Assembly: GCA_016235665.1 (NCBI GenBank)
Contig: JACRJI010000008.1
Location: forward strand, 124,001-188,000
From: a candidate division TA06 bacterium
Lineage (GTDB): Bacteria > Edwardsbacteria > AC1 > EtOH8
Reading direction: 5' to 3'
DNA length: 64,000 nucleotides
In this document: positions 1 to 64,000 of the stretch, one piece after another
Position numbering within the stretch: position 1 is the first letter of the stretch
How the letters are laid out: each line of letters begins with the position of its first letter
Program-made: the position numbers and the translations under genes
The notes under the pieces: model-generated
What the model was told of the DNA's origin: nothing
The model's database searches: none
Seen by the model: only the letters and a program-made list of their open reading frames with translations

Positions 1-211
1 CGGCAAATGGGCGGTATTGGCCATTCGCAGTATGAAAATTATCGTGGGCCTCATCTATCACCACTGTTGGACCACCATTTGTGTAGGCTGGTTTTGTTAC
101 TGTGGTTTTAAAGTCATCGTCCACGACCTGTTCCTGGGCTGCGGCCATCGTGCTGAGGACTAAAGCCGCGGCTAGATAAAAACTTACCGGTTTCCATACT
201 TTCCACTGCAT
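1..211 (-). CDS. Partial exported protein of unknown function (N-terminal 70 residues)
   Basis: The reading frame starts with ATG at 211 on the minus strand and runs off the left edge of the window. A GGGGATCAAG Shine-Dalgarno-like stretch directly precedes the ATG. The first 25 residues form a typical signal peptide: a basic start, the hydrophobic core VSFYLAAALVLSTMAAA, then Gln, so the product is probably exported. The mature part contains VVIDEAHDNFHT followed by a short segment with Gly, Arg, Pro and Phe. I associate this pattern with an uncharacterised family that often has a DUF4350-like domain, but too little is visible to assign it. It is co-directional with leuS but separated from it by a terminator. 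Confidence 0.7.
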   Translation of the reverse strand, partial: MQWKVWKPVSFYLAAALVLSTMAAAQEQVVDDDFKTTVTKPAYTNGGPTVVIDEAHDNFHTANGQYRPFA

Positions 212-308
212 CTTGATCCCCTTCAGTTTATGTTTTGTGAACAACGTCATCAGTATCAAAATACGTTTGCCAGTTCTTTTTGTTTCATGTTAGTCTGGAA
301 TGCAAACG

Positions 309-337
309 AAAAAGCCCTCATTATTGAGGGCTTTTTT
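309..337 (-). terminator. Rho-independent terminator after leuS
   Basis: A perfect 7-bp stem, GCCCTCA (314-320) paired with TGAGGGC (325-331), has a 4-nt loop and is flanked by A and T runs on both sides. It lies a few bases beyond the leuS stop codon. Its T run works on both strands, so it may act in both directions. Confidence 0.9.
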
Positions 338-342
338 ATTAA

Positions 343-2949
343 TCACTTGATAACTATATTAATTAGTTTACCTTGTATCAACAATACTTTAAGTATTTCT
401 TTACCTTTAACCATTTCCGCTATTTTATTGTTTTCCAATGCTTTAGTTTTTATAATATCTTCATTTAAGCCCGCTGATATGACCATCTTCTCGCGAACCT
501 TTCCATTAACTTGAATAACCAGTGTTATCTCATTGTCTTTGGCAACATTAGCATCAAAAGACGGCCATTGTGCCTTGTAAATGGTCCCTTTGCCGCCTAT
601 CTCCTGCCAAAGCTCCTCGGCCATGTGCGGGGCGAACGGCGCCATCATCAGCACCACGTTCTCCAGGATCTCGGCCAGAATTGCCTCGTTGGCTGGCCCC
701 TTGCGCTCCTGTTCCACCGGCTGCCAGTAGTCGTATAGCTCGTTCAAAAGCTCCATCAAGGCGGCAATGGCGGTATTGAACTGGAATCCTGCTATATGTC
801 CGTCCACCTTGTGCATGGTCTGATGCAGTTTACGGCGGACCTGGGCCTCCCTTCCGGTCATTTCCTTGGGAAGGGCCTCCCTCCAGTCCTTTTTATAATG
901 CGGCAGGGCGGCGTCCAGCCACTTCCAGGTCCGGTTAAGGAAGCGGTAGGAACCGTTGATGCTTTCCTCCGACCACTGGACATCATCCTCGAACGGTGCC
1001 ACGAACATCTCAAATATTCTCAGGCTGTCCACCCCGTACTTGTGGGCGATCTCCTCCGGGGTCACCACGTTTCCCTTGGACTTTGACATCCGGGCCCAGC
1101 GCCATACGATCTGGTCCCGGGGAAAGCCCTCCAGGTCCTCGGGCTTCAGCACTATCCAGTCAAGGATCTTCTCGGAGTCATCAGATCCCTCTGAGCTTTT
1201 GGGTTTTCTTCCCGGGGTGTGGGCCAGCAGGGATCCCTGGTTCTTAAGTATCTTGAAAGGCTCCTGGAAGCTGATGTACCCGGCGTCATAAAGCACCTTG
1301 GTCCAGAACCGGGCATACAACAGGTGCGACCGGGCATGCTCGATGCCTCCGGCATACAGGTCCACCGGCATCCAGTAGGCCATCTTTTCCCTATTGGCGA
1401 ACTCCCGGTCATTGTGGGGATCGGCGAAACGGAAGAAATACCACGACGAGCAGGCATAGCCGCCCATGGTATCGGTCTCCCGCTTAGCGGCTTCGCCGCA
1501 TTTGGGGCATTTGGTATTGACGAATTCAGGGATGCCGGCCAGCGGCGACTCACCGGTCCCGGATGGCTTGTAGTTCTCCACCTCGGGCAGGGCCACCGGC
1601 AATTGGTCCTCGGGTACAGGCACCTCACCGCACTTGGGGCAATGAATTATGGGTATGGGGGCGCCCCAATAACGTTGTCGTGAGATCAGCCAGTCCCTCA
1701 ACCGGTAATTTACAGTGTGATGCCCTATCTTCTGTTCTTCCAGCCATTTGGTGATGGTGGCCTTGAAATCAGAGGTCTTCATCCCGTCATATTTGCCGGA
1801 ATTGACCGCCAGGCCCTCCTCGGGCTCGGCCTGGGCCAGCTCGTGGACCTTGCCGTCCCTGCTGACCACCTGGATGATGGGCAGGTTGAAATTTTTGGCG
1901 AACTCAAAATCCCGGGTATCGTGCCCCGGTACGCACATAATGGCCCCGGTGCCGTAGCCCATCATCACGTAATCGGCGATCCACACCGGCACTTCCTTAT
2001 TGTTGACCGGATTGACGGCATAGGCCCCGGTAAAGACGCCGGTCTTGGTGCGCTCCGCATTCATCCGGTCCATCTCCGTCTCGGCCTTGGCCTTTTTGAC
2101 ATAGGCCTCAACTTCGGATATCTTTTCAGACGTTGTAATGTCTTTGACCATAGGATGCTCCGGCGCCAGGACTATGAAAGTGGCTCCGAACAAGGTATCC
2201 GGCCTGGTGGTGAAGACTTCAATTTGCAATTTGGGATTTGCAATTTGAAATGTGACAGTGGCTCCCTCGCTCCGCCCTATCCAGTCCCTCTGCATCTCCT
2301 TCATCCCCTCGGACCAGTCCAGGGAATCCAGATCTTTCAGCAGCCGGTCGGCGTAGTCCGTGATCTTGAAGAACCACTGGGGCATGGGGCGTTTTTCCAC
2401 CAGGGAGTCGCAGCGCCAGCAGCGGCCCTCCTTCACTTCCTCGTTGGCCAGGCCAGTCTTGCACTGGGGGCACCAGTTGATGGGCGCGGTGGAACGGTAG
2501 GCCAGGCCCTTCTTATAGAGCAGAAGAAAGAACCACTGGGTCCACTTGTAATACTCGGGCCGGCTGGAATCTATCTCCCGGTCCCAGTCGTAGCTGCATC
2601 CGGCCAGCTTAAGGGTCCGCTTGTAATTGGCGGCATATTCCGGCACCATCTCCCGGGGATTGCGGCCCCGATTGATGGCCTCGTTCTCGGCCGGCTGGCC
2701 GAAGGCGTCCCAGCCCATGGGGTGCAGCACGCTGAAGCCCTTCATGCTCTTGTAGCGGCAGAAGGCGTCCAGCGGTACGTAATTCTTCAAATGGCCCACA
2801 TGCAGGCCGGAGCCCGAGGGATAGGGGAACATTTCCAATGCGTAGTATTTGGGTTTATCGGAGGAATCGGGGGCCTTAAAGGTCTTCTCCTCCTCCCATT
2901 TTTTCTGCCACTTGGGCTCGATGGATCTTGGATCGTAGAATTTGGGCAT
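343..2949 (-). CDS. leuS: Leucyl-tRNA synthetase
   Basis: Cytoplasmic class Ia aminoacyl-tRNA synthetase that charges tRNA-Leu with leucine. At 868 residues it has the usual bacterial length. The HIGH-type motif is HVGH at residues 50-53. The zinc module has CPQC and CWRC pairs. The CP1 editing domain carries the TTRPDT motif near residue 247 and YGTGAIM. The second signature reads RMSKSKGN (from residue 620), with Arg where Lys is usual, a tolerated variant. The ORF ends LINIVIK with no domain missing. It starts 6 nt after the upstream secretin-like gene, so the two are probably co-transcribed. Oddity: residues 235-243 at the edge of the editing domain are encoded by a 12-bp direct repeat that resembles an intergenic repeat family. 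Confidence 0.98.
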   Translation of the reverse strand: MPKFYDPRSIEPKWQKKWEEEKTFKAPDSSDKPKYYALEMFPYPSGSGLHVGHLKNYVPLDAFCRYKSMKGFSVLHPMGWDAFGQPAENEAINRGRNPREMVPEYAANYKRTLKLAGCSYDWDREIDSSRPEYYKWTQWFFLLLYKKGLAYRSTAPINWCPQCKTGLANEEVKEGRCWRCDSLVEKRPMPQWFFKITDYADRLLKDLDSLDWSEGMKEMQRDWIGRSEGATVTFQIANPKLQIEVFTTRPDTLFGATFIVLAPEHPMVKDITTSEKISEVEAYVKKAKAETEMDRMNAERTKTGVFTGAYAVNPVNNKEVPVWIADYVMMGYGTGAIMCVPGHDTRDFEFAKNFNLPIIQVVSRDGKVHELAQAEPEEGLAVNSGKYDGMKTSDFKATITKWLEEQKIGHHTVNYRLRDWLISRQRYWGAPIPIIHCPKCGEVPVPEDQLPVALPEVENYKPSGTGESPLAGIPEFVNTKCPKCGEAAKRETDTMGGYACSSWYFFRFADPHNDREFANREKMAYWMPVDLYAGGIEHARSHLLYARFWTKVLYDAGYISFQEPFKILKNQGSLLAHTPGRKPKSSEGSDDSEKILDWIVLKPEDLEGFPRDQIVWRWARMSKSKGNVVTPEEIAHKYGVDSLRIFEMFVAPFEDDVQWSEESINGSYRFLNRTWKWLDAALPHYKKDWREALPKEMTGREAQVRRKLHQTMHKVDGHIAGFQFNTAIAALMELLNELYDYWQPVEQERKGPANEAILAEILENVVLMMAPFAPHMAEELWQEIGGKGTIYKAQWPSFDANVAKDNEITLVIQVNGKVREKMVISAGLNEDIIKTKALENNKIAEMVKGKEILKVLLIQGKLINIVIK
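2222..2247. repeat. 12-bp direct repeat inside leuS, resembling a dispersed intergenic repeat
   Basis: The 12-mer ATTTGCAATTTG occurs twice (2222-2233 and 2236-2247) separated by GG. Read in the leuS frame it gives IANPKLQI. In another frame it gives an ISNCKSQIAN-type peptide, which I recognise as a frequent spurious translation of short repeats scattered through many bacterial genomes. Confidence 0.75.
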
Positions 2950-2955
2950 TTTTAT

Positions 2956-4227
2956 TTATTCTTTGATATTAAGTGAATCGGTCATTCCTGACCCGGCTTC
3001 GTATATATGCGGGGTAGCCAGAACCAGGAATTGGTGATCTTCGGTGACTTTTACTTCCTTGCCGAAGAAAAACCCTAAAAACGGGATATCTTTAAGGTAA
3101 GGTATTCCCCTGCGGTTGGTTTTAGAAATCTTTTTTGATATCTTGCCCAACAGGATCGTTTTATTATTGATTGTAGTGACGTTGCTCTCCAAAAAACCGT
3201 CGATCGTCGATTGGGTGTAATTGTCAATGTTTATTCTGATGTTAAGCTCAACAATGTCGGTTTCGGTGATCTTGGGGAATAACGAGACGCTGACTCTGTC
3301 GTTGTAGCTAAGTCCCTGGTATTTTGAATGGTCATAATAATAACTTACTTCGGATGACATCTGGCCCCAGGTTCGATTCTGGACCAGCAGTACAGGATTG
3401 GAGGCTAAAAATAATTTATTTTGTGTTGCATTCTGTTCGATTGCAGTTATTATCTGTTCGTAGTTTAAATAAAGATTAGCGCCCTTTGATCTCTGAAAAT
3501 CATTATTCTGCCGATAATCCTTTGACTCATAATCGGGGTTGTAGGTAGTAGTGCTATTTGATTGATTTTTACTAACATAATCACGTTCATATACATCAAA
3601 GCGTCCGCTGCCATCCATGGTTTGCAGCAGTTCAAACAGGTCCAAACCGGTTTTACTGCCCTTGATCGAGGTCAGATCATAAATCCTCAATTCCACCACC
3701 ACCTGCTTGGGCATCACGTCAAATTGCGGCAGTATTTTTTTGATGTTCTCTATCCGGCTTTTCAGATCTGTTATGACCAGCATATTAAGCTCGTCATTGT
3801 ATGAAATTATGCCCTCGGACGACAAACGTTTTTCGACATATGGCATGATCTTGCTGGGTGCAATGTATTTCAATTTGATGGCCTCTGTCTCCAGCCTTAG
3901 GAAATCCTTTATTCCGGTCTCATCCAGCTTTTGAACCAAGGATACCAGGTCCTTTACCTTTATTGGCTTGTCGGTTATGATGATCGTATTAGTGGGATCA
4001 TTGACCTGTACCGCGCCGTAGCGGGATAGACGGGCCTGGATGAAAGGTTCTATCTCGGAAGCCACTAGATTCTTTAATATAACCACCTGAGTTATGGCAT
4101 CTACCCCATTGTCATCGGCCACATCGATCTTCAGCTGTAGGCTGCCGGTGGAAGTGGATTTGTCCTGCCCGAACAGACTGGCAGAACAGGTGCACAAAAT
4201 GACCAGCAGAATATTAATAAATTTCAC
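2956..4227 (-). CDS. Short secretin-like outer-membrane protein (type II/III secretion family)
   Basis: Secretins form ring-shaped outer-membrane channels for type II/III secretion, type IV pili or filamentous phage. The ORF opens at 4263, but the likely start is the GTG at 4227: AAAGGGGAAA precedes it at proper spacing and the product then begins with a clean signal peptide (MKFINILLVILCTCSASLFG). Two N-terminal NolW/N1-like modules follow, each with the 'NTIIITD/NMLVITD' strand pattern. The C-terminal part ends with the secretin hallmark GIPYLKDIPFLGFFFG, then a 'FLVLATPHIY' strand. At about 423 residues it is short for a pore-forming secretin and no pilus or secretion operon is adjacent, so it could be an orphan or a secretin-derived surface protein. 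leuS follows 6 nt downstream. Confidence 0.8.
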   Translation of the reverse strand: MKFINILLVILCTCSASLFGQDKSTSTGSLQLKIDVADDNGVDAITQVVILKNLVASEIEPFIQARLSRYGAVQVNDPTNTIIITDKPIKVKDLVSLVQKLDETGIKDFLRLETEAIKLKYIAPSKIMPYVEKRLSSEGIISYNDELNMLVITDLKSRIENIKKILPQFDVMPKQVVVELRIYDLTSIKGSKTGLDLFELLQTMDGSGRFDVYERDYVSKNQSNSTTTYNPDYESKDYRQNNDFQRSKGANLYLNYEQIITAIEQNATQNKLFLASNPVLLVQNRTWGQMSSEVSYYYDHSKYQGLSYNDRVSVSLFPKITETDIVELNIRINIDNYTQSTIDGFLESNVTTINNKTILLGKISKKISKTNRRGIPYLKDIPFLGFFFGKEVKVTEDHQFLVLATPHIYEAGSGMTDSLNIKE

Positions 4228-4267
4228 AGCCGTTTCCCCTTTTATTATGGTTAAATTATTCATGAAT

Positions 4268-4304
4268 AAAAGCCTTCAGCACAAAGAAATACTGAAGGCT
4301 TTTT
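4268..4304 (-). terminator. Rho-independent terminator
   Basis: The stem AGCCTTCAG (4271-4279) pairs with CTGAAGGCT (4292-4300) around a 12-nt loop, with A and T runs outside. It lies just past the stop codon of the coiled-coil/zinc-ribbon gene and just ahead of the secretin-like gene. Confidence 0.85.
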
Positions 4305-4321
4305 CATTCAAATCAAAATAC

Positions 4322-5362
4322 TTACTTTCCGCCTCCAAAAAGATCCTGGGCGCTCAGCAGCTCATTGCCGCATTTTTCGCAGTACCAGTTGTCGGCCCGG
4401 TTATAGGCCGCACACTTGGGGCATTTAAGCTCTCCCTCGTGGGATTCCTCCTCGGCCGGGGCTTCCGGAACGGCTTCGGCCACAGGTTCTTCCGGGGTCT
4501 GCAGGGCGGCCGGGAATTCAGGGGTCATGTCAAAAGCAGGAGGTTCAGGGGCCCGGGGCATAACCTCTTCCATAGCCGGAGCCGGCTGGGCCTGGGTCTC
4601 GCCAAAGCTGGAACCCAAAATGCTGGCAAACTGCTTTTCCAGTTCGGCCATCTCGTTGAGCGGGGGCTGCAATGCCTCCGGAAGTGCAGGGGCCGGTTCG
4701 GGTGCAGCGGGAACAGGCGGCGTTGGTGCCTGCATTACCGGTTGTGGCGGAGGAACCGGTCGGGCCGGAGGCTGGGGCTGCGGCGCAACAGGGACCGGCC
4801 GGGGTGCCGGTGGAGCCGGGGGTTTTGGGGACGGGTGCGGCGGAGTGGCCGCCGGCACAGGCTTTGGCGGAACATGGGCCGGCGCCGCAGGTATTGCCGG
4901 AGGCGGTGGCGGCGGGGCTACCGGCTGGGGAGCCTTGGGTTTGACAAAACTATTCAGTTTTTGGATCTTTTCAGCCAGGGCGGCCGCATTGCTTTCCATC
5001 TCGGCTTTTTGGGCCAGCAGGACCTGTTCCTGGGCGGCCTTTTCCTCTTCGGTAACTTCGCCGATCACCACCCGCAGTTCCAGCTCTTCCAGTGTGTTGG
5101 ACACTTCCTGCAACTGGGGAAGTATTTGATCCTTTTCGGCCAAGGCCTGGTTCAGCGCTTCCTCCAGTCCGGCGCCTTTTTCCTCCAGCAGGACCTGAAG
5201 CTCCAGCAGCTTGGCATCGTATTCGTTCCGCACCTTTTGGTATATCTCAGGTTTGGTGTTGGCCTTCTTCTCGTCGATCAGCCTGATCCTGTTGGTGAAA
5301 ACATCGTAAAGTTTTTGCAGTTCTTCAATGCTTTCATTTCCGGTCAGAACTTCCTGTGCCAT
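4322..5362 (-). CDS. Coiled-coil protein with Pro/Ala-rich linker and C-terminal zinc ribbon
   Basis: I do not recognise a named family. The 346-residue product has three visible parts. Residues 1 to about 150 are a charged, heptad-like coiled coil rich in Glu, Gln, Leu and Lys. Residues 150 to about 230 are a very Pro/Ala-rich, low-complexity linker. A four-Cys zinc ribbon (CPKC, then CEKC) lies about 20 residues from the end. There is no signal peptide or membrane segment, so it is probably cytoplasmic. The ribbon suggests nucleic-acid or protein binding, but that is inference. It starts 24 nt after holA and ends before a strong terminator, so it should be read from the holA promoter. Confidence 0.8.
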   Translation of the reverse strand: MAQEVLTGNESIEELQKLYDVFTNRIRLIDEKKANTKPEIYQKVRNEYDAKLLELQVLLEEKGAGLEEALNQALAEKDQILPQLQEVSNTLEELELRVVIGEVTEEEKAAQEQVLLAQKAEMESNAAALAEKIQKLNSFVKPKAPQPVAPPPPPPAIPAAPAHVPPKPVPAATPPHPSPKPPAPPAPRPVPVAPQPQPPARPVPPPQPVMQAPTPPVPAAPEPAPALPEALQPPLNEMAELEKQFASILGSSFGETQAQPAPAMEEVMPRAPEPPAFDMTPEFPAALQTPEEPVAEAVPEAPAEEESHEGELKCPKCAAYNRADNWYCEKCGNELLSAQDLFGGGK

Positions 5363-5386
5363 CTTTTTTGCTTTTCTAAATAATGA

Positions 5387-6385
5387 TTAACTGGATAGTT
5401 TGAAGATTACCTGCTGCATCAAGGTTTTGGGATCTCCGGATCCCGATTTCAGTTTCATTTCGGCGTTAAACAGCCCGTTGAACAGATCCCAGTACTCCCT
5501 TTCGGTCCTTTTTTGGGCGGCCGGTATCGCCATTTTCAAGGCATAGGGATGGATCCTCATCTTCCTTCCCATTGCTTCCGGTGAAAGGCCCTGGACAAGC
5601 ATCAGTTTGACCCGCCACAGGGTGTTGAACTTGTGATTGATGCCTGACAGCATTTTTACAGGATCCTCTCCGGTCCGTAGCAGCTTGTGAAAAAGGGCCA
5701 GGGATTGTTTCAGATCCTTTTTTGCCAAGGCCTCGGCCAGTTCGAACCCGCCCACTTCACTAGTGTCTCCAGCCAGGAGTTTTATGTGTTCCGGTCTGAT
5801 CTCCCGGTCAGCCCCGCCTTCCAGGTAGGCAGACAGTTTAAGCAGTTCCTGCTCTAAAAGCCCCAGGCTTGGTCCGGTTATCTGGATCAGCATTTGAGCA
5901 GATGCCAAAGATGTCTTACAGCCTAATTCCTTGGATTTTTGTATTACCCAAGCAACCAGGTTTTCAGATTTCAGGGGATCGAAGGAGACAAAAACAGTAT
6001 TTTCCTGAAGATCCCTGTAAAATGCGGACTTGGCATCAAGCTTAAAAGAACTTAGTATCAGACAGGTGTCGGGAGACGCTTCGCGGCCAAGGTGTTCCAG
6101 CATCATCTTGCGGCTTTTGGGCGAAAGGGCATCGGCATCTTTGACCACCAACACCCGTTTTTCGGCGAAAATGCCCAGGCTTTGGGCCCGGTCGATGATC
6201 TCCTTGGCATCGGTCTCGGAGCCGTAAACCACTTCCAAACCATGATCTACGCTGGCACCCAGAAAAGCCCCGGCGATCTTTCTGATATAAAGGCTTTTGA
6301 GATACTCTTCCTCGCCTACAAAGCAGTAAGCCGGATGAATTTGGGACTTAAGTATATCGGCATCTAAATTAGAAATTGTTGTCAT
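5387..6385 (-). CDS. holA: DNA polymerase III delta subunit
   Basis: Delta is the clamp-loader subunit that opens the beta sliding clamp during chromosome replication. The 332-residue product has the family's length. Recognisable segments are the N-terminal 'YCFVGEEEYLK', the AAA+-like body ending in AEALAKKDLKQSL, and the C-terminal collar domain with 'INHKFNTLWRV' and 'HPYALKMAIPAA'. A strong promoter lies only 8 nt upstream of the ATG and no Shine-Dalgarno is visible, so the message may be leaderless. It heads a two-gene unit with the coiled-coil/zinc-ribbon gene. Confidence 0.95.
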   Translation of the reverse strand: MTTISNLDADILKSQIHPAYCFVGEEEYLKSLYIRKIAGAFLGASVDHGLEVVYGSETDAKEIIDRAQSLGIFAEKRVLVVKDADALSPKSRKMMLEHLGREASPDTCLILSSFKLDAKSAFYRDLQENTVFVSFDPLKSENLVAWVIQKSKELGCKTSLASAQMLIQITGPSLGLLEQELLKLSAYLEGGADREIRPEHIKLLAGDTSEVGGFELAEALAKKDLKQSLALFHKLLRTGEDPVKMLSGINHKFNTLWRVKLMLVQGLSPEAMGRKMRIHPYALKMAIPAAQKRTEREYWDLFNGLFNAEMKLKSGSGDPKTLMQQVIFKLSS

Positions 6386-6393
6386 AACACATT

Positions 6394-6422
6394 AGTTTAC
6401 TAATTATTAAGCGATTTGTCAA
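6394..6422 (-). promoter_or_regulatory. Sigma70-type promoter of holA
   Basis: On the minus strand TTGACA (6422-6417), a 17-nt spacer and TAAACT (6399-6394). The -10 box ends 8 nt before the holA ATG. Confidence 0.8.
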
Positions 6423-6465
6423 CAATATTTTAAAGTTAATTTAAATTTTCATCCGGAATTCATTA

Positions 6466-6496
6466 AAAAGCCCTGCCATTTAAAGGCAGGGCTTTT
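6466..6496 (-). terminator. Rho-independent terminator after the surface-protein gene
   Basis: AAAAGCCCTGCC (6466-6477) pairs perfectly with GGCAGGGCTTTT (6485-6496) around a 7-nt loop. It lies 11 nt beyond the stop codon of the 1328-residue surface protein. Confidence 0.9.
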
Positions 6497-6507
6497 CAGG
6501 ATTAGTT

Positions 6508-9500
6508 TTACCGGATGACAGTCAACCTTCTGGTGGAAGTGTTATCCCCGGTTATCAGCCGGTAGACATACACACCGGATGAGACCTTCCTTCCGTCCTC
6601 GTCACAGCCGTTCCATTTGACAGTATGGCTTCCGGCCGGAAGATTGCCGTTGACCAGGGTCTTCACCCGCTGTCCCAGCACGTTGTATATTTCCAGGCTG
6701 GTCTTCCCATCCCTAGGCAAACCGAACCGGAACTCGGCATTACCTTTCACCGGGTTGGGGTTGGCCGGAGACAGGAAAAAGCTGTAGTTTTGGGTTCCAG
6801 GCTGTCCCTCTACCCCTGTGGGCGAGGCTGAGACCTCGTTGGACCAGGCACTGAAAGTGTCTGGCGTTGAATATTCAGCACGGACCACGTAGTAATAAGT
6901 GTTGTAATTGATGACGCTATAATCGATGTGGTTAAGCAGGCCTGTCGTTCCGACCAAGGTATAAGGCCCGCCTGAAACGTTACCCCGGAAGATACTATAG
7001 CCGCTAATGTTCTTGGCTATGAAAAGGGCTCCTGCCAGGTTGGGATATGCCGGTGCCTTTTTGTTGGGAATTGCCTTAGGCTTCAACCCAGATATCACTG
7101 GAAGTATCTTGGCGCCCGGCTGCAAGGTGTAAGATTTTAAAGCAAGTCCCTTGGAATAGTTTGAGTAGCTGACGGAGGCCTTGTTGTTGAAATCGTAATA
7201 GTTGGTAGTCATAGCAATTAGATTCCCCCAATTGCTCCCGTCGTAGACCATAGTGTGAAGTCCCGGACCGCTTCCGTCCGACAGGGGCGTAGGCTGGTCC
7301 GCAGTCTGGCATACGTACCCAATGTGAAAATCTCCTGTGCTTAATACAATATTGGAAGCGCTGATGTCTATCACCGTCCAATTCGGATAGGTATCGGGTA
7401 GCACCTTGAATGGCATTGTTAATTCTACCATGGTGTCCGGGATGCCGGTCCCATCATCAGGCCAGATATGTACTTCTATTGAATCCACCCCGGCACCCGA
7501 ATTGTACCACATGGATACTGCCTGCTCAATCTTGCAGGGGTAATGCTGGGGAGTAAAACGAGTCGAAAATATGTTGCCAGCCGACCAATTCCAGAAATAA
7601 TTGGGGGCATCGTCATATTCCAACACTTCGGCCGGGGGAGCCCATTCCAACTGGACCTGCTGGTCTCCGGCAACAGCCGTCAGGCTGTCCGGCGGCAGCG
7701 GGTCGAGGATTCTGAACTGGTATCCCCGGTACATGCCGGGATCATACTGCACCTCACCTCCGTCATCCCAGGCCCCGAAGAAATACTCTATGATTGTTCC
7801 GGACGCAAACGGCCCCGGAATGCTGAAATTGAATGTATCCCCGTCAATGGTTGAATGGGTGACGGCCCACCAGTTGGCCCGGCTGTCGGAATACCACAGG
7901 GTGTCGGCCGCAATGCCCGCCTTAGCCGGGTCGGTGATCACCGCCCGAACCAGGAATGGTCCGGCGCCGTCGTAGCTGTCCTGGGGCTGTTCGACCAGGG
8001 TTATGGCCGGTCCCTGGTTGGCGATGGTGGTGAAGCTGAAAGTCACCGGCAGACCGGCGATGCGGTTCCCGGAAGTATCGGTGCCGGTAGTGCAGGACAT
8101 TGTAATCGTGGTGCTGTACGAGTACAAAGTATCGGGAGACAGGGTCAGGGTGTCAAAGGTGGCATTCCATGATGGATTGAAATTGCAGTCCGGCACCGAA
8201 TAACCGTTGAAGCTGGCCGGGTCAATAGGCTCCGAAAAGGAGAGCATGACCGGCTGGTTACGCGGAACATTGCTGTCGCCGTCAGCCGGAGAGGTGGAAA
8301 CAATGTAGGGTTTGACAGTATCCCCTACCGTGGTGGTGAAGCTGAAACTATCAGGCAGAACTGCCAGCGGATTTCCGGCCAGATCGGCGGCTGTGGTGCA
8401 GACCAGGGTGAATTTCGTATTGTAGGCCATCAGGGTGTCCGGGTCCATCCACAGGGTGTCAAAGCCGGCGCTCCAGGACATTGTTGCCGACAACTCCGGC
8501 GTTGAATAGCCTTCAAAGCTTGATGGGTTGACGGGTTCCGAGAATGCCAGATAGATGGTCACGTCGCGGGCAACATCGATAGCCCCGTCGGCCGGATAGG
8601 TAGAGATAATGTAGGGTTTGACAGTATCCCCGACCGTGGTGGTGAAGCTGAAGCTGTCAGGAAGCACCGTCAGAGGGTTCCCGGCCAGGTCGTTCAGCGC
8701 CGTGAGCCTTACCGTGTAAGCGGTGTTAACCGCCATCGGATCGTGGGGCAGGAACAGCGTGTCCATGGTACCACTCCAGGCCGGCTGTTCATTGGGGCTG
8801 GGCGTCATGCTGCCTGCCAGCGACAAGGTGTCCATGGGTTCGGAGAAGGCAATGAATATCCCGGCGTCCAAAGCCACTTCAGTGGCGCCGTCGGCCGGAG
8901 ATGTCCCGGTGATGGCCGGAGAAACGGTATCAGGTATCAGTGCATTTTGGTTCTTGGCCAGCGTAAAATCAGAAAAAGTGTTGCCGAATACCTCAATGTA
9001 ATTCAGGGCGGTGTCTCTGGAAAGGATCGAGGGAAACGTCCAGGTGCCGGAATCATTTCTTCCGACCAGCATAGAATTCTCATCAGCTGATTCCGTGAAC
9101 CCGGAATTGAAATCGCCTGACCGGTAGGACATATTCAGCTGGTAGCTGTCAAAAGACACTCCTTCATTGGCGAACGACCAGTATCTCTGGAGCGAGTTGG
9201 CTGGAATGGCGGCATCGGGATGCGTCGTTTGAGTTGCTCTGCAGGTAAGATAACCGGGCGCTGTCACGGTACTGAACACCACTACTGCCGGAGAATAGCC
9301 GTTGGCTGTCCCCAGCGGAAAGGTCCGGTTCATGCTTCCGGTGGTGGCCACATGCAGGGTAAGGTTGCCCACCACATATCCATTGGTCCTCTGTATCATC
9401 TGATCGCTTCGCATCTTCAGGGTATCATTGGCGGTCACCACGCCGTTGATCAGGCTTAAGTTGTATCCGACCGGGAACACTCTGTTGATGGTCAGTCCGG

Positions 9501-10494
9501 ATGCATTATCAACATATACGCTGGTGGAGTCGTTGAGGAACAGCAATTGCCCGGAACTGTCTATCGTTTGAGGCGCGGTGCCGTAGAACTTAAGGCTGCA
9601 GGCCACGCCGCCGGTACCCGCCTGGCGGAAAAGCAATGTTTCAGCGGCGGCAATCATGATATCACCTTTGATATTGATGCGCTGCAAACCCAGGGTCAAT
9701 CTGCCGTCCGTTATCTGCAGTGTATCAATGGACACCGGGTTACCGCCGGTGGCGGTCTGTGAAAAGGCTGGAAAGTCCAGCTCAAAATTAGCGTAACTGC
9801 GGCCCGAAAACGAAGGGCTCGAATTCATTCTGAGGCGGAACCAGCTTCCGGGCTGGAACAGGACCTTTGACCCGGGGGCGCTCACTCCGAACGGGTTCGA
9901 TCCCAGATACTGTATGAATTGTGAGCCTGGGCCGAACACCACCCGGTTATTCCCCGCGTTGGTTCCGAAAATATTTCCGATGGTATTCTGCACCAAGGCC
10001 GAGCCAGAGGTGAACTGGATGGCCAAGGAATCGGCGGCGCTTAAGCGGTGCCTCGGTCCGGTGGTGGTACCGAAATAATTAAATGTGACCGATCCGCCTA
10101 TCGCGCCCCTGGCATTGGTGTTCAGGTATATGACCAGGGTGTCGGCGGCTGATACGGGGCTGTTGACGGTAAGCGATGCGCCGCTGTCTATGATCAGACT
10201 GTCCCCTATGGAAAGTGTCTGTTTCCCGGATCCGGTTTGAACAATGATATTTGTTGACGTGGTTATCTTGAAGAACGATACGGTCTGGGTGGGAATCAGG
10301 GTCACTGTATCATTTACAGTGCTGTCAGCTTGGAACACCAAAGTGTCCGTGGTGAGACCGACACTGCGGACCGGACTCCAGTTGGTTGAAGTTGAGAACT
10401 GGGTATCGGTGCTTCCGGTCCAGTAATAGGTGGCCCCAAATCCGATGGAAAATGACATCAGCAGGGGCAGCATTAGAAGCCATACTTTTTTCAT
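6508..10494 (-). CDS. Large surface protein with three Big_5 Ig-like repeats and C-terminal FlgD/Por-type sorting domain
   Basis: A 1328-residue exported protein, probably cell-surface or secreted. It begins with a signal peptide (MKKVWLLMLPLLMSFSIGFGA). The first 500 residues are beta-rich repeats with TDTL/ADSL motifs. Three SbsA-type (Big_5) Ig-like domains follow at roughly residues 520-850, each starting like 'SPADGATEV', with 'FSEPMD/VNP' and ending 'FSFTT'. A fibronectin-III-like region with 'PPDSLTAVAGDQQVQLEW' comes next. The last 85 residues form the Ig-like fold seen in FlgD and type IX/Por-secreted proteins: NPNPVKGNAEFRFGLP, IYNVLGQRVKTL, GVYVYRL. AAGGAGGT stands at optimal distance from the ATG. 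It has its own promoter and terminator, so it is monocistronic. The ligand cannot be told. Confidence 0.9.
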   Translation of the reverse strand: MKKVWLLMLPLLMSFSIGFGATYYWTGSTDTQFSTSTNWSPVRSVGLTTDTLVFQADSTVNDTVTLIPTQTVSFFKITTSTNIIVQTGSGKQTLSIGDSLIIDSGASLTVNSPVSAADTLVIYLNTNARGAIGGSVTFNYFGTTTGPRHRLSAADSLAIQFTSGSALVQNTIGNIFGTNAGNNRVVFGPGSQFIQYLGSNPFGVSAPGSKVLFQPGSWFRLRMNSSPSFSGRSYANFELDFPAFSQTATGGNPVSIDTLQITDGRLTLGLQRINIKGDIMIAAAETLLFRQAGTGGVACSLKFYGTAPQTIDSSGQLLFLNDSTSVYVDNASGLTINRVFPVGYNLSLINGVVTANDTLKMRSDQMIQRTNGYVVGNLTLHVATTGSMNRTFPLGTANGYSPAVVVFSTVTAPGYLTCRATQTTHPDAAIPANSLQRYWSFANEGVSFDSYQLNMSYRSGDFNSGFTESADENSMLVGRNDSGTWTFPSILSRDTALNYIEVFGNTFSDFTLAKNQNALIPDTVSPAITGTSPADGATEVALDAGIFIAFSEPMDTLSLAGSMTPSPNEQPAWSGTMDTLFLPHDPMAVNTAYTVRLTALNDLAGNPLTVLPDSFSFTTTVGDTVKPYIISTYPADGAIDVARDVTIYLAFSEPVNPSSFEGYSTPELSATMSWSAGFDTLWMDPDTLMAYNTKFTLVCTTAADLAGNPLAVLPDSFSFTTTVGDTVKPYIVSTSPADGDSNVPRNQPVMLSFSEPIDPASFNGYSVPDCNFNPSWNATFDTLTLSPDTLYSYSTTITMSCTTGTDTSGNRIAGLPVTFSFTTIANQGPAITLVEQPQDSYDGAGPFLVRAVITDPAKAGIAADTLWYSDSRANWWAVTHSTIDGDTFNFSIPGPFASGTIIEYFFGAWDDGGEVQYDPGMYRGYQFRILDPLPPDSLTAVAGDQQVQLEWAPPAEVLEYDDAPNYFWNWSAGNIFSTRFTPQHYPCKIEQAVSMWYNSGAGVDSIEVHIWPDDGTGIPDTMVELTMPFKVLPDTYPNWTVIDISASNIVLSTGDFHIGYVCQTADQPTPLSDGSGPGLHTMVYDGSNWGNLIAMTTNYYDFNNKASVSYSNYSKGLALKSYTLQPGAKILPVISGLKPKAIPNKKAPAYPNLAGALFIAKNISGYSIFRGNVSGGPYTLVGTTGLLNHIDYSVINYNTYYYVVRAEYSTPDTFSAWSNEVSASPTGVEGQPGTQNYSFFLSPANPNPVKGNAEFRFGLPRDGKTSLEIYNVLGQRVKTLVNGNLPAGSHTVKWNGCDEDGRKVSSGVYVYRLITGDNTSTRRLTVIR

Positions 10495-10551
10495 GGAATA
10501 TTACCTCCTTGGTTTAAGATTAAAATATCTGATTGCGGACAGTATCCCTAT

Positions 10552-10579
10552 ATTGTATCAAAATATTAAGCTTTGTCAA
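10552..10579 (-). promoter_or_regulatory. Sigma70-type promoter of the surface-protein gene
   Basis: On the minus strand TTGACA (10579-10574), a 16-nt spacer and TACAAT (10557-10552), about 57 nt ahead of the start codon. Confidence 0.75.
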
Positions 10580-10631
10580 GCCAAATGGGAATATATTTTG
10601 GGGCCGTTCATGGATATCTCCTCATCCTCGC

Positions 10632-12650
10632 TCAGGGCCGGACCTCCATTCTGTAGGTTTTGGGTCCGCCCGGGGTGAACATCATCAGGCGGTCGATGTT
10701 TTCCTGGGCTATTTGATTTGCAGGATCCAGCTCCAAGGCTTTCTTAAAAGCTGTGATGGCCTCCTCCACCCTGTTCAACCCAGTATATACCCCGCCCAGG
10801 CCGATATAGATCAAAGGATGCCGGTCATCGTAACCAAGGGCCTTTATGAAATAAGGCAATGCATCCGAGTATTGCATATACTTTGAGAGATAGAGGCCCC
10901 GGTGATAAAACATCTTGGGATATGTCTTATAAAGCAGCCTTTCCCTGTCCGATAGTCCCAGTGTGTCCCCAGATTTTGTCTTTTGACAGAACATGCTGTC
11001 GGCCTGAAAGCTGGCAACAACTCCCGGCAAGGTGATCCGGTACAACAATCCTTCCGGGACGCGTTCATAGTTTTGGGCCAGATTCTGATAATCATCTTCC
11101 AGGTCGGCCCTTGTCAGGTAGACTGGCCTGTCATAATAATTCCGCAGCACCAGGGCATTGAGCAGCCGGATATACCGGGACTGGATCTCAGCCGGGTCAT
11201 AAGTGCTGCCGTGCTCAAACAGTTGCAGCTGCGGCAGGAAAGCTTCTATCTCCGGCCGGCAGGATCCGTAGAACTCGGGATACTGCTTTTGCAGATAGCG
11301 GTAGTACCAGCTGCGGCGCAGCAGCTCTTTGTCTATCAGTACCACGTCGGAACGCAGACCTTGCTCATTGATCAGGTACAGACAGGGGGCATAGACGTCC
11401 CAGTTGTCGGTAAGGATCACGGCATTTGGCCCGGCCGAAACCAGAATGTCGTTGGCAAAATCAACCGTGAAATGATCCCGGCTGCGGTCTGCCTGCTTCC
11501 AGTTAATTGCGGGTACTGTCACAACCAATGCCAGGGCCGTCCAACAGAACGCCTTTGATGCTTTGATGCCAAACTTGGCCGAGGCCAGCTCCGTTAAAGC
11601 CTGCAATCCCAAAGTGGCCATGATGCTCAGCGTAGCCAAAGCCGGCAGGAAATAGGCTGCTATGTCAGGTATGCTGTAGTTTATACCGTAAAGGACCGCG
11701 GCCAGGAGGATCGCGGCCAGGGCCGCCAGTAGCCTCTTGTTTTTGATGAACAGATATATGGACCCGGGGACTGCCAGCCAGCTGAAGTACGACCATGGAT
11801 GAGCAATTGCAATTTTCAGGAAACGGATAAAATTTTGCCAAAGTTCCAACAAGGAATTATTGAACATCCATACCCGGTACTGCCGTCCGGTAACGTGGCT
11901 TAGGAACCTTGACCAGTTTGACGGATCCCCCCAGTTCATAAGCGGTTCATTGATCGAACGCAGCGGCAGATACAGGTAGACCGAAAGGCCCAGCAGAAAG
12001 AGAAAACCCATCAGCAATATCTTTTTCCAGCTGGTGACGATGGATCTGTCAAATACCATTATCAGGACTCCGGGCAAATACCATAACAAACTCAGATGAT
12101 TTCCCAAACCCAGTCCTGATATAAATGAGATCAGGACCAATTTTTTGAAGTCATGGTCCTTCTTGTATTTCAGCGACAACCAGATTAGCATCAGGCCCAG
12201 CAGGGATGTCAGACCATATACCTCCATCACAGTAGCCTGATCCCAGATCACCGGCGAGAAGGCCCATAAGAAACTTCCGGCGATGGACAATTCCGGACGG
12301 ATCTCCAAATCCCGCAGTACCATAAATAAAAGTAAGGCAGAACAGGTGCCGATCAAAGCGGAAAATATGTTCAGCCTGAAGGCCAGATCGCCCCAGAACA
12401 TAAGAGTGACCCATATCTTTCCCAGCAAAGTGAAAAGCGGATATCCGGTGGGATGGGCTATACCCAAAGTATTTATCGCCAGGGACAGCTCTCCGGAATC
12501 AATAGGGCCGATGCTGGGGCCAGCCGTTAGAACGTAAGCTGCCAGGACAACAAAAAAGACGAGCCAGGCCCCGTTTTGCGGGCGGATGCTCGTCATTATG
12601 AACCGCGGCATTATTCTGTTCATGCTGGGTGAATTGTCCATTCTACACAT
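10632..12650 (-). CDS. DUF2723 (TMEM260-like) polytopic membrane protein with C-terminal TPR
   Basis: The N-terminal half matches the DUF2723/TMEM260 family, relatives of GT-C protein O-mannosyltransferases. The hallmark 'GPIDSGELSLA...GIAHPTGYPLF' is near residue 50, in the luminal loop after the first helix; the DSGE acidic residues are the presumed catalytic or metal site. About ten hydrophobic helices follow to residue 380. The remainder is a periplasmic-type domain ending in TPR motifs ('YIGLGGVYTGLNRVEEAITAF'). Function is likely glycosyl transfer to exported proteins, but the substrate is unknown. Several in-frame ATGs lie in the first 20 codons, so the start is uncertain; the first ATG is only 6 nt from the tRNA-Arg 3' end, suggesting co-transcription with that tRNA. 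Confidence 0.85.
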   Translation of the reverse strand: MCRMDNSPSMNRIMPRFIMTSIRPQNGAWLVFFVVLAAYVLTAGPSIGPIDSGELSLAINTLGIAHPTGYPLFTLLGKIWVTLMFWGDLAFRLNIFSALIGTCSALLLFMVLRDLEIRPELSIAGSFLWAFSPVIWDQATVMEVYGLTSLLGLMLIWLSLKYKKDHDFKKLVLISFISGLGLGNHLSLLWYLPGVLIMVFDRSIVTSWKKILLMGFLFLLGLSVYLYLPLRSINEPLMNWGDPSNWSRFLSHVTGRQYRVWMFNNSLLELWQNFIRFLKIAIAHPWSYFSWLAVPGSIYLFIKNKRLLAALAAILLAAVLYGINYSIPDIAAYFLPALATLSIMATLGLQALTELASAKFGIKASKAFCWTALALVVTVPAINWKQADRSRDHFTVDFANDILVSAGPNAVILTDNWDVYAPCLYLINEQGLRSDVVLIDKELLRRSWYYRYLQKQYPEFYGSCRPEIEAFLPQLQLFEHGSTYDPAEIQSRYIRLLNALVLRNYYDRPVYLTRADLEDDYQNLAQNYERVPEGLLYRITLPGVVASFQADSMFCQKTKSGDTLGLSDRERLLYKTYPKMFYHRGLYLSKYMQYSDALPYFIKALGYDDRHPLIYIGLGGVYTGLNRVEEAITAFKKALELDPANQIAQENIDRLMMFTPGGPKTYRMEVRP

Positions 12651-12656
12651 GCATTA

Positions 12657-12733
12657 TGGTGCGCCTGACACGACTTGAACGTGTAACCTGCGGCTTCGGA
12701 GGCCGACGCTCTATCCAATTGAGCTACAGGCGC
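12657..12733 (-). tRNA. tRNA-Arg (anticodon CCG)
   Basis: The minus strand folds as a full cloverleaf: acceptor GCGCCTG with CAGGCGC, D arm GCTC/GAGC, anticodon loop CTCCGAA (CCG), T arm ACACG/CGTGT with TTCAAGT, discriminator A and an encoded CCA. The 27-43 pair of the anticodon stem is mismatched (T-C). Confidence 0.95.
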
Positions 12734-12799
12734 ACTTATTGATTTTATTGTTTTTGTCCCAAGACTTTTGGGAAACGACCCAAACGCCTACAAATTATA

Positions 12800-12829
12800 A
12801 TTATAACTTTACCGGCTGTCCAAAGTCAA
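12800..12829 (-). promoter_or_regulatory. Promoter of tRNA-Arg
   Basis: On the minus strand TTGACT (12829-12824), an 18-nt spacer and TATAAT (12805-12800). A second TATAAT overlaps at 12799-12794. Confidence 0.7.
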
Positions 12830-12869
12830 GAGATTATTCACGATTAAAACAAAGGGCTCTAAAAGAAGT

Positions 12870-12961
12870 ATCAAAAATTACTGGGTGGAGTCGGTGAAAG
12901 TACGGTCACTGCTTATCGACAAAACTGAGAACTACTCGTGACCCCACCCCAAACTTTTGAT
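12870..12961. repeat. 92-bp imperfect inverted-repeat element in a gene-free stretch
   Basis: The outer arms, about 22 nt each, begin ATCAAAA and run to GGAGTC on the left; on the right they end with the complementary ACTTTTGAT. An inner GGTCAC/GTGACC pair adds a second stem. The interval 12734-13022 otherwise holds only the tRNA promoter and no gene. It could be a MITE-like remnant or a structured transcript; nothing links it to a known family. Confidence 0.55.
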
Positions 12962-13022
12962 GATTGTAATCACTAAAATCTACCCATTCTTAGGACCCGA
13001 AAGTTTTCTGCAAGTGTTATAA

Positions 13023-13289
13023 TTATTTTGTATAATTTGGATCAGGTTCCACACGTATACGTTTAGTGCCAAAATGAATTATTAAGGAAAAAGAAGCATT
13101 TTTACCAAATTCTGTATTCTTCGTATATTCATTCAGATGCCTAACTCCCTCAGCAATCGCAAGGTTTAGCTTTAATGCATCTTCAAATGGTATAGTTATG
13201 CAAATTGTGTTTGTATCCTTTTTGAATTCAGTGGGGGAAGATTTTTCGAAACCACAACCCCCGAATCCCTTCCTTTTAACACCTGCCAT
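13023..13289 (-). CDS. Small hypothetical protein in AT-rich island
   Basis: I do not recognise this 88-residue protein. A clear GGAGG lies at good spacing before the ATG, which supports expression. The product begins with a basic Gly-rich segment (MAGVKRKGFGGCGFEK) and continues with a compact mixed alpha/beta region containing 'ICITIPFEDALKLNLAIAEG' and 'FSLIIHFGTKRIRV'. There is no signal peptide or membrane segment. The gene lies in an AT-rich stretch (about 12.9-14.2 kb) that contrasts with the surrounding GC-rich genes and is shared with the next unknown gene, suggesting accessory, acquired DNA. Confidence 0.65.
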   Translation of the reverse strand: MAGVKRKGFGGCGFEKSSPTEFKKDTNTICITIPFEDALKLNLAIAEGVRHLNEYTKNTEFGKNASFSLIIHFGTKRIRVEPDPNYTK

Positions 13290-13331
13290 CAGACACCTCC
13301 GTAACTTAAGTTAAAATGATGTTGTATGATT

Positions 13332-14132
13332 TTATAAAATTGGCTGCTTTATGCTTCCAAATATTTCGATTAGTTTACATGTTCCAAACGTAATTCCAAA
13401 GATCATAGCTAATATAAAAATAATCATTATCAAAGAAGTAACAATAGTAAACAGTTTTCCTATATATTTTGGCATATCGCTAAAATAATTTAAAATATTA
13501 GTTGTGGGTTTAGAGAACATTCCACTACCTATAATACGAAAGACAATAACACCTGCAATAGCAAAAATGAGTAGGACTACCCAGTTATTTTTAACAATGA
13601 AAGGCGTCCCTTCCTTCAATATATTATTGCCACGAAGATGTCCCGTTAATTTCAGATTGGATTCACTATTGCCCGAATAAATTAATTTTACTTTTAAACC
13701 AGACCCTGATACCAAATGCTTCCAATGTATAATAACTGATTTTACCGTATCATTATCATCCGGGCGTAGTTCATATTTAGCAATATCGGAATCCGTTGAT
13801 TTAATAATGCTATAGTCGAATATCTTCTTGCAGTTTGTTACGGTAACTTTAACCGGTTGATAGATATCTTGTGAATCTATATCCGTATTATTTGAATTCC
13901 ATAAAACAAAGGTTGTAAGATAAACATCATCATTTATTACTTGTGAATCACAATCAATGACCTTAATTTTCGATGATTTATTTTGACTGTCAAATATCCT
14001 ATTTTTTTCTCCAATAATATAAGATATTTCTCTTCTATTGACAGTAGCTTTAATTCCCCAAAATGTGCCTAAAAATGTTATTGAAGTTGTAACTAATATT
14101 GTCACTATATTTTCTTTCAAGTATTTAAGCAT
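13332..14132 (-). CDS. Hypothetical membrane protein with N- and C-terminal helices
   Basis: Unknown function. The longest frame opens with TTG at 14141, but the ATG at 14132 is 11 nt from a good GGAGG and is preferred. One hydrophobic helix lies near residues 7-27 (NIVTILVTTSITFLGTFWGI). A large hydrophilic beta-rich domain with repeated 'SQVINDDVYLTTFVLWN'-like strands follows. Two further helices lie near residues 185-200 (VVLLIFAIAGVIVF) and 230-255 (IVTSLIMIIFILAMIFGITFG). The middle domain is probably outside the cytoplasm. Strongly AT-rich codon use unlike the flanking genes marks it as part of the same probable island as the 88-residue gene. Confidence 0.7.
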   Translation of the reverse strand: MLKYLKENIVTILVTTSITFLGTFWGIKATVNRREISYIIGEKNRIFDSQNKSSKIKVIDCDSQVINDDVYLTTFVLWNSNNTDIDSQDIYQPVKVTVTNCKKIFDYSIIKSTDSDIAKYELRPDDNDTVKSVIIHWKHLVSGSGLKVKLIYSGNSESNLKLTGHLRGNNILKEGTPFIVKNNWVVLLIFAIAGVIVFRIIGSGMFSKPTTNILNYFSDMPKYIGKLFTIVTSLIMIIFILAMIFGITFGTCKLIEIFGSIKQPIL

Positions 14133-14212
14133 AGATGACAAAGCCTCCGTAAATTATTTGTAGTTTCTATCAAGCTTGTCTAAATTAACTTTTTTTTTGC
14201 GAGGTGCTTTAT

Positions 14213-15601
14213 TTACAATTCCATTACCTGCCCGGCCACCGGCACTTCCACTTTGTAATTTAAGTCCTTTAATCCTTGGGCAAAGACCAGGGACTGTTTT
14301 TCCTCGCCGTGTACCAAAATGAGCTGTTTGAAGCCGTTCTTGGCTTGCCGGACGAAGCCCAGCAGTTCATCCCTGTCGGCGTGGGCCGAGAACCCGTTCA
14401 GCACCTCCACCTGGGCTTTCACCTGATGCTCCTCGCCGAAGATCCGGACCGACGGCCATTTGTCCACCAGCTTCTTGCCCAGGGTCCCCTCGGCCTGAAA
14501 ACCCACGATCAGCACTGCGTTCCTGGGATCTCCCACCGAGTTGCGCAGATGGTGCAATATCCGCCCGGCTTCGCACATTCCCGAGGCCGAGATGATGATG
14601 GCCGGCTCCTTCAAGAAATTCAGTTTCTTGGAATCCTCGGCATTGGTGACGTAGCTCAGCCGCCCGAAGCCGAAGGGATCATCGTGATTGGTAATCATGG
14701 CCCGGGTCTCGGTGTCAAAGCACTCGGGGTGCAGTTTGAAGATGCCGGTAACGTTGGTTGAAAGCGGGCTGTCCACATAGATCGGCACCCGGGGCAGGAT
14801 ATTGGCCTCGAACATCTTGTGCAGTTCGTAAACCACCTCCTGGGTCCTTCCCACCGAAAAGGCCGGGATGATGACCTTGCCCCGGCGCTGGCAGACCTGG
14901 CGCACCAGGTCCTGGAGTTTCTGGACGCTTTGTTCTATCGGATTGTGCAGGCGGTCGCCGTAGGTGCTTTCCATCATCAGGTAATCGGCCCCTTCCGGCT
15001 GATAGGGATCGCGGATGATGGGCAGGCCCTTCCGCCCCAGGTCACCGGTGAAGAAGAATCTTTTGGTCTTTCCGTTCTCGGTCAACTCCAGGTCCACCAT
15101 GGCCGAACCCAGGATGTGCCCGGCGTCGTGAAACACCGCCTTGACCCCTGGCATGGGGCTGAAGGTTCTTTCGTAGGAATAGCTGACGAAGGAATCCAGC
15201 GCTTTTTCGGCGTCGGACATGGTATACAGGGGTTCTTTGGGAGGAAGACCGTCCCGTTTTCTCCTTTTATTTACAAAGACCGTATCCGCTTCCTGGATAT
15301 GGGCCGAGTCCCTCAGCATCAAGCCCAAAAGATCACGGGTGGCCGAGGTCATGGAAATGTCTCCGGCAAACCCCTGCTTGACCAGGGTCGGGATGTTGCC
15401 GCTGTGGTCCAGATGGGCGTGGGAAAGGATCATGGCGTCGATCTTGGCGGGATCAAAGGGCAGTTTCTGGTTCCGCTGTTCGCTCTCTTCCCTTCGTCCC
15501 TGATGTATCCCGCATTCCAGCAGGAGTTTCTTGCCGCCCACCTCTATCACATACATCGAGCCGGTGACAGTACGGGCCGCCCCGTAAAAAGTGATCTTCA
15601 T
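14213..15601 (-). CDS. Metallo-beta-lactamase-fold hydrolase of the beta-CASP RNA-processing type
   Basis: A 462-residue beta-CASP family protein, related to CPSF-like exo/endoribonucleases. The metal site HAHLDH is at residues 61-66, with further ligands in 'FHDAGHILGSA' and 'FFTGDLGR'. The beta-CASP insert starts at 'IPAFSVGRTQEVVYEL'. The C-terminal RNA-specificity motif has 'SASGMCEAGRILHHL' and ends 'NGFSAHADRDELLGF'. It is cytoplasmic, with no signal peptide. The RNA target cannot be inferred. Its own promoter at 15639-15667 diverges from the promoter of the DUF3467 gene. Confidence 0.93.
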   Translation of the reverse strand: MKITFYGAARTVTGSMYVIEVGGKKLLLECGIHQGRREESEQRNQKLPFDPAKIDAMILSHAHLDHSGNIPTLVKQGFAGDISMTSATRDLLGLMLRDSAHIQEADTVFVNKRRKRDGLPPKEPLYTMSDAEKALDSFVSYSYERTFSPMPGVKAVFHDAGHILGSAMVDLELTENGKTKRFFFTGDLGRKGLPIIRDPYQPEGADYLMMESTYGDRLHNPIEQSVQKLQDLVRQVCQRRGKVIIPAFSVGRTQEVVYELHKMFEANILPRVPIYVDSPLSTNVTGIFKLHPECFDTETRAMITNHDDPFGFGRLSYVTNAEDSKKLNFLKEPAIIISASGMCEAGRILHHLRNSVGDPRNAVLIVGFQAEGTLGKKLVDKWPSVRIFGEEHQVKAQVEVLNGFSAHADRDELLGFVRQAKNGFKQLILVHGEEKQSLVFAQGLKDLNYKVEVPVAGQVMEL

Positions 15602-15638
15602 TTTGTTCCCATATCAATTCATAATTCAGAGTTAAGTT

Positions 15639-15667
15639 ATTATACACCGTTATCAAAACTATTTCAA
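15639..15667 (-). promoter_or_regulatory. Promoter of the beta-CASP hydrolase
   Basis: On the minus strand TTGAAA (15667-15662), 17 nt and TATAAT (15644-15639), about 38 nt ahead of the start codon. Confidence 0.7.
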
Positions 15668-15691
15668 CGTTTTTAAATGAGGTCAATGCGC

Positions 15692-15721
15692 TTGACAGCC
15701 ATCAATGGTTTTTGATACAAT
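15692..15721 (+). promoter_or_regulatory. Promoter reading toward the DUF3467 gene
   Basis: TTGACA (15692-15697), 18 nt and TACAAT (15716-15721). The implied 5' leader is about 210 nt and contains the repeat at 15805-15893. Confidence 0.6.
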
Positions 15722-15804
15722 GTAAGCAAGAATTAGTGCCCTTGCGAGACTTACCACGCCTGCGTGCCGAAACAGCTGTAATGTTTGCAATTGGGCGTGC
15801 AGGC

Positions 15805-15893
15805 ACGGAAACACTGAACCCGGAAAACACGGAAAACCCTGATTAAATAATTTCAGTGTTTCAGCCGTTCCGTGTTTCAGTGGTAAATGTTAA
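15805..15893. repeat. Degenerate inverted repeat of the 'TTCCGTGTTTCAGTGG' kind
   Basis: CACGGAAACACTGAA (15805-15819) is mirrored by TTCAGTGTTTCAGCCGTTCCGTG (near 15852-15874), with further copies of GGAAAACACGGAAAA between. I recognise the phrase as a short dispersed intergenic repeat of many bacterial genomes. It lies in the leader of the DUF3467 gene. Confidence 0.55.
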
Positions 15894-15936
15894 CTTGGAT
15901 AATTCATAATCAACTACATTATTACACGAGGACAAA

Positions 15937-16245
15937 ATGGAAAACAACCCCCATCCCCAGCAGGTGAACATAGAGATAAACGAAAAAGAGGCCGAGGGCA
16001 TCTACTCCAACCTGGCTTTCATCTCCCACTCCCCATCGGAATTCGTGCTGGATTTCGCCCGGCTGCTGCCCGGGATCCCCAAGGCCAAGGTCTATGCCAG
16101 GATCGTGACCACGCCCCAGCATGTAAAATCATTCATGGGAGCGCTTGAGGAGAACATCAAGAAATACGAGGCCCAGTTCGGGGCCATCAAGACCTTTGCC
16201 TCCGAAGGCAAGGAGATCGGCTTCAAGGTCGGGGACAAATCGTAA
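15937..16245 (+). CDS. DUF3467 family protein
   Basis: A 102-residue cytoplasmic protein of a small conserved family of unknown function, and the only convincing plus-strand gene of the window. The family pattern is clear: 'VNIEINEKEAEGIYSNLAFISHSPSEF', 'DFARLLPGIPKAKVYARIV', then 'TPQHVKSFMGALEENIKKYE'. The GAGGACAA sequence is well placed before the ATG. It is followed by a good terminator at 16305-16338, so it is monocistronic. I know no established biochemical role. Confidence 0.92.
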   Translation: MENNPHPQQVNIEINEKEAEGIYSNLAFISHSPSEFVLDFARLLPGIPKAKVYARIVTTPQHVKSFMGALEENIKKYEAQFGAIKTFASEGKEIGFKVGDKS

Positions 16246-16249
16246 ACCG

Positions 16250-16282
16250 AAACAAACAGGATTTACATGATTTACCGGATTT
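16250..16282. repeat. Dispersed repeat 'CAGGATTTACATGATTTA', copy 1
   Basis: The core CAGGATTTACATGATTTA is followed by CCGGATTT. Two more copies lie at 53047-53078 and 59180-59199, all in the same orientation and all between genes. Confidence 0.7.
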
Positions 16283-16304
16283 CTTAATTCATATACTGCA
16301 ACTG

Positions 16305-16338
16305 AAAAACCGCCTGATATTATATCGGGCGGTTTTTC
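16305..16338 (+). terminator. Rho-independent terminator after the DUF3467 gene
   Basis: AAAAACCGCCTGATAT pairs with ATATCGGGCGGTTTTT with one G-T pair and a very small loop, and T runs on both sides. It may also serve as insulation for the tRNA-Gly gene on the other strand. Confidence 0.85.
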
Positions 16339-16344
16339 TTATTA

Positions 16345-16419
16345 TGGAGCGGGTGATGGGAATCGAACCCACAATATTCAGCTTGGGAAGCTGACGTTCT
16401 ACCACTGAACTACACCCGC
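16345..16419 (-). tRNA. tRNA-Gly (anticodon CCC)
   Basis: Cloverleaf on the minus strand: acceptor GCGGGTG/CACCCGC, D arm GTTC/GAAC, anticodon stem TCAGC/GCTGA with loop TTCCCAA (CCC), T arm with GTTCGATTC, discriminator T and an encoded CCA. Confidence 0.95.
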
Positions 16420-16429
16420 AACAATAGTG

Positions 16430-16458
16430 ATTTTACAAGATTTGGGGAAATTTGTCAA
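16430..16458 (-). promoter_or_regulatory. Promoter of tRNA-Gly
   Basis: On the minus strand TTGACA (16458-16453), 17 nt and TAAAAT (16435-16430), 11 nt from the mature 5' end. It lies just after the stop codon of the thioredoxin-like gene. Confidence 0.8.
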
Positions 16459-16479
16459 TCCTTTGGCTTTCCGGGGCGG

Positions 16480-17733
16480 TTACTGTTTCAGTAATTCCTC
16501 AATTTCTTTGAGCAAAAGCTGGTCCAGATTATCCCGGTAGCCGATATGGCGATACCGGATGATGCCGGCCTTGTCGACCACAAAAGTTGTGGGGATCCCG
16601 GTTATCTGGTAGACCTTGTCAATGCCGTTGCCCATCATCCCTCCCATCAGGACCGGGAAACCATAGCCTTTTTGGCTCCAGAATGAGCTTACTATGTCCT
16701 TCTTGTCAATTCCTTCTAAATTCACGGCAAAGAACAGGACCCCTTTGCCCTGGCTGGCCAGAAAGGCCTTGTCCACCAGGGGCAGGCTCAGCTTGCAGGG
16801 CTGGCACCAGGTGGCCCAAAAATCAAGCACCACCACCTGGCCCCGGTGGTCCGAAAGCTTGTGCATTGCGCCATCCAGGTCAGGCAGGCTGAACTCCGGA
16901 GCCGGCCGGCCGACCACAGATGCGGCCGAGGTTGAATCGGCCTTGATCTCCTCCGCTGTTTTTTTATCCCGGGCCTTGGTCAAAATATCTTCCATGCCCT
17001 TTTTGCTCTTATAACGGGCCAGATAAACCGTTTCAAAATCAGTTTTGGCCTTTTGGGGATCCTCCACCTGTCCGGCCAAGGCATCGGCCAGATGGGTGAT
17101 TGCCGAATCAAGCTGTCTGGTCTGATAATAAGCCAGGCCCAGATGATATTCAATGGTTGGTTCAGAGATGTATTTGAAGGCTTCCTGCAATTGCTCCAAG
17201 GCCTTGAAATAATTTCCCTGCTGGTAATACACCCAGCCGTAGGTGTCCAGATAATTGCCGATGGTCTGGGACTTGGTTCTGTCCCAGCGTTCCTGGGTGA
17301 TGTCCCAGGGTTTGGTTTTGAACTCTTCCTTGGCCAGATCGATAGACCTTTTGGAATAGGTTTCGGCCGAATCCAAGTCTGTCTTGTTCCTGGCCAACTC
17401 GTAGGCCAGGTTGTTCAGCAGATTGTGGTCTTTGGGATCGAGCGCTATCGCTGACTTGAAGCCTTCAGCCATCTCCGGCCCCTGGCCCAGCTGGGAATGG
17501 TTCTGGGCGATGATGACGTACAGCCCTTTTTGGACGTTCTTGTCCAGCCAGGTTGTGTTTTTCAGGAACCCTTTGGCCAGTTCTATCCTTTTGCCCGGAT
17601 CGCCTTCGGCCTCCAGCTGCTCGGACATCTTGATCAGCTTGCTCTGGCGGTCAAACCAGATCATCGAAGAGCCGATGACGGCCGCCAGGCTCAGGGCCAT
17701 CATCAATTTCAACAGGAAAGGAACTTTCTTCAT
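16480..17733 (-). CDS. Membrane-anchored TPR protein with TlpA-like thioredoxin domain
   Basis: 417 residues. An N-terminal hydrophobic segment (LLKLMMALSLAAVIGSSMIWF, residues 8-28) is an anchor or uncleaved signal. Residues 60-250 hold TPR-like helical repeats ('HNLLNNLAYELARN', 'TYGWVYYQQGNYFKALEQL', 'YHLGLAYYQTRQLDSAITHL'). The C-terminal AhpC/TSA-TlpA domain starts at 'GRPAPEFSLPDLDG' and has the redox motif WCQPC in 'VVLDFWATWCQPCK', followed by 'GIPTTFVVDKAG'. TlpA-like proteins reduce disulfides on the outer face of the membrane, for example in cytochrome maturation. The TPR part may recruit a client, which cannot be named. It is followed directly by the tRNA-Gly promoter. Confidence 0.9.
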   Translation of the reverse strand: MKKVPFLLKLMMALSLAAVIGSSMIWFDRQSKLIKMSEQLEAEGDPGKRIELAKGFLKNTTWLDKNVQKGLYVIIAQNHSQLGQGPEMAEGFKSAIALDPKDHNLLNNLAYELARNKTDLDSAETYSKRSIDLAKEEFKTKPWDITQERWDRTKSQTIGNYLDTYGWVYYQQGNYFKALEQLQEAFKYISEPTIEYHLGLAYYQTRQLDSAITHLADALAGQVEDPQKAKTDFETVYLARYKSKKGMEDILTKARDKKTAEEIKADSTSAASVVGRPAPEFSLPDLDGAMHKLSDHRGQVVVLDFWATWCQPCKLSLPLVDKAFLASQGKGVLFFAVNLEGIDKKDIVSSFWSQKGYGFPVLMGGMMGNGIDKVYQITGIPTTFVVDKAGIIRYRHIGYRDNLDQLLLKEIEELLKQ

Positions 17734-17869
17734 TTTTTCTCCTTACTATCCGCAGACGCCGTCGTGAGCGTTAACCGAACGATTGCGCCGATTTACGCTG
17801 AATATTTGACTTAACGCATTGGCCAATTGGTTAGTAACTTGTACATTATGAATAGTAACCTGGAAATAA

Positions 17870-17898
17870 TTTTCGCGCCATTTCGCGTTTTTCGTGGA
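17870..17898. repeat. Degenerate 'TTTCGCG..TTTCGTGG' repeat
   Basis: TTTTCGCGCCATTTCGCGTT followed by TTTCGTGG resembles the short dispersed intergenic motif often seen as repeated TTTCGTG. It lies 22 nt beyond the pyrG stop codon. No terminator is visible in 17734-17919. Confidence 0.4.
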
Positions 17899-17919
17899 CA
17901 ATGGTCGTCAGTATCTGTT

Positions 17920-19536
<1,617 letters not shown>

Positions 19537-19561
19537 ATATCTCCGATTATTTAATTCCAAT

Positions 19562-19614
19562 TAGCCACAGAGAATACCCTGAGCATTGTCGAAGGGGCGC
19601 AGAAACATAGAGAA
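19562..19614. repeat. Nested dispersed repeats in the pyrG leader
   Basis: An 'AGCCACAGAGA...CGCAGAAACATAGAGAA' repeat is split by the near-palindromic 20-mer CCCTGAGCATTGTCGAAGGG (19577-19596). The split halves read as a continuous 'CACAGAG-CGCAGAAACATAGAGAA' repeat of the kind also seen at 50812-50843. Confidence 0.6.
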
Positions 19615-19640
19615 TATCATATTACATACAACAAACCGTA

Positions 19641-19669
19641 AGTTTAACCTAAAATAAAATTTATGTCAA
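19641..19669 (-). promoter_or_regulatory. Promoter of pyrG
   Basis: On the minus strand TTGACA (19669-19664), 17 nt and TAAACT (19646-19641). Confidence 0.75.
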
Positions 19670-19731
19670 TGGAATAGTGAGGCAATACTTTTCAATGAAA
19701 AAGCTTAAATTAGATTGCGTTTAAATTCGCT

Positions 19732-19929
19732 TTAGGATTTCTTTGTTACAAACAATAAAAACACCGTTAGCATGCAACAAAACATGCTTAAAAAAAACAA
19801 ACTTATTATAAACTCTGGTATATCAATTCTTCTATACATATTAACAAATGACCAAACAACTGCTGTCGCAAGTGAAATAGTAGAAATGATGCCTAGTACT
19901 TTAATAATCTTTCTCATTACCAATCTCAT
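19732..19929 (-). CDS. Possible small two-helix membrane protein
   Basis: A 65-residue frame in an AT-rich gap between comEC and pyrG. It encodes two plausible transmembrane segments (VLGIISTISLATAVVWSFV and FIISLFFLSMFCCMLTVFLLFV) separated by a short polar loop with two Arg and one Asp, and ends in Lys-Lys-Ser. The start is uncertain: the fifth codon is also ATG and no strong Shine-Dalgarno is visible. Hydrophobic frames arise by chance in AT-rich DNA, so this is a weak call. Confidence 0.35.
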   Translation of the reverse strand: MRLVMRKIIKVLGIISTISLATAVVWSFVNMYRRIDIPEFIISLFFLSMFCCMLTVFLLFVTKKS

Positions 19930-19975
19930 TGCATTAGTTAGTTATATTCCAATAATAAGAAATTAGTAAATAATC

Positions 19976-22312
19976 TCACTCCACCATCGTCTTCACAACC
20001 AGCCTGCTCCCATCCGTCTCCATCTCAATCGCACCTTGCTCATCCGTCCGGTAGATCTTGGCCCCGGCTGCCTGGTAGCCTTCCACCACCTCCGGCGAAG
20101 GATGCCCGAAACGGTTGTTCTGGCCCACTTGGATCACGGCTATCTCAGGGCTGATGGCACTGATCACCGCCGGTGAATTATTGATGTGCGAGCCGTGGTG
20201 CGGGACCTTCAGTACCGTGCATTTGGGCAAAAGGCATTTGGCATACAAGGTGTCCTCCAACTGCGGGCCCATGTCCCCGGTGAACAGGAAAGACTTCTGC
20301 CCGTATTGGATGAAACAGACTATGGAAGACTCGTTGGCGTCCGATGCCGAGTCCCTTTGACAGAAGACGAAACCCCGGGCGGGAGAGATGCCGGACAAGG
20401 TATCGTAGCCCCACAGGGTATCGATATCGGTCTTGGACTTGACTGCAGCCTCCATAGCTGATAGGAACAAGGGTTGGTCGCACTGGTGGCCAGAAATCAT
20501 CAGTTTCTTTATATTGACATGTGAAAGCAGGTGGGAAAACCCTCCGGCATGGTCTGCGTCCCCGTGGCTGATGATGGACAGATCAATGTTATTAAGACCT
20601 TGGTACTTCAGGAACGGGTATATGGTCCGCTGGCCGGAGTCAAACTTCTCCTGGCTGGGTCCGGCGTCTATCAGAATGGTTTTACCGTTGGGAAATTGGA
20701 TCAAAGCGGCGTCACCCTGCCCTACATCCAGATAAGTTACCTTTAGTTTATCAACAGTTACGAATGTCTTAGACCAGATGAATATGTTCAAAACAGTCAA
20801 TAAAAATACAATAATTACAAATCGTATCTTCTTAATCTTATTAAAGTTAAAAATTATAATTAATGTTGTGGTATAAATTAAAGTTTGACTTAAATCAGGC
20901 CTTGGCCAGGTAATGACTCCGAATTTGACCATGTCGAACAGCTCCACCGATTTCAAGGATATCCAGCTGGCGGCGTAAGCCGAGGCGGCCAGCGGCCATA
21001 CCACCCAACTGCCCAAAGGATACAGCATGGACATCAAAAGCCCCAGGGCCAAAAGCAGGTTGGTGGTCGGTACCACCACCAGGTTGGCCAAAAGTGATAT
21101 GGTAGGTATCTTGTGGAAATGGTAAGCCAGGAAAGGGGCGGTGAATATCTGGGCGGCCAGGGATACCGCCAGGGGCAATAGCAGCCATTCCCTCAGAACT
21201 TCGTTCTCTGTGATCCTAAACAACTGATTTTGGATGGGCCGGGTCAAAGCCAGTATCCCGGCGGTGGCGGCGAAGGAAAGCTGGAAACCCACGTCAAACA
21301 GCGATTGGGGCCAAAAGAACAGGATCAAAAGCCCGGCCAGGCCCAGCATGTTTAGGCCGTTCCCCTGCCTTTCGAACAGCCCTCCCAGCAATACTGCTAT
21401 AGCCATGATGGCGGCCCGGACAATGGATGGCGGCGATCCGGTCAAAAGAGTATAGAACACCAGTCCGGTGCAGGTCCCCAAAGCCGCCCAGCGCCGGGGA
21501 ACCCGGACTATTCTCAGCACCAGGAACAAGATGAAGGCCACCAGCACCACATGCAGGCCGGAGACCGCCAAAACATGGGTGGTTCCGGTATTGGAGAAGG
21601 CTTCCTGCACCCTGGCCGAAAGGCCGCTGCGCTCGCCCAAAGCCAGACCCAACAGCAGGGCCTTCTCGTCGCACTGCAAATATTTATCAGATAGACCTCG
21701 GATATACTGCCGTGCCGGGATCACCACTTTTGGCATCAACCAACCGCCCCGGCCGGTCTCTGCCAGTCTTATGTGCTCTAGGCTGAGAGAACCCCGGACC
21801 TCGCTGCGATCCAGGTAAGCCCGGTAATCAAAACCTCCGGGATTCCTTCTTTGGGGCAGAAGGTTCCATTTACCCTGCACTAACAATAATTCACCGTAAT
21901 CGGGTATATGCTCAGGGTCTGGGACTGAACGTGCTAAAACCTTGAAATCGGCCGGCCGCCAGACATCGCTGCTGTCTAAATAGGAAAGCACTTGGGCGGT
22001 GAAGCGGTACCGGCCTTCGCTGGATTGCGGCTCGGAAACCACCTGTACCATGGCTATCTGCTGCCTTCCCTCCTGCCACTGGCAGTTTTTGACCGAGATT
22101 CTGAACTGATAACCCAAAAATCCGGCGGAAATGATCAGCAGCGCCAGCCAAACCTGTGAAATTCTTTCTTTGGACCGGAAAACAAACGTCAGAAAAAGAA
22201 AGATAATCACCGCCAGAACGGCAAAAATAATCGGGATACTAACCGCCGAAGTGGCCAGTATCCCGAGGGAAAACAATAAGAACACTTTCAGGGCCGGAGT
22301 TCTGTCCATCAA
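19976..22312 (-). CDS. comEC: ComEC/Rec2 DNA-uptake channel
   Basis: The 778-residue inner-membrane channel that carries single-stranded DNA into the cytoplasm during natural transformation. An N-terminal block of helices is followed by a DUF4131-type periplasmic/OB domain. The competence core starts at 'NTGTTHVLAVSGLHVVLVAF' with about eight helices. The C-terminal metallo-beta-lactamase domain begins 'LDVGQGDAALIQFPNGKTILID' and has 'SHGDADHAGG' and 'VPHHGSH' metal motifs. All three domains of the long form are present. The upstream TPR gene ends 9 nt before its start, so the two are translated from one message. No other competence genes are in the window except possibly the ExeA-like ATPase. 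Confidence 0.95.
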   Translation of the reverse strand: MMDRTPALKVFLLFSLGILATSAVSIPIIFAVLAVIIFLFLTFVFRSKERISQVWLALLIISAGFLGYQFRISVKNCQWQEGRQQIAMVQVVSEPQSSEGRYRFTAQVLSYLDSSDVWRPADFKVLARSVPDPEHIPDYGELLLVQGKWNLLPQRRNPGGFDYRAYLDRSEVRGSLSLEHIRLAETGRGGWLMPKVVIPARQYIRGLSDKYLQCDEKALLLGLALGERSGLSARVQEAFSNTGTTHVLAVSGLHVVLVAFILFLVLRIVRVPRRWAALGTCTGLVFYTLLTGSPPSIVRAAIMAIAVLLGGLFERQGNGLNMLGLAGLLILFFWPQSLFDVGFQLSFAATAGILALTRPIQNQLFRITENEVLREWLLLPLAVSLAAQIFTAPFLAYHFHKIPTISLLANLVVVPTTNLLLALGLLMSMLYPLGSWVVWPLAASAYAASWISLKSVELFDMVKFGVITWPRPDLSQTLIYTTTLIIIFNFNKIKKIRFVIIVFLLTVLNIFIWSKTFVTVDKLKVTYLDVGQGDAALIQFPNGKTILIDAGPSQEKFDSGQRTIYPFLKYQGLNNIDLSIISHGDADHAGGFSHLLSHVNIKKLMISGHQCDQPLFLSAMEAAVKSKTDIDTLWGYDTLSGISPARGFVFCQRDSASDANESSIVCFIQYGQKSFLFTGDMGPQLEDTLYAKCLLPKCTVLKVPHHGSHINNSPAVISAISPEIAVIQVGQNNRFGHPSPEVVEGYQAAGAKIYRTDEQGAIEMETDGSRLVVKTMVE

Positions 22313-22321
22313 AACACCGTT

Positions 22322-24883
22322 TTAAACGTAAGAGATTCTCTGTTTCTCCGGCTTCTTTAGCTTGGACGGTATAGGCTTGGGTTTGGGCGAGGTATCCATC
22401 TCAGCCGAAGGCATTTCTTCCTGGGGCCGGGCGGGCGGCTGGGGTGCATAGGCCGGAGCAGCAGGCTGGGGAGGCGCCGGCCGTGGAGCCGGTGCTGCTG
22501 CCGTCGGGGCATGCATCTGAGGCTGGGGCTGGGCAATGCTGGGCCGGGGCGGGGCTGCCGGCAGGGGCGCGGGCGGGGAAGGCGGTTGAAACTGGGGCTG
22601 GGGAGCAGCCGGCGCCGGACGGGGCATGGCGGGCGGAACTGCGGGCCGGGGCGGCAGAGAAGCAGGCTGAGCCTGTAGCGGCGCCTGGGTTGGCTGGGGC
22701 ACCGGCTGGGCAGCCGGGCGGGGCGGCGGGGGCGCTGGTAAAGGAGCTTTGACCGGCTGGGCCGGAGCTGGTTTCGGGTCCGGGGCTGCCGCTGCCGGTT
22801 TAAGCTGCTGTAGTTTTTGAGCTACGTCCTTAAAGGAAACATCCGCCGAATATATTTCTTCGTAAGCCTTGATGGCATTGTCTATCTCGCCCACGCTTTC
22901 GTAGGACTGGGCCAGGTTGTAGCGCAGACCCATGTAAGCCTCTTCCTCGAAACCCGGGGTGGCCAGACCGCGTTCCATCTGGCGGATGGCGAATTTGTAT
23001 TCCCCCCGTTCCATGAAACAAATGCCCAACATTTCAAAGGATTTCAGTCTTTCTTTGTCTCCCTTGGAAGATATCTGGAATTCGGCGATGGCCTCCTGCA
23101 CCAGGCCCATTTCCTTGTAGGCGATGCCCAGGTCGTAGTGTCCCTGAAAATCTTCCTGCTTGATGCTTTGGTAAACACCTTCCTTGAACTCGGCCAGGAT
23201 ATCGTTAAGGGAAAGATATTCCTCCTGAGCCTGAGGCGTTTGGGACTGGTCGTCGTCGGCTACGCTGAACTTGACCCGCGACTGACGGCCTCCTTCCACC
23301 ATCTCCCGTCCCCAATGGACGTTGTCGTCCTGGGCGGGCTGGCCGCCATGGGGCTCGGAGGTCAAATGGCTGTGCTCTTCTTCCTGTTCCTCCGACGGCT
23401 GGGAATGCATAAAGCCCTGATCGGACAGACCCGTTCCCGGTTCCTGTACCGGCATTTGCCAGCTGGGAGTTTCGGGAGCAGCCGGTTCCATCTGGGGGGA
23501 TATGGCTGGCTGAATGGATGAAAAATCAAAACTGGCAGATGCGGCCGGGGCTGTCTCCGGTACCGGGGATTGAATGTTTATTGACGGAGGTTTGATGCTG
23601 ATCGACGGAGGCTGAATACTGATGGATGGTGCCGGTGCTGCCGGTGGAGCGATTGGCTGGGGCGGGGCCTTGGGTTCGGGCTGGGCTTGGAAGCTCGGCG
23701 TGTCCATTGCCCCTTCGGGCATCTCCGGAAGCAGAAGGGAAAGGCTTTCCAAGGCGGTCTCATTGACCGGGTCTATCTCCAGCACTTTCTGATAGACCGC
23801 TGCCGCCTGTTCCTTCAGTTCCCGGCGGTAAAGACACTCGGCCAGACCCAGATAGGCGTCCACCATGGCTTCGGGTTGATTGGCCTGCAGTGATATCTCC
23901 ACCAGCTTCTGCCGGCTCCTCAACTCCAGAGGCTGCAGCTCGGCTATCTTCTTGTATATGGCAATGGATTTGGAAATGTTGCCGTCGCCCAGATAACCAT
24001 TGGCCGCGGTATGATACTGGTCCAGGGCCTCCTGGGTGGAGCCGATCTCCACCAGCAGATCTCCCAATTCCACGTTGGTGGCCCAGTCCTGTTTTGGTGG
24101 TTCCGGCGCGGCCGGTTTCTCCGGCTCTCTCTGGATGGACAGAGTAGGAATATCCATTGCCGGTTTTTCCCGCTGGGGCGGGACTTCCAACTGGATTTCT
24201 GGATTGGCATGGTGGGTCAGTTCATCTATCACCTGCTGGGGCCGGATCTCGGGGGCCGGGGCCGGAGCAACGGCGCTGGGCGCGGCTGTCTCGCCCTTCA
24301 TGCTGCGGACCTTGGCGTCAATGGCCTCGGCCTCTATCATCCGGCCGTTCTCCCGGTAGGCCTGGGCCAGCTTGGTGAATTCTTCTATGGCTTCGGGCAC
24401 CCGTTTTTGGGAAAGATACATGTCGGCCAGTTTGGAACGGATGGCCAGGTTCTGGGGGTTGAGCTCTACTATCTGATGATATACCGGGAAAGCCAGATCG
24501 GGCTTACCTTCCTTGATCTTGCGTTCCGAGTACTCCAGCAGGTTGGTGATGGCTTCGTTGATCAGTCCCTGCTGAATGTAGAGATCACCCAGCATCTTGT
24601 ATATTTCGGGATCGTCCTTCCGGCTGCGGAGGATCTTTTTGCAGACCGCGATGGCGTTGTTGTACAGAGCATCGTTGCCGTACCCCTTGGCGGCTTCCAT
24701 GTAATTGGTCACCGCCTCGTCAATGTTGTTGAGCTTGACGAAGGCATCGCCGATGAAATTGTACACGCTGGCGTTGCCGGGCTCCAGCTCCAACACCTTC
24801 TTGTACTCCAGCACCGCCTTGGCGTAATCTCCCTTTTGGAAGAATTCGGCTGCCTTGGTCCTTATTTGATCAACTTTTGCCAC
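22322..24883 (-). CDS. Large TPR protein with two Pro/Ala-rich linkers
   Basis: 853 residues, no signal peptide, probably cytoplasmic. Residues 1-200 hold a TPR superhelix ('AKAVLEYKKVLELEPGNASVYNFIGDAFVKL'). A second TPR block at about 260-390 follows a Pro-rich linker. A third block after residue 560 begins 'SLNDILAEFKEGVYQSIKQ' and 'HYDLGIAYKEMGLVQEAIAEF', a pattern I know from delta-proteobacterial and FCB TPR proteins. The last 150 residues are an extreme Pro/Ala/Gln linker ending in a basic tail (KPKPIPSKLKKPEKQRISYV). The third block is clearly paralogous to the C-terminal half of the 25933 gene. It is a probable scaffold for the neighbouring ATPase; the partner is not identifiable. 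Confidence 0.85.
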   Translation of the reverse strand: MAKVDQIRTKAAEFFQKGDYAKAVLEYKKVLELEPGNASVYNFIGDAFVKLNNIDEAVTNYMEAAKGYGNDALYNNAIAVCKKILRSRKDDPEIYKMLGDLYIQQGLINEAITNLLEYSERKIKEGKPDLAFPVYHQIVELNPQNLAIRSKLADMYLSQKRVPEAIEEFTKLAQAYRENGRMIEAEAIDAKVRSMKGETAAPSAVAPAPAPEIRPQQVIDELTHHANPEIQLEVPPQREKPAMDIPTLSIQREPEKPAAPEPPKQDWATNVELGDLLVEIGSTQEALDQYHTAANGYLGDGNISKSIAIYKKIAELQPLELRSRQKLVEISLQANQPEAMVDAYLGLAECLYRRELKEQAAAVYQKVLEIDPVNETALESLSLLLPEMPEGAMDTPSFQAQPEPKAPPQPIAPPAAPAPSISIQPPSISIKPPSINIQSPVPETAPAASASFDFSSIQPAISPQMEPAAPETPSWQMPVQEPGTGLSDQGFMHSQPSEEQEEEHSHLTSEPHGGQPAQDDNVHWGREMVEGGRQSRVKFSVADDDQSQTPQAQEEYLSLNDILAEFKEGVYQSIKQEDFQGHYDLGIAYKEMGLVQEAIAEFQISSKGDKERLKSFEMLGICFMERGEYKFAIRQMERGLATPGFEEEAYMGLRYNLAQSYESVGEIDNAIKAYEEIYSADVSFKDVAQKLQQLKPAAAAPDPKPAPAQPVKAPLPAPPPPRPAAQPVPQPTQAPLQAQPASLPPRPAVPPAMPRPAPAAPQPQFQPPSPPAPLPAAPPRPSIAQPQPQMHAPTAAAPAPRPAPPQPAAPAYAPQPPARPQEEMPSAEMDTSPKPKPIPSKLKKPEKQRISYV

Positions 24884-24966
24884 TTAATTTCAATATGTCG
24901 AAAAATTGTTCGTTTGCGTTAGAACTTTACTAAATAACCGCTAAGCTTTTCCCGGCCGGGGCCGAA

Positions 24967-24985
24967 GGAACACCAAGACACCAAG
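24967..24985. repeat. 'GAACACCAAGACACCAAG' dispersed repeat
   Basis: GGAACACCAAGACACCAAG lies in the 156-nt gap between the ExeA-like and TPR genes. It belongs to another short phrase found scattered between genes in many bacteria. Nothing else is visible in this gap. Confidence 0.5.
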
Positions 24986-25039
24986 CAAATCGTGATATAG
25001 TGAATAGTGATTTTGTGTATTGTGGTCGGAACCATTACG

Positions 25040-25915
25040 TTAAAACTGGTAATCACTGCCTACTGATGTCTCGCTGGCCGGAGTCTGTTCCTCATGTCCC
25101 CGGTCGATCCCCAGGTTGTATACCACCGTCTGGACCACCGAGGCGTCCAGCATGTCCTTTTCCAAAAGATATCCCTCTCTCAGGCAGTTGTCGCAGATGG
25201 CGTTGATCAACCGGGGATGCCCTTGAGAATAACGGGCGATCAGCTCATAGGCGGTCTCGGTAAAGAGCTCCTCCTCCCGTCCGGCTATCACCAGCCGGTG
25301 CTGGACGTATTCCTTGATGGCGGCCTCATCCAAAGCGTCCAGGTAATACTTTACCGCCACCCTCTGGTTAAGCGAAGAATCCACCAAAAGATTCTGCTCT
25401 ATCTCGGCCATGCCAAACAGGATGAAGGTGATCAATCGGACGTCCGAAAGTTCCAGATTCAAAAGGCCCCGCACTTCCTCCAAAATGGCCTGGCCACGCA
25501 ACAGATTTGCCTCGTCTATCAGGATCACCGGTTTGCGGCCTTCGGCGTGAATCTCCATCAGCCGCCGGGCCACCGCCGAAGAGACCTGGGTCTTGTCTTC
25601 GGAAAGTTCCTTGACCCCCAGCAGCGATCCGATCCGGCGCAGGAACCAGATGGGACTGAATTCTGCGTGGGTCAGGATCAGGAGCGAAGTTTCAAACCTT
25701 CCATCCTCGCGCAGGATGTCCAGCAGGCGGCGGGCCAGCATGGTCTTGCCCGAGCCCACTTCCCCGATCAGGACGCCAAGACCCCGCATCCGCTCAGCCA
25801 CGTGAGCCAGCCGCATGATGGCGTTGCTGTGCTGGGGGCTGTCATAATAAAAACGGCTGTCGGGTACGTTGGAAAAAGGATCGGCGCTGAGTTTGAAAAA
25901 ACGTTCGTAATCCAT
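25040..25915 (-). CDS. ExeA/MshM-type AAA ATPase
   Basis: A 291-residue AAA+ ATPase of the GspA/ExeA family, which helps assemble type II secretion or MSHA pilus outer-membrane parts and is also found in orphan contexts. The N-terminal family pattern 'YERFFKLSADPFSNVPDSRFYY' is complete. Walker A is GEVGSGKT near residue 52. Walker B is 'PVILIDEANLL' near residue 155. The arginine-finger region shows 'HPRLINAICDNCL'. There is no C-terminal peptidoglycan-binding domain as in full ExeA. AAGGAG lies before the ATG. It follows the 25933 TPR gene by 17 nt, so a two-gene unit is likely, with the third TPR gene and comEC further downstream. Confidence 0.9.
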   Translation of the reverse strand: MDYERFFKLSADPFSNVPDSRFYYDSPQHSNAIMRLAHVAERMRGLGVLIGEVGSGKTMLARRLLDILREDGRFETSLLILTHAEFSPIWFLRRIGSLLGVKELSEDKTQVSSAVARRLMEIHAEGRKPVILIDEANLLRGQAILEEVRGLLNLELSDVRLITFILFGMAEIEQNLLVDSSLNQRVAVKYYLDALDEAAIKEYVQHRLVIAGREEELFTETAYELIARYSQGHPRLINAICDNCLREGYLLEKDMLDASVVQTVVYNLGIDRGHEEQTPASETSVGSDYQF

Positions 25916-25932
25916 GGAACTCCTTAAAAGCT

Positions 25933-27552
25933 TTACAAAAATGAAAGTCCCTGTTGGTTGGATCCCAGATACGGGTCATCATCGGGCTTTTGGACCGGAA
26001 CAGGCTTGACTGTTCTTTCAGGTTCCGTCTTGGCCTCAGGCTGGGCAGGCTGATCCATTATTACTTCTACTGTGGCATCACCGAAAGTGTCTTCATTCTG
26101 AATTCCCTCGTCCATTCCCTGCAATTCCGGCGGTACATTTTCCTCGGCCTGAGCCTGGAAGGCGGTTAATTCCTGATATTCAACATCCAGCACTGCTTCA
26201 TCGGCAGCAGTTTCGGATTCGGGCTGAATATATTCACCTGCAGGTGCGGGCTCTTCCGCTAATACAGCCGTTTCTTCCAGATCGGACGACGGCTGAATTG
26301 TTTCCGTCACTGTTTCTTCCGCCGTCGCAAGCTCGGGCTGCAGCTGGGATGGCCCGGTCTGCGGTTGGATCTGGGAATTTTTCTCCAGCAGGTTCCGCAT
26401 CCTTTGGGCCACGTCCTTGTAGTTGATGTCCAGGATATAGACCTGCTCGTATTCCTCCAAGGCCTTTTGCCGGTCGCCCAGTTGTTCGTTGGCCAGGCCC
26501 AGATTGTAATGCAGTCCCACGTATTCGTTATCAAGGAACTTCTTTACCGAGATGCCCTGGTTCAGCACCTCGCTGGCCAGACCGTAATCGCCCTGCTCCA
26601 GAAAAGAGATGGCCAGCATTTCGAATCCTTTCAGCTGTCTGTCCCCCCCCTTGATGGACAGCTGAAAATCGGCAATAGCGTCGTCGCGCAAGCCTACCTC
26701 GCGGTAAAGCATGCCAACGTCGTAATATTTTTCGTAAGCTTCGCTGATGTTGGACCAGACCGCGTCCTGGAAATCCTTGCAAAACAGGAACAACTCTTCC
26801 TTCAGCTGCACCTGATCCATGGCCGGGCTGCTGCCGGAGGACAAAACCCTGGAAAGGGCCTCCTCGTTCTTGGGATCCCGTTCCAGTATCTTCTGATAGA
26901 CCGACTTGGCTTTGCGGTCAAAACCCCTTTTTTGCAGGACCCGGGCATAGGTCAGCTGTGTCTCCAGTATCTTCTTGGCGTTGCCCATCTTCATGGCCAC
27001 GTCCAGCAAGCGATGATAAGGCACGATATCCGCCGGATCCGGCGCGTCCTCGGAATTATCCGAGGCCATCTTGGACACCATCTGCTCAATCTTCAGACCC
27101 AGTTCCTTAAGTCCCTGATTCTCCGGCAAAAGAGCGGTGATCTTCTTGTATACCGAAGACATGGCCACAAAATCGCTCCGGATCTTAAGCTGGTCGGCAA
27201 AGCGAAGCCATTCCCTTACGGCTCCGCTTTTTAGCTGGCCGTTGGCGTATAACTCTCCAGCTTTATTATATAATTCTATCCGGCCCTTGTCAATAGATAA
27301 AATCTTCTTGGCGGCCACTATGGAACGGGGCAGGTCCCCTGTTTTTTCGCCGATCCGCACCGCCACCTCATACTGTTCAAGGGCCTTGCGGTCCTCGCCG
27401 GTCTCCCGGTAGATATTGGCCAAAGTAAGCACATGCTCCGGGTTTTCGGCATCGACCATGGTCAACTGCTCGTAAGCCCGGCGGGCTTTTTCCCACTCGC
27501 CTTTTTGGTAAAAGAGATGGGCCTGTTCGTTAAGTCGTTTTATGTCGGGCAT
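25933..27552 (-). CDS. TPR protein, paralogue of the 22322 gene
   Basis: 539 residues, cytoplasmic. TPR helices begin at once ('AHLFYQKGEWEKARRAYEQLTMVDAENPEHVLTLANIYRE' region). The middle block from about residue 275 reads 'YYDVGMLYREVGLRDDAIADFQ', closely matching 'HYDLGIAYKEMGLVQEAIAEF' in the 853-residue protein. About 140 acidic, Glu/Pro/Gln-rich residues follow, ending 'DDPYLGSNQQGLSFL'. It is the first gene of the unit that also holds the ExeA-like ATPase. I infer that the two TPR proteins act with that ATPase. Confidence 0.85.
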   Translation of the reverse strand: MPDIKRLNEQAHLFYQKGEWEKARRAYEQLTMVDAENPEHVLTLANIYRETGEDRKALEQYEVAVRIGEKTGDLPRSIVAAKKILSIDKGRIELYNKAGELYANGQLKSGAVREWLRFADQLKIRSDFVAMSSVYKKITALLPENQGLKELGLKIEQMVSKMASDNSEDAPDPADIVPYHRLLDVAMKMGNAKKILETQLTYARVLQKRGFDRKAKSVYQKILERDPKNEEALSRVLSSGSSPAMDQVQLKEELFLFCKDFQDAVWSNISEAYEKYYDVGMLYREVGLRDDAIADFQLSIKGGDRQLKGFEMLAISFLEQGDYGLASEVLNQGISVKKFLDNEYVGLHYNLGLANEQLGDRQKALEEYEQVYILDINYKDVAQRMRNLLEKNSQIQPQTGPSQLQPELATAEETVTETIQPSSDLEETAVLAEEPAPAGEYIQPESETAADEAVLDVEYQELTAFQAQAEENVPPELQGMDEGIQNEDTFGDATVEVIMDQPAQPEAKTEPERTVKPVPVQKPDDDPYLGSNQQGLSFL

Positions 27553-27580
27553 ATTTTTGTTAAGCCGATACCAAAACTAA

Positions 27581-27609
27581 AGTATACAAAAATCAAGGGC
27601 TTAAATCAA
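27581..27609 (-). promoter_or_regulatory. Promoter of the TPR-ExeA unit
   Basis: On the minus strand TTGATT (27609-27604), 17 nt and TATACT (27586-27581), about 29 nt before the start codon. Confidence 0.65.
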
Positions 27610-27627
27610 TAGTTATTTGAACTATTT

Positions 27628-29298
27628 TTATTTAATGTTGCCGGCTAGGGCCGACAGAACCTGCTGGCACAATTCGGCTGACCTGGCGTTAAGCCCGGTC
27701 ACCTCGTTTTTGTGGGCTGTTACGAACCCCTGGTCCCTGATGGAACCCAGGTTTATCAGCACGTTCAGTCCGGCACCCTCCACCCCAGCCCGGGCCATCA
27801 GGGCCGCCACTCCGGCGTCGGAGGCCGAATTGGCGTTGCCTTTTTGGGCCGCAGTAAGGGAAAGTTCCATCGCCTTTAAACATGTTTTGGCGGTCTCCAG
27901 CGGGACCGCCGCCGCCTTTTTGTAGCCTTCCTCCATGGCCTGGTCCCGGAAAACCTTCTGTTCCGGAGTGGCCTTGGGCAGGCGCATGGCCTCCATCAGG
28001 TCGTTAAAGGCGTTGGTATCCTCGTCCACCGCTTTTGACAGTTTGTCCTTGATCTCCTGCCCCTGTTCGGCCAGTTCGGACATCTCTTTCCAGACCTTCT
28101 CGTAACCGGGTTTGCCGACAGTCAGGTTGGCCACCATGGCCGAAAGGGCCGCGCACAGGCTGCCGGCCAGGGCCGCCACCGAGCCGCCGCCCGGGGCCGG
28201 TGATTCCGATGATACCTCGTCCACGAAATCTTTGGCCGTCATGGACATCAGCGGGGCCGGTTTAAGGAAATTGTATTCCACGATCTTCTTGGCCGGGTCG
28301 AATTCCGAAAGCTGGTCCAGGCCCAGGGAGCGGACGGCGGTCTCCACCAGTTCCTTCTCCGGCACCCCGGCCGACTTGCCCTGTTTTTTCAAGTAGAATT
28401 TTCCCGCGTCCAGCATCGGTTTCAACGGCACCAGGCCCACCAGCTCCGAGCCGGTGACGATCAGGCCCAGCTTTTCCGCCTCTTCCCGGGCGGTTTCGAA
28501 GACCACATGCAGCGGCGTGGTGTTGTAATTTATCAGGTTGATGGACACCTGGGCCTGGCGGTACTGCTCGATGTACCAGCCGATGGCCCGCACCGCCTTC
28601 AGACGGCCGGGGACCTTGACCGAATTGCCCTGGGCATCCTTGACGATCTTGCCGGCAGCGTCCTTCTTGGCCCGTCCGCCTTCCCGGATGTTCAGGGCGA
28701 TCTCGTTGGCCAGCTTCTTGTCCTTGGTGTTGACATTGACGTTGTAGGCGATCAAAAATTCCCGGGCCCCCACCACGCTGGCTCCCCACTTGTGCTTGAA
28801 CTTGGCCGGTCCGAAGTCCGGTTTCCATTTGGGGTCCTTCAGCTTCTCCTCCAATGCCTCGTACTCTCCGGTGCGGATGTCGGCCAGGCTCTGACGCTCG
28901 GGCGAGGCGGCGGCGAATTCGTAGAGGTAGACCGGGATGTCCAGTTCCTCACCTAGGCGCTTGCCCAGGTCTTTGGCGATCTGGACGCACTCGTCCATGC
29001 TTACACCGGATACCGGCACAAAGGGACAGACGTCCATGGCCCCCATCCGGGGATGCGCTCCGCTGTGTTTGGACATGTCTATCAGCTCGTGGGCCTTCTT
29101 GGCGGCCTGGAAAGCAGCTTCCTTGACGCCTTCCGGAGTGCCCACCAGGGTATAGACGGTGCGGTTGGTGTCGGCCCCGGGATCTACGTCCAAAAGCTTG
29201 ACATCAGCCACACCGCGGACGGCGTCGGAAATGGCATCGATGATCTTGCGGTCGCGGCCCTCGGAAAAATTTGGTACGCATTCAACTAGCTTGGTCAT
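27628..29298 (-). CDS. ftcD: Bifunctional glutamate formiminotransferase / formiminotetrahydrofolate cyclodeaminase
   Basis: Last step of the histidine pathway: moves the formimino group of formiminoglutamate to tetrahydrofolate, releasing glutamate, then deaminates it to methenyl-THF. The 556-residue fusion is intact. The transferase part starts 'VECVPNFSEGRD' (residues 4-15) and has 'HSGAHPRMGAMDVCPF' with the active-site His. The cyclodeaminase part starts near residue 350 with 'KDFVDEVSSESPAPGGGSVAALAG', and contains the usual helical bundle ending at 'NLGSIRDQGFV'. The start overlaps the end of the four-helix-bundle gene by 4 nt. It completes the hut pathway with hutH, hutU and hutI upstream. 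Confidence 0.96.
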   Translation of the reverse strand: MTKLVECVPNFSEGRDRKIIDAISDAVRGVADVKLLDVDPGADTNRTVYTLVGTPEGVKEAAFQAAKKAHELIDMSKHSGAHPRMGAMDVCPFVPVSGVSMDECVQIAKDLGKRLGEELDIPVYLYEFAAASPERQSLADIRTGEYEALEEKLKDPKWKPDFGPAKFKHKWGASVVGAREFLIAYNVNVNTKDKKLANEIALNIREGGRAKKDAAGKIVKDAQGNSVKVPGRLKAVRAIGWYIEQYRQAQVSINLINYNTTPLHVVFETAREEAEKLGLIVTGSELVGLVPLKPMLDAGKFYLKKQGKSAGVPEKELVETAVRSLGLDQLSEFDPAKKIVEYNFLKPAPLMSMTAKDFVDEVSSESPAPGGGSVAALAGSLCAALSAMVANLTVGKPGYEKVWKEMSELAEQGQEIKDKLSKAVDEDTNAFNDLMEAMRLPKATPEQKVFRDQAMEEGYKKAAAVPLETAKTCLKAMELSLTAAQKGNANSASDAGVAALMARAGVEGAGLNVLINLGSIRDQGFVTAHKNEVTGLNARSAELCQQVLSALAGNIK

Positions 29299-29711
29299 TT
29301 TGACTCCTGCTTTTCTATATTGACATTACTTGACATTTTACGGGCACTAATGCCGGTGGCATTGATGTAATTGTTCAGTTTTATGGCCAGAGTTGTATGT
29401 CTCTTCTGGTATTCATCAAGTACTTGCTGAGATATGTACCCGCGTTTATGGCTGAACAACACATGGGATTTTATCTCGTACAAAGATCCTCTGGCTATCC
29501 GGCAAAACTGCTTGTTCTCCTTGTAATGGTATCTTCCAAAGCCCTCGGCAATGTTGCTGTAGACCGAAGTTGAAGACCTTCGTATCTGTGAAGTGAGATT
29601 ATACTTCTCGTCTTCCGGAAACCTGGCAGTAAGTTCATATATCCAATCAGCCAAGTCAACTGCCAATTGGTAGATTATCAAATCAGTAAAATCAACAATC
29701 TTGTTTGCCAT
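29295..29711 (-). CDS. Four-helix-bundle protein (S23 / 23S rRNA intervening-sequence protein family)
   Basis: About 138 residues from the ATG at 29711; a TTG-initiated form from 29726 is possible. Family pattern: 'FTDLIIYQLAVDLADWIYELT', 'FPEDEKYNLTSQIRRSSTSVYSNIAEGFGR', 'CRIARGSLYEIKSHV'. Such proteins were first found in insertions within 23S rRNA genes, but many, like this one, stand alone; their biochemical role is unsettled. Here the gene sits inside the hut operon between hutI and ftcD, overlapping ftcD by 4 nt. It is bracketed by near-identical 19-nt inverted repeats (29319-29337 and 29719-29737), and the left one is read as the protein's C-terminal codons, suggesting a small mobile or formerly mobile unit. 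Confidence 0.88.
   Translation of the reverse strand: MANKIVDFTDLIIYQLAVDLADWIYELTARFPEDEKYNLTSQIRRSSTSVYSNIAEGFGRYHYKENKQFCRIARGSLYEIKSHVLFSHKRGYISQQVLDEYQKRHTTLAIKLNNYINATGISARKMSSNVNIEKQESK
29319..29337. repeat. Inverted repeat, inner end of the four-helix-bundle unit
   Basis: ATTGACATTACTTGACATT on the plus strand. It differs from the complement of 29719-29737 only in the central two bases. It is translated at the C-terminus of the four-helix-bundle protein. Confidence 0.7.
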
Positions 29712-29718
29712 AATACTC

Positions 29719-29737
29719 AATGTCAACCAATGTCAAT
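29719..29737. repeat. Inverted repeat, outer end of the four-helix-bundle unit
   Basis: On the minus strand ATTGACATTGGTTGACATT. It lies between the hutI stop codon and the four-helix-bundle start codon, ending 8 nt before that ATG. Confidence 0.7.
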
Positions 29738-29747
29738 AAATGTCCAT

Positions 29748-31076
29748 TTATTGGCCAATGACGATCCGCCCGCGCTTGACCACCGTCTTGACGTAATTCA
29801 CCGCATAATGATACGGAATATACCGGTAATTGGGGATGTCCATTATCAGCAGGTCCGCCTGCTTGCCTTCTTCGATAGACCCGATCCGGCCGCCGCGGTT
29901 CAGGGCGCAGGCCGCATTGTAGGTGGCGGCGCAGATGGCCTCGGCCGGGGTCAGCCCCAGGTACAGGCAGGCCAGCCCGATGATGAACGGCATGTTCTCG
30001 ATGGTGCAGGAACCTGGGTTGTGGTCGGTGGCCAGGGCCACCGGGATGCCCATCTCGATCATCTTCCGGGCCGGGGCATAGTTCTTCTTGATGGTCAGGC
30101 TGGTGCCCGGCAGCAGCACGGCGATGGTTCCGGCCTGCTTCATCAGCTCCAGCCCGGCCTGCGAGGGGTATAGCAGGTGCTCGGCGCTGATGGCTTTGAC
30201 CTTTCCGGCCGCCTCGGCCGCGCCGACAGAGGCCAGCTCATCGGCGTGGATCTTGGGGATCATCCCGTAATTGCTGGCAGTTTCAAGGATCTTGATGGCT
30301 TCTTCCGGCGTGAACACCCCCTGGTCGCAGAACACATCGCAGAACTCGGCCAGCTTCATCTCCGCTATTTTCGGGATCATCTCCTCGCAGATCAGCCGGA
30401 CATATCCCTCCCGGTCAATCTTTCCCGAGCCCTGAGCTGCCAGGCTGAGCTTGTCGAAGTCCGTGTCGAAGGGCGAGCTACGAAACTCCTCCGGGAACTC
30501 ATGCGCCCCCATGAAGGTAGAAACCACCTCTATCGGCTGAAGTCCGTTCAGGTCCCGGTTGACCTCCAGCTGTTTGATCTCGCTTTTGGTCTCCAAACCG
30601 TAGCCGCTTTTGGATTCCACCGTGGTGGTTCCCCACATCAGCATCCGGTCCAGGCGCTTCAGGGCGTCGCGCTTTAAGACCTCGCGGGAAGCCTGCCTGG
30701 TGGCCTTGACGGTGGAGCGGATGCCGCCGCCCTTGGCGGCGATCTCCTGGTACGAAACGCCAGAGGCCCGCAACTCGAATTCGTCCTCGCGGGAGCCGCC
30801 GTAGACCAGGTGGGTGTGGCAGTCCACGAAACCGGGCATGACCACTTGATTCCCAGCGTCGATAACCTTGGTGTGGGGTAAAAGGTTCAGCCTGGGCTTG
30901 AGCTCCATGGTCTTGCCCACGGCCACGATCTTGCCGTCTTCTATGGCCACCAGGCCGTCCTCGATGATGCCGAGCTCGGACATGGCTAACCCCACCCTTC
31001 CCTCCCCTCGAGGGGAGGGATTAGAGGGAGAGGTTAGCGTCAGCAGTTGGCCGATATGTTGGATGATGAGGTGCAT
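29748..31076 (-). CDS. hutI: Imidazolonepropionase
   Basis: Hydrolyses imidazolone-5-propionate to formiminoglutamate, third step of histidine degradation; cytoplasmic amidohydrolase. Metal ligands are visible in 'PGFVDCHTHLVYGGSREDEFELR', the later 'KIHADE' and 'ATDHNPGSC'. 'MEWGTTTVESKSGYGL' appears in a close form (MLMWGTTTVESKSGYGL). The 442-residue length is slightly long because residues 13-31 (SPSNPSPRGEGRVGLA region) are encoded by an intergenic-type palindrome inserted in frame between two N-terminal strands. The start lies 8 nt after the hutU stop codon. The insert is in a surface-exposed part of the beta-sandwich domain, so activity may be kept; this is inference. Confidence 0.96.
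   Translation of the reverse strand: MHLIIQHIGQLLTLTSPSNPSPRGEGRVGLAMSELGIIEDGLVAIEDGKIVAVGKTMELKPRLNLLPHTKVIDAGNQVVMPGFVDCHTHLVYGGSREDEFELRASGVSYQEIAAKGGGIRSTVKATRQASREVLKRDALKRLDRMLMWGTTTVESKSGYGLETKSEIKQLEVNRDLNGLQPIEVVSTFMGAHEFPEEFRSSPFDTDFDKLSLAAQGSGKIDREGYVRLICEEMIPKIAEMKLAEFCDVFCDQGVFTPEEAIKILETASNYGMIPKIHADELASVGAAEAAGKVKAISAEHLLYPSQAGLELMKQAGTIAVLLPGTSLTIKKNYAPARKMIEMGIPVALATDHNPGSCTIENMPFIIGLACLYLGLTPAEAICAATYNAACALNRGGRIGSIEEGKQADLLIMDIPNYRYIPYHYAVNYVKTVVKRGRIVIGQ
30985..31038. repeat. Palindromic repeat inserted in frame in hutI
   Basis: Outer arms GCTAACC (30985-30991) and GGTTAGC (31032-31038) enclose a perfect 20-bp palindrome, CCCTCCCCTCGAGGGGAGGG (31000-31019). The 54-bp element is a multiple of three, so the hutI frame is kept. 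It reads as the 'PSPRGEGRVG' peptide often seen in spurious intergenic translations. Confidence 0.85.
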
Positions 31077-31084
31077 AACAATAA

Positions 31085-32734
31085 CTATTCCATCATAGGT
31101 ATCTTAACCTTCTTCTTCTTGGCCACCTGCTTGGCAATGTCATATCCCGCGTCCACGTGACGCAAAATGCCCATCCCCGGGTCGTTGGTCAGCACCCGCT
31201 CTATGCGCTTGGCCATCTCCTTGGTTCCGTCAGCCACCGTTACCTGCCCGGCGTGGATGGAATACCCTATCCCCACCCCGCCGCCGTGGTGGATGGAGAC
31301 CCACGAAGCCCCCGAGGCCACGTTGACCATGGCGTTCAGCAATGGCCAGTCGGCGATAGCATCCGAACCGTCCTTCATGGACTCGGTCTCGCGGTTGGGC
31401 GAGGCCACCGAGCCGCAGTCCAAATGGTCGCGGCCGATGACGATGGGCGCTTTGATCTTTCCCTTCTTCACCAGGTCGTTGAACAACAGGCCGGCCTTAT
31501 CCCGCTCGCCGTAGCCCAGCCAGCAGATCCGGGCCGGCAGGCCCTGGAAATGGACCTTCTTCTGGGCCATCTTGATCCAGCGGGCCAGGTGGGCATTCTT
31601 GGGGAACAGCTTTAAGACCGCTTCATCTGTCACCGCGATGTCCTTTGGATCGCCGGACAGCACCGCCCAGCGGAACGGGCCCTTGCCCTCGCAGAACAGG
31701 TCGCGGATGTATTCCGGCACAAAGCCCGGCACGTCGAAGGCGTTCTTGATGCCGTGCTTCACCGCCTGGCCCCGGATATTGTTGCCGTAGTCAAAGGCGA
31801 TGGCTCCCTGCTTTTGCATGTCCAGCATGGCCTGCATGTGGATGGCCATGGCCTCGTATGATTTGCGTTTGTATCCTTCGGGGTCGTTCTTTCTTAATTC
31901 ATTGGCCTGGGCCAGGGTCATGCGATGAGGCACGTAGCCGTTGAGCTCGTCGTGGGCCGAGGTCTGGTCGGTGACCACGTCGGGAATGATATTCCTCCTG
32001 ACCAGTTCGGGCAGCACTTCGGCGCAGTTGCCCACCAGACCGACTGACAAGGGTTCGCCCTTTTTCACCGCTTCAAGAACCAGCTTAAGAGCGTTGTCCA
32101 GATTGACGCTTATCACGTCGCAATAGCCGGTGGATATCCGCTTTTTTATCCTCTCCGGATCCACTTCGACATTCAGTATCACGCCCTCGTTCATGGTGAC
32201 GGACAGGGGCTGGGCCCCGGACATCCCGCCCATGCCGCCGGTCAGCACCCATTTGCCTTTCAAGCTTCCGCCAAAATGCTTTTGGGCCAGGGCCCCGAAG
32301 GTCTCATAAGTTCCCTGCAGAATACCCTGGGTGCCAATGTAGATCCAGCTGCCGGCTGTCATCTGGCCGTACATGATAAGCCCCAAAGCCTCCAGCTTGC
32401 GGAAATAGTCCCAGTTGGCCCAGTGGGGCACCAGGTTGGAGTTGGCGATCAGCACCCGCGGACAATGGGGATGGGTCTGCAAAATGCCCACCGGCTTGCC
32501 GGACTGGACCAGGAGTGTTTCATCGCACTTGAGTTTCTTCAGCGATCTGATGATGGCATGGTAGCAGTCCCAGTTGCGGGCCGCCCGGCCGTTGCCGCCG
32601 TAGACTATCAGGTCTTCCGGTCTCTCGGCCACCGCCGGGTCCAGGTTGTTCATCAGCATCCGCATGGCGGCCTCCTGCTGCCATCCCTGGCAGGAGATCT
32701 TTGTGCCGTGGGGGGATTTGATTATTTGGGGCAT
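31085..32734 (-). CDS. hutU: Urocanate hydratase
   Basis: Converts urocanate to imidazolonepropionate with tightly bound NAD+, second step of histidine degradation. At 549 residues it has the standard length. Family motifs: '[17 protein letters not shown]', the NAD-binding '[13 protein letters not shown]', '[12 protein letters not shown]', '[17 protein letters not shown]' with the active-site Cys, and '[13 protein letters not shown]'. A GGAG lies before the ATG. hutI begins 8 nt downstream. Upstream the gene is separated from the ammonia-lyases by a RAYT transposase unit and an M48 protease gene, so the hut operon has been interrupted. Confidence 0.98.
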
Positions 32735-32780
32735 GATTATATTCTCCGTTTACTTACTTATTATTTCTATCATTTACTAA

Positions 32781-32884
32781 GGCCATGGATGATCTTTATT
32801 GTATTCACCCTGTTGTCTAACCCAGCCCTTAAGGGCTGGGTTAAGGGCACATGACCGAACACATCCCGGACCGTTCACTGTCTT
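32781..32884. repeat. REP-like multi-hairpin unit, left flank of the RAYT gene
   Basis: Homologous over about 100 bp to 33331-33434. Parts in order: GGCCATGGATGATC (a degenerate first hairpin), the perfect central palindrome AACCCAGCCCTTAAGGGCTG plus GGTT, then a degenerate third hairpin GACCGTTCACTGTC. The last supplies the transposase stop codon. Confidence 0.85.
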
Positions 32885-33312
32885 TTTTCTGTATCATATG
32901 CGTTTAGGAACTCATCCAACTCTTCCCGGTAGGTTTTATGCCGGTGGTGTTCCTTCTGGTTCCTGATATAATCTCTTACTTTATCAAGCTGCGAAGCGCT
33001 TACCGAAAAGGCCCCATATCCTTCCTGCCAGGCAAAATGGCTTCCGGTCAGCTTCCCGGCATTTATCCAATGAGACGATTCCCCTTTTAGCAAGTTCGCG
33101 ATAGTGGAGACGTTATTGGTCAAGCCGATCTCTATCAAACAATGTATATGATCCGCGGTTCCGTTGATGGTGTCCAGAAGATAACCCTCCTGCTCTGCCT
33201 TGGCTCGGATGTGTTCTAGAACCTGAGGCAGTAAATCAGAGATTAAAACAGGAAACCGCTCCTTGGTGCCCCAAATAAGATGGATCCAGATTTTATGATA
33301 TGAGTGTGGCAT
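32875..33312 (-). CDS. REP-associated tyrosine transposase (RAYT, IS200/IS605-like Y1 HUH enzyme)
   Basis: 145 residues, the usual size for TnpA-like Y1 transposases. The start 'HKIWIHLIWGTKERFPVL' is typical. The HUH metal motif is HIH in 'GTADHIHCLIEI'. The catalytic Tyr is expected in 'VRDYIRNQKEHH', C-terminal to the Trp-rich 'FAWQEGYGAFSVS'. The frame is intact with no stop or frameshift, so it may be active or recently so. It is bracketed by two REP-like units whose third hairpins supply stop codons here and in the downstream-facing M48 gene. It sits within the hut region between hutU and the protease and is not needed for histidine use. Confidence 0.93.
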   Translation of the reverse strand: MPHSYHKIWIHLIWGTKERFPVLISDLLPQVLEHIRAKAEQEGYLLDTINGTADHIHCLIEIGLTNNVSTIANLLKGESSHWINAGKLTGSHFAWQEGYGAFSVSASQLDKVRDYIRNQKEHHRHKTYREELDEFLNAYDTEKRQ

Positions 33313-33330
33313 GGTACTTTGTAAATCTTA

Positions 33331-33434
33331 AGGCCATGAATGGCCTATATTTTCTTCCTTATCCTCCTTAACCCAGGCATTAATGCCTGGGTTAAGAACA
33401 CATCAATCGATTCACCCCAGGCCGTTCACGGCCT
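33331..33434. repeat. REP-like multi-hairpin unit, right flank of the RAYT gene
   Basis: Three perfect palindromes: GGCCATGAATGGCC (33332-33345); a 24-bp palindrome from AACCCAGGCATT to AATGCCTGGGTT (33370-33393); and AGGCCGTTCACGGCCT (33419-33434). The last overlaps the stop codon of the M48 protease gene. Confidence 0.9.
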
Positions 33435-34697
33435 TTTGCCTATCTCGTCTATCGCCTTTAGCCGGGCCAGCAGCGGCGGGTGGGAATAGTGAAAGATGAC
33501 ATACAGCGGGTGCGGGAAAAGGTTGCTCAGGTTCTTCTGGCTGAGTTTCATCAACGCCCCCTTCATATCCGCCGCCGAAGGATTGAGCTGTAATGCGTAG
33601 GCATCTGACTGGTATTCATATTTGCGCGATTGCCAGTTCATCAGCGGTGAGATCAGAAGATTCAGCGGCTCGAACAGGATCGACACCACGTAAAGGGCCA
33701 CGCCGACCAACGGTCCTTTGAAACCCTGTTGTTCAAACAGCCCGCCCAGTCCGATGGCATTGTATATCCAGGGATGGGCCAGGATCCTTGACGCGGCGAA
33801 CAATAAAACCCCCGAGAGCAGCGAAACCGCGGCTATCAACTTAAAAACATGTTTCATCTTCCAATGGCCGATCTCGTGGCCCATCACTGACAACAGTTCC
33901 CGGTGGCTGTAATTTTTGACCATGGTATCGTAAAACACGATCCGCCGGGTCTTGCCCATTCCGGTGAAGAAAGCGTTGTCGTGGGTACTGCGCTTGGAGG
34001 CGTCCATCTGATAGACACCGGCCAAAGGGAAATCAGCTTGCTTTGCCATGTTGAGGATCTTTGTTTTTAACTCCTCATCCTCCAGCGGCACGAATTTGTT
34101 GAACAGCGGCATCAAAACCACCGGCGACAGGAATATCATCAGGAAGGCAAAGGCCACCACCAGTCCCCAGGCTGCCAGCCACCACCAGTTCCCCAGCCAG
34201 TTGATGAAAAGGTAGAAACCGGAGAACAGCAGGCCCATCAAAACTCCCGAGACCAGCAGGCTCTTTACCTGATCTCCCATCCAGGTCTTGATGGTGATGG
34301 TGGAAAACCCGTATTTCTTTTCCAGCTTGAAATCGGAATAGAGCGAGGCCGGGATGCCGGACAGATAGCCGATGAGCAGCAGAACCAGCATCACGGCCAG
34401 ACCCTGCAGCAACGGAGCGATATTCAACCCATCGGCCCAAATGGTTATCTTGGTCACAATGTCGGCGGTAAAAAGAATTATCACCACTATGGTCGACACG
34501 AACTCGCTCCAGTAACCCAGTTTGGTCTTCGCCCCGGTATAATCGGCGATCTGGGCCACCTTTGCGGCGTCAAACAGATCCGAAACCTCCGGCGGCAGAC
34601 CTTTCTTAATACTAGCTCTCAGGTGAGACAGATTCAGCCAGGACAACAGGCTGGAAACCAGGTATCCGAAAATCAATATGCCTATGACCAAAATCAT
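33426..34697 (-). CDS. M48-family membrane metallopeptidase (Ste24/CAAX protease 1-like)
   Basis: 423-residue integral-membrane zinc protease. N-terminal helices and the DUF/M48_N region ('GIPASLYSDFKLEKKYGFS') match Ste24 relatives, and the zinc motif HEIGH is in 'LLSVMGHEIGHWKMKH', with the third ligand expected in 'EYQSDAYALQL'. The 'AYQMDASKRSTHDNAFFTGMG' signature is present as 'VYQMDASKRSTHDNAFFTG'. It should act in membrane-protein quality control or processing; the substrate is unknown. Its C-terminus ends GKRP and the stop codon lies in the loop of the third hairpin of the right REP unit, so the natural C-terminus may have been altered by that repeat. Confidence 0.93.
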   Translation of the reverse strand: MILVIGILIFGYLVSSLLSWLNLSHLRASIKKGLPPEVSDLFDAAKVAQIADYTGAKTKLGYWSEFVSTIVVIILFTADIVTKITIWADGLNIAPLLQGLAVMLVLLLIGYLSGIPASLYSDFKLEKKYGFSTITIKTWMGDQVKSLLVSGVLMGLLFSGFYLFINWLGNWWWLAAWGLVVAFAFLMIFLSPVVLMPLFNKFVPLEDEELKTKILNMAKQADFPLAGVYQMDASKRSTHDNAFFTGMGKTRRIVFYDTMVKNYSHRELLSVMGHEIGHWKMKHVFKLIAAVSLLSGVLLFAASRILAHPWIYNAIGLGGLFEQQGFKGPLVGVALYVVSILFEPLNLLISPLMNWQSRKYEYQSDAYALQLNPSAADMKGALMKLSQKNLSNLFPHPLYVIFHYSHPPLLARLKAIDEIGKRP

Positions 34698-34733
34698 GAG
34701 AATATTTTATTTTTGATTTTTTAGATTTGTTTT

Positions 34734-36257
34734 TTAGTCAAGGCTCCCTACTGCCTTCTCCACTTCCTCCAATACCTGGCCGGACCTGACCAATTCCTTC
34801 ATGGCAGTATGATCCTTGTACAGCGGGCGGTCGATCTCCAGGAAATCAACGTGTTTCCGGACGATCTCCTTGGCCTTGGCGGTGCCGGTTCCGAACTTGT
34901 AATCGCGCAGATCCAGAGCCTGGGCGGCGGCCATCATCTCGATGCCCAATATGCCATAGGCGTTGTCCAGTATCTGGAAATTCTTGATGGCGGTGTTCAT
35001 GCCCATGGAAACAAAATCCTCCTGGTCGGCCGCCGCCGGGATGGACTGGATGGAGGCCGGGGTTGAAAGTATCTTCTGTTCAACTATCAGGGTGTCGGCG
35101 GTGTACTGGGAGAGCATCAGGCCGGAGAACATCCCTCCGCTTTTGGTCAGAAAAGCGGGAAGCCCGACGCTGAGAGCTGGATTGTTGAGCCGGTTCATCC
35201 GGCGCTCGGAAAGGATGCTGACCATGGTGATGCAGTACCCGGCCATGTCCATCGGCACCCCCACCGGCGAACCCTGGAAATTGGCCCCGGACAGCTGGAG
35301 GTTCTCCTCCGGGAAGAAGATTGGATTGTCTCCCACCCCGTTCAATTCTATCTCCACCTGGGACCGGGCATAGGCCAGGGCGTCGTGGGCCGCGCCGATC
35401 ACCTGGGGGGTGGAGCGCATGGAATAAGCGTCCTGGACCTTGCACTTGACCCGGCCCTCGTTCAGGTCGCCGTCGGCCACCATTTTGCGGATGGCCGCCG
35501 CGCTCCGCACCGCGCCCTTGAAGCCGCGGGCCTCATGCAATTTTGCGATGTACGGTTTCATGTTGGCTTTCAGGGCCTCCAGCGACATGGCGGCCGCTAT
35601 CTCGGCCTGCTTAAGCCAGCGGTTGGCGTCGTACAGGAAGATTGCGCTCATGGCGGTCAGCACGTTGGAGCCGTTAATGGTGCCCAGTCCGTCGCGGGCC
35701 TGCAGTCCGGGTATCATGATCCCGGCCTTATCCATGGCCTCTTTGCCGGGCAGCAGCTGTCCCTGGTAATAGGCCTGTCCCTCCCCCAAAAGAAGCAGGG
35801 CTATCTGGGACATGGGAGCCAGGTCGCCGCAGGCGCCGACTGACCCCTTCTGGCAGACATATGGGGTAACCCCCTTGTTCAGCATCTCCACCAGGGTCAA
35901 AGTGACCTCCGGCCGAATTCCTGAGTTGCCGTGGGCGTGGACGTTGATCCGCCCGGCCATGGCTCCCCGCACATATTCTATGGGGGCCGGGTCGCCGATC
36001 CCGGCGGCGTGGTTGTATATCAGGTATTTTTGAAAGTCCTTGACCTGGTCGTCGTTCAAAACAACTTCGGAGAATTCTCCGATTCCGGTGTTGACCCCGT
36101 ACATGATCTCATGGGCCGCTATCTTCTTCTCCAGCATGGCCCGGCATTTTTTGATCCGCTCCAAAGCCTCGGGGGCCAGCTCCACTTTTTCGTTATGGCG
36201 GGCGATCCTTACTATTTTATCGATGGTCAACCCGTAACCGCTGAGTATGATGGGCAT
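34734..36257 (-). CDS. MIO-family aromatic amino acid ammonia-lyase with Ala-Cys-Gly triad
   Basis: The ATG at 36257 is chosen because AGGAG lies before it; the extra upstream frame to 36335 reads through a repeat. The 507-residue product is homologous to histidine, phenylalanine and tyrosine ammonia-lyases. Catalytic Tyr53 is in YGVNTGIG. The cofactor-forming triad reads Ala142-Cys143-Gly144 instead of the normal Ala-Ser-Gly ('GSVGACGDLAP'). The residues that set substrate choice are Asn82-His83, where histidine enzymes have Ser-His. 'VQDAYSMRSTPQVIG' keeps the Gln, Tyr and Arg of the active site. It lies just after hutH, a tandem lyase pair. The substrate may be histidine, another aromatic amino acid, or it may be an aminomutase; I cannot decide. 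Confidence 0.9.
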   Translation of the reverse strand: MPIILSGYGLTIDKIVRIARHNEKVELAPEALERIKKCRAMLEKKIAAHEIMYGVNTGIGEFSEVVLNDDQVKDFQKYLIYNHAAGIGDPAPIEYVRGAMAGRINVHAHGNSGIRPEVTLTLVEMLNKGVTPYVCQKGSVGACGDLAPMSQIALLLLGEGQAYYQGQLLPGKEAMDKAGIMIPGLQARDGLGTINGSNVLTAMSAIFLYDANRWLKQAEIAAAMSLEALKANMKPYIAKLHEARGFKGAVRSAAAIRKMVADGDLNEGRVKCKVQDAYSMRSTPQVIGAAHDALAYARSQVEIELNGVGDNPIFFPEENLQLSGANFQGSPVGVPMDMAGYCITMVSILSERRMNRLNNPALSVGLPAFLTKSGGMFSGLMLSQYTADTLIVEQKILSTPASIQSIPAAADQEDFVSMGMNTAIKNFQILDNAYGILGIEMMAAAQALDLRDYKFGTGTAKAKEIVRKHVDFLEIDRPLYKDHTAMKELVRSGQVLEEVEKAVGSLD

Positions 36258-36286
36258 GTTACTGTTCTCCTGCAATCTATTTTTTA

Positions 36287-36366
36287 AACTCATCCCCTTT
36301 CTCCCCTTCTCATGGACCCGTGCTGAGCATGCCAAAGCAAAGCGAAAGGACAGGGGGTTGAGTTAG
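36287..36366. repeat. Inverted repeat between the two ammonia-lyase genes
   Basis: AACTCATCCCC (36287-36297) is mirrored by GGGGTTGAGTT (near 36355-36365); between them lies a 'GTGCTGAGCATGCC' stretch similar to the 'CTGAGCATTGTCGAAGG' repeat of the pyrG leader. It overlaps the stop codon and C-terminal region only of the spurious upstream extension of the second lyase and ends next to the hutH stop codon. Confidence 0.55.
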
Positions 36367-36367
36367 G

Positions 36368-37900
36368 TTATTTGAGTTTTCCGATCTGCTTTTCAACAGC
36401 ATCCAAGATATCTCCATCCAGCATCATATCATTTATGGCTTCGATGTCCAGGTGAAACTCCCGGTCCTGCTTGAACGCTTTGACTCCCTGGCGAATGGCC
36501 CGATAAGCCGCATCCACCCCCTTCCCCGGCTTCAGCGGCTTCAGGAACTCCAGCCCCTGGGCGGCGGCCAGCAGTTCGCAGGCCAGCACATAGCGGACGT
36601 TGCGGCAGATCTGCCCGGCCTTGCGGGCCCCGAAGGTGCCCATGGAAACATGGTCCTCCTGGTTGGCCGAGGTGGGAATGGAATCGACCGACGAAGGGTG
36701 GGCCAGCACCTTGTTCTCGGAGACCAGGGAGGCGGCTGTGTTCTGGGTGATCATCAGCCCGGAGTTCAGGCCCCCGTGCTCGGTCAGGAAACCCGGCAGT
36801 CCGGAGAGCGAGGCGTCAAGCAGCCGCGCCAAACGCCGTTCGGAGATGTCGGCCAGCTCGGCCGCGGCGATGCCCAGGCAATCCATGGCCAAAGCCACCG
36901 GCTGTCCGTGGAAATTTCCGCCCGAGAGCACTTCGTGCTCTTTTGCGAATACCAGGGGATTGTCGGTGACCGAATTCAACTCCGTCTTCAGCACCTGGCG
37001 GATGTGCTTCAGGGCGGTCTTGGTGGCCCCGTGCACCTGGGGCATGCAGCGCAGGGAATAGGAATCCTGCACCTTCTGGCAGTCCTTATGGGAACTTCTG
37101 ATCTGGCTGCCGGAAAGAAGTTTTCTGAGGTTTTCGGCCGAATCCATCTGTCCGCCGTGCGGCCTTAAGGCGTGGATCCGGGGATCAAAAGCCTTGTCGG
37201 TACCCCGCAAAGCTTCCAAAGACATGGCCCCGGCAATATCTGCCATTTTGCAGAGATCTTCAGCCTCCAGCAGATTCAGGATGCCGATCGCAGTCATCAC
37301 TTCGGTACCATTAGTTATCGCCAAGCCCTCTTTGGCTTTAAGAACCAACGGTTTCATTCCCGCTTTTTTCAGGGCATCGGCCCCATTGACGATCTTGCCC
37401 ATATAAAAGGCCTGCCCCCGCCCGATCATCACCAGCCCGATATGGGCCAGGGGCGACAGGTCGCCGGAGGCGCCCACCGAACCCTGCTGCGGGACCAGCG
37501 GTATGATGTCGTTGTTTAAAAGCCCCAGCAGCTGCCGGACCACCACCGGACGAACTCCAGAAGCTCCTTGGCAGAGCTGATTGGCCTGCAAAAGCATGAT
37601 CGCCTTGACCTGGCTGGGCTGGAACATCTGCCCCACCCCGGTGGCGTGGCTTTTTATCAGGTTTTCCTGGAGCCGGTCGATCTCATCCAGCGAGATCCGG
37701 ATCTCGGCGAACTTTCCAAAACCGGTAGTAACGCCATAGACCGTCCGGTTCTCCTTGATGATCCGCTCCACCACTTTGCGGCCGGAAACCAGGCGGGACA
37801 GAGCGGACTCCGATAACGACAGCTGCGTTTTCACTGACGCCACCGCTCCGACAGTTTCCAGCACCAACGGCTTATGCCCGATAATAACTTTTTGCATCAT
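36368..37900 (-). CDS. hutH: Histidine ammonia-lyase
   Basis: First step of histidine degradation, releasing ammonia and urocanate. At 510 residues it has the standard length. The cofactor triad Ala144-Ser145-Gly146 is canonical in 'GSVGASGDLSPLAHIGL'. Tyr55 is in 'VYGVTTGFGKF', and Ser84-His85 ('LIKSHATGVG') is the pair expected of true histidine lyases. 'QDSYSLRCMPQVHG' and 'TSANQEDHVSMG' complete the active site. It is the first gene of the hut cluster, with a strong promoter 28 nt upstream, and is followed by the variant lyase, the protease, the RAYT, hutU, hutI and ftcD. Confidence 0.97.
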   Translation of the reverse strand: MMQKVIIGHKPLVLETVGAVASVKTQLSLSESALSRLVSGRKVVERIIKENRTVYGVTTGFGKFAEIRISLDEIDRLQENLIKSHATGVGQMFQPSQVKAIMLLQANQLCQGASGVRPVVVRQLLGLLNNDIIPLVPQQGSVGASGDLSPLAHIGLVMIGRGQAFYMGKIVNGADALKKAGMKPLVLKAKEGLAITNGTEVMTAIGILNLLEAEDLCKMADIAGAMSLEALRGTDKAFDPRIHALRPHGGQMDSAENLRKLLSGSQIRSSHKDCQKVQDSYSLRCMPQVHGATKTALKHIRQVLKTELNSVTDNPLVFAKEHEVLSGGNFHGQPVALAMDCLGIAAAELADISERRLARLLDASLSGLPGFLTEHGGLNSGLMITQNTAASLVSENKVLAHPSSVDSIPTSANQEDHVSMGTFGARKAGQICRNVRYVLACELLAAAQGLEFLKPLKPGKGVDAAYRAIRQGVKAFKQDREFHLDIEAINDMMLDGDILDAVEKQIGKLK

Positions 37901-37927
37901 ATCAACTTCTATAGCATTTTAAACTTA

Positions 37928-37956
37928 TATTTTAGCCAATTTGCCCGAATAAGTCA
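37928..37956 (-). promoter_or_regulatory. Promoter of the hut cluster
   Basis: On the minus strand TTGACT (37956-37951), 17 nt and TAAAAT (37933-37928), 28 nt ahead of hutH. It abuts the terminator of the preceding operon. Confidence 0.75.
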
Positions 37957-37958
37957 AT

Positions 37959-37990
37959 GAAAAAAGCCCCCGGAAAACAGCGGGAGCTTT
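37959..37990 (-). terminator. Rho-independent terminator of the V/A-ATPase-GWxTD operon
   Basis: On the minus strand AAAGCTCCCG pairs with CGGGGGCTTT (one mismatch) around an 8-nt loop, followed by a T run. It lies 22 nt after the last GWxTD stop codon. Confidence 0.8.
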
Positions 37991-38011
37991 AAGAAAAAAT
38001 GGAGATGGAGG

Positions 38012-39430
38012 TTATTTCAGCTCTTCGGTTTGGATAACGTCGGGGCTGATATATTTGCTCCAGTTGGGATCGGTCCTCTCGTCCTTTGATTTTGAATACA
38101 TCAGCTGAAATCTGCCAAAGCTTGATCTGTCCACAAAAACAAATTTGTCGCCGTTATAATAGCGCCATATCTCAATCGGGCGGTATTGCCCCTGCATGGT
38201 CTTGGTCTCAACCTCATTGGGAAGTCCGTATTTGATGTATAGCCTGCCCCGGTCGGTACGGCTACCCTTCATACCGCCTCGGTTTTTTTCTCCAAATTTG
38301 ATATCGGCCGTTTTATAACGTTTGGCATGCTCAAGCAGGGTTTCATTCTCCGGGGTAGTCGGATCACTGTCGCGGGCTTTCCAAAACCTCCTTAAATATT
38401 CATTTTTCCCGTTTTCATCAAGTTTCTTCAGCTGCTCAATTTCCCTGGAGTGGGCTATGTACTCGATTTCATAAAAATATTCACCGCCCTCCTTCTGCAA
38501 AGCCTGAATTTCGTCATCCAGTTTATCCTTCGCCCCGGTCACTTCGGCCAGTGATTTCCTGTTGATCTTTATCCCTGCCTGGGAATAGGCTAATGCCCTT
38601 CCGCTTCCATCCTTCAACTGAGCCTTCAGAATATAGAGTCCGTCAGGGAAACTGTCCAGATTGACGCCTCCGGTCTGAATGATCTGCCCGGTCCTGGCGG
38701 TGATCTCATTATTGGCGATATTAGTGATCACAGGTTGGGTGGTTGAATTCAGGGATATCTGCACAAATCTTCCTCCGCCTGCCGTATCGTAGGCCGGGCG
38801 GTATATCTCAAAATAATAATATAGATTGCCATAGGCTCCCCCGAACTCCCGGGAAGGATGGGGTTTGATCTGAAGATTTCCCTTGGAAAAACGGCTTTTG
38901 TTAGAATCAACAAAAATGTCCGCAGCCACCTCTATCTGGCTTATGGTCAGATGGATGGGGTTGAGTTGCGGAACGATTATCTCCTTTTCCAGGGTGCCAA
39001 TCTTTCCTCCCTGCAAATCGCTGATCATGAATTTTAGTGAGTAGTTCCCAGGTTTTAAATTGTTGGATACCAACAGGTCTTGTATCGCCAGATCCCGGCG
39101 CTCTATCTCTTGAGCGGTCGGGACATTGAGGGTTGAAATCCAGTCCTCGTTGATTAAATACCTTCCGCTTGAATCCCGCAGCTGAATCACTGTCTTAAAA
39201 CTGATGGTTCTCAGTCCTGCGTTTTGCCTGACCACGAAATCGCCGACGGGAAAGCTCCAGTAGATCTCCTGCCAGGTCTTTCCGCTGTCTCCGGCAAAAC
39301 CGGCTCCGTCCACCCAGAACTTTATGGTCCCGTCAGAGCTAAAAGGCCAGCCGTGAGCCAGAGAGAAGGCCGCCAAGACCAGGACCAGGGTCATTATCCG
39401 GGTCCTCGGTATTTTTAAAGTATATTTCAT
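38012..39430 (-). CDS. GWxTD domain-containing exported protein
   Basis: 472 residues. A signal peptide lies near residues 8-27 ('IMTLVLVLAAFSLAHGW'). Beta-rich repeats follow. The GWxTD domain takes up the last 150 residues: 'LRRFWKARDSDPTTPENE', then 'RGRLYIKYGLPNEVETK', 'IEIWRYYNGDKFVFVDRSSFG'. These proteins are known from FCB-group and related genomes and have no established role; exported location is inferred from the signal. Its start overlaps the stop of the second GWxTD gene by 4 nt, so the two are translationally coupled and probably work together. It is the last gene before the terminator. Confidence 0.9.
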   Translation of the reverse strand: MKYTLKIPRTRIMTLVLVLAAFSLAHGWPFSSDGTIKFWVDGAGFAGDSGKTWQEIYWSFPVGDFVVRQNAGLRTISFKTVIQLRDSSGRYLINEDWISTLNVPTAQEIERRDLAIQDLLVSNNLKPGNYSLKFMISDLQGGKIGTLEKEIIVPQLNPIHLTISQIEVAADIFVDSNKSRFSKGNLQIKPHPSREFGGAYGNLYYYFEIYRPAYDTAGGGRFVQISLNSTTQPVITNIANNEITARTGQIIQTGGVNLDSFPDGLYILKAQLKDGSGRALAYSQAGIKINRKSLAEVTGAKDKLDDEIQALQKEGGEYFYEIEYIAHSREIEQLKKLDENGKNEYLRRFWKARDSDPTTPENETLLEHAKRYKTADIKFGEKNRGGMKGSRTDRGRLYIKYGLPNEVETKTMQGQYRPIEIWRYYNGDKFVFVDRSSFGRFQLMYSKSKDERTDPNWSKYISPDVIQTEELK

Positions 39431-40689
39431 CTTATCTTCTCCCTTTTTGGATAAATTAATTCATACTCGCCAATTCCCTTGCGGTCCATGAACACATACC
39501 TGCGCCCGTCAGAGTAGTAATACCAGATCTCGTATGCCGGATATTCAATGTCAAAAGGATGCCTTTCAATTTCATCGGCCGGTCCGAAAAGGATATAGAC
39601 CATTCCTCTGTCGCTTTTCCAGCCAGGTTTAAATATCGACCCGAACTGTTCGTTGGCATAGTTTATCCGGTCGTAATAGCCGTCTCGGAATTCGTTTACC
39701 ATGGTGGTGGTATCGGGATCCCTTAATTGCCAGAAACGCAGCAGCAATGTTTCCCTTAAAGCCGGAGAGGCCTTACGCAATGAATCAAACTCCCTGCCCT
39801 TGGAAACGTATTCCAGTTGATCAACCTGTTCCCGGTAATCTCGGTCTGTTATGAATTTTGAGTTGCGGACATAAAGAGATTCGGAGGAAACGACAGATCG
39901 CCCGGCTTGCCGGACTTCCAGCTTCAGAATATAACTTCCGGTCAAAAGGCTGTCGGACCTGACGGACTTTGTTATGCCCGGATTCCCGGACTGTCCCAGA
40001 GTCTCATTCAACGACCAGGCGGCGTCGGTGGAACCAATGCGGGACAGGCTATAACCGGCCAGGATGGATTCCGGCTGGGATGAATAGATCTGATAATAAA
40101 ACATGATGTCGCCGTGGCCGTCACCGTACTGCCTTTTGGGCCAGGGAACCAGTTTCTCGTTCTGCATCTTCTGGAACCTCAGGCCGCTTAATTCAAGCAG
40201 ACCCCCCGAAAGGTCCCTTATTTCAACATTCATTTCCGATTCGCCCCGGCGTTCCGAGTTGTTGTCGGTGCAGATTATCAGGAATTTGTACCTCCCGGGA
40301 ATGACCTTCAGACTGAAGGTGTCGCAGGCCAGATAATTGCCCTTCTGAAGTTCCTGATATTTTCCCACCGTCAGGGACCTTTCCCAGGAATCACCGGCTA
40401 CCTGGCCGCCTTTGGCATCGGTCACGATCACCGAAAAACTGTAGGCTGCCCTGAATTGAGTTCCCTGGGACACGAATTGGACCTGGTCATAAGGCAGGGA
40501 ATAGGAGATCTCCGCCCTGATCCCGTCCGGGGTCTGGAACTGGGTCACCTGATAGTAAAACCGGACCGCCCCCTGGCTGAGGCCGAAACTTTGCCCCAGG
40601 CCAGATGATCTTGTCCCCATAGCCCACAGGAACGAAGCGTTCAAGCCGGTCAAAAGAAGCAGTATCTTGATTTTTCTCATAACACTCAA
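39427..40689 (-). CDS. GWxTD domain-containing exported protein, second paralogue
   Basis: 420 residues with a signal peptide (IKILLLLTGLNASFLWAMG). Its C-terminal domain matches that of its neighbour: 'LLLRFWQLRDPDTTTMVNEF', 'DRGMVYILFGPADEIERHP', 'YEIWYYYSDGRRYVFMDRKGIGEYEL'. The N-terminal half is beta-rich and differs from the neighbour. The pair forms a 4-nt overlapping doublet. It follows the lipoprotein gene by 34 nt and hence seems to belong to the tail of the ATPase operon. Confidence 0.9.
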   Translation of the reverse strand: MSVMRKIKILLLLTGLNASFLWAMGTRSSGLGQSFGLSQGAVRFYYQVTQFQTPDGIRAEISYSLPYDQVQFVSQGTQFRAAYSFSVIVTDAKGGQVAGDSWERSLTVGKYQELQKGNYLACDTFSLKVIPGRYKFLIICTDNNSERRGESEMNVEIRDLSGGLLELSGLRFQKMQNEKLVPWPKRQYGDGHGDIMFYYQIYSSQPESILAGYSLSRIGSTDAAWSLNETLGQSGNPGITKSVRSDSLLTGSYILKLEVRQAGRSVVSSESLYVRNSKFITDRDYREQVDQLEYVSKGREFDSLRKASPALRETLLLRFWQLRDPDTTTMVNEFRDGYYDRINYANEQFGSIFKPGWKSDRGMVYILFGPADEIERHPFDIEYPAYEIWYYYSDGRRYVFMDRKGIGEYELIYPKREKIR

Positions 40690-40723
40690 GTTTATTATAA
40701 AAACGGCCGGATATCAAGCAATA

Positions 40724-41401
40724 TTATGGATTATTTACAGGTTTGACCTTATGCCAGTAAAAATATCCGACTCCGGCCGCCAGTGATATTGACGCCAGCA
40801 AAAGATACCAGGGATTTAACTCCCGGCTGCGGGCTTCCATGAACAATCCTGAAGCAGTAACCTGCCCCAGCGGGCGGTTCCAGACCAGACGACCGGATTG
40901 GATTGAATCGGAATTGTGGCTGACGATTTGTCCAGGCAGAGACAGTTCATGTCTGATCCGGTAAACATCCCGGCCGTCACCAGGATAGGCAGGTTCCGGC
41001 TTTGCGGCTGGGATACTTTCCAAATATTCGTAATAAACCCACAGACCTGCGTTTATGATATTGATCCTTACTGAATCGTTCCCGCTGGAGAATAGCCCCA
41101 CCTTGTCAGACTTGTAATTCCATGTAAGTTTGAGGCTGCCGTCTTCCAGTTCAGTTTTGGCGGAGCCGGTCAATTTTACTCCCGGCTTTTCCTGCAAACC
41201 CTGGCCCGGGATGCTGAAAAGTTTCCCCGACCCTGCAGTCTTATTATACAATCCGGCCATCATCGGATCCATTATTACCTCAACCGTCCTGGTTCCGCCG
41301 CCCCGGCGGTTGACCGCAGTCTGGACATCCACCGAAAAACAGCCGCAGCAGGCAATGCTCAGGAGCAAAATGGCCGGATAAAGTTTAAGGCGAAGCTTCA
41401 T
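40724..41401 (-). CDS. Lipoprotein with C-terminal membrane helix
   Basis: 225 residues, no recognised family. A lipoprotein signal is clear: basic start, hydrophobic 'LYPAILLLSIACCGC' and a lipobox Cys followed by Phe-Ser. A beta-rich domain with 'VNRRGGGTRTVEVIMDPMMAGLYNKTAG' follows, and a C-terminal helix (WYLLLASISLAAGVGYFYW) with a short basic tail, so both ends are membrane-attached. It overlaps the stop codon of the ATPase D-subunit gene by 4 nt (ATGA), which implies coupled translation and membership in that operon. Confidence 0.8.
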   Translation of the reverse strand: MKLRLKLYPAILLLSIACCGCFSVDVQTAVNRRGGGTRTVEVIMDPMMAGLYNKTAGSGKLFSIPGQGLQEKPGVKLTGSAKTELEDGSLKLTWNYKSDKVGLFSSGNDSVRINIINAGLWVYYEYLESIPAAKPEPAYPGDGRDVYRIRHELSLPGQIVSHNSDSIQSGRLVWNRPLGQVTASGLFMEARSRELNPWYLLLASISLAAGVGYFYWHKVKPVNNP

Positions 41402-42021
41402 TCTTCGCCTTTTTTCTTGATCATCTTAAGCCTAAAGATGTCCTCCCGTTCCCTCTGTTCCAGCACGCCCTTGATGTAGCTCATCTCCCGGTATATCCTG
41501 GGGATCACCACCTGCTCCAGGGCGTTGACCCGGCGGGTGGTCTTCTTGATCTCGGAACCCAGGCGTTTTAGCCGGGTCTCGCTGCCGGCCACCACTATCA
41601 GCAGGTCTATCATTTGTTCAAAGGAATCAGCCGTCTTCAGCGAACGGTGGGTGGCCGCGGTGGGGCTGTATCCCCGGGTGAACTGGTCGCGCACCACGCT
41701 GCCGGCCGAGACCTCCGGGATCTTGATGCCCCAGACGTTCTTTTCCGAGACATTAAGCCGGATGTCGCGGCGGCCCGGCAGGGCCGAAGACTCCAAGGGC
41801 TGGCGGCCTTCAAAGGCCACCGCCAGGTTCAATAGCTCCACCGCCTGCTGGGAGGTCTGGTTCAGCTGTTCCCGGGAAGCCAGGGAATTCTTGACCACCA
41901 CGAAGAAGTCGGTGACCAGGGCGTCCCGTTTCTTTTTAAGCAGGTCCACGCCCTGTTTGGCCAGGGATACCTGGGCCTTGCGGCCCAGCAGGTTCATTCT
42001 GGTTGGTGATACGTTTTCCAT
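41398..42021 (-). CDS. atpD: V/A-type ATP synthase subunit D
   Basis: Central rotor shaft of the V1/A1 part, a long coiled coil that turns inside the A3B3 ring. The 207-residue length is normal. Family signs: N-terminal 'SPTRMNLLGRKAQVSLAKQGVDLLKKKRDALV' region, and C-terminal 'RRVNALEQVVIPRIYREMSYIKGVLEQREREDIFRLKMIKKKGE'-type helix (only the key pattern given). It is separated from the B subunit by one unrelated exported protein. The downstream lipoprotein overlaps it by 4 nt. Confidence 0.95.
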   Translation of the reverse strand: MENVSPTRMNLLGRKAQVSLAKQGVDLLKKKRDALVTDFFVVVKNSLASREQLNQTSQQAVELLNLAVAFEGRQPLESSALPGRRDIRLNVSEKNVWGIKIPEVSAGSVVRDQFTRGYSPTAATHRSLKTADSFEQMIDLLIVVAGSETRLKRLGSEIKKTTRRVNALEQVVIPRIYREMSYIKGVLEQREREDIFRLKMIKKKGEE

Positions 42022-42045
42022 TTAAAGCAAATCGAATGAATGAAA

Positions 42046-42924
42046 TTAGAATTTAAAGCCAGTGAATTTCTCGTATTGGGCGATCAAATCCTGCCTCAAC
42101 TTCCGCCCATAAGCCCCGGTGGTGTCGGCCGGTTTCTGGTTTGATCCCAGTTTTCTGAACAGGAAACCGCTGTCGGCTGCGGCAAAGTTGTATTCCGGGT
42201 CGGCCCGGTATTCATAGAACAGCGGTCTGCCTGATGGGATCTCGGCTTCCACTATATTGCCATCCTTGTCCGGGCCGCTGCCGCCGATGATGCTGGCGGT
42301 GATCTTGATATTATGCTTTCCGGCCGGAAGTTTAAGCAGGTAGACAAAGTAGTGCGTCAGGTTGTTGTAATTCCTTTTGACCTCGCGGATGCTGTTAAGG
42401 ACTGTCAGACCGGTGCTGTCCTTGAGAGGTACAAGGGCCGTGAATTTCCCGGCAGCGTCCAAAGGTTTGTTGTCCAGTTGGAAGGTGACGGGCACGCTGT
42501 AAACATCCATCAGCAACATCAGTGCCCCGCTGTCGCCTTCGGCTGAGACAGGCTTGGGCTGGACCTGGACCTTGCCGGAAAGCACCACCTGATAGGTGCC
42601 GTCCTGCATGTAGCCGATGTCCATGATCTGGAAACCGGGCAGAAGCACCGCCTTGGCCTGGGACTCGATGTAATCCTCCTGCAGCACCGAGTTCTTGACA
42701 GTGGACTTGGATTCCACCGTCACCCCGGCCTGCTCGATGGCCTGGCGCTTGGCATCCAGCACCGCCTCTTTGTAGTCCTGCTGGCGGGAGGTCTTCTTGC
42801 CGTTGTCAAAGCCCTTGATGGTAACGTCTAACGTTTCGCTCAACGCTGTAGTACTGAGTAGTAAAGTAGTAAAGATGCAAAGTTCCGCAAGCAAGCACCA
42901 ACGATTTGATTTTTGGGAAAACAT
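42046..42924 (-). CDS. Exported LPP20/FlgT-N-like protein within the ATPase locus
   Basis: 292 residues. A signal peptide (LLAELCIFTTLLLSTTALS) is followed by a region of the 'DYKEAVLDAKRQAIEQAGVTVESKSTV...VLLPGFQIMDIGYMQDGTYQVVLSGKV' type, split here for length. That pattern is shared by LPP20-like lipoproteins and the N-terminal domain of FlgT. The rest is a beta-rich domain with 'KLPAGKHNIKITASIIGG', resembling a PEGA-like strand pattern. AAAGGAGGAGG is placed before the ATG. It is probably periplasmic and lies between the B and D subunit genes, a joint with no insert in standard A-ATPase operons; a functional link is unproven. Confidence 0.75.
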   Translation of the reverse strand: MFSQKSNRWCLLAELCIFTTLLLSTTALSETLDVTIKGFDNGKKTSRQQDYKEAVLDAKRQAIEQAGVTVESKSTVKNSVLQEDYIESQAKAVLLPGFQIMDIGYMQDGTYQVVLSGKVQVQPKPVSAEGDSGALMLLMDVYSVPVTFQLDNKPLDAAGKFTALVPLKDSTGLTVLNSIREVKRNYNNLTHYFVYLLKLPAGKHNIKITASIIGGSGPDKDGNIVEAEIPSGRPLFYEYRADPEYNFAAADSGFLFRKLGSNQKPADTTGAYGRKLRQDLIAQYEKFTGFKF

Positions 42925-42978
42925 TGAACTGCCTCCTCCTTTAATACTTTCCTACGTTAATACTTTAGTTCCCGGTTA

Positions 42979-44391
42979 TCAGATCCCCGTCTTCCCGTGC
43001 ATTTGCTCCATGGTCTCGCCGTGGTAATACTTATGGATGTGATCCTTGCTGATGCGCTTCAGTTCCTTGACCGGCAGCAGGGACAGCAGTTTCCAGCCGG
43101 TGTTCATGGTGTCCTCTATGCTGCGGTCGGCCTGGCCCTGGTTGATCATCTCCTTTTCAAAGCCCTCGGCGAACTTCAGGTACTTGCGGTCCACCTCGGT
43201 CAAAGCCTCCTCGCCGATGATGGCCACCAGTTTGCGCAGGTCGCGGCCGGTGGCGTAGGCCGAATAAAGCTGGTTGGACCATTCCCGGTGGTCTTTTCTG
43301 GTGTGCCCCTCCCCGATGCCGTTGTTCATCAGCCGGGACAGCGAGGGCAGCGGATCGATGGGCGGATAGCAGCCGATCCGGTGCAGCTGCCGGGAAAGCA
43401 CCAGCTGGCCCTCGGTGATGTAGCCGGTCAGGTCGGCTATTGGGTGGGTGATGTCGTCGTCGGGCATGGTCAGGATCGGGATCTGGGTGATGGATCCCTT
43501 GCGGCCGTGGATGCGGCCGGCCCGCTCGTAGATCTGGGCCAGGTCGGTGTACATGTAGCCGGGATAACCGCGCCGGCCGGGGATCTCCTCGCGGGCGGTG
43601 CCCACTTCGCGCAGGGCTTCGCAGTAGTTGGTCATGTCGGTCAGGATCACCAGCACCTGCATGCCGTGGTCGTAGGCCAGGTGCTCGGCGCAGGTCAGGG
43701 CGCACCGCGGGGTCAGGATCCGCTCGATGGTGGGGTCGTCGGCCTTGTTCATGAAGACCACTGTCTTGGCCAGGGCACCGGACTGCTCGAACTCGGTGAT
43801 GAAGAAGGTGGCCTCGCGCGAGGTGATGCCCATGGCGGCGAAGACCACAGCGAACTCCTCCTTCTCGCCCAGCACCTTGGCCTGTTTGACGATCTGGGCG
43901 GCGATCTCGTTGGCCGGAAGTCCGGCGCCGGAGAAGATGGGCAGTTTCTGGCCCCGCACCAAAGTGGCGAAGCCGTCGATGGTGGAGATGCCGGTCTGGA
44001 TGAATTCTTCGGGCTTGGCCCGGGAGGTTGGGTTCATGGGCTGCCCGATGATCTCCAGTCTCTTTTCCGGGATGATGGGCGGCAGGCCGTCGATGGGCTC
44101 GCCCAGCCCGTTGAAGCGCCGTCCGATCATGTCGCGGGAGACGGGGATGCGGGCCACGTCCTCCTTAAGGCTGACCGAGCTCTTGGCCAGGTCCAGGCCC
44201 CGGGTCTCCTCGAACACCTGGATCACGGCGTATTTCTCCGAAACCTCGATGGTCTGCCCGCCCTTCTTGCTGCCGTCGGGGAGTTCTATCTCCACGATGG
44301 CGCCGTAGGACAGCCCCTTGGCGTTGTCCACGAACAGCAGCGGGCCGGAGATGTAGGAAATGCTTTGGTATTTTTTGGTGGTTAAGTCCAT
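42979..44391 (-). CDS. atpB: V/A-type ATP synthase subunit B
   Basis: Non-catalytic nucleotide-binding subunit of the A3B3 head. 470 residues, standard. The degenerate P-loop of B subunits is visible as '[15 protein letters not shown]' in place of GxxxxGKT. Other signatures: '[18 protein letters not shown]', '[15 protein letters not shown]', '[23 protein letters not shown]' and '[14 protein letters not shown]'. The first eleven codons and the 160 nt upstream have been tandemly duplicated (44358-44552 and 44586-44782). No Shine-Dalgarno is obvious just before the ATG, perhaps because the upstream DNA was rearranged. Confidence 0.97.
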
Positions 44392-44552
44392 GAATGCCTC
44401 ATTGTTTGTATGTCGAATTGGATTTTTATTCTTCTCATTATCGCGATACCATGAATGATATCGCTGGTTATCATCAAGGTTCTTCCAAACCTAAACCCCA
44501 GGCCGTACCGGCGGCCTTGTTGATATCAAGCGATAGGTTTCAACCTATCGCA
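44358..44552. repeat. Tandem duplication, copy A (includes the true start of atpB)
   Basis: Covers the first 11 codons of atpB and about 160 nt upstream. Hairpins: GCGATA/TATCGC around a CATGAATG-containing loop, AGGTT/AACCT, GGCCG/CGGCC and GCGATAGG/CCTATCGC with loop TTTCAA. Confidence 0.88.
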
Positions 44553-44585
44553 TCCCTCGTTGTACCGAATAACCACCTAATTGTA

Positions 44586-44782
44586 AAATGCTCTGGTATT
44601 TTTTGGTGGTTAGGTCCATGAATGCCTCGTTGTTTGTATGTCGGATTGGATTTTTATCCTTCTCATTATCGCGATACCGTAAACGATATCGCTATTAATT
44701 CATCAAGGCTCTATTGAGCCTACCAGAGCAGGCCGCACCAGCGGACTTGATGAAATCCAGCGATAGGGTTCAGCCTATCGCA
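44586..44782. repeat. Tandem duplication, copy B (truncated atpB start)
   Basis: Same order as copy A at an offset of 228-230 nt. It encodes [11 protein letters not shown] and then diverges, so it is a dead start. Its hairpins are kept despite sequence change: GCGATA/TATCGC, AGGCTC/GAGCCT (against AGGTT/AACCT in copy A), GCGATAGG/CCTATCGC. Confidence 0.88.
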
Positions 44783-44800
44783 AATGATCGCAAAATATTA

Positions 44801-44855
44801 TACCCGTCCGCATTCATCTATTTTACCAGTTCCTTAAGCACCTCGTCCGTCGCCG
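44801..44855 (-). pseudogene. Remnant of a second copy of the DHH phosphoesterase 3' end
   Basis: By hand alignment about 40 of 55 positions match the end of the DHH gene (45769-45823). The minus-strand translation reads TDEVLKELVK, stop, MNADG, against KADEVLSELVKQMNEDG in the intact gene. It lies just downstream of cysK, whose other side is the intact DHH gene. Confidence 0.65.
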
Positions 44856-44863
44856 CTCAATTA

Positions 44864-45757
44864 TCACTTGAATAGCTTCGTGCTTAAATACTTCTCCCCC
44901 CGGTCCGGGAAGATGACCACTATCCTGCCCTTTTTGATCTTCCTGGCCACCTGAATGGCCGCGTACATGGCCGCGCCGCTGCTCATCCCCACAAAGATCC
45001 CTTCTTTCTCCACTATCTTCCGGGCGGTGTCAAAGGCCTGTTCGGTGCTGACCATCACGGTCTCGTCTATCAGCGAAGGCTCATAGATGGAAGGCACTAT
45101 GGCCTCCTCCATGTTTTTCAAGCCCTGGATATAGTGGCCCTTAACGGGATGAGCCTCTACTATCTTGATCCGGGGGTCGTTCTCCTTAAGGGCCCGTCCA
45201 ACTCCCATGATGGTGCCCGAGGTGCCAACGGAGGAGACCAGATAATCGATATTGCCGTTGACCTGCTTCCAGATCTCCTGGGCCGTGGTCTTGTAATGGG
45301 CCATCTTGTTGTAATGATTGGAGAACTGATCCGGCATGAAATACTTTTGGGGATTTTTTTTGACCAATTCCCGGGCATTGATGATCGCCCCGTCGGTCCC
45401 CAGCCTGGCATCGGTGAGTGTGACCTTGGCCCCAAAACTTTTGATCATCTTGACCCGTTCGGCTGAGACGGCCCGGCTCAGAACGATCTCCACCTTGTAG
45501 CCTTTGACCGCCCCGATCATTGCCAGGCCGATGCCGGTGTTGCCCGAGGTGGGCTCGATGATGGCCCTGTTCTTTGACAGCGCCCCTTCTGCCTCGGCCT
45601 GTTCGATCATTTTCAAAGCTATCCGGTCCTTGATGCTGCCGGTGGGGTTGGCTCCCTCTATCTTGGCGTAAATGTCCGCGTGTTTATTGGGGTTTAGACG
45701 GTTTATCCTTACCAGTGGTGTATTGCCGATGGTCTGGAGTATATTCTCGTATATCAT
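44864..45757 (-). CDS. cysK: Cysteine synthase (O-acetylserine sulfhydrylase family)
   Basis: PLP enzyme making cysteine from O-acetylserine (or a related ester) and sulfide. 297 residues, slightly short but with all motifs: 'IGNTPLVRINRL', the PLP Lys in 'GANPTGSIKDRIA', the phosphate loop 'EPTSGNTGIGLAMIGA', and 'SVGTSGTIMGVGRAL'. 'MSSGAAMYAA' is near the C-terminus. The classic family loop is NPxGSxKDR, met here. The gene lies between the DHH gene and the atpB start region, inside the ATPase locus, and is flanked by the intact DHH 3' end and a decayed copy of it. It may therefore be a late insertion at this joint. Confidence 0.94.
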   Translation of the reverse strand: MIYENILQTIGNTPLVRINRLNPNKHADIYAKIEGANPTGSIKDRIALKMIEQAEAEGALSKNRAIIEPTSGNTGIGLAMIGAVKGYKVEIVLSRAVSAERVKMIKSFGAKVTLTDARLGTDGAIINARELVKKNPQKYFMPDQFSNHYNKMAHYKTTAQEIWKQVNGNIDYLVSSVGTSGTIMGVGRALKENDPRIKIVEAHPVKGHYIQGLKNMEEAIVPSIYEPSLIDETVMVSTEQAFDTARKIVEKEGIFVGMSSGAAMYAAIQVARKIKKGRIVVIFPDRGEKYLSTKLFK

Positions 45758-45767
45758 TTAATATCGT

Positions 45768-46682
45768 TTACCCGTCCTCGTTCATCTGCTTGACTAATTC
45801 AGACAGCACCTCGTCCGCCTTCTCTATCGCCACCTGGCAGGTGCCCACCTTGGCGTGGCCGCCGCCGTTGTATTTCAGCATCAGCGAGCCCACGTTGGTC
45901 CTGGAGGTCCGGTTGATGATGCTGTGCCCGACGGCAAACACCACGTTCAGCTTTTTCATCCCCCACATCATCCGGATGGAGATGTTGATGTTGGGGAACA
46001 TCCCGTATTCCACAAAACGGTTGCCGGTGGGGATCTCCTCCACCTTGCGCAGGTCGGTCACCAGCACGTTCTGGTGGACGGTGGAGTATTTCTTGATCAT
46101 CTCCTTGTACAGCCATTCCGACTCGTGATAGCGCTGGATCCGCTCCCGGATGTCCGGCAGGTCCAGGATCTCCACGATGTTCATGGTACGGCAGTATTCC
46201 ATCAGGTCCTGCATCAGCTGCAGGTTGCTGATCCGGTAGTCGGAGTAGCGGCCCAGCCCGGTGCGGGGGTCCATGATGAAGGCCAGCAGGATCCAGCCCT
46301 TGGGCGCGGCGATCTCCTCCACCGTCAGGTCGCCGGAGTCGGATTTGTCAACCGCCTTCAGCATCTCGGCGAAGTTGGGGAACTTCTTCTCCCCGCCGTA
46401 AAAATCGTAGATCACCCTGGCGCAGCTTTTGGCCGGCTCGGACTTGCCCTTGAAATCATCGGGAAAGGCCTTGCGCTCGCTTTCCGACAAATGATGGTCG
46501 AACCACATCCCGCAGCCCTTGGCGTAGGGCACGTTGGCCAGCACGTCATCGGCCGTCACTTCCACCTTGCCGTCCTGAACATCCTTGGGATGGACGAATT
46601 TGAACTGATCGATGACCCCGGCCTCCTTTAACAGGACCCCGCAGATCAGGCCGTCAAAATCGGATCTGGTAACAAGGCGCAT
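45768..46682 (-). CDS. DHH-superfamily phosphoesterase (exopolyphosphatase/DHHA1-like)
   Basis: 304 residues, cytoplasmic. Metal motifs are DFDG ('TRSDFDGLICG', residues 6-16), the DHH triplet in 'MWFDHHLSESER', and the C-terminal DHHA1 motif 'YNGGGHAKVGTCQV'. The family hydrolyses polyphosphate, cyclic dinucleotides or nano-RNA; this branch with 'LLAFIMDPRTGLGRY' is not assignable further. It starts 40 nt after atpA and stands between A and B subunit genes together with cysK. Part of its 3' end has been duplicated at 44801-44855. Confidence 0.88.
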   Translation of the reverse strand: MRLVTRSDFDGLICGVLLKEAGVIDQFKFVHPKDVQDGKVEVTADDVLANVPYAKGCGMWFDHHLSESERKAFPDDFKGKSEPAKSCARVIYDFYGGEKKFPNFAEMLKAVDKSDSGDLTVEEIAAPKGWILLAFIMDPRTGLGRYSDYRISNLQLMQDLMEYCRTMNIVEILDLPDIRERIQRYHESEWLYKEMIKKYSTVHQNVLVTDLRKVEEIPTGNRFVEYGMFPNINISIRMMWGMKKLNVVFAVGHSIINRTSRTNVGSLMLKYNGGGHAKVGTCQVAIEKADEVLSELVKQMNEDG

Positions 46683-46722
46683 GGTAAACCTCCGTATTCA
46701 GTATTCAGTATTCTTGGTCTGG

Positions 46723-48465
<1,743 letters not shown>

Positions 48466-48508
48466 AGATTCTCCTGAGGTTATATGAAGATATTATTTAC
48501 TGAACAAT

Positions 48509-48994
48509 TTAAAACTTATTATGGAATGTCTGGCGGCTGCCGTTGTACCACCACCAGATGTTGACTGCAGCACTGTCTATGGTGGTCAGGGTATCCGAAG
48601 CCCTGAGCAAATAGGCCGTGGTGTCGGAAATCCAACCGGTTCCAATAGTTTTTGTCATAAGACCCGATGTTTCTTCAATGCTAAAAAGACTGAAACAATT
48701 GAAAGGCTCGATTATTGTTTTGCCATTGTGTAAATATACCAATACATCCTCCGAATCAGAACCTGATTGGATAAAAGAATAGTCCTGAATTTTATAAACC
48801 AGTTGAATGTCGATCTGGCATTCCCTGGCATAAGTACTGTTGAATGCCGCATGTATCGAATCCGTCAGACTGACGGAAGTAAGTGCCGGAGTTTTTTCCA
48901 CTTCGGAAGGGTCTTTGCTGCAACCCGTCATTAGTATTGAGATGGTAGCAAACAATGCAATCGCAGCTATCTTCCTGAAGATCTTTGATTTCAT
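48509..48994 (-). CDS. Small predicted lipoprotein
   Basis: 161 residues of unknown family. N-terminus 'FRKIAAIALFATISILMTGC' with a lipobox LMTGC followed by Ser-Lys, so it is lipid-anchored. The mature part has 'LTDSIHAAFNSTYARECQIDIQLVYKIQDY' (an amphipathic run, shortened) and a C-terminal 'NIWWWYNGSRQTFHNKF'. It is one of three unknown genes between atpA and atpF. Lower GC than the ATPase genes suggests a separate origin. Confidence 0.7.
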   Translation of the reverse strand: MKSKIFRKIAAIALFATISILMTGCSKDPSEVEKTPALTSVSLTDSIHAAFNSTYARECQIDIQLVYKIQDYSFIQSGSDSEDVLVYLHNGKTIIEPFNCFSLFSIEETSGLMTKTIGTGWISDTTAYLLRASDTLTTIDSAAVNIWWWYNGSRQTFHNKF

Positions 48995-49009
48995 ATCATC
49001 ATATATCCA

Positions 49010-49903
49010 TTAATTGTAGAATCTCACACCCAACTCAATTAATTTATCCTTGGGCCTGACCGTCAGCTGGTCAAGGATATTGTAATTGACGAACAACAGA
49101 GATCCGCCGGCCCCCCTTCTGAAATGCCCTTCTATTCCTGCAACGTAGGTCTGCATCGGCCGGTACTCGCGGCTATAATTGACATTGACCAGGGTCTTGA
49201 CGTTCACCAGCCAGTCATGGGTCTTAAATAAGGCATAGCGGTTATCCAAGGTTAGTTCCCAGTTGTATCTTTGCCCTCCGCCCAGCACGGCCTCGGGCAG
49301 CAGGCCCAGCGCCCGTTTAAAGTAATGGCCCAGCCTCACTCCATAGCTGAACTGTGTTTTGAAATCCCAAACACTATCGGCATTGAGTCTTTGGCGGTAG
49401 ACCGGCAGTTTGAAGTTCTTGGATCCTATCTCCCCGAACCCCTTGTTCCAATATTCGGTCACCCCGTCGTCCCGGTCAATGTCGTGAAAACAGAAATGCT
49501 CCAGCCCCAGTTTGCAATCCAGCGGTTTTAGTCTGAGTTCGATCGAGGGTGTTATTCCATATCGGACGTCCCTGGGATCGAAGATCACCGCCCCGTCCTG
49601 CCGGCCCATGCCGGTTTTGACGTAAAGGGCCCAGTCCGAAAAGATCAGGTTACGCCAGGAAACAAAGACGAACTCCATGTCGGAATTGGTCTCTATGAAA
49701 AAGCGCTGACGGTACTCGGTGCTCTTGTGATTGGCATAGACCATCACATCTGCGGTAAGATGGAACTCCGGCATGAATTCAAACTTATTCAGCAGCCTTT
49801 CCAGCGAAGCCATACCCGGTACGGGGCTGGCAGCAGAAAAAGTACAGGCCGAAAATAATATATAAGTACCAAGTAAAAGTCTTTTCAGATTCATTCTAAC
49901 CAA
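49010..49903 (-). CDS. Predicted outer-membrane beta-barrel protein
   Basis: 297 residues, no family recognised. The signal peptide 'LLLGTYILFSACTFSAAS' is followed by alternating amphipathic strands ending in aromatic residues ('HLTADVMVYANHKSTEYRQRFFIE', 'YGVRLGHYFKRALG', 'NWELTLDNRYALF'). The final strand 'LIELGVRFYN' ends in an aromatic residue and Asn, resembling a beta-barrel terminal signal. It starts 1 nt after the 49905 gene's stop, forming a pair with it. Function and link to the ATPase are unknown. Confidence 0.65.
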   Translation of the reverse strand: MVRMNLKRLLLGTYILFSACTFSAASPVPGMASLERLLNKFEFMPEFHLTADVMVYANHKSTEYRQRFFIETNSDMEFVFVSWRNLIFSDWALYVKTGMGRQDGAVIFDPRDVRYGITPSIELRLKPLDCKLGLEHFCFHDIDRDDGVTEYWNKGFGEIGSKNFKLPVYRQRLNADSVWDFKTQFSYGVRLGHYFKRALGLLPEAVLGGGQRYNWELTLDNRYALFKTHDWLVNVKTLVNVNYSREYRPMQTYVAGIEGHFRRGAGGSLLFVNYNILDQLTVRPKDKLIELGVRFYN

Positions 49904-49904
49904 A

Positions 49905-50429
49905 TCATTGATTTAACGTATCAGATATTGTAATTTGAGGTCTCATTACTTCCCGGTTATAAAGCCATATGGTCTTTTCCATATGGTTCGCTTCAGCAAT
50001 CTCATTTATCCCGCCAATAATGATACTTACAAGCGAACCGGCGAGCAAGGAAAGCGATAAAGTATAATCGCTATTGCTGGGATTATCCTTAGATTGCGGA
50101 ATGAACGCCGCACAATATAGTATAAAAGCCGTCGTGAATGAAATGTTTTTTATTCTATTTGAAGATTGGTAGTATTTATATTCCGACATCACAGATTTAA
50201 ATGGTTTACCAATATCCGACATATATTTCAATGAATATGTATCGCCGTTTATTAATAGCTTTGGGCCGCTCCAAAAAGTATGCAGAGTCCTTATAGACTT
50301 GTATTGATATAACGAATCATACTTTTGCCCGATTATCATAGAAGACGTTCCTATGTCTTGAGCTTGCGCATAAAAAGACAAAACAGCAACAAAAGAGAAA
50401 ACAAACAGAACAAATTTCGCAGGCTTCAT
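49905..50429 (-). CDS. Hypothetical exported/membrane protein
   Basis: 174 residues. A signal or first helix (FVLFVFSFVAVLSFYAQA) is followed by a polar region 'QKYDSLYQYKSIRTLHTFWSG', then two hydrophobic helices near residues 98-112 (FTTAFILYCAAFIP) and 124-142 (TLSLSLLAGSLVSIIIGGI). The C-terminal polar tail ends 'RPQITISDTLNQ'. AT-rich relative to the ATPase genes. It pairs with the barrel-like gene 1 nt downstream. I recognise no family. Confidence 0.65.
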   Translation of the reverse strand: MKPAKFVLFVFSFVAVLSFYAQAQDIGTSSMIIGQKYDSLYQYKSIRTLHTFWSGPKLLINGDTYSLKYMSDIGKPFKSVMSEYKYYQSSNRIKNISFTTAFILYCAAFIPQSKDNPSNSDYTLSLSLLAGSLVSIIIGGINEIAEANHMEKTIWLYNREVMRPQITISDTLNQ

Positions 50430-50465
50430 AATTTTCTGATTCCATTATTTAATGTTAATGCTCGT

Positions 50466-50789
50466 TTATTTAAGTTTTACGTAAAATCCTATGGCATCCT
50501 TCACCAATTTTGCCAGATACTGCTCCCCGCTAATCACCTGGCCCTCCTTGGGCACCGGGAACGGCAGAACTACAGGCAAGGCCTTGTTCTTAAGGGCCCG
50601 GGCCACATCCTCGCCCAGGTCTCCGGCCAGCTGATCGTTGACCGCTATCAGCCCGTAGCTTTCGGCATGGATCAACTCCAGCACTTTTGCCTGAAGCTCG
50701 CTGTTATCTTTGACCTCAAAAGTCTCGGCTCCGGCCATCCGGAACCCGGTGGCCGTGCCGCTGTCGGTTATTATAGCTAAACGGTTCAT
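50466..50789 (-). CDS. atpF: V/A-type ATP synthase subunit F
   Basis: Small central-stalk subunit that regulates coupling. The longest frame begins at 50855, but its first 22 residues (with TEAQRHREN) are a read-through of a dispersed 'CTCTGTG' repeat. The true start is the ATG at 50789, preceded by AAAGG, giving 107 residues as expected. Family signs: 'RLAIITDSGTATGFRMAGAE' and 'YGLIAVNDQLAGDL', then 'PVVLPFPVPKE'. It is separated from subunit C by a four-gene membrane module and from subunit A by three unknown genes. Confidence 0.93.
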   Translation of the reverse strand: MNRLAIITDSGTATGFRMAGAETFEVKDNSELQAKVLELIHAESYGLIAVNDQLAGDLGEDVARALKNKALPVVLPFPVPKEGQVISGEQYLAKLVKDAIGFYVKLK

Positions 50790-50811
50790 GCAACCTTTTA
50801 CTTTAAATTGG

Positions 50812-50843
50812 TTTTCTCTGTGCCTCTGAGCCTCTGTGGCTAA
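50812..50843. repeat. 'CTCTGTGCCTCTGAGCCTCTGTGGC' dispersed repeat
   Basis: TTTTCTCTGTGCCTCTGAGC followed by CTCTGTGGCTAA lies just upstream of the true atpF start. Same family as the split copy at 19562-19614 in opposite orientation. Confidence 0.7.
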
Positions 50844-50864
50844 TTGAGGACCCAAAAGGCCTCT

Positions 50865-51470
50865 CTATTTCAGTATGTGCAGCCAGTCTCCCAGCAGGAA
50901 TTGCATCCGGCCGATCAGCAGTGAGATCCGTGCCATCACCGTGTACCCGAAGGCCGCCCCGAAGGCGATCATCAAGTACCAGACCCCCAGCTTTGCTCCG
51001 GCTCCGATGAACCCCTTATGCTCGGCCGAAAAGAAGAAATAGACCAGGGTGGCCAGAACTCCCAAGACCAAAAGGAAGTTGTTGAGGGAATTCATCGGGA
51101 TCAAAGTGGCCTGGGTCTGGGCCAGGACGTCGGTGGACAAAAAGGCGGTCACCGAAAGCCCGGCGCCCATCCCCACCACCATGGAGATGGGGAAACGCAG
51201 CAGCCAATTGTGTTTGCGGGAGAAGGCGAAGAAGACCAAAAGTCCCATCACCCCGGGAATGATCAGATAATACTTGTGGGCGAAATTCGTGGTCAGTGGA
51301 TTCCACAGATTGGGCAGCACCACGTTATGGAACTCGGCCGCCACAAAGTATCCGGCCGAGATCCCCACGTAGACGTGCTCGGCAAATTTGTAAAGGGGGT
51401 TGTCCTTGTACAAAAAGCTGTAGATGCAGAGCGTTAAAAGAGCGCCCAGCCATATTCCGAAAACTGCCAT
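50865..51470 (-). CDS. Six-helix membrane protein of a four-gene module
   Basis: 201 residues, about six transmembrane helices: 'IWLGALLTLCIYSFLY' (4-20), 'VYVGISAGYFVAAEF' (33-48), 'YYLIIPGVMGLLVFFAFS', 'FPISMVVGMGAGLSVTAFLS', 'FLLVLGVLATLVYFFFSA', 'YLMIAFGAAFGYTVMARISLL'. The 'KDNPLYKFAEHVYVGISAGY' loop is the most conserved-looking part; I have seen this start in hypothetical proteins of related candidate phyla. It follows the 51472 gene by 1 nt and precedes atpF by 75 nt. Function unknown; a membrane complex with its three upstream neighbours is inferred from spacing. Confidence 0.78.
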   Translation of the reverse strand: MAVFGIWLGALLTLCIYSFLYKDNPLYKFAEHVYVGISAGYFVAAEFHNVVLPNLWNPLTTNFAHKYYLIIPGVMGLLVFFAFSRKHNWLLRFPISMVVGMGAGLSVTAFLSTDVLAQTQATLIPMNSLNNFLLVLGVLATLVYFFFSAEHKGFIGAGAKLGVWYLMIAFGAAFGYTVMARISLLIGRMQFLLGDWLHILK

Positions 51471-51471
51471 T

Positions 51472-52317
51472 TTACTTCTCCTCCTTTTTGCGGGTCAGGA
51501 AAAAGGCTATGTTTCCCACCAAAATGAATCCCACTATCAGGAAATGAGCCAGGCTTTGGGCCGACATCCCGGTGGAGGCCGCGCCCGGATGATCTACCAG
51601 AACTTCGTATTCGGCTGCGCCCCTCATCCCTCCCATCAGACCCACCAGCTGGCCCGACTGCAAATAAGCCGAGAACTCCGGGGCCGAGACCGCGGTGCAG
51701 CCCCCGGTGACCGGGACCCCAAACCGCTGCCAGGCGAACTGTATCCACATTATCAGCCCCGGGTCGCCGGCCGAAAAAGAGACCACCGCCCCCATATCCT
51801 TAAGCGACTTGACCTGCTTCATCAATTCCAGAGTGTCTGTCCTGTTCTTGTAATAATCCTGGGGGAAGGCGTCGGCAATGCTCTTGGCCATGGTCACCAC
51901 CAGCACCGCCTGGCCCGACTTGTAGCCCAGGTTGACGTAATCGCGGCCGTAGACCTTGCCGGGATATTCGGTCCGGATGACCTCGGACACCTGCTTCTCG
52001 ATCAGCGGGGTCCCGGTTACCCAATGACCCATCATCACTACTTTCAGGTTCCGGCGCATGGCATGGCGCAGCATGGCAGCCGACAATGGATAAAGCTCGG
52101 GCATGGAGCCGGGATCGTAATCCCAGGAGAAAAGCACCGGGCTTCCCTCGGGCAGTTTTTCCAGCAGGTCATAGGCCTGCTTCACGTCGCCGGAGACTGT
52201 CATGGGCAGTTTGACGTTTATCAGCAAAGCCAAAGCCACGGTCAGGCCCATGGCCAAAAATATCCAGCGCCGGTCTATCCGGGTCAATCTTTCCAAAAAT
52301 GTTTTCATATTCGTCAT
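51472..52317 (-). CDS. Membrane-anchored protein of a four-gene module
   Basis: 281 residues with one helix at each end (WIFLAMGLTVALALLINV, residues 18-35; SLAHFLIVGFILVGNIAFFL near 255-274) and a soluble alpha/beta domain between them, presumably on the outside face. The domain has 'GSPVLFSWDYDPGSMPEL', 'NLKVVMMGHWVTGTPL', 'YVNLGYKSGQAVLVVTMA', 'GVPVTGGCTAVSAPEF' and 'LVGLMGGMRGAAEYE'. The DYDPGS and GGMRGA motifs look like ligand-binding loops, but no family comes to mind. It lies between two polytopic genes with gaps of 1 and 7 nt, so tight co-expression is certain. Confidence 0.75.
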   Translation of the reverse strand: MTNMKTFLERLTRIDRRWIFLAMGLTVALALLINVKLPMTVSGDVKQAYDLLEKLPEGSPVLFSWDYDPGSMPELYPLSAAMLRHAMRRNLKVVMMGHWVTGTPLIEKQVSEVIRTEYPGKVYGRDYVNLGYKSGQAVLVVTMAKSIADAFPQDYYKNRTDTLELMKQVKSLKDMGAVVSFSAGDPGLIMWIQFAWQRFGVPVTGGCTAVSAPEFSAYLQSGQLVGLMGGMRGAAEYEVLVDHPGAASTGMSAQSLAHFLIVGFILVGNIAFFLTRKKEEK

Positions 52318-52324
52318 CCTCCCT

Positions 52325-52984
52325 CTAATTGCCGCCGGTGGTCAGGTAGGAGCGCTCGATCCCCAGCAGCATCCGCAAAGCCATGGAAACCGCTCCCAGG
52401 GCGGCCCCGATCTTGATGCCCCGCTGGCCGGCCGTGTTGGGGATCTCCATCACCCACTGGGTGACCTGGTCCAGCAGGGCCGGGACCTTGGCGCCCAAAA
52501 ACGGAACATGCTGCCAAAGCCAGCTACCCAGCGGCACCCGCCCGATCATGATGATGGCGGCGGCTATCAGCAGCAGGGTGGCCTCCTTGTTGCGGGCCCG
52601 GAAAGCCCGATAGGCGGCGGAAGCTATGAAGAAGGCCAGCAGCGAGAACATGGCCGAGGACAGCGGGGCCATCACGTTGTCATAAAGCCAGTAGTAGGCA
52701 GTTCCCTCTTTGATGCCCCAGAACAATCCCAGCACCATCATAAAAGCCAGGCAGACCAGCAGGGTCAGGCTGTAGAACCAGCCCTGGCGCCGGCGCTGGA
52801 TCTTCTCGGCGTGAACGAAGATCAGGTTTCCGATCCCCAGCACCAGGGTAAAGGCCACGATGATGATCTCCCAGGACTGCATCTCCTGGGCCGAATTGGC
52901 CACTATGGGATGCGGTACAAAGAAGGCCAGGATCATGTAAAACCCGGCCAGGAAGGTTATCGCCAGAGGAATTGTTTTTTTCAT
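52325..52984 (-). CDS. Polytopic membrane protein of a four-gene module
   Basis: 219 residues, about six helices: 'LAITFLAGFYMILAFFV', 'WEIIIVAFTLVLGIGNLIFV', 'WFYSLTLLVCLAFMMVLGLFW', 'MFSLLAFFIASAAYRAF', 'ATLLLIAAAIIMIGRVPL', and a final amphipathic segment with 'AALGAVSMALRMLLGIERSYL'. The cytoplasmic loop is basic (HAEKIQRRRQGW). GGAGA lies before the ATG. No family recognised. It is followed closely by the 281-residue gene (7 nt). Confidence 0.78.
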   Translation of the reverse strand: MKKTIPLAITFLAGFYMILAFFVPHPIVANSAQEMQSWEIIIVAFTLVLGIGNLIFVHAEKIQRRRQGWFYSLTLLVCLAFMMVLGLFWGIKEGTAYYWLYDNVMAPLSSAMFSLLAFFIASAAYRAFRARNKEATLLLIAAAIIMIGRVPLGSWLWQHVPFLGAKVPALLDQVTQWVMEIPNTAGQRGIKIGAALGAVSMALRMLLGIERSYLTTGGN

Positions 52985-53046
52985 ATCAGGTCTCCGAAAT
53001 TATCGCCGGATGATTATGTTTCAAACAACTGAAAAATATTTACGAA

Positions 53047-53078
53047 ACAGACAGGATTTACATGATTTAACAGGATTG
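53047..53078. repeat. Dispersed repeat 'CAGGATTTACATGATTTA', copy 2
   Basis: CAGGATTTACATGATTTAAC followed by AGGATT, in the 178-nt gap of the membrane module. Nothing else is evident in 52985-53162. Confidence 0.75.
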
Positions 53079-53162
53079 ATTACCATACCTTTAATTTATC
53101 CCGCAAATCCGGTCAGTTCCATGATAATATAGTCTTTTTTAGCAGTAAACTTGTGTTCTTGT

Positions 53163-54317
53163 TTACCGCGGCATCAGCCAGCCGGCGAAGAAACCCAGCT
53201 GGGGGAATTTAAGGGCCAAAGTCTGCATCACCGCACCTATCAGGATCAGGAATATCACCGCCGCCTTGCCCCAATCCTGGGCCTTGATGGTGCCCAACAG
53301 CACCGGCTCCTTGGAAAGATAGGCCGAGGCAGCATAGATCTCCTCGCCGATCAGGGTATAGTCGCAAGCCGCCACAAAGAACGGCAGCTGGGTGATCATG
53401 GCGGTACCGGCGATCTGGATGGCTCCGGTGGAATAGCCGGTCTCGGCCAGGATCAGCGATTCGGCGTAAAAAGTACCGATCATGAAGTTGGCGGCCGGCT
53501 TTTCCCGGACCATCATCCCGTCCACCCCGGCGGTGTAGGCGAACTGCTCGTTGGTCAGGTAGCGGATGTTCTCCGCCCGGTAGGCATCGGGCCGTCCGGC
53601 GTTCATATAGCTTGATTTCACTATCTCCTGGGCCAGGGTCATCACCAGGGGATCGGAGCAGGGAACCAGCAACGGGGTGTCATATTCGGCCGCCTTGTTG
53701 GCCACCCGGCCCAGGATCACCAGGCTGGCCAGGGTCTGGATGTCGGACACCGCCGAAAGACCGCCCGAAGGCAGATAAAGGATGGGCCGCCCCATTTCGG
53801 TGGCCCGGCCGATGGCCTCATCCACCGCCGAAAGTCCGGCGATGCGGCGGACAAACAGATCGGCCCCGTGCCGGGCCTTATAGATGTAAAGCAGTATCAG
53901 TCCGGTAAAAACCAAAAAGGCTATCAAAATGTTTGCCCGGGCGGTGTTGAACCACTGGGCGCTGGACTGCACCGGACCTAAAGGTGCGGTTTGGGCGGAG
54001 TCGGTAAAAGTAACGGCGTTGATCTGATAGTAGTACTGCACGCCGGGGGTGAGCGTGTTGTCGGTGAACTCCAGGCTGCCCGGAAAAACATAGCCCGCCT
54101 CGGCATAGGGGCCGCCGGCAGTTTCTGACCGCAGTATCCGGTAGCCTTTGAAAGCGGCCGGATCGGCTGTTTCGGCGGCCGCCTTGTCCCAGGTCAGGAT
54201 CAACGAACGCCCGTCGTCATTGGGAACATCCCGTACCTGCAGGTTCCCCGGCGGGTCCATGGCCAGAGCCGGAAGGAACAACCCGGCCGCCAGCAGCACT
54301 ATCAAGCATTTTTTCAT
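53163..54317 (-). CDS. DUF6754-like membrane protein with fibronectin-III domain
   Basis: 384 residues. Signal peptide (CLIVLLAAGLFLPALA), then a fibronectin type III domain (about 21-115, 'LILTWDKAAAETADPAAFKGYRIL' style with 'VQYYYQINAVTF'), a helix (NILIAFLVFTGLILLYIY, about 130-147) and a large domain with 'ADLFVRRIAGLSAVDEAIGRATEMGRPILYLPSG' (shown in part), 'VDGMMVREKPAANFMIG' and 'ACDYTLIGEEIYAASAYLSKEP'. A last helix is near 355 (AAVIFLILIGAVMQTL). I associate this C-terminal part with DUF6754, which has no known function. It lies 41 nt after atpC and heads the four-gene module. Confidence 0.8.
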   Translation of the reverse strand: MKKCLIVLLAAGLFLPALAMDPPGNLQVRDVPNDDGRSLILTWDKAAAETADPAAFKGYRILRSETAGGPYAEAGYVFPGSLEFTDNTLTPGVQYYYQINAVTFTDSAQTAPLGPVQSSAQWFNTARANILIAFLVFTGLILLYIYKARHGADLFVRRIAGLSAVDEAIGRATEMGRPILYLPSGGLSAVSDIQTLASLVILGRVANKAAEYDTPLLVPCSDPLVMTLAQEIVKSSYMNAGRPDAYRAENIRYLTNEQFAYTAGVDGMMVREKPAANFMIGTFYAESLILAETGYSTGAIQIAGTAMITQLPFFVAACDYTLIGEEIYAASAYLSKEPVLLGTIKAQDWGKAAVIFLILIGAVMQTLALKFPQLGFFAGWLMPR

Positions 54318-54358
54318 TTAAAACCCCTTACCTGTAATTTTTCCTTCTTTATGGATGT

Positions 54359-55396
54359 TCACCACAGCAAAAGCTGGTCACGGATCTGGTCGCCGCTGAT
54401 GCCGTAAAACTTGCCCCGGGCCACCAGCCTCAGGTTTATGACCTCGTAATACTTCTGCCAGAGAAAGCCCAGCACCAGGTCTATGCCCAGCGGGTTCCCC
54501 TGATAAAGTTTTGACAATTCCTTGAAATGTTCCTGCTCCAGGTTCTCTTCCGTTCTCTGGTCGCTGCCCTTGCCGGACAGATAGCTGTAATATGGCGATC
54601 CTTTAAGCGAGGCTAGCACCTTGGGCCCCTCCTTGCGGTCAAAATATCTTATGAACCTTTCTTTAGATAGAAGAGTGCCGCCGGGGATGTAATATTTCTG
54701 GATCGACTCGGGCTTCAAATCTTTTTTTTCCTTAAGCCTTTTTAGGGCCTTGGCATTCAGTATGTCGATCTCCCTTTGGAAAAGAGCTTTCAGCGAGGCG
54801 GAATCTTCACCCCATAACGGAAGTTTTTTAAAGACCCGGGAATAATAATATTTATACAACTCCAGTTCCACCGGAGCCAGGTCCTTTTCCTTTTGATACT
54901 CTTCCAGCGCCTGTTTAATGGGCAGATGAAAATCATCTCCCCAGGTATACAGGGTATCGGCCAGTCCGGCCAGATCCGGCTGGCTGGCCAGTTCCTGCAA
55001 TTTCACTTCACTGATGCTGCCTGCCGGCAGAACGCTTTTCAGTATCTCGGCCGTGCTCCACCCGCCGTATATCCCTCGGGCCACTGCGATCAGGTTTGAA
55101 AGGTCCCAGCGCCTTAGAATGATGGTGATCAGATCATGCGGCCGGCCTTCGGCTATCTTCAAAAGCAATTCTGTGGTCTGGCAGAAATTCTTCTCCAGCG
55201 ACCACTCCAAGGCCTCCAGCCCCTGATACCTGGCCCTGGCCAGATGCCATTGCTTTGAATACGGGCTGGATTCCATCCATTTTTCCATAGGCTGAAACCC
55301 CGGCAAAGCCAGCAGTTCTTCGTAGGCACCCGGTTTTAATAGACGGCTGTGCTGCCCCCTGATCCTGGCGTTTATGTAACCATAATCCGACGGCAT
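54359..55396 (-). CDS. atpC: V/A-type ATP synthase subunit C
   Basis: Funnel-shaped subunit that docks the central stalk onto the membrane rotor ring (eukaryotic subunit d). 345 residues, within family range. Signs: 'DYGYINARIRGQHSRLL' at the start, 'DLITIILRRWDLSNLIAVARGI', 'LELYKYYYSRVF' and 'FLWQKYYEVINLRLVARGKFYGIS' near the end. It starts 4 nt after subunit E, as in compact A-ATPase operons. Confidence 0.93.
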   Translation of the reverse strand: MPSDYGYINARIRGQHSRLLKPGAYEELLALPGFQPMEKWMESSPYSKQWHLARARYQGLEALEWSLEKNFCQTTELLLKIAEGRPHDLITIILRRWDLSNLIAVARGIYGGWSTAEILKSVLPAGSISEVKLQELASQPDLAGLADTLYTWGDDFHLPIKQALEEYQKEKDLAPVELELYKYYYSRVFKKLPLWGEDSASLKALFQREIDILNAKALKRLKEKKDLKPESIQKYYIPGGTLLSKERFIRYFDRKEGPKVLASLKGSPYYSYLSGKGSDQRTEENLEQEHFKELSKLYQGNPLGIDLVLGFLWQKYYEVINLRLVARGKFYGISGDQIRDQLLLW

Positions 55397-55400
55397 TATA

Positions 55401-55973
55401 TTAACCCCACAATAATTGCGCTAATGACGAGGTTAAAGCCGGCTTGGCCCGGGCCATCCGGTCGGCAAAGCGGTTCAGCACCACCGATGTCTTATCAGGA
55501 CTGGAGACGATCACCCCGTCCTTGACCTGAGGATCCGCTTCCAGCTTGGCGTCCAGCTTCAGTTCCTTGGCTATCTGCTGGGCCAGCGCCAGATCTTCTT
55601 TTTTCACCGTCACCACCATGCCGGGTCCGAACTGGGAACAGGCCTCGGCCATCAGGTTCTTTAGGGCCTTCTTCAGCGGGGCTCCGCTCAGCGAGTTCAA
55701 CTGCTGGGCTGCTTCGGCAAAGATGCCGCTGATGATCCTGTCCTTGGCCGAAAGCACCAAAGCCGATGATTCCAGGTGGGCGGCGCTTTGAGACTTGAGC
55801 ATGGCAATGCTGTCTTCAGCGGCAAGCAGGGCTTGCTGGGACTCCTTCATCTGGCCAGCCTGGGCTCGGGCTTTGTCCATAATATCCTGGGCGCCCTGCC
55901 GGGCAGCATCCAGTATCCTCTGCTTTTCGGCCTGGGCCTCGTTCTCTATCAGTTTTAAGAGTTCGGATTCCAT
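55401..55973 (-). CDS. atpE: V/A-type ATP synthase subunit E
   Basis: Peripheral-stalk subunit pairing with the H-type stalk protein. 190 residues: a long N-terminal coiled coil ('LIENEAQAEKQRILDAARQGAQDIMDKARAQAGQMKES', abbreviated) and a C-terminal globular head with 'DAKLEADPQVKDGVIVSSPDKTSVVLNRFADRM'. These fit E/Vma4 subunits. The gap to subunit K is 126 nt (55974-56099) with no feature seen. Confidence 0.9.
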   Translation of the reverse strand: MESELLKLIENEAQAEKQRILDAARQGAQDIMDKARAQAGQMKESQQALLAAEDSIAMLKSQSAAHLESSALVLSAKDRIISGIFAEAAQQLNSLSGAPLKKALKNLMAEACSQFGPGMVVTVKKEDLALAQQIAKELKLDAKLEADPQVKDGVIVSSPDKTSVVLNRFADRMARAKPALTSSLAQLLWG

Positions 55974-56099
55974 AAAGCTTATATATTAAAATTTAATTGC
56001 ATTGATTGCGAAGTTAAGGGCCGGAATATCTTCCAAAGATAATCGTTTTGACAGACGCTGCATAGCGCAGCGCCTGTCAGCAAATGACCGGGAAATTGG

Positions 56100-56444
56100 T
56101 TACTTGATACCCACAATCATGATGGCGATCACGAATCCCAGGATGATGATGGTCTCGGGCAGGGCCTCCAGCACGATCATCACGCCGCCGATCTCGGGCT
56201 TCTCGGCCATGGCTCCGGCTGCGGCCGAACCGATCCGGCTCTGGGCCCAGGCAGTGGCCAGGGCCGAAATGCCTATGGCCAGAGCGGCTCCCAGGGCCTT
56301 CCAGATCACGACGCTGTTATTGTTGGCCGGGGCGGCCGGCTGGGTTTCGGTGGCCGGGGTAGCACCGTGATCCTGGGCAAAAGCGATTGAAGCCAGGGGC
56401 GCTAAGATCAGGGATAACAGGACCACAACCAAAAGTTTCCGCAT
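56100..56444 (-). CDS. atpK: V/A-type ATP synthase proteolipid subunit K (c subunit)
   Basis: 114 residues. An N-terminal signal peptide (LLVVVLLSLILAPLASIAFAQ) and a short Ala/Pro/Asn linker precede one hairpin of two helices, so each subunit carries one ion site. The ion-binding carboxylate is Glu97 in 'EALPETIIILGF'. Gln68, 15 residues before the loop Pro83, and Thr98 after the Glu match positions of the Na+-binding Gln and Ser of Ilyobacter-type rings, so sodium coupling is possible; Leu stands where Tyr70 would be. The start codon overlaps the end of subunit I. Confidence 0.93.
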   Translation of the reverse strand: MRKLLVVVLLSLILAPLASIAFAQDHGATPATETQPAAPANNNSVVIWKALGAALAIGISALATAWAQSRIGSAAAGAMAEKPEIGGVMIVLEALPETIIILGFVIAIMIVGIK

Positions 56445-58336
56445 TACTTACCTCCTATTGTTTTTAATGGTTTGTATTGTTTACCTGGATAATCGTGGTA
56501 TTTGAATTTGGTCATGAATTCCACCACCTGCAGACGGAAAGGCTGCATGATGGGACTGATCAGGCCCAGGGCAAAGAACAGCGGATGGATGACCAGGGCC
56601 GCCACCAGGAAACCAGCCACGCCTCCAATGGTCCGTCCTATCAGGTTGGCGGCGTAAGCCAGGTAGGCCGCCGAGAGCCCGATGGCAAAGAGACGGGCAT
56701 AGGACAGGATGTTGCCGACAGCTCCGAAGATCTCGATAGGGCCGGCCACCCCGGCCAGGATGCCCAGGGTAACCGCGCTGGCTCCGGTCAGGATTATTGA
56801 CGGCCACATGAACGATGCCGGCAGCATTTTGATCATCATGGTAAAGAATACACCGAAAACACCGATAATACCCAGGGCAAAGGCCAGCGGTTCCAGAATA
56901 TGGTGCAGGTTACGGTGCTTGATGCCGATGTAAAGCATGATCCCAAAACCTACATAGACCTGAACCACACCGATCATCAACGCGATCTTGAAAAGGGTCA
57001 TGATGGACTCGCTGCTCAGGCGATTAAGATTCTCGGCCATTGGTTTGATCCAGTGCATGTGCTCGCCGAAATCACCGAACAGCTCCCCGAAAATAACTCC
57101 GAAGATGGTGGTCCATACGGCGCAAAACATGAAGATGGTTGCCAGCGACCTGGCCAGCGCGTTATTTTTAAGCTTGATCATGACCAGAATTGAGGCAACC
57201 AGCATTAGAATCCCATAACCTATGTCGCCGACTATGAACCCAAAGAACAACGGAAAGAAAAAAGCTATAAAAGGCGTGGGATCCACCGTTCCATACCGGG
57301 GCGGGTTGAATATGGAAAGCATCATCTCAAAAGGTCTTATCAGGCTGTGGTTCTTTAACACCACCGGGACATTTTCCGCCTGGTGATGGTCTATCTCCAC
57401 TATCTGCACGGTGACCTGGTCCTGGTACTCTTTCCGGAGCAGGGATTTTAATTCTTCCACCTGGCTCTGGGGCAGGTAGCCCTGTATAACGAAGGTCAGG
57501 CTCCCCTGGCCGGTCTGGGCCGAGGCCCCGAAGCGGGACAGCTCATCGGCCATCAGCTCCCGGTAACCCAGCAAAACGGGACCTGACGAACTTGACAATT
57601 CAGCCAGCTCCCGTCCGATCTCTTCCATTCTTTTAGGCAGGGCCGAAGATTTTTCCTTAAGCAAAGACACCACCTCGGCCATGGGCCTAGCCTCCAGGGA
57701 GGTAGGTAATTTAAGCTCGCTGATCCCGGCCTTGGAAAAGAAGGCCTTTATCTTGTCGGTATCTGCTGCGTGATAAGCCGCCAGGGCCGCGGTCCGGCCG
57801 TCGTTCAAAGGGTGGCTGAATAACTCACACCGTCCGGAGGTTGCTTTTTTCAGCTGGAGAGAAAGCGCAGTTATTACTTTAACATCGCCGCTTTTGACTA
57901 TGAATCCGAATGCTTTAAGCTTTTGACTGGATTCCAGCCGCGACATCAAAGGAGCCAGCGCCCGGTAGGCTTCGCGGTAGCTTTCCACCAGCGACAATTC
58001 ATCCTCCAATTCCATTTTCTCCCGGGCCAGCTCCTTGGCCTTTTGCTGGCAGGCGGCAATAACCGCAGGCAGGGTTTCCCAATCAGGCGAGGATATCCTG
58101 GCTGGCTTACCCCGGAAGCCCAGCAGAGCCAAGGCCTGGTCGATGTCCGAACCGATCTGTTCCAGCCACTGTTTACGGGCCAATTGCTGGGGACTCAGAT
58201 CATATGGTTTTAGCTTGTGCCCATTCCAGTCCAGGCCGGATAGATGCACCCGGCCCATGGTCTGCAATGTTTTGATGACCCGGGGCTGCAGGGCCTTGGG
58301 TCCTATCACCAGCGCTTTGGCCATTGCCACGATCAT
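56444..58336 (-). CDS. atpI: V/A-type ATP synthase subunit I (a subunit)
   Basis: Stator membrane subunit that forms the ion path against the K ring. 630 residues: an N-terminal cytoplasmic coiled-coil arm (about 1-320, with 'ELEDELSLVESYREAYRAL'), then seven to eight helices with 'DPTPFIAFFFPLFFGFIVGDIGYGI' (split) and the conserved 'SYARLFAIGLSAAYLAYAANLIGRTI', which holds the essential Arg. The terminal 'RLQVVEFMTKFKYHDYPGKQYKPL' is standard. It follows the H-type stalk gene by 4 nt. Confidence 0.96.
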   Translation of the reverse strand: MIVAMAKALVIGPKALQPRVIKTLQTMGRVHLSGLDWNGHKLKPYDLSPQQLARKQWLEQIGSDIDQALALLGFRGKPARISSPDWETLPAVIAACQQKAKELAREKMELEDELSLVESYREAYRALAPLMSRLESSQKLKAFGFIVKSGDVKVITALSLQLKKATSGRCELFSHPLNDGRTAALAAYHAADTDKIKAFFSKAGISELKLPTSLEARPMAEVVSLLKEKSSALPKRMEEIGRELAELSSSSGPVLLGYRELMADELSRFGASAQTGQGSLTFVIQGYLPQSQVEELKSLLRKEYQDQVTVQIVEIDHHQAENVPVVLKNHSLIRPFEMMLSIFNPPRYGTVDPTPFIAFFFPLFFGFIVGDIGYGILMLVASILVMIKLKNNALARSLATIFMFCAVWTTIFGVIFGELFGDFGEHMHWIKPMAENLNRLSSESIMTLFKIALMIGVVQVYVGFGIMLYIGIKHRNLHHILEPLAFALGIIGVFGVFFTMMIKMLPASFMWPSIILTGASAVTLGILAGVAGPIEIFGAVGNILSYARLFAIGLSAAYLAYAANLIGRTIGGVAGFLVAALVIHPLFFALGLISPIMQPFRLQVVEFMTKFKYHDYPGKQYKPLKTIGGK

Positions 58337-58340
58337 GCTG

Positions 58341-58691
58341 TTATTGCTCCTCCGGCAGTACCTGTTGCACTATTGCCTCCACGGCCTTTTGGCGGTTGGC
58401 CAGCGCTTTTTGTTCCAGGGCGGCCACCTCGTTACCGGCCTTGTCCAACAATTGCTCCCTGATCTTCTGTTCTTTTTCTTCCCTGGACTTTTTCTGCTGG
58501 CCGGCCTGCTGCAAAAGATCCTGCTGGACTGATTTCAAAAGCTGCCCGGCCTGGGTCCTGGCTTCGTTCAATATTCTTTCAGCCTCGGCCTGGGCGCCTT
58601 TAAGCATGCCCTGCAGCTCCTGCTCCCTTTGGGCGATGCTTTCTATCACCTGACCGGCCTGATCGGGGCTATTGTGTTCGTGGTTTGACAA
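58341..58691 (-). CDS. atpH: V/A-type ATP synthase peripheral-stalk subunit H
   Basis: 116 residues, almost entirely one coiled coil rich in Gln, Glu, Ala and Lys ('LQGMLKGAQAEAERILNEART', 'QLLKSVQQDLLQQAGQQKKS'), the form of the AhaH/NtpF stalk protein that pairs with subunit E. Its place immediately before subunit I agrees with the archaeal order H-I-K-E-C-F-A-B-D. Low sequence complexity makes homology alone weak; context carries the call. Confidence 0.85.
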   Translation of the reverse strand: MSNHEHNSPDQAGQVIESIAQREQELQGMLKGAQAEAERILNEARTQAGQLLKSVQQDLLQQAGQQKKSREEKEQKIREQLLDKAGNEVAALEQKALANRQKAVEAIVQQVLPEEQ

Positions 58692-58719
58692 TTTTAAACT
58701 CCAATTATTTGCTTACAGA

Positions 58720-59097
58720 TTAATACAGCACCTTGATGAATGCCTCGGATGCCCTGCGCATCTGCATCCTGGCCATGCCGATGTTCCCCATGCCGGCCTG
58801 AAGGCCCACTTCCAGATAAAAATCAGTCCCCACCATCTTGAGGATTATGGTGATCTTCTGGGTGGAAAATATCAGCTCGGAAATGTCGCCCACCGCCAGG
58901 CTCTGGGCGGCCCGGTTGGCGGTGGCCAGCATGGTGGCGAACTCTGCGTCTGCCAGGGTGGGATCGAAGGCCGGGTCGATGTTGTAGAAGGCAATTCCGA
59001 TGCCGTCTACGCCGGTCAGGCTGGCCGAGACCGCTCCGGGGATAAGATCGGTCAGTTCCTTCAACAATTTTTCGTAATTGCTGCTGGCTGATTCCAT
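58720..59097 (-). CDS. Roadblock/LC7-like protein at the head of the ATPase locus
   Basis: 125 residues. The fold pattern is Roadblock/LC7 (MglB-like): an N-terminal helix 'NYEKLLKELTDLIPGAVSASLTG', strand 'VDGIGIAFYNI', helix 'AEFATMLATANRAAQSLA', strand pair 'ISELIFSTQKITIILKMVGTDFYLEVGLQ', then a C-terminal helix (motifs abbreviated). Such proteins act as GTPase regulators or scaffolds. It has an AGGTGA Shine-Dalgarno and stands 28 nt ahead of subunit H, so it is probably part of the ATPase operon. No partner small GTPase is in the window. Confidence 0.72.
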   Translation of the reverse strand: MESASSNYEKLLKELTDLIPGAVSASLTGVDGIGIAFYNIDPAFDPTLADAEFATMLATANRAAQSLAVGDISELIFSTQKITIILKMVGTDFYLEVGLQAGMGNIGMARMQMRRASEAFIKVLY

Positions 59098-59179
59098 AGT
59101 ATCACCTCAATGCTTTGATTTGGGAATTAACCGTCTGAACTTTGCCTTATGTTCAGGTAGAAGAATAGAGGTACTTTTT

Positions 59180-59199
59180 GACAGAATTTACATGATTTA
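59180..59199. repeat. Dispersed repeat 'CAGGATTTACATGATTTA', copy 3 (degenerate)
   Basis: GACAGAATTTACATGATTTA in the 204-nt gap between the Roadblock-like and DnaJ-like genes. The gap also holds a CTGAAC/GTTCAG hairpin at about 59135-59157. Confidence 0.6.
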
Positions 59200-59301
59200 T
59201 ACTGACTGAATATCACCTTTTATTTATCCATTAGAATCACGTTAATTCGCTTACGCTATTATTTGTCGCTCTCGAGGGCGGCACTCCTGTCTGTTCCGTT
59301 A

Positions 59302-59958
59302 TCACTTCTTGCCGAAAAGTCCGCCCAGAAACCCCTTGTCGCCCTTGCCCACCATCTCCAGCCTTTTCTGGGCCTGGACATTCTTGGGATCCCATTTAAG
59401 AGCCTCCTTGAACTGATCGCGGGCCTTGTCGTTCATGCCGGCTGTCTGATAGACTATCCCCAGACTGAGATAATGTTCGGGATTGTACATCTCTATCTGA
59501 ATGGCCCGCTCACAACTGGCCTTGGCATCCTCCAGCGGCCCGGCGGCCTTGATGATGGACAGCCCCAGCCGGTTGAAATAAATGGCTTTTTTGGGATTAA
59601 GTTTTACCGCCACCCGGAAATATTCCACCGCCCGCTTGAACTGCGAGGTCTTATAGGCCTCCAGCCCGTAGCGGTAAGACATCTCGGCCTGGTTTGACTG
59701 GACTGTGGCTCCTTCCACCCCGGCGGCCTTTTCGGTTAGGGCCTTGTTGTACTTGGCCCGCTTTTCCTTGTCGATCAGCGTATGGTAGGCCTCGTTGACG
59801 GACTGGAAAGAAGTGCTGGCCAGACCGGCCCGGGATTCACCGGGATTGCGGTCGGGATGATACTTTAGAGCCAGCTTGCGGTAGGCCGCTTTGATATCAG
59901 CCTCTCCCGCCATCCGGTCCACTCCCAAAATGCTGTAATAATCCCTATTTTCGGACAT
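59302..59958 (-). CDS. DnaJ-domain protein with TPR repeats
   Basis: 218 residues. A J domain occupies residues 5-70: '[35 protein letters not shown]' (split in the source), with the HPD motif that stimulates DnaK ATPase. The rest is TPR-like ('[23 protein letters not shown]', '[21 protein letters not shown]') and a basic Gly-rich end ([10 protein letters not shown]). It overlaps the upstream TPR gene by 14 nt, so the pair is translationally linked. It is a likely co-chaperone with a specific client, unknown. No DnaK or GrpE gene is near. Confidence 0.9.
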
Positions 59959-60910
59959 CGCCTTTGCCTCTCCTGCTGGCTGGGGTATTTTTCATTTTTT
60001 TAGCCAATTCATTGGCCAGACGGTTGCTGGGGTCTATGCCCAGCACCTTGGACAGAGCCGTCTTTGCCTTGGAGACTTGTCCCAATTGGTTCCAGGCATA
60101 GGCCAGGTTAAGCCAGGCCCGGCTGAAGCGCGGGGCCAGTTTCACAGCCTTCTGGAACTGCACTATGGCCTGTTTATTCAACCCTTTCTGGGCCAGACTG
60201 ACTCCCAGCAGGTTGTATACATCGGCATATTTTGGTTGAAGTTTTTTTGCCTGATGATAATATTTGATGGCTTCGTCGTAGCGGCATTCCCGGTGGGCGT
60301 CCTGGCCCATGGCGCAAAGCGAGCGGGCCCGGTCGGGCGTCACCCGGAAAGCCTGGGCAAACAGCTTAAAGGCTGCCCGGAAATCCGATTTGGCAGAGGC
60401 CTCCAGCGCCTTATCGTACGTCACCTGGTCGTAAAAGCTGTCGGTCTGGGACAACCCGCAGAATATATCCAGCGCCTTTTTATTGTTGCCGGCCTGGGCT
60501 TCCAGAAAAGCCAGATTCAGCTTGGCTTCGTTGTAATTGGGATTGATGGAAAGCGCCTGACTCAAAGCCTGGCGGGCCTTGGCAGGTTCTTTGTGCTCGG
60601 AATATATTTTAGCCAGGGTAAAATACAGGTCGGCATATTTGGGGGCCAGCCCCAAAGCGGTATGGTATTCCTCTATGGCATCATCCAGGCTGCCCCGCTG
60701 CCAGTAGATCTTCCCCAAAGAAGTGTGAGCCTCTATCAAATAAAAAAGGACCACCTCGCTGCACCGTCTCCCCACTGAACTTTCGTGTTCGTGGATTACG
60801 GTAAGATGGTCTATGGCTGTCTGGTAATCACCCTGGTTGAAGGCATTGATGGACAGCTTTAAAAGCTGGTGGGCGCAATGCTGGTCAAATATCTGTTTGA
60901 CGAACACCAT
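59945..60910 (-). CDS. TPR protein
   Basis: 321 residues, about eight TPR motifs through the length ('[20 protein letters not shown]', '[22 protein letters not shown]', '[21 protein letters not shown]', '[23 protein letters not shown]') and a basic tail. No signal peptide, so cytoplasmic. It overlaps the DnaJ-TPR gene by 14 nt. A promoter for both may be that of tRNA-Leu, which lies 128 nt upstream in the same direction. Confidence 0.85.
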
Positions 60911-61037
60911 AGCTCAAGGCCTTTCATTGGGGTTATGCGAAAACAGGATTTTAGGTCGTTACCCGATGTGCAGTTCCCGGAAAAGATCCTGCCAAGCCTA
61001 TAGCTTAAGCGGGTTTTAAAACCAAAGGTTTAAATAA

Positions 61038-61122
61038 TGGTGCCGGGAGTGGGACTTGAACCCACAAGGCTTGCGCCATACGCACCTCAAACGTACGTGT
61101 CTACCAATTTCACCATCCCGGC
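61038..61122 (-). tRNA. tRNA-Leu (anticodon GAG)
   Basis: Class II cloverleaf on the minus strand with a long variable arm: acceptor GCCGGGA/TCCCGGC, D arm with TTGGTAGA, anticodon loop TTTGAGG (GAG), variable arm TGGCGCAAGCC region, T arm GTGGG/CCCAC with TTCAAGT, discriminator A and encoded CCA. Confidence 0.95.
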
Positions 61123-61173
61123 TTCTCAGTCAATTTAACCATTCAGGGCGGGTTAAATCGTTAGAGAACTAAT

Positions 61174-61202
61174 ATTTTATAACAAACTTAACCTGCTGTC
61201 AA
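61174..61202 (-). promoter_or_regulatory. Promoter of tRNA-Leu
   Basis: On the minus strand TTGACA (61202-61197), 17 nt and TAAAAT (61179-61174), about 50 nt from the mature tRNA. Confidence 0.75.
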
Positions 61203-61253
61203 TACTAAAAATCGGTTCAAACAAAAATCCTGCAGAAATTCATCTTTTGTCAA

Positions 61254-61284
61254 TAAAAAAACGAGAGTCAGCTCTCGCTTTTTT
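61254..61284 (-). terminator. Rho-independent terminator after rng
   Basis: CGAGAG (61262-61267) pairs with CTCTCG (61272-61277) around a 4-nt loop, with A and T runs on both sides. It lies 25 nt beyond the rng stop codon. Confidence 0.85.
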
Positions 61285-61308
61285 ACATTTATATTTGGTC
61301 CGCGGAAA

Positions 61309-62805
61309 TCAGACTATCTCCTGCTCGTCCTCCAGATTGATGATCTTGAAGGAATTGACCGGCATCTTCCGGTCGGAAGAGATCCTCAGCTCCGTCCTCA
61401 GCTCCCGGTTGAGCGCCTTGAGGATGGCCTGGCCGGGGCCGGAGAGATAATCGAACAAAAGGTTGCCGGCCTTGATGGCCAGCCGGCGACGCTTGACGTC
61501 CGGCTTCAGCGAAAGCATCTTGCGCTCCAGCATCTGGGCGCTGGTATAGGCGGTGAATATCCTGCCCGCCCCGTTACAGGCCGGACAGGTCTCGGTCAGG
61601 GACTGCCAGAGGCTGGGTTTGATCCGCTTGCGGCTCATCTCCACCAGCCCCAGCGGAGAGATGGCGTAAACATTGGGTTTGGACCGGTCGGCCTTGACCG
61701 CCAGGGTGAACTCCTGGAGCACCCGGTTGCGGTGCTGGGAATATTTCATGTCGATGAAATCCACCACTATGATGCCGCCGATGTCCCTTAAGCGCACCTG
61801 GCGGGCTATCTCCTGGGCCGCCTCCAGGTTGACCTTTAGCACCATGGCCTCAGCGTCCTTCTTGCCGGTGAACTTCCCGGAGTTGACGTCCACCGCTGTC
61901 AGGGCCTCGGTCTGGTCGATGGCGATATAGCCCCCGCTTTTCAGCCAGATCTTGCGGTTCAGCGCCTTCTCCACCTGGGTCTCTACCTGGTAGGCCTCGA
62001 ACAGGGGGATCTCCTCCCGGTACCACAGCAGTTTTTTCTTAAGCCCGTCATCGGTCCCCTTCAGGTGGCCGGCGATCTGGTTGAATGTGTTCTTGTGGTC
62101 GGTCACTATGCTGTGGATGTCGTAGGAAGCCAGGTCGTTAAGCAGGCTGATGATGAAGGGCGGCTGGGCGTGCACCCGGTAGGGCGCTTTAGCCCTTACA
62201 TACTGTTTCTGCACCTGCTGCCAGTTCTTCACCAGCTCCTTGACGTCGCGTTCCAAAACCTTCTGGTCCGCCCCCACCGCGGCGGTCCTGACTATCAGGC
62301 CGGATCCCTTGGGCAGCGAAGGCTGAAGAGCCTTGCGCAGCCGGGAACGTTCCTCCCGGTTCTCGATCTTGCGGGAAATGCCGATGCCGCCCTGGTTGGG
62401 GATCAGCACGCAGAAGCGGCCGGGGAAAGAGACGTAGGAGGTAAGCCGGGGGCCTTTGCTCCCCAACGGTTCCTTTGAGATCTGGACCATGATCTCCTGA
62501 CCGGCCTTCAGGGCGGCTTTCTGCGGTTTAAAGGCGGGCTTGGCCCCGGCTTCATCATCGGCCAGGTCGCTCAGGTCAAAGATGGCGTCATCCAGCGACA
62601 GAAAACCGCTTTTGTAGGTCCCGATGTTGACGAAGGCGGCGTTCAGTCCCGGCAGCACCTTTTCCACCACCCCCTTGTAAATGTCGCCCACCGAAAGTGT
62701 TTCCTGGGGGCGCTCCACCCAGAACTCGGAGAGCTTGCCCTCGTCCTCCAATACGGCTATCCGCATCTCGCGGTCGGTGGCATTTATGATGATATCTATG
62801 GCCAT
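61309..62805 (-). CDS. rng: Ribonuclease G/E family endoribonuclease
   Basis: Cleaves single-stranded AU-rich RNA, matures rRNA 5' ends and starts mRNA decay. 498 residues, RNase G size, without the long C-terminal scaffold of RNase E. The S1 domain begins 'VGDIYKGVVEKVLPGLNAAFVNIG' (residues 39-62). The catalytic part has 'TAVDVNSGKFTG' and 'IIVVDFIDMK', which supply the metal-binding Asp residues. The zinc-link is CPACNGAGR. The C-terminus ends 'FKIINLEDEQEIV'. It begins 7 nt after coaX in the birA-coaX-rng operon and is closed by a terminator. Confidence 0.96.
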   Translation of the reverse strand: MAIDIIINATDREMRIAVLEDEGKLSEFWVERPQETLSVGDIYKGVVEKVLPGLNAAFVNIGTYKSGFLSLDDAIFDLSDLADDEAGAKPAFKPQKAALKAGQEIMVQISKEPLGSKGPRLTSYVSFPGRFCVLIPNQGGIGISRKIENREERSRLRKALQPSLPKGSGLIVRTAAVGADQKVLERDVKELVKNWQQVQKQYVRAKAPYRVHAQPPFIISLLNDLASYDIHSIVTDHKNTFNQIAGHLKGTDDGLKKKLLWYREEIPLFEAYQVETQVEKALNRKIWLKSGGYIAIDQTEALTAVDVNSGKFTGKKDAEAMVLKVNLEAAQEIARQVRLRDIGGIIVVDFIDMKYSQHRNRVLQEFTLAVKADRSKPNVYAISPLGLVEMSRKRIKPSLWQSLTETCPACNGAGRIFTAYTSAQMLERKMLSLKPDVKRRRLAIKAGNLLFDYLSGPGQAILKALNRELRTELRISSDRKMPVNSFKIINLEDEQEIV

Positions 62806-62812
62806 GTAAAGT

Positions 62813-63571
62813 TTACCTTTCTTGTTCCTCTTTTTCCTGCAGAGCCAGGTTCAAACCCTTGAAGATCAGCAGTTGGTCGGTTATTGAATTTTTGATGTGC
62901 GGCCCGGCCATTCCGGCCAGGCCACCGGTAACAACTATTTTGGGCCGCCCCTTCATCTCGGCGGAGATGACAGCGACAAGTTCCTTTACCATCCCGATGG
63001 TTCCCCAGTATATACCGGATTCTACCGACCCGGCGGTGTCGCGGCCGATGGCTGCCCTGGGCCTTTTTATGGGGATCAACGGAAGCTGTGCCGTCTTTTC
63101 GTTCAAGGACCTGGCCATGGTCGCCGGCCCCGGGGCAATGGCCCCGCCCAGATGCCGGCCCAAAGGATCCACGGCGTCCCAAGTGATGGCTGTGCCGATA
63201 TCCACCACTATCACCGGCATTCCGTAAAGTTTGGCGGCAGCGTAAGAGCAGACCGCCCTGTCGCAGCCCAATTGCTGGGGCAACCGGTACCGGGTCTTAA
63301 AACCTTTCAAGGTTGAAGCGTCGGCCACCAGGCAGTGAATATCCAGCAGCTGTTTGACGGCCGTCACTGTATGCTGGGTTATTTCCGGGACCACCGAGCA
63401 GATGGCGGCTGACTTGATGGATTTTACCCCCATGGCCTTGTCCAGGAAGTTGTACACCCGGTCGTAGTCCGGCCGGCCGCCGTGCTCCATCCTGGCCTGG
63501 CGGACGCATTTGTTCTTGGAGAAGACCGCCAGCCCCAGCTTGCTGTTGCCGATGTCTATCAGCAGCCGCAT
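62813..63571 (-). CDS. coaX: Type III pantothenate kinase
   Basis: First step of coenzyme A synthesis, phosphorylating pantothenate with ATP. The ATG at 63571 is chosen because it gives the family start MRLLIDIGNSKLG and 253 residues; the open frame to 63610 only overlaps birA. Motifs: DIGNSK (residues 5-10), 'GCDRAVCSYAAAKL', 'VIVVDIGTAITWDAVDPLGRHLGG' (two parts) and 'KIVVTGGLAG'. The start lies 2 nt after the birA stop, with GGAGATCGG as a likely ribosome-binding site. Confidence 0.95.
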   Translation of the reverse strand: MRLLIDIGNSKLGLAVFSKNKCVRQARMEHGGRPDYDRVYNFLDKAMGVKSIKSAAICSVVPEITQHTVTAVKQLLDIHCLVADASTLKGFKTRYRLPQQLGCDRAVCSYAAAKLYGMPVIVVDIGTAITWDAVDPLGRHLGGAIAPGPATMARSLNEKTAQLPLIPIKRPRAAIGRDTAGSVESGIYWGTIGMVKELVAVISAEMKGRPKIVVTGGLAGMAGPHIKNSITDQLLIFKGLNLALQEKEEQER

Positions 63572-63573
63572 GA

Positions 63574-64000
63574 TCAGCCGATCTCCGCCACCGTGCCGGA
63601 ACTGCAGCAAATGGCCTGGCCGTCCTGGTCCAGCAGCAGCAAAGCGCCCTGGGCGTCAAATCCGGTGACCACGCCCTTCTGGAACTGCCCGTCATCGCCG
63701 GAGACCAGCACCCATTTCTGGTTGAGGAAGAACCTGGGCTTAAGTTCCCCGGTGAAGGCCGAAAAACCCTGTTCCATAAATCTCTGATGATCTTTTTCCA
63801 AGTTCGTCAGCAGGGCTATCAGCAGGTCCTCCCGGAAAATATGTTTGCCGGATTCAAGTTCCAGCGAGGTGGCGGTTTCGCACAGTTCCAGGGGAAGCAT
63901 CTGGTTGTTCAGGTTGAATCCCATACCTATGACTACGTTGTCCACCAGTCCGGCCTTGAGATCTGACTCGGACAATATCCCGCCCAGCTTGCGGCCCCTG
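63574..64000 (-). CDS. birA: Biotin--acetyl-CoA-carboxylase ligase, C-terminal part
   Basis: Attaches biotin to the carrier protein of acetyl-CoA carboxylase. The frame is open to the right edge, so the N-terminus is missing; the most upstream visible codons read GRKLGGILSE, a hallmark of BirA catalytic domains, followed by 'LVDNVVIGMGFNLNN'. The C-terminal SH3-like domain has 'GVVTGFDAQGALLLLDQDG'. Whether it also has an N-terminal DNA-binding repressor domain cannot be seen. It is first of the visible birA-coaX-rng genes. Confidence 0.93.
   Translation of the reverse strand, partial: RGRKLGGILSESDLKAGLVDNVVIGMGFNLNNQMLPLELCETATSLELESGKHIFREDLLIALLTNLEKDHQRFMEQGFSAFTGELKPRFFLNQKWVLVSGDDGQFQKGVVTGFDAQGALLLLDQDGQAICCSSGTVAEIG

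Follow-up and report, generated by a model that had tools for sequence, protein, structure and literature searches.

Four membrane-protein genes, here designated D6754, TMA, AB and TMB, constitute one unit that has been duplicated and moved as a single block, and it occurs in many bacterial phyla together with two soluble partners, a long MutL-family ATPase (MutL) and a barrel-sandwich protein (BSH). Directly supported are the unit and its gene order, its co-occurrence with these partners, the operon, the intact ASKHA motifs of the ATPase and, as tree placement indicates, a local replacement of the unit at a V-ATPase slot. We tentatively propose, at slightly less than even confidence, that the unit is the membrane part of a bacterial system in which BSH and a shared cytosolic ASKHA ATPase would serve a four-subunit inner-membrane complex with varying outer heads. 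DUF6754 itself is known as a catalogued domain; no description of the unit, its partners or the operon was found in the literature searched.

The window, a stretch of 64,000 nucleotides from a candidate division TA06 bacterium (Candidatus Edwardsbacteria/UBP2), carries the four genes co-directionally on the minus strand, flanked by atpC and atpF. The open reading frames and the Pfam matches of the flanking genes thus confirm the preliminary description, which had placed four membrane genes between V-ATPase subunits C and F. The features are as follows.

54359..55396, minus strand: atpC, V-ATPase subunit C, upstream border of the slot (PF01992, E 7e-61)
53163..54317, minus strand: D6754 gene, 384 aa; signal-like N-terminus, FN3 head, TM, DUF6754 alpha/beta core (predicted cytoplasmic) and TM, from PF20539, the AlphaFold model and hydropathy
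54009..54257, minus strand: FN3 head of D6754, predicted to lie outside the cytoplasm, from a titin FN3 profile match, Foldseek and identities
53868..53936, minus strand: first TM of D6754 and likely recombination boundary, from hydropathy and identity to the MutL-linked copy, which rises from 45% to 94% just after the TM
53208..53963, minus strand: DUF6754 Pfam match (PF20539), with its main part at residues 151-345
52325..52984, minus strand: TMA, 219 aa, about 6 TM; conserved FSLLAFFIASAAYRAFRAR; 83% identical to the L071 copy (G005, MutL-linked)
51472..52317, minus strand: AB, 281 aa; alpha/beta domain with a TM on either side, which the positive-inside rule predicts to lie outside
50865..51470, minus strand: TMB, 201 aa, 5-6 TM; 82% identical to the L071 copy (G005, MutL-linked)
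50816..50840, minus strand: short repeat CCACAGAGGCTCAGAGGCACAGAG between TMB and atpF
50466..50855, minus strand: atpF, V-ATPase subunit F, downstream border of the slot (PF01990, E 2.5e-16)

Translation of atpF probably starts at the ATG at 50789, the TTG at 50855 being the less likely start. The coordinates bear out the short gaps reported before, 7 nt between TMA and AB and 1 nt between AB and TMB; D6754 is separated from TMA by 178 nt and from atpC by 41 nt.

The 384-aa protein, initially described as DUF6754-like with FN3, is a clear member of DUF6754, matching PF20539 with an E-value of 1.8e-118 and 394.7 bits against a curated cut-off of 27 bits; the Pfam entry covers the domain alone, without the four-gene unit or its partners, and the family is uncharacterised. 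Its FN3 head falls below the Pfam cut-off at 18.7 bits and is recognised by profile comparison, which matches it to titin FN3 domains (E 4e-19), and by a predicted structure with a TM-score of up to 0.81 over titin FN3 in Foldseek. Hydropathy gives a signal-like N-terminus and two TM segments, and the AlphaFold model (pLDDT 82) shows FN3, TM, alpha/beta core and TM in turn, with the core predicted to be cytoplasmic from the positive-inside rule, applied by eye. Profile searches found no PDB relative of the core beyond FN3, and Foldseek likewise no convincing fold beyond FN3. The outer heads of D6754 copies vary in size from absent to about 700 aa, and the cores are 57-99% identical within Edwardsbacteria.

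TMA and TMB are polytopic, as had been noted, with five hydropathy segments over the cut-off in each and sequences that suggest six; TMB has the conserved motifs LYKDNPxYxxAEH and FGAxFGYTVMARxSLLIGR. The reading of AB as a doubly anchored alpha/beta protein also holds, with two TM segments by hydropathy and an AlphaFold alpha/beta domain between the two helices (pLDDT 93), which the positive-inside rule, again applied by eye, places outside the cell. Foldseek gave no convincing PDB fold for AB (the top matches do not exceed TM-scores of about 0.35 relative to the query), profile searches with TMA, AB and TMB found no Pfam, NCBIfam or PDB relative, and the alignments of TMA and TMB contained no channel or transporter signature; weak Pfam matches of the alignments were scattered and inconsistent. 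Beyond FN3, no characterised relative of any subunit came from the profile searches of the four proteins or from Foldseek with AB and D6754. A paralogous relation of AB to D6754, or of TMA to TMB, was rejected (hhalign probability about 2%).

The order D6754-TMA-AB-TMB is fixed, with 144 instances among the loci retrieved, and because of this recurrence the arrangement cannot be attributed to chance. Genomes of many phyla carry between one and seven copies of this cassette. Copies are present in 22 of 61 relatives, and DUF6754 in 85 of 290 surveyed genomes (about 30%). The window's genome has two further complete copies, in tandem on another contig, which adjoin a sarcosine-oxidase-like flavoenzyme and iron-sulphur genes. 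A DUF6754 scan found at least 576 loci, the best 80 of which belong to Edwardsbacteria, Zixibacteria, WOR-3/Stahlbacteria, Latescibacterota, Poribacteria, Coatesbacteria, Fermentibacteria, Eisenbacteria, Cloacimonadota and others. The narrow gaps had earlier been taken to imply a complex; the fixed order and joint movement establish the four genes as a unit and are consistent with their products assembling together. A defence, plasmid or phage origin found no support, PADLOC giving only one weak match (E 0.012), on the small protein of the operon described below.

A MutL-family ATPase was found in 81 of 85 genomes with DUF6754 and in 7 of 205 without it (odds ratio 573, p = 5e-58, a p-value that overstates independence because the genomes are partly related). 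Six of these seven exceptions have only the short classical form, with open frames of 455-484 aa; the seventh, G262, has a long MutL in a genome that is 90% complete. Conversely, G016 holds three cassettes and BSH with no recognisable MutL. MutL proteins of the partner type usually span about 560-660 aa and retain the ASKHA phosphate and adenosine motifs DCGSTTTK, DIGGATTD and GSGGVLSHAP, which mark them as ASKHA ATPases. BSH, a barrel-sandwich protein that appears to end in a KOW region, matches RnfC_N, lipoyl domains, NusG and SPT5 weakly. It was present in 22 of 22 DUF6754 genomes (a weak match in one, G039) and in 0 of 39 others.

In many phyla MutL and BSH stand directly before D6754, and in at least 30 genomes no more than 10 kb separates DUF6754 from MutL. 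Upstream of the pair are a two-TM protein of about 150 aa, for which a pleckstrin-like reading was not confirmed by Pfam, and a small protein of about 130 aa, giving an eight-gene operon, 2TM-small-MutL-BSH-D6754-TMA-AB-TMB, that is intact in several phyla. A single MutL of the usual length occurs alongside several cassettes, as in G150 with seven. An operon of up to eight genes is kept across many uncultured phyla without a described function. BSH co-occurs perfectly with the membrane unit and MutL nearly so, which gives a defined set of parts.

We infer from these observations a working model in which D6754, TMA, AB and TMB would form one inner-membrane complex, with the alpha/beta core of D6754 inside, the AB domain outside, two polytopic subunits within the membrane and a variable FN3- or Ig-like outer head. 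The long MutL, as a cytosolic ASKHA-type ATPase, would be together with BSH a soluble partner common to all cassettes of a genome; MutL with BSH may dock on the D6754 core, and ATP could be used by MutL to assemble or drive the complex across the membrane, for transport or remodelling of an envelope client that the outer head would select. The window copy would be one of these units, located in the Edwardsbacteria V-ATPase operon. A more specific version, in which the ASKHA ATPase acts through the barrel-sandwich adaptor to drive several paralogous four-subunit complexes with interchangeable heads, one of them fitted to the V-ATPase in Edwardsbacteria, is in our estimation rather doubtful. In working principle only, the parts recall an ABC importer, which likewise pairs two polytopic subunits with a soluble ATPase and has an alpha/beta domain anchored on the outside; however, the ATPase of the unit is of ASKHA type, the eight-gene operon contains no P-loop ABC ATPase, and no relation in sequence or fold was found.

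Several observations count against the model: MutL relatives are accessory proteins of B12 mutases and are not known as membrane motors, G016 has cassettes and BSH but no recognisable MutL, TMA and TMB have no channel or transporter signature, and neither of the two soluble domains matches a solved fold. If an ASKHA ATPase does drive or assemble a membrane complex here, this would be a new energy-coupling arrangement. No subunit or arrangement of the system could be assigned to a known kind; a search on DUF6754, PF20539, PF13941, GlmL and V-ATPase operon genes, in a literature collection with few subscription papers, found nothing relevant.

The position of the window's cassette between subunits C and F resembles membership of the V/A-ATPase operon, and in all 10 Edwardsbacteria genomes atpC is immediately followed by a cassette, which in G002 is divided between contig ends. 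By contrast, the four proteins are unrelated to any V-ATPase subunit by Pfam, NCBIfam and PDB profiles, and no such arrangement was found beyond Edwardsbacteria: V-ATPase subunits were near none of the cassettes at 76 loci that represent 51 families other than the window's own. Among genomes outside the family, 23 have both DUF6754 and V-ATPase subunit C, 54 DUF6754 only, 62 the V-ATPase only and 143 neither (odds ratio 0.98, p = 1), showing that the two occur independently and that DUF6754 is not found mainly with the V-ATPase, 54 of 77 such DUF6754 genomes being without subunit C. The earlier proposal of a unit made with, or serving, the V/A-ATPase therefore fails as a general rule, because cassettes in relatives mostly lie away from atp genes, and the link survives within Edwardsbacteria.

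The cassettes at the V-ATPase slot of G003-G009 form one clade (support 100/100), and those of the window and G001 fall in another (100/100), whose other members adjoin MutL-BSH. The MutL locus of the window's genome, on contig 16, has the same neighbours as in G005 but lacks a cassette. Because of this clade and the cassette-less locus, sequence comparison indicates that a MutL-type cassette has replaced the resident one in the V-ATPase slot of the window's genus. The exchange appears to begin inside D6754, around its first TM: against the MutL-linked copy of G005, identity is 95% over residues 151-345 and 34% over the FN3 head, which is 40-46% identical to V-ATPase-slot copies. The core is placed with the MutL-linked clade (support 100/99.7; alternative rejected, p 0.012), and the head is placed, less securely, with V-ATPase-slot copies (support 85/89; alternative not rejected, p-AU 0.11), in a protein whose heads evolve fast in general; the resident head was perhaps kept when the rest was exchanged. 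The slot thus offers a natural case of unit exchange at one genomic site.

That the slot remained filled through this exchange, with an FN3 head that looks retained, adds to the constant position after atpC in suggesting a lineage-specific role, in which the cassette would be a regulator or assembly factor acting on the V/A-ATPase of its operon. We nonetheless consider this unlikely, given the 51 other families with no such neighbourhood, the many DUF6754 genomes that lack subunit C and the paralogous cassettes of the same genome that sit elsewhere.

Cassettes of Fermentibacteria, WOR-3, Zixibacteria and one further family (f31) have ExbB/ExbD/TonB or TonB-dependent receptor genes nearby, an arrangement that would suit an inner-membrane partner of TonB-dependent outer-membrane transport; this reading is quite unlikely, since such neighbours were seen in only 3-5 of 51 families and may partly be background because TonB genes are abundant in these phyla. 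An ABC transporter was rejected as a regular neighbour, the cluster that spans nine families being a mixture of unrelated ABC proteins.

The clearest outside neighbour of the cassettes is the glycine cleavage system, whose gcv genes were found in 10 of 76 loci by search, or 9 after dropping L066, a probable false match, against about 0.7 expected by a rough estimate for a 24-kb target in a 2.7-Mb genome. Together with a lipoate ligase gene (LplA) that adjoins the MutL locus and the sarcosine-oxidase-like genes beside the tandem cassettes of Edwardsbacteria, this could point to a membrane module tied to glycine/one-carbon metabolism. We regard such a module as improbable: gcv genes are missing from most loci, the link is probably one inherited arrangement, and BSH was seen by eye to lack the lipoyl-lysine motif.

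We give equally little credence to a membrane-anchored reactivase or chaperone for a B12-dependent or related enzyme, after the manner of classical MutL/GlmL, because although the partner ATPase has its fold family and ASKHA motifs in common with GlmL/MutL (PF13941, TIGR01319) and is nearest to GlmL/Or-4, it is about 610 aa long with a conserved C-terminal extension, scores below all NCBIfam GlmL cut-offs (225.9 bits against 475 for GlmL and 155 bits against 204 for glmL_fam) and occurs in genomes without glutamate mutase, whose E component (PF06368) exceeded the cut-off in 0 of 61 genomes, while methylmalonyl-CoA mutase shows no association (15 of 22 genomes with DUF6754, 22 of 39 without). 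One stretch of G296, read by eye for its DUF4388-like and Roadblock-like genes, brings several of these neighbours together, holding MutL, BSH, cassettes and LplA along with a TonB-dependent receptor, ExbB and two ExbD-like genes.

The V-ATPase operon that holds the four-gene membrane cassette in the window is headed by a Roadblock/LC7-like protein (58720-59097; Pfam E = 0.03, below the cut-off), and Roadblock-like genes also lie near the cassettes of loci L238 and L081-L093. In other Edwardsbacteria (L069, L167, L169, L171, L173, L175 and L177), the cassette's TMB gene is separated from atpF by a gene of approximately 180-204 aa, which is missing in the window's genus.

Further along the operon, the interval between atpF and atpA (48509-50429) carries three uncharacterised genes of 174, 297 and 161 aa, the last of which encodes a lipoprotein-like product. 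None of the three matched Pfam, and genes of similar size and placement were observed in other Edwardsbacteria (L164 and L173). Between atpA and atpB (44864-46682) we noted a cysteine-synthase-like gene and a DHH-like gene of 304 aa, the latter retained at the same position in other Edwardsbacteria.

Among the surveyed genomes, several (G090, G110, G119, G150, G231, G243 and G274) encode a second protein of the MutL family of ASKHA-type ATPases, in open frames of approximately 875-1034 aa, and the MutL gene of G132 (G132:C7:80289-81698) contains a single in-frame TGA. Genome G016 lacks a recognisable MutL and carries the barrel-sandwich/KOW protein BSH; at its locus L057, an HdrABC-like and NiFe-hydrogenase gene cluster is followed directly by a DUF6754 cassette.
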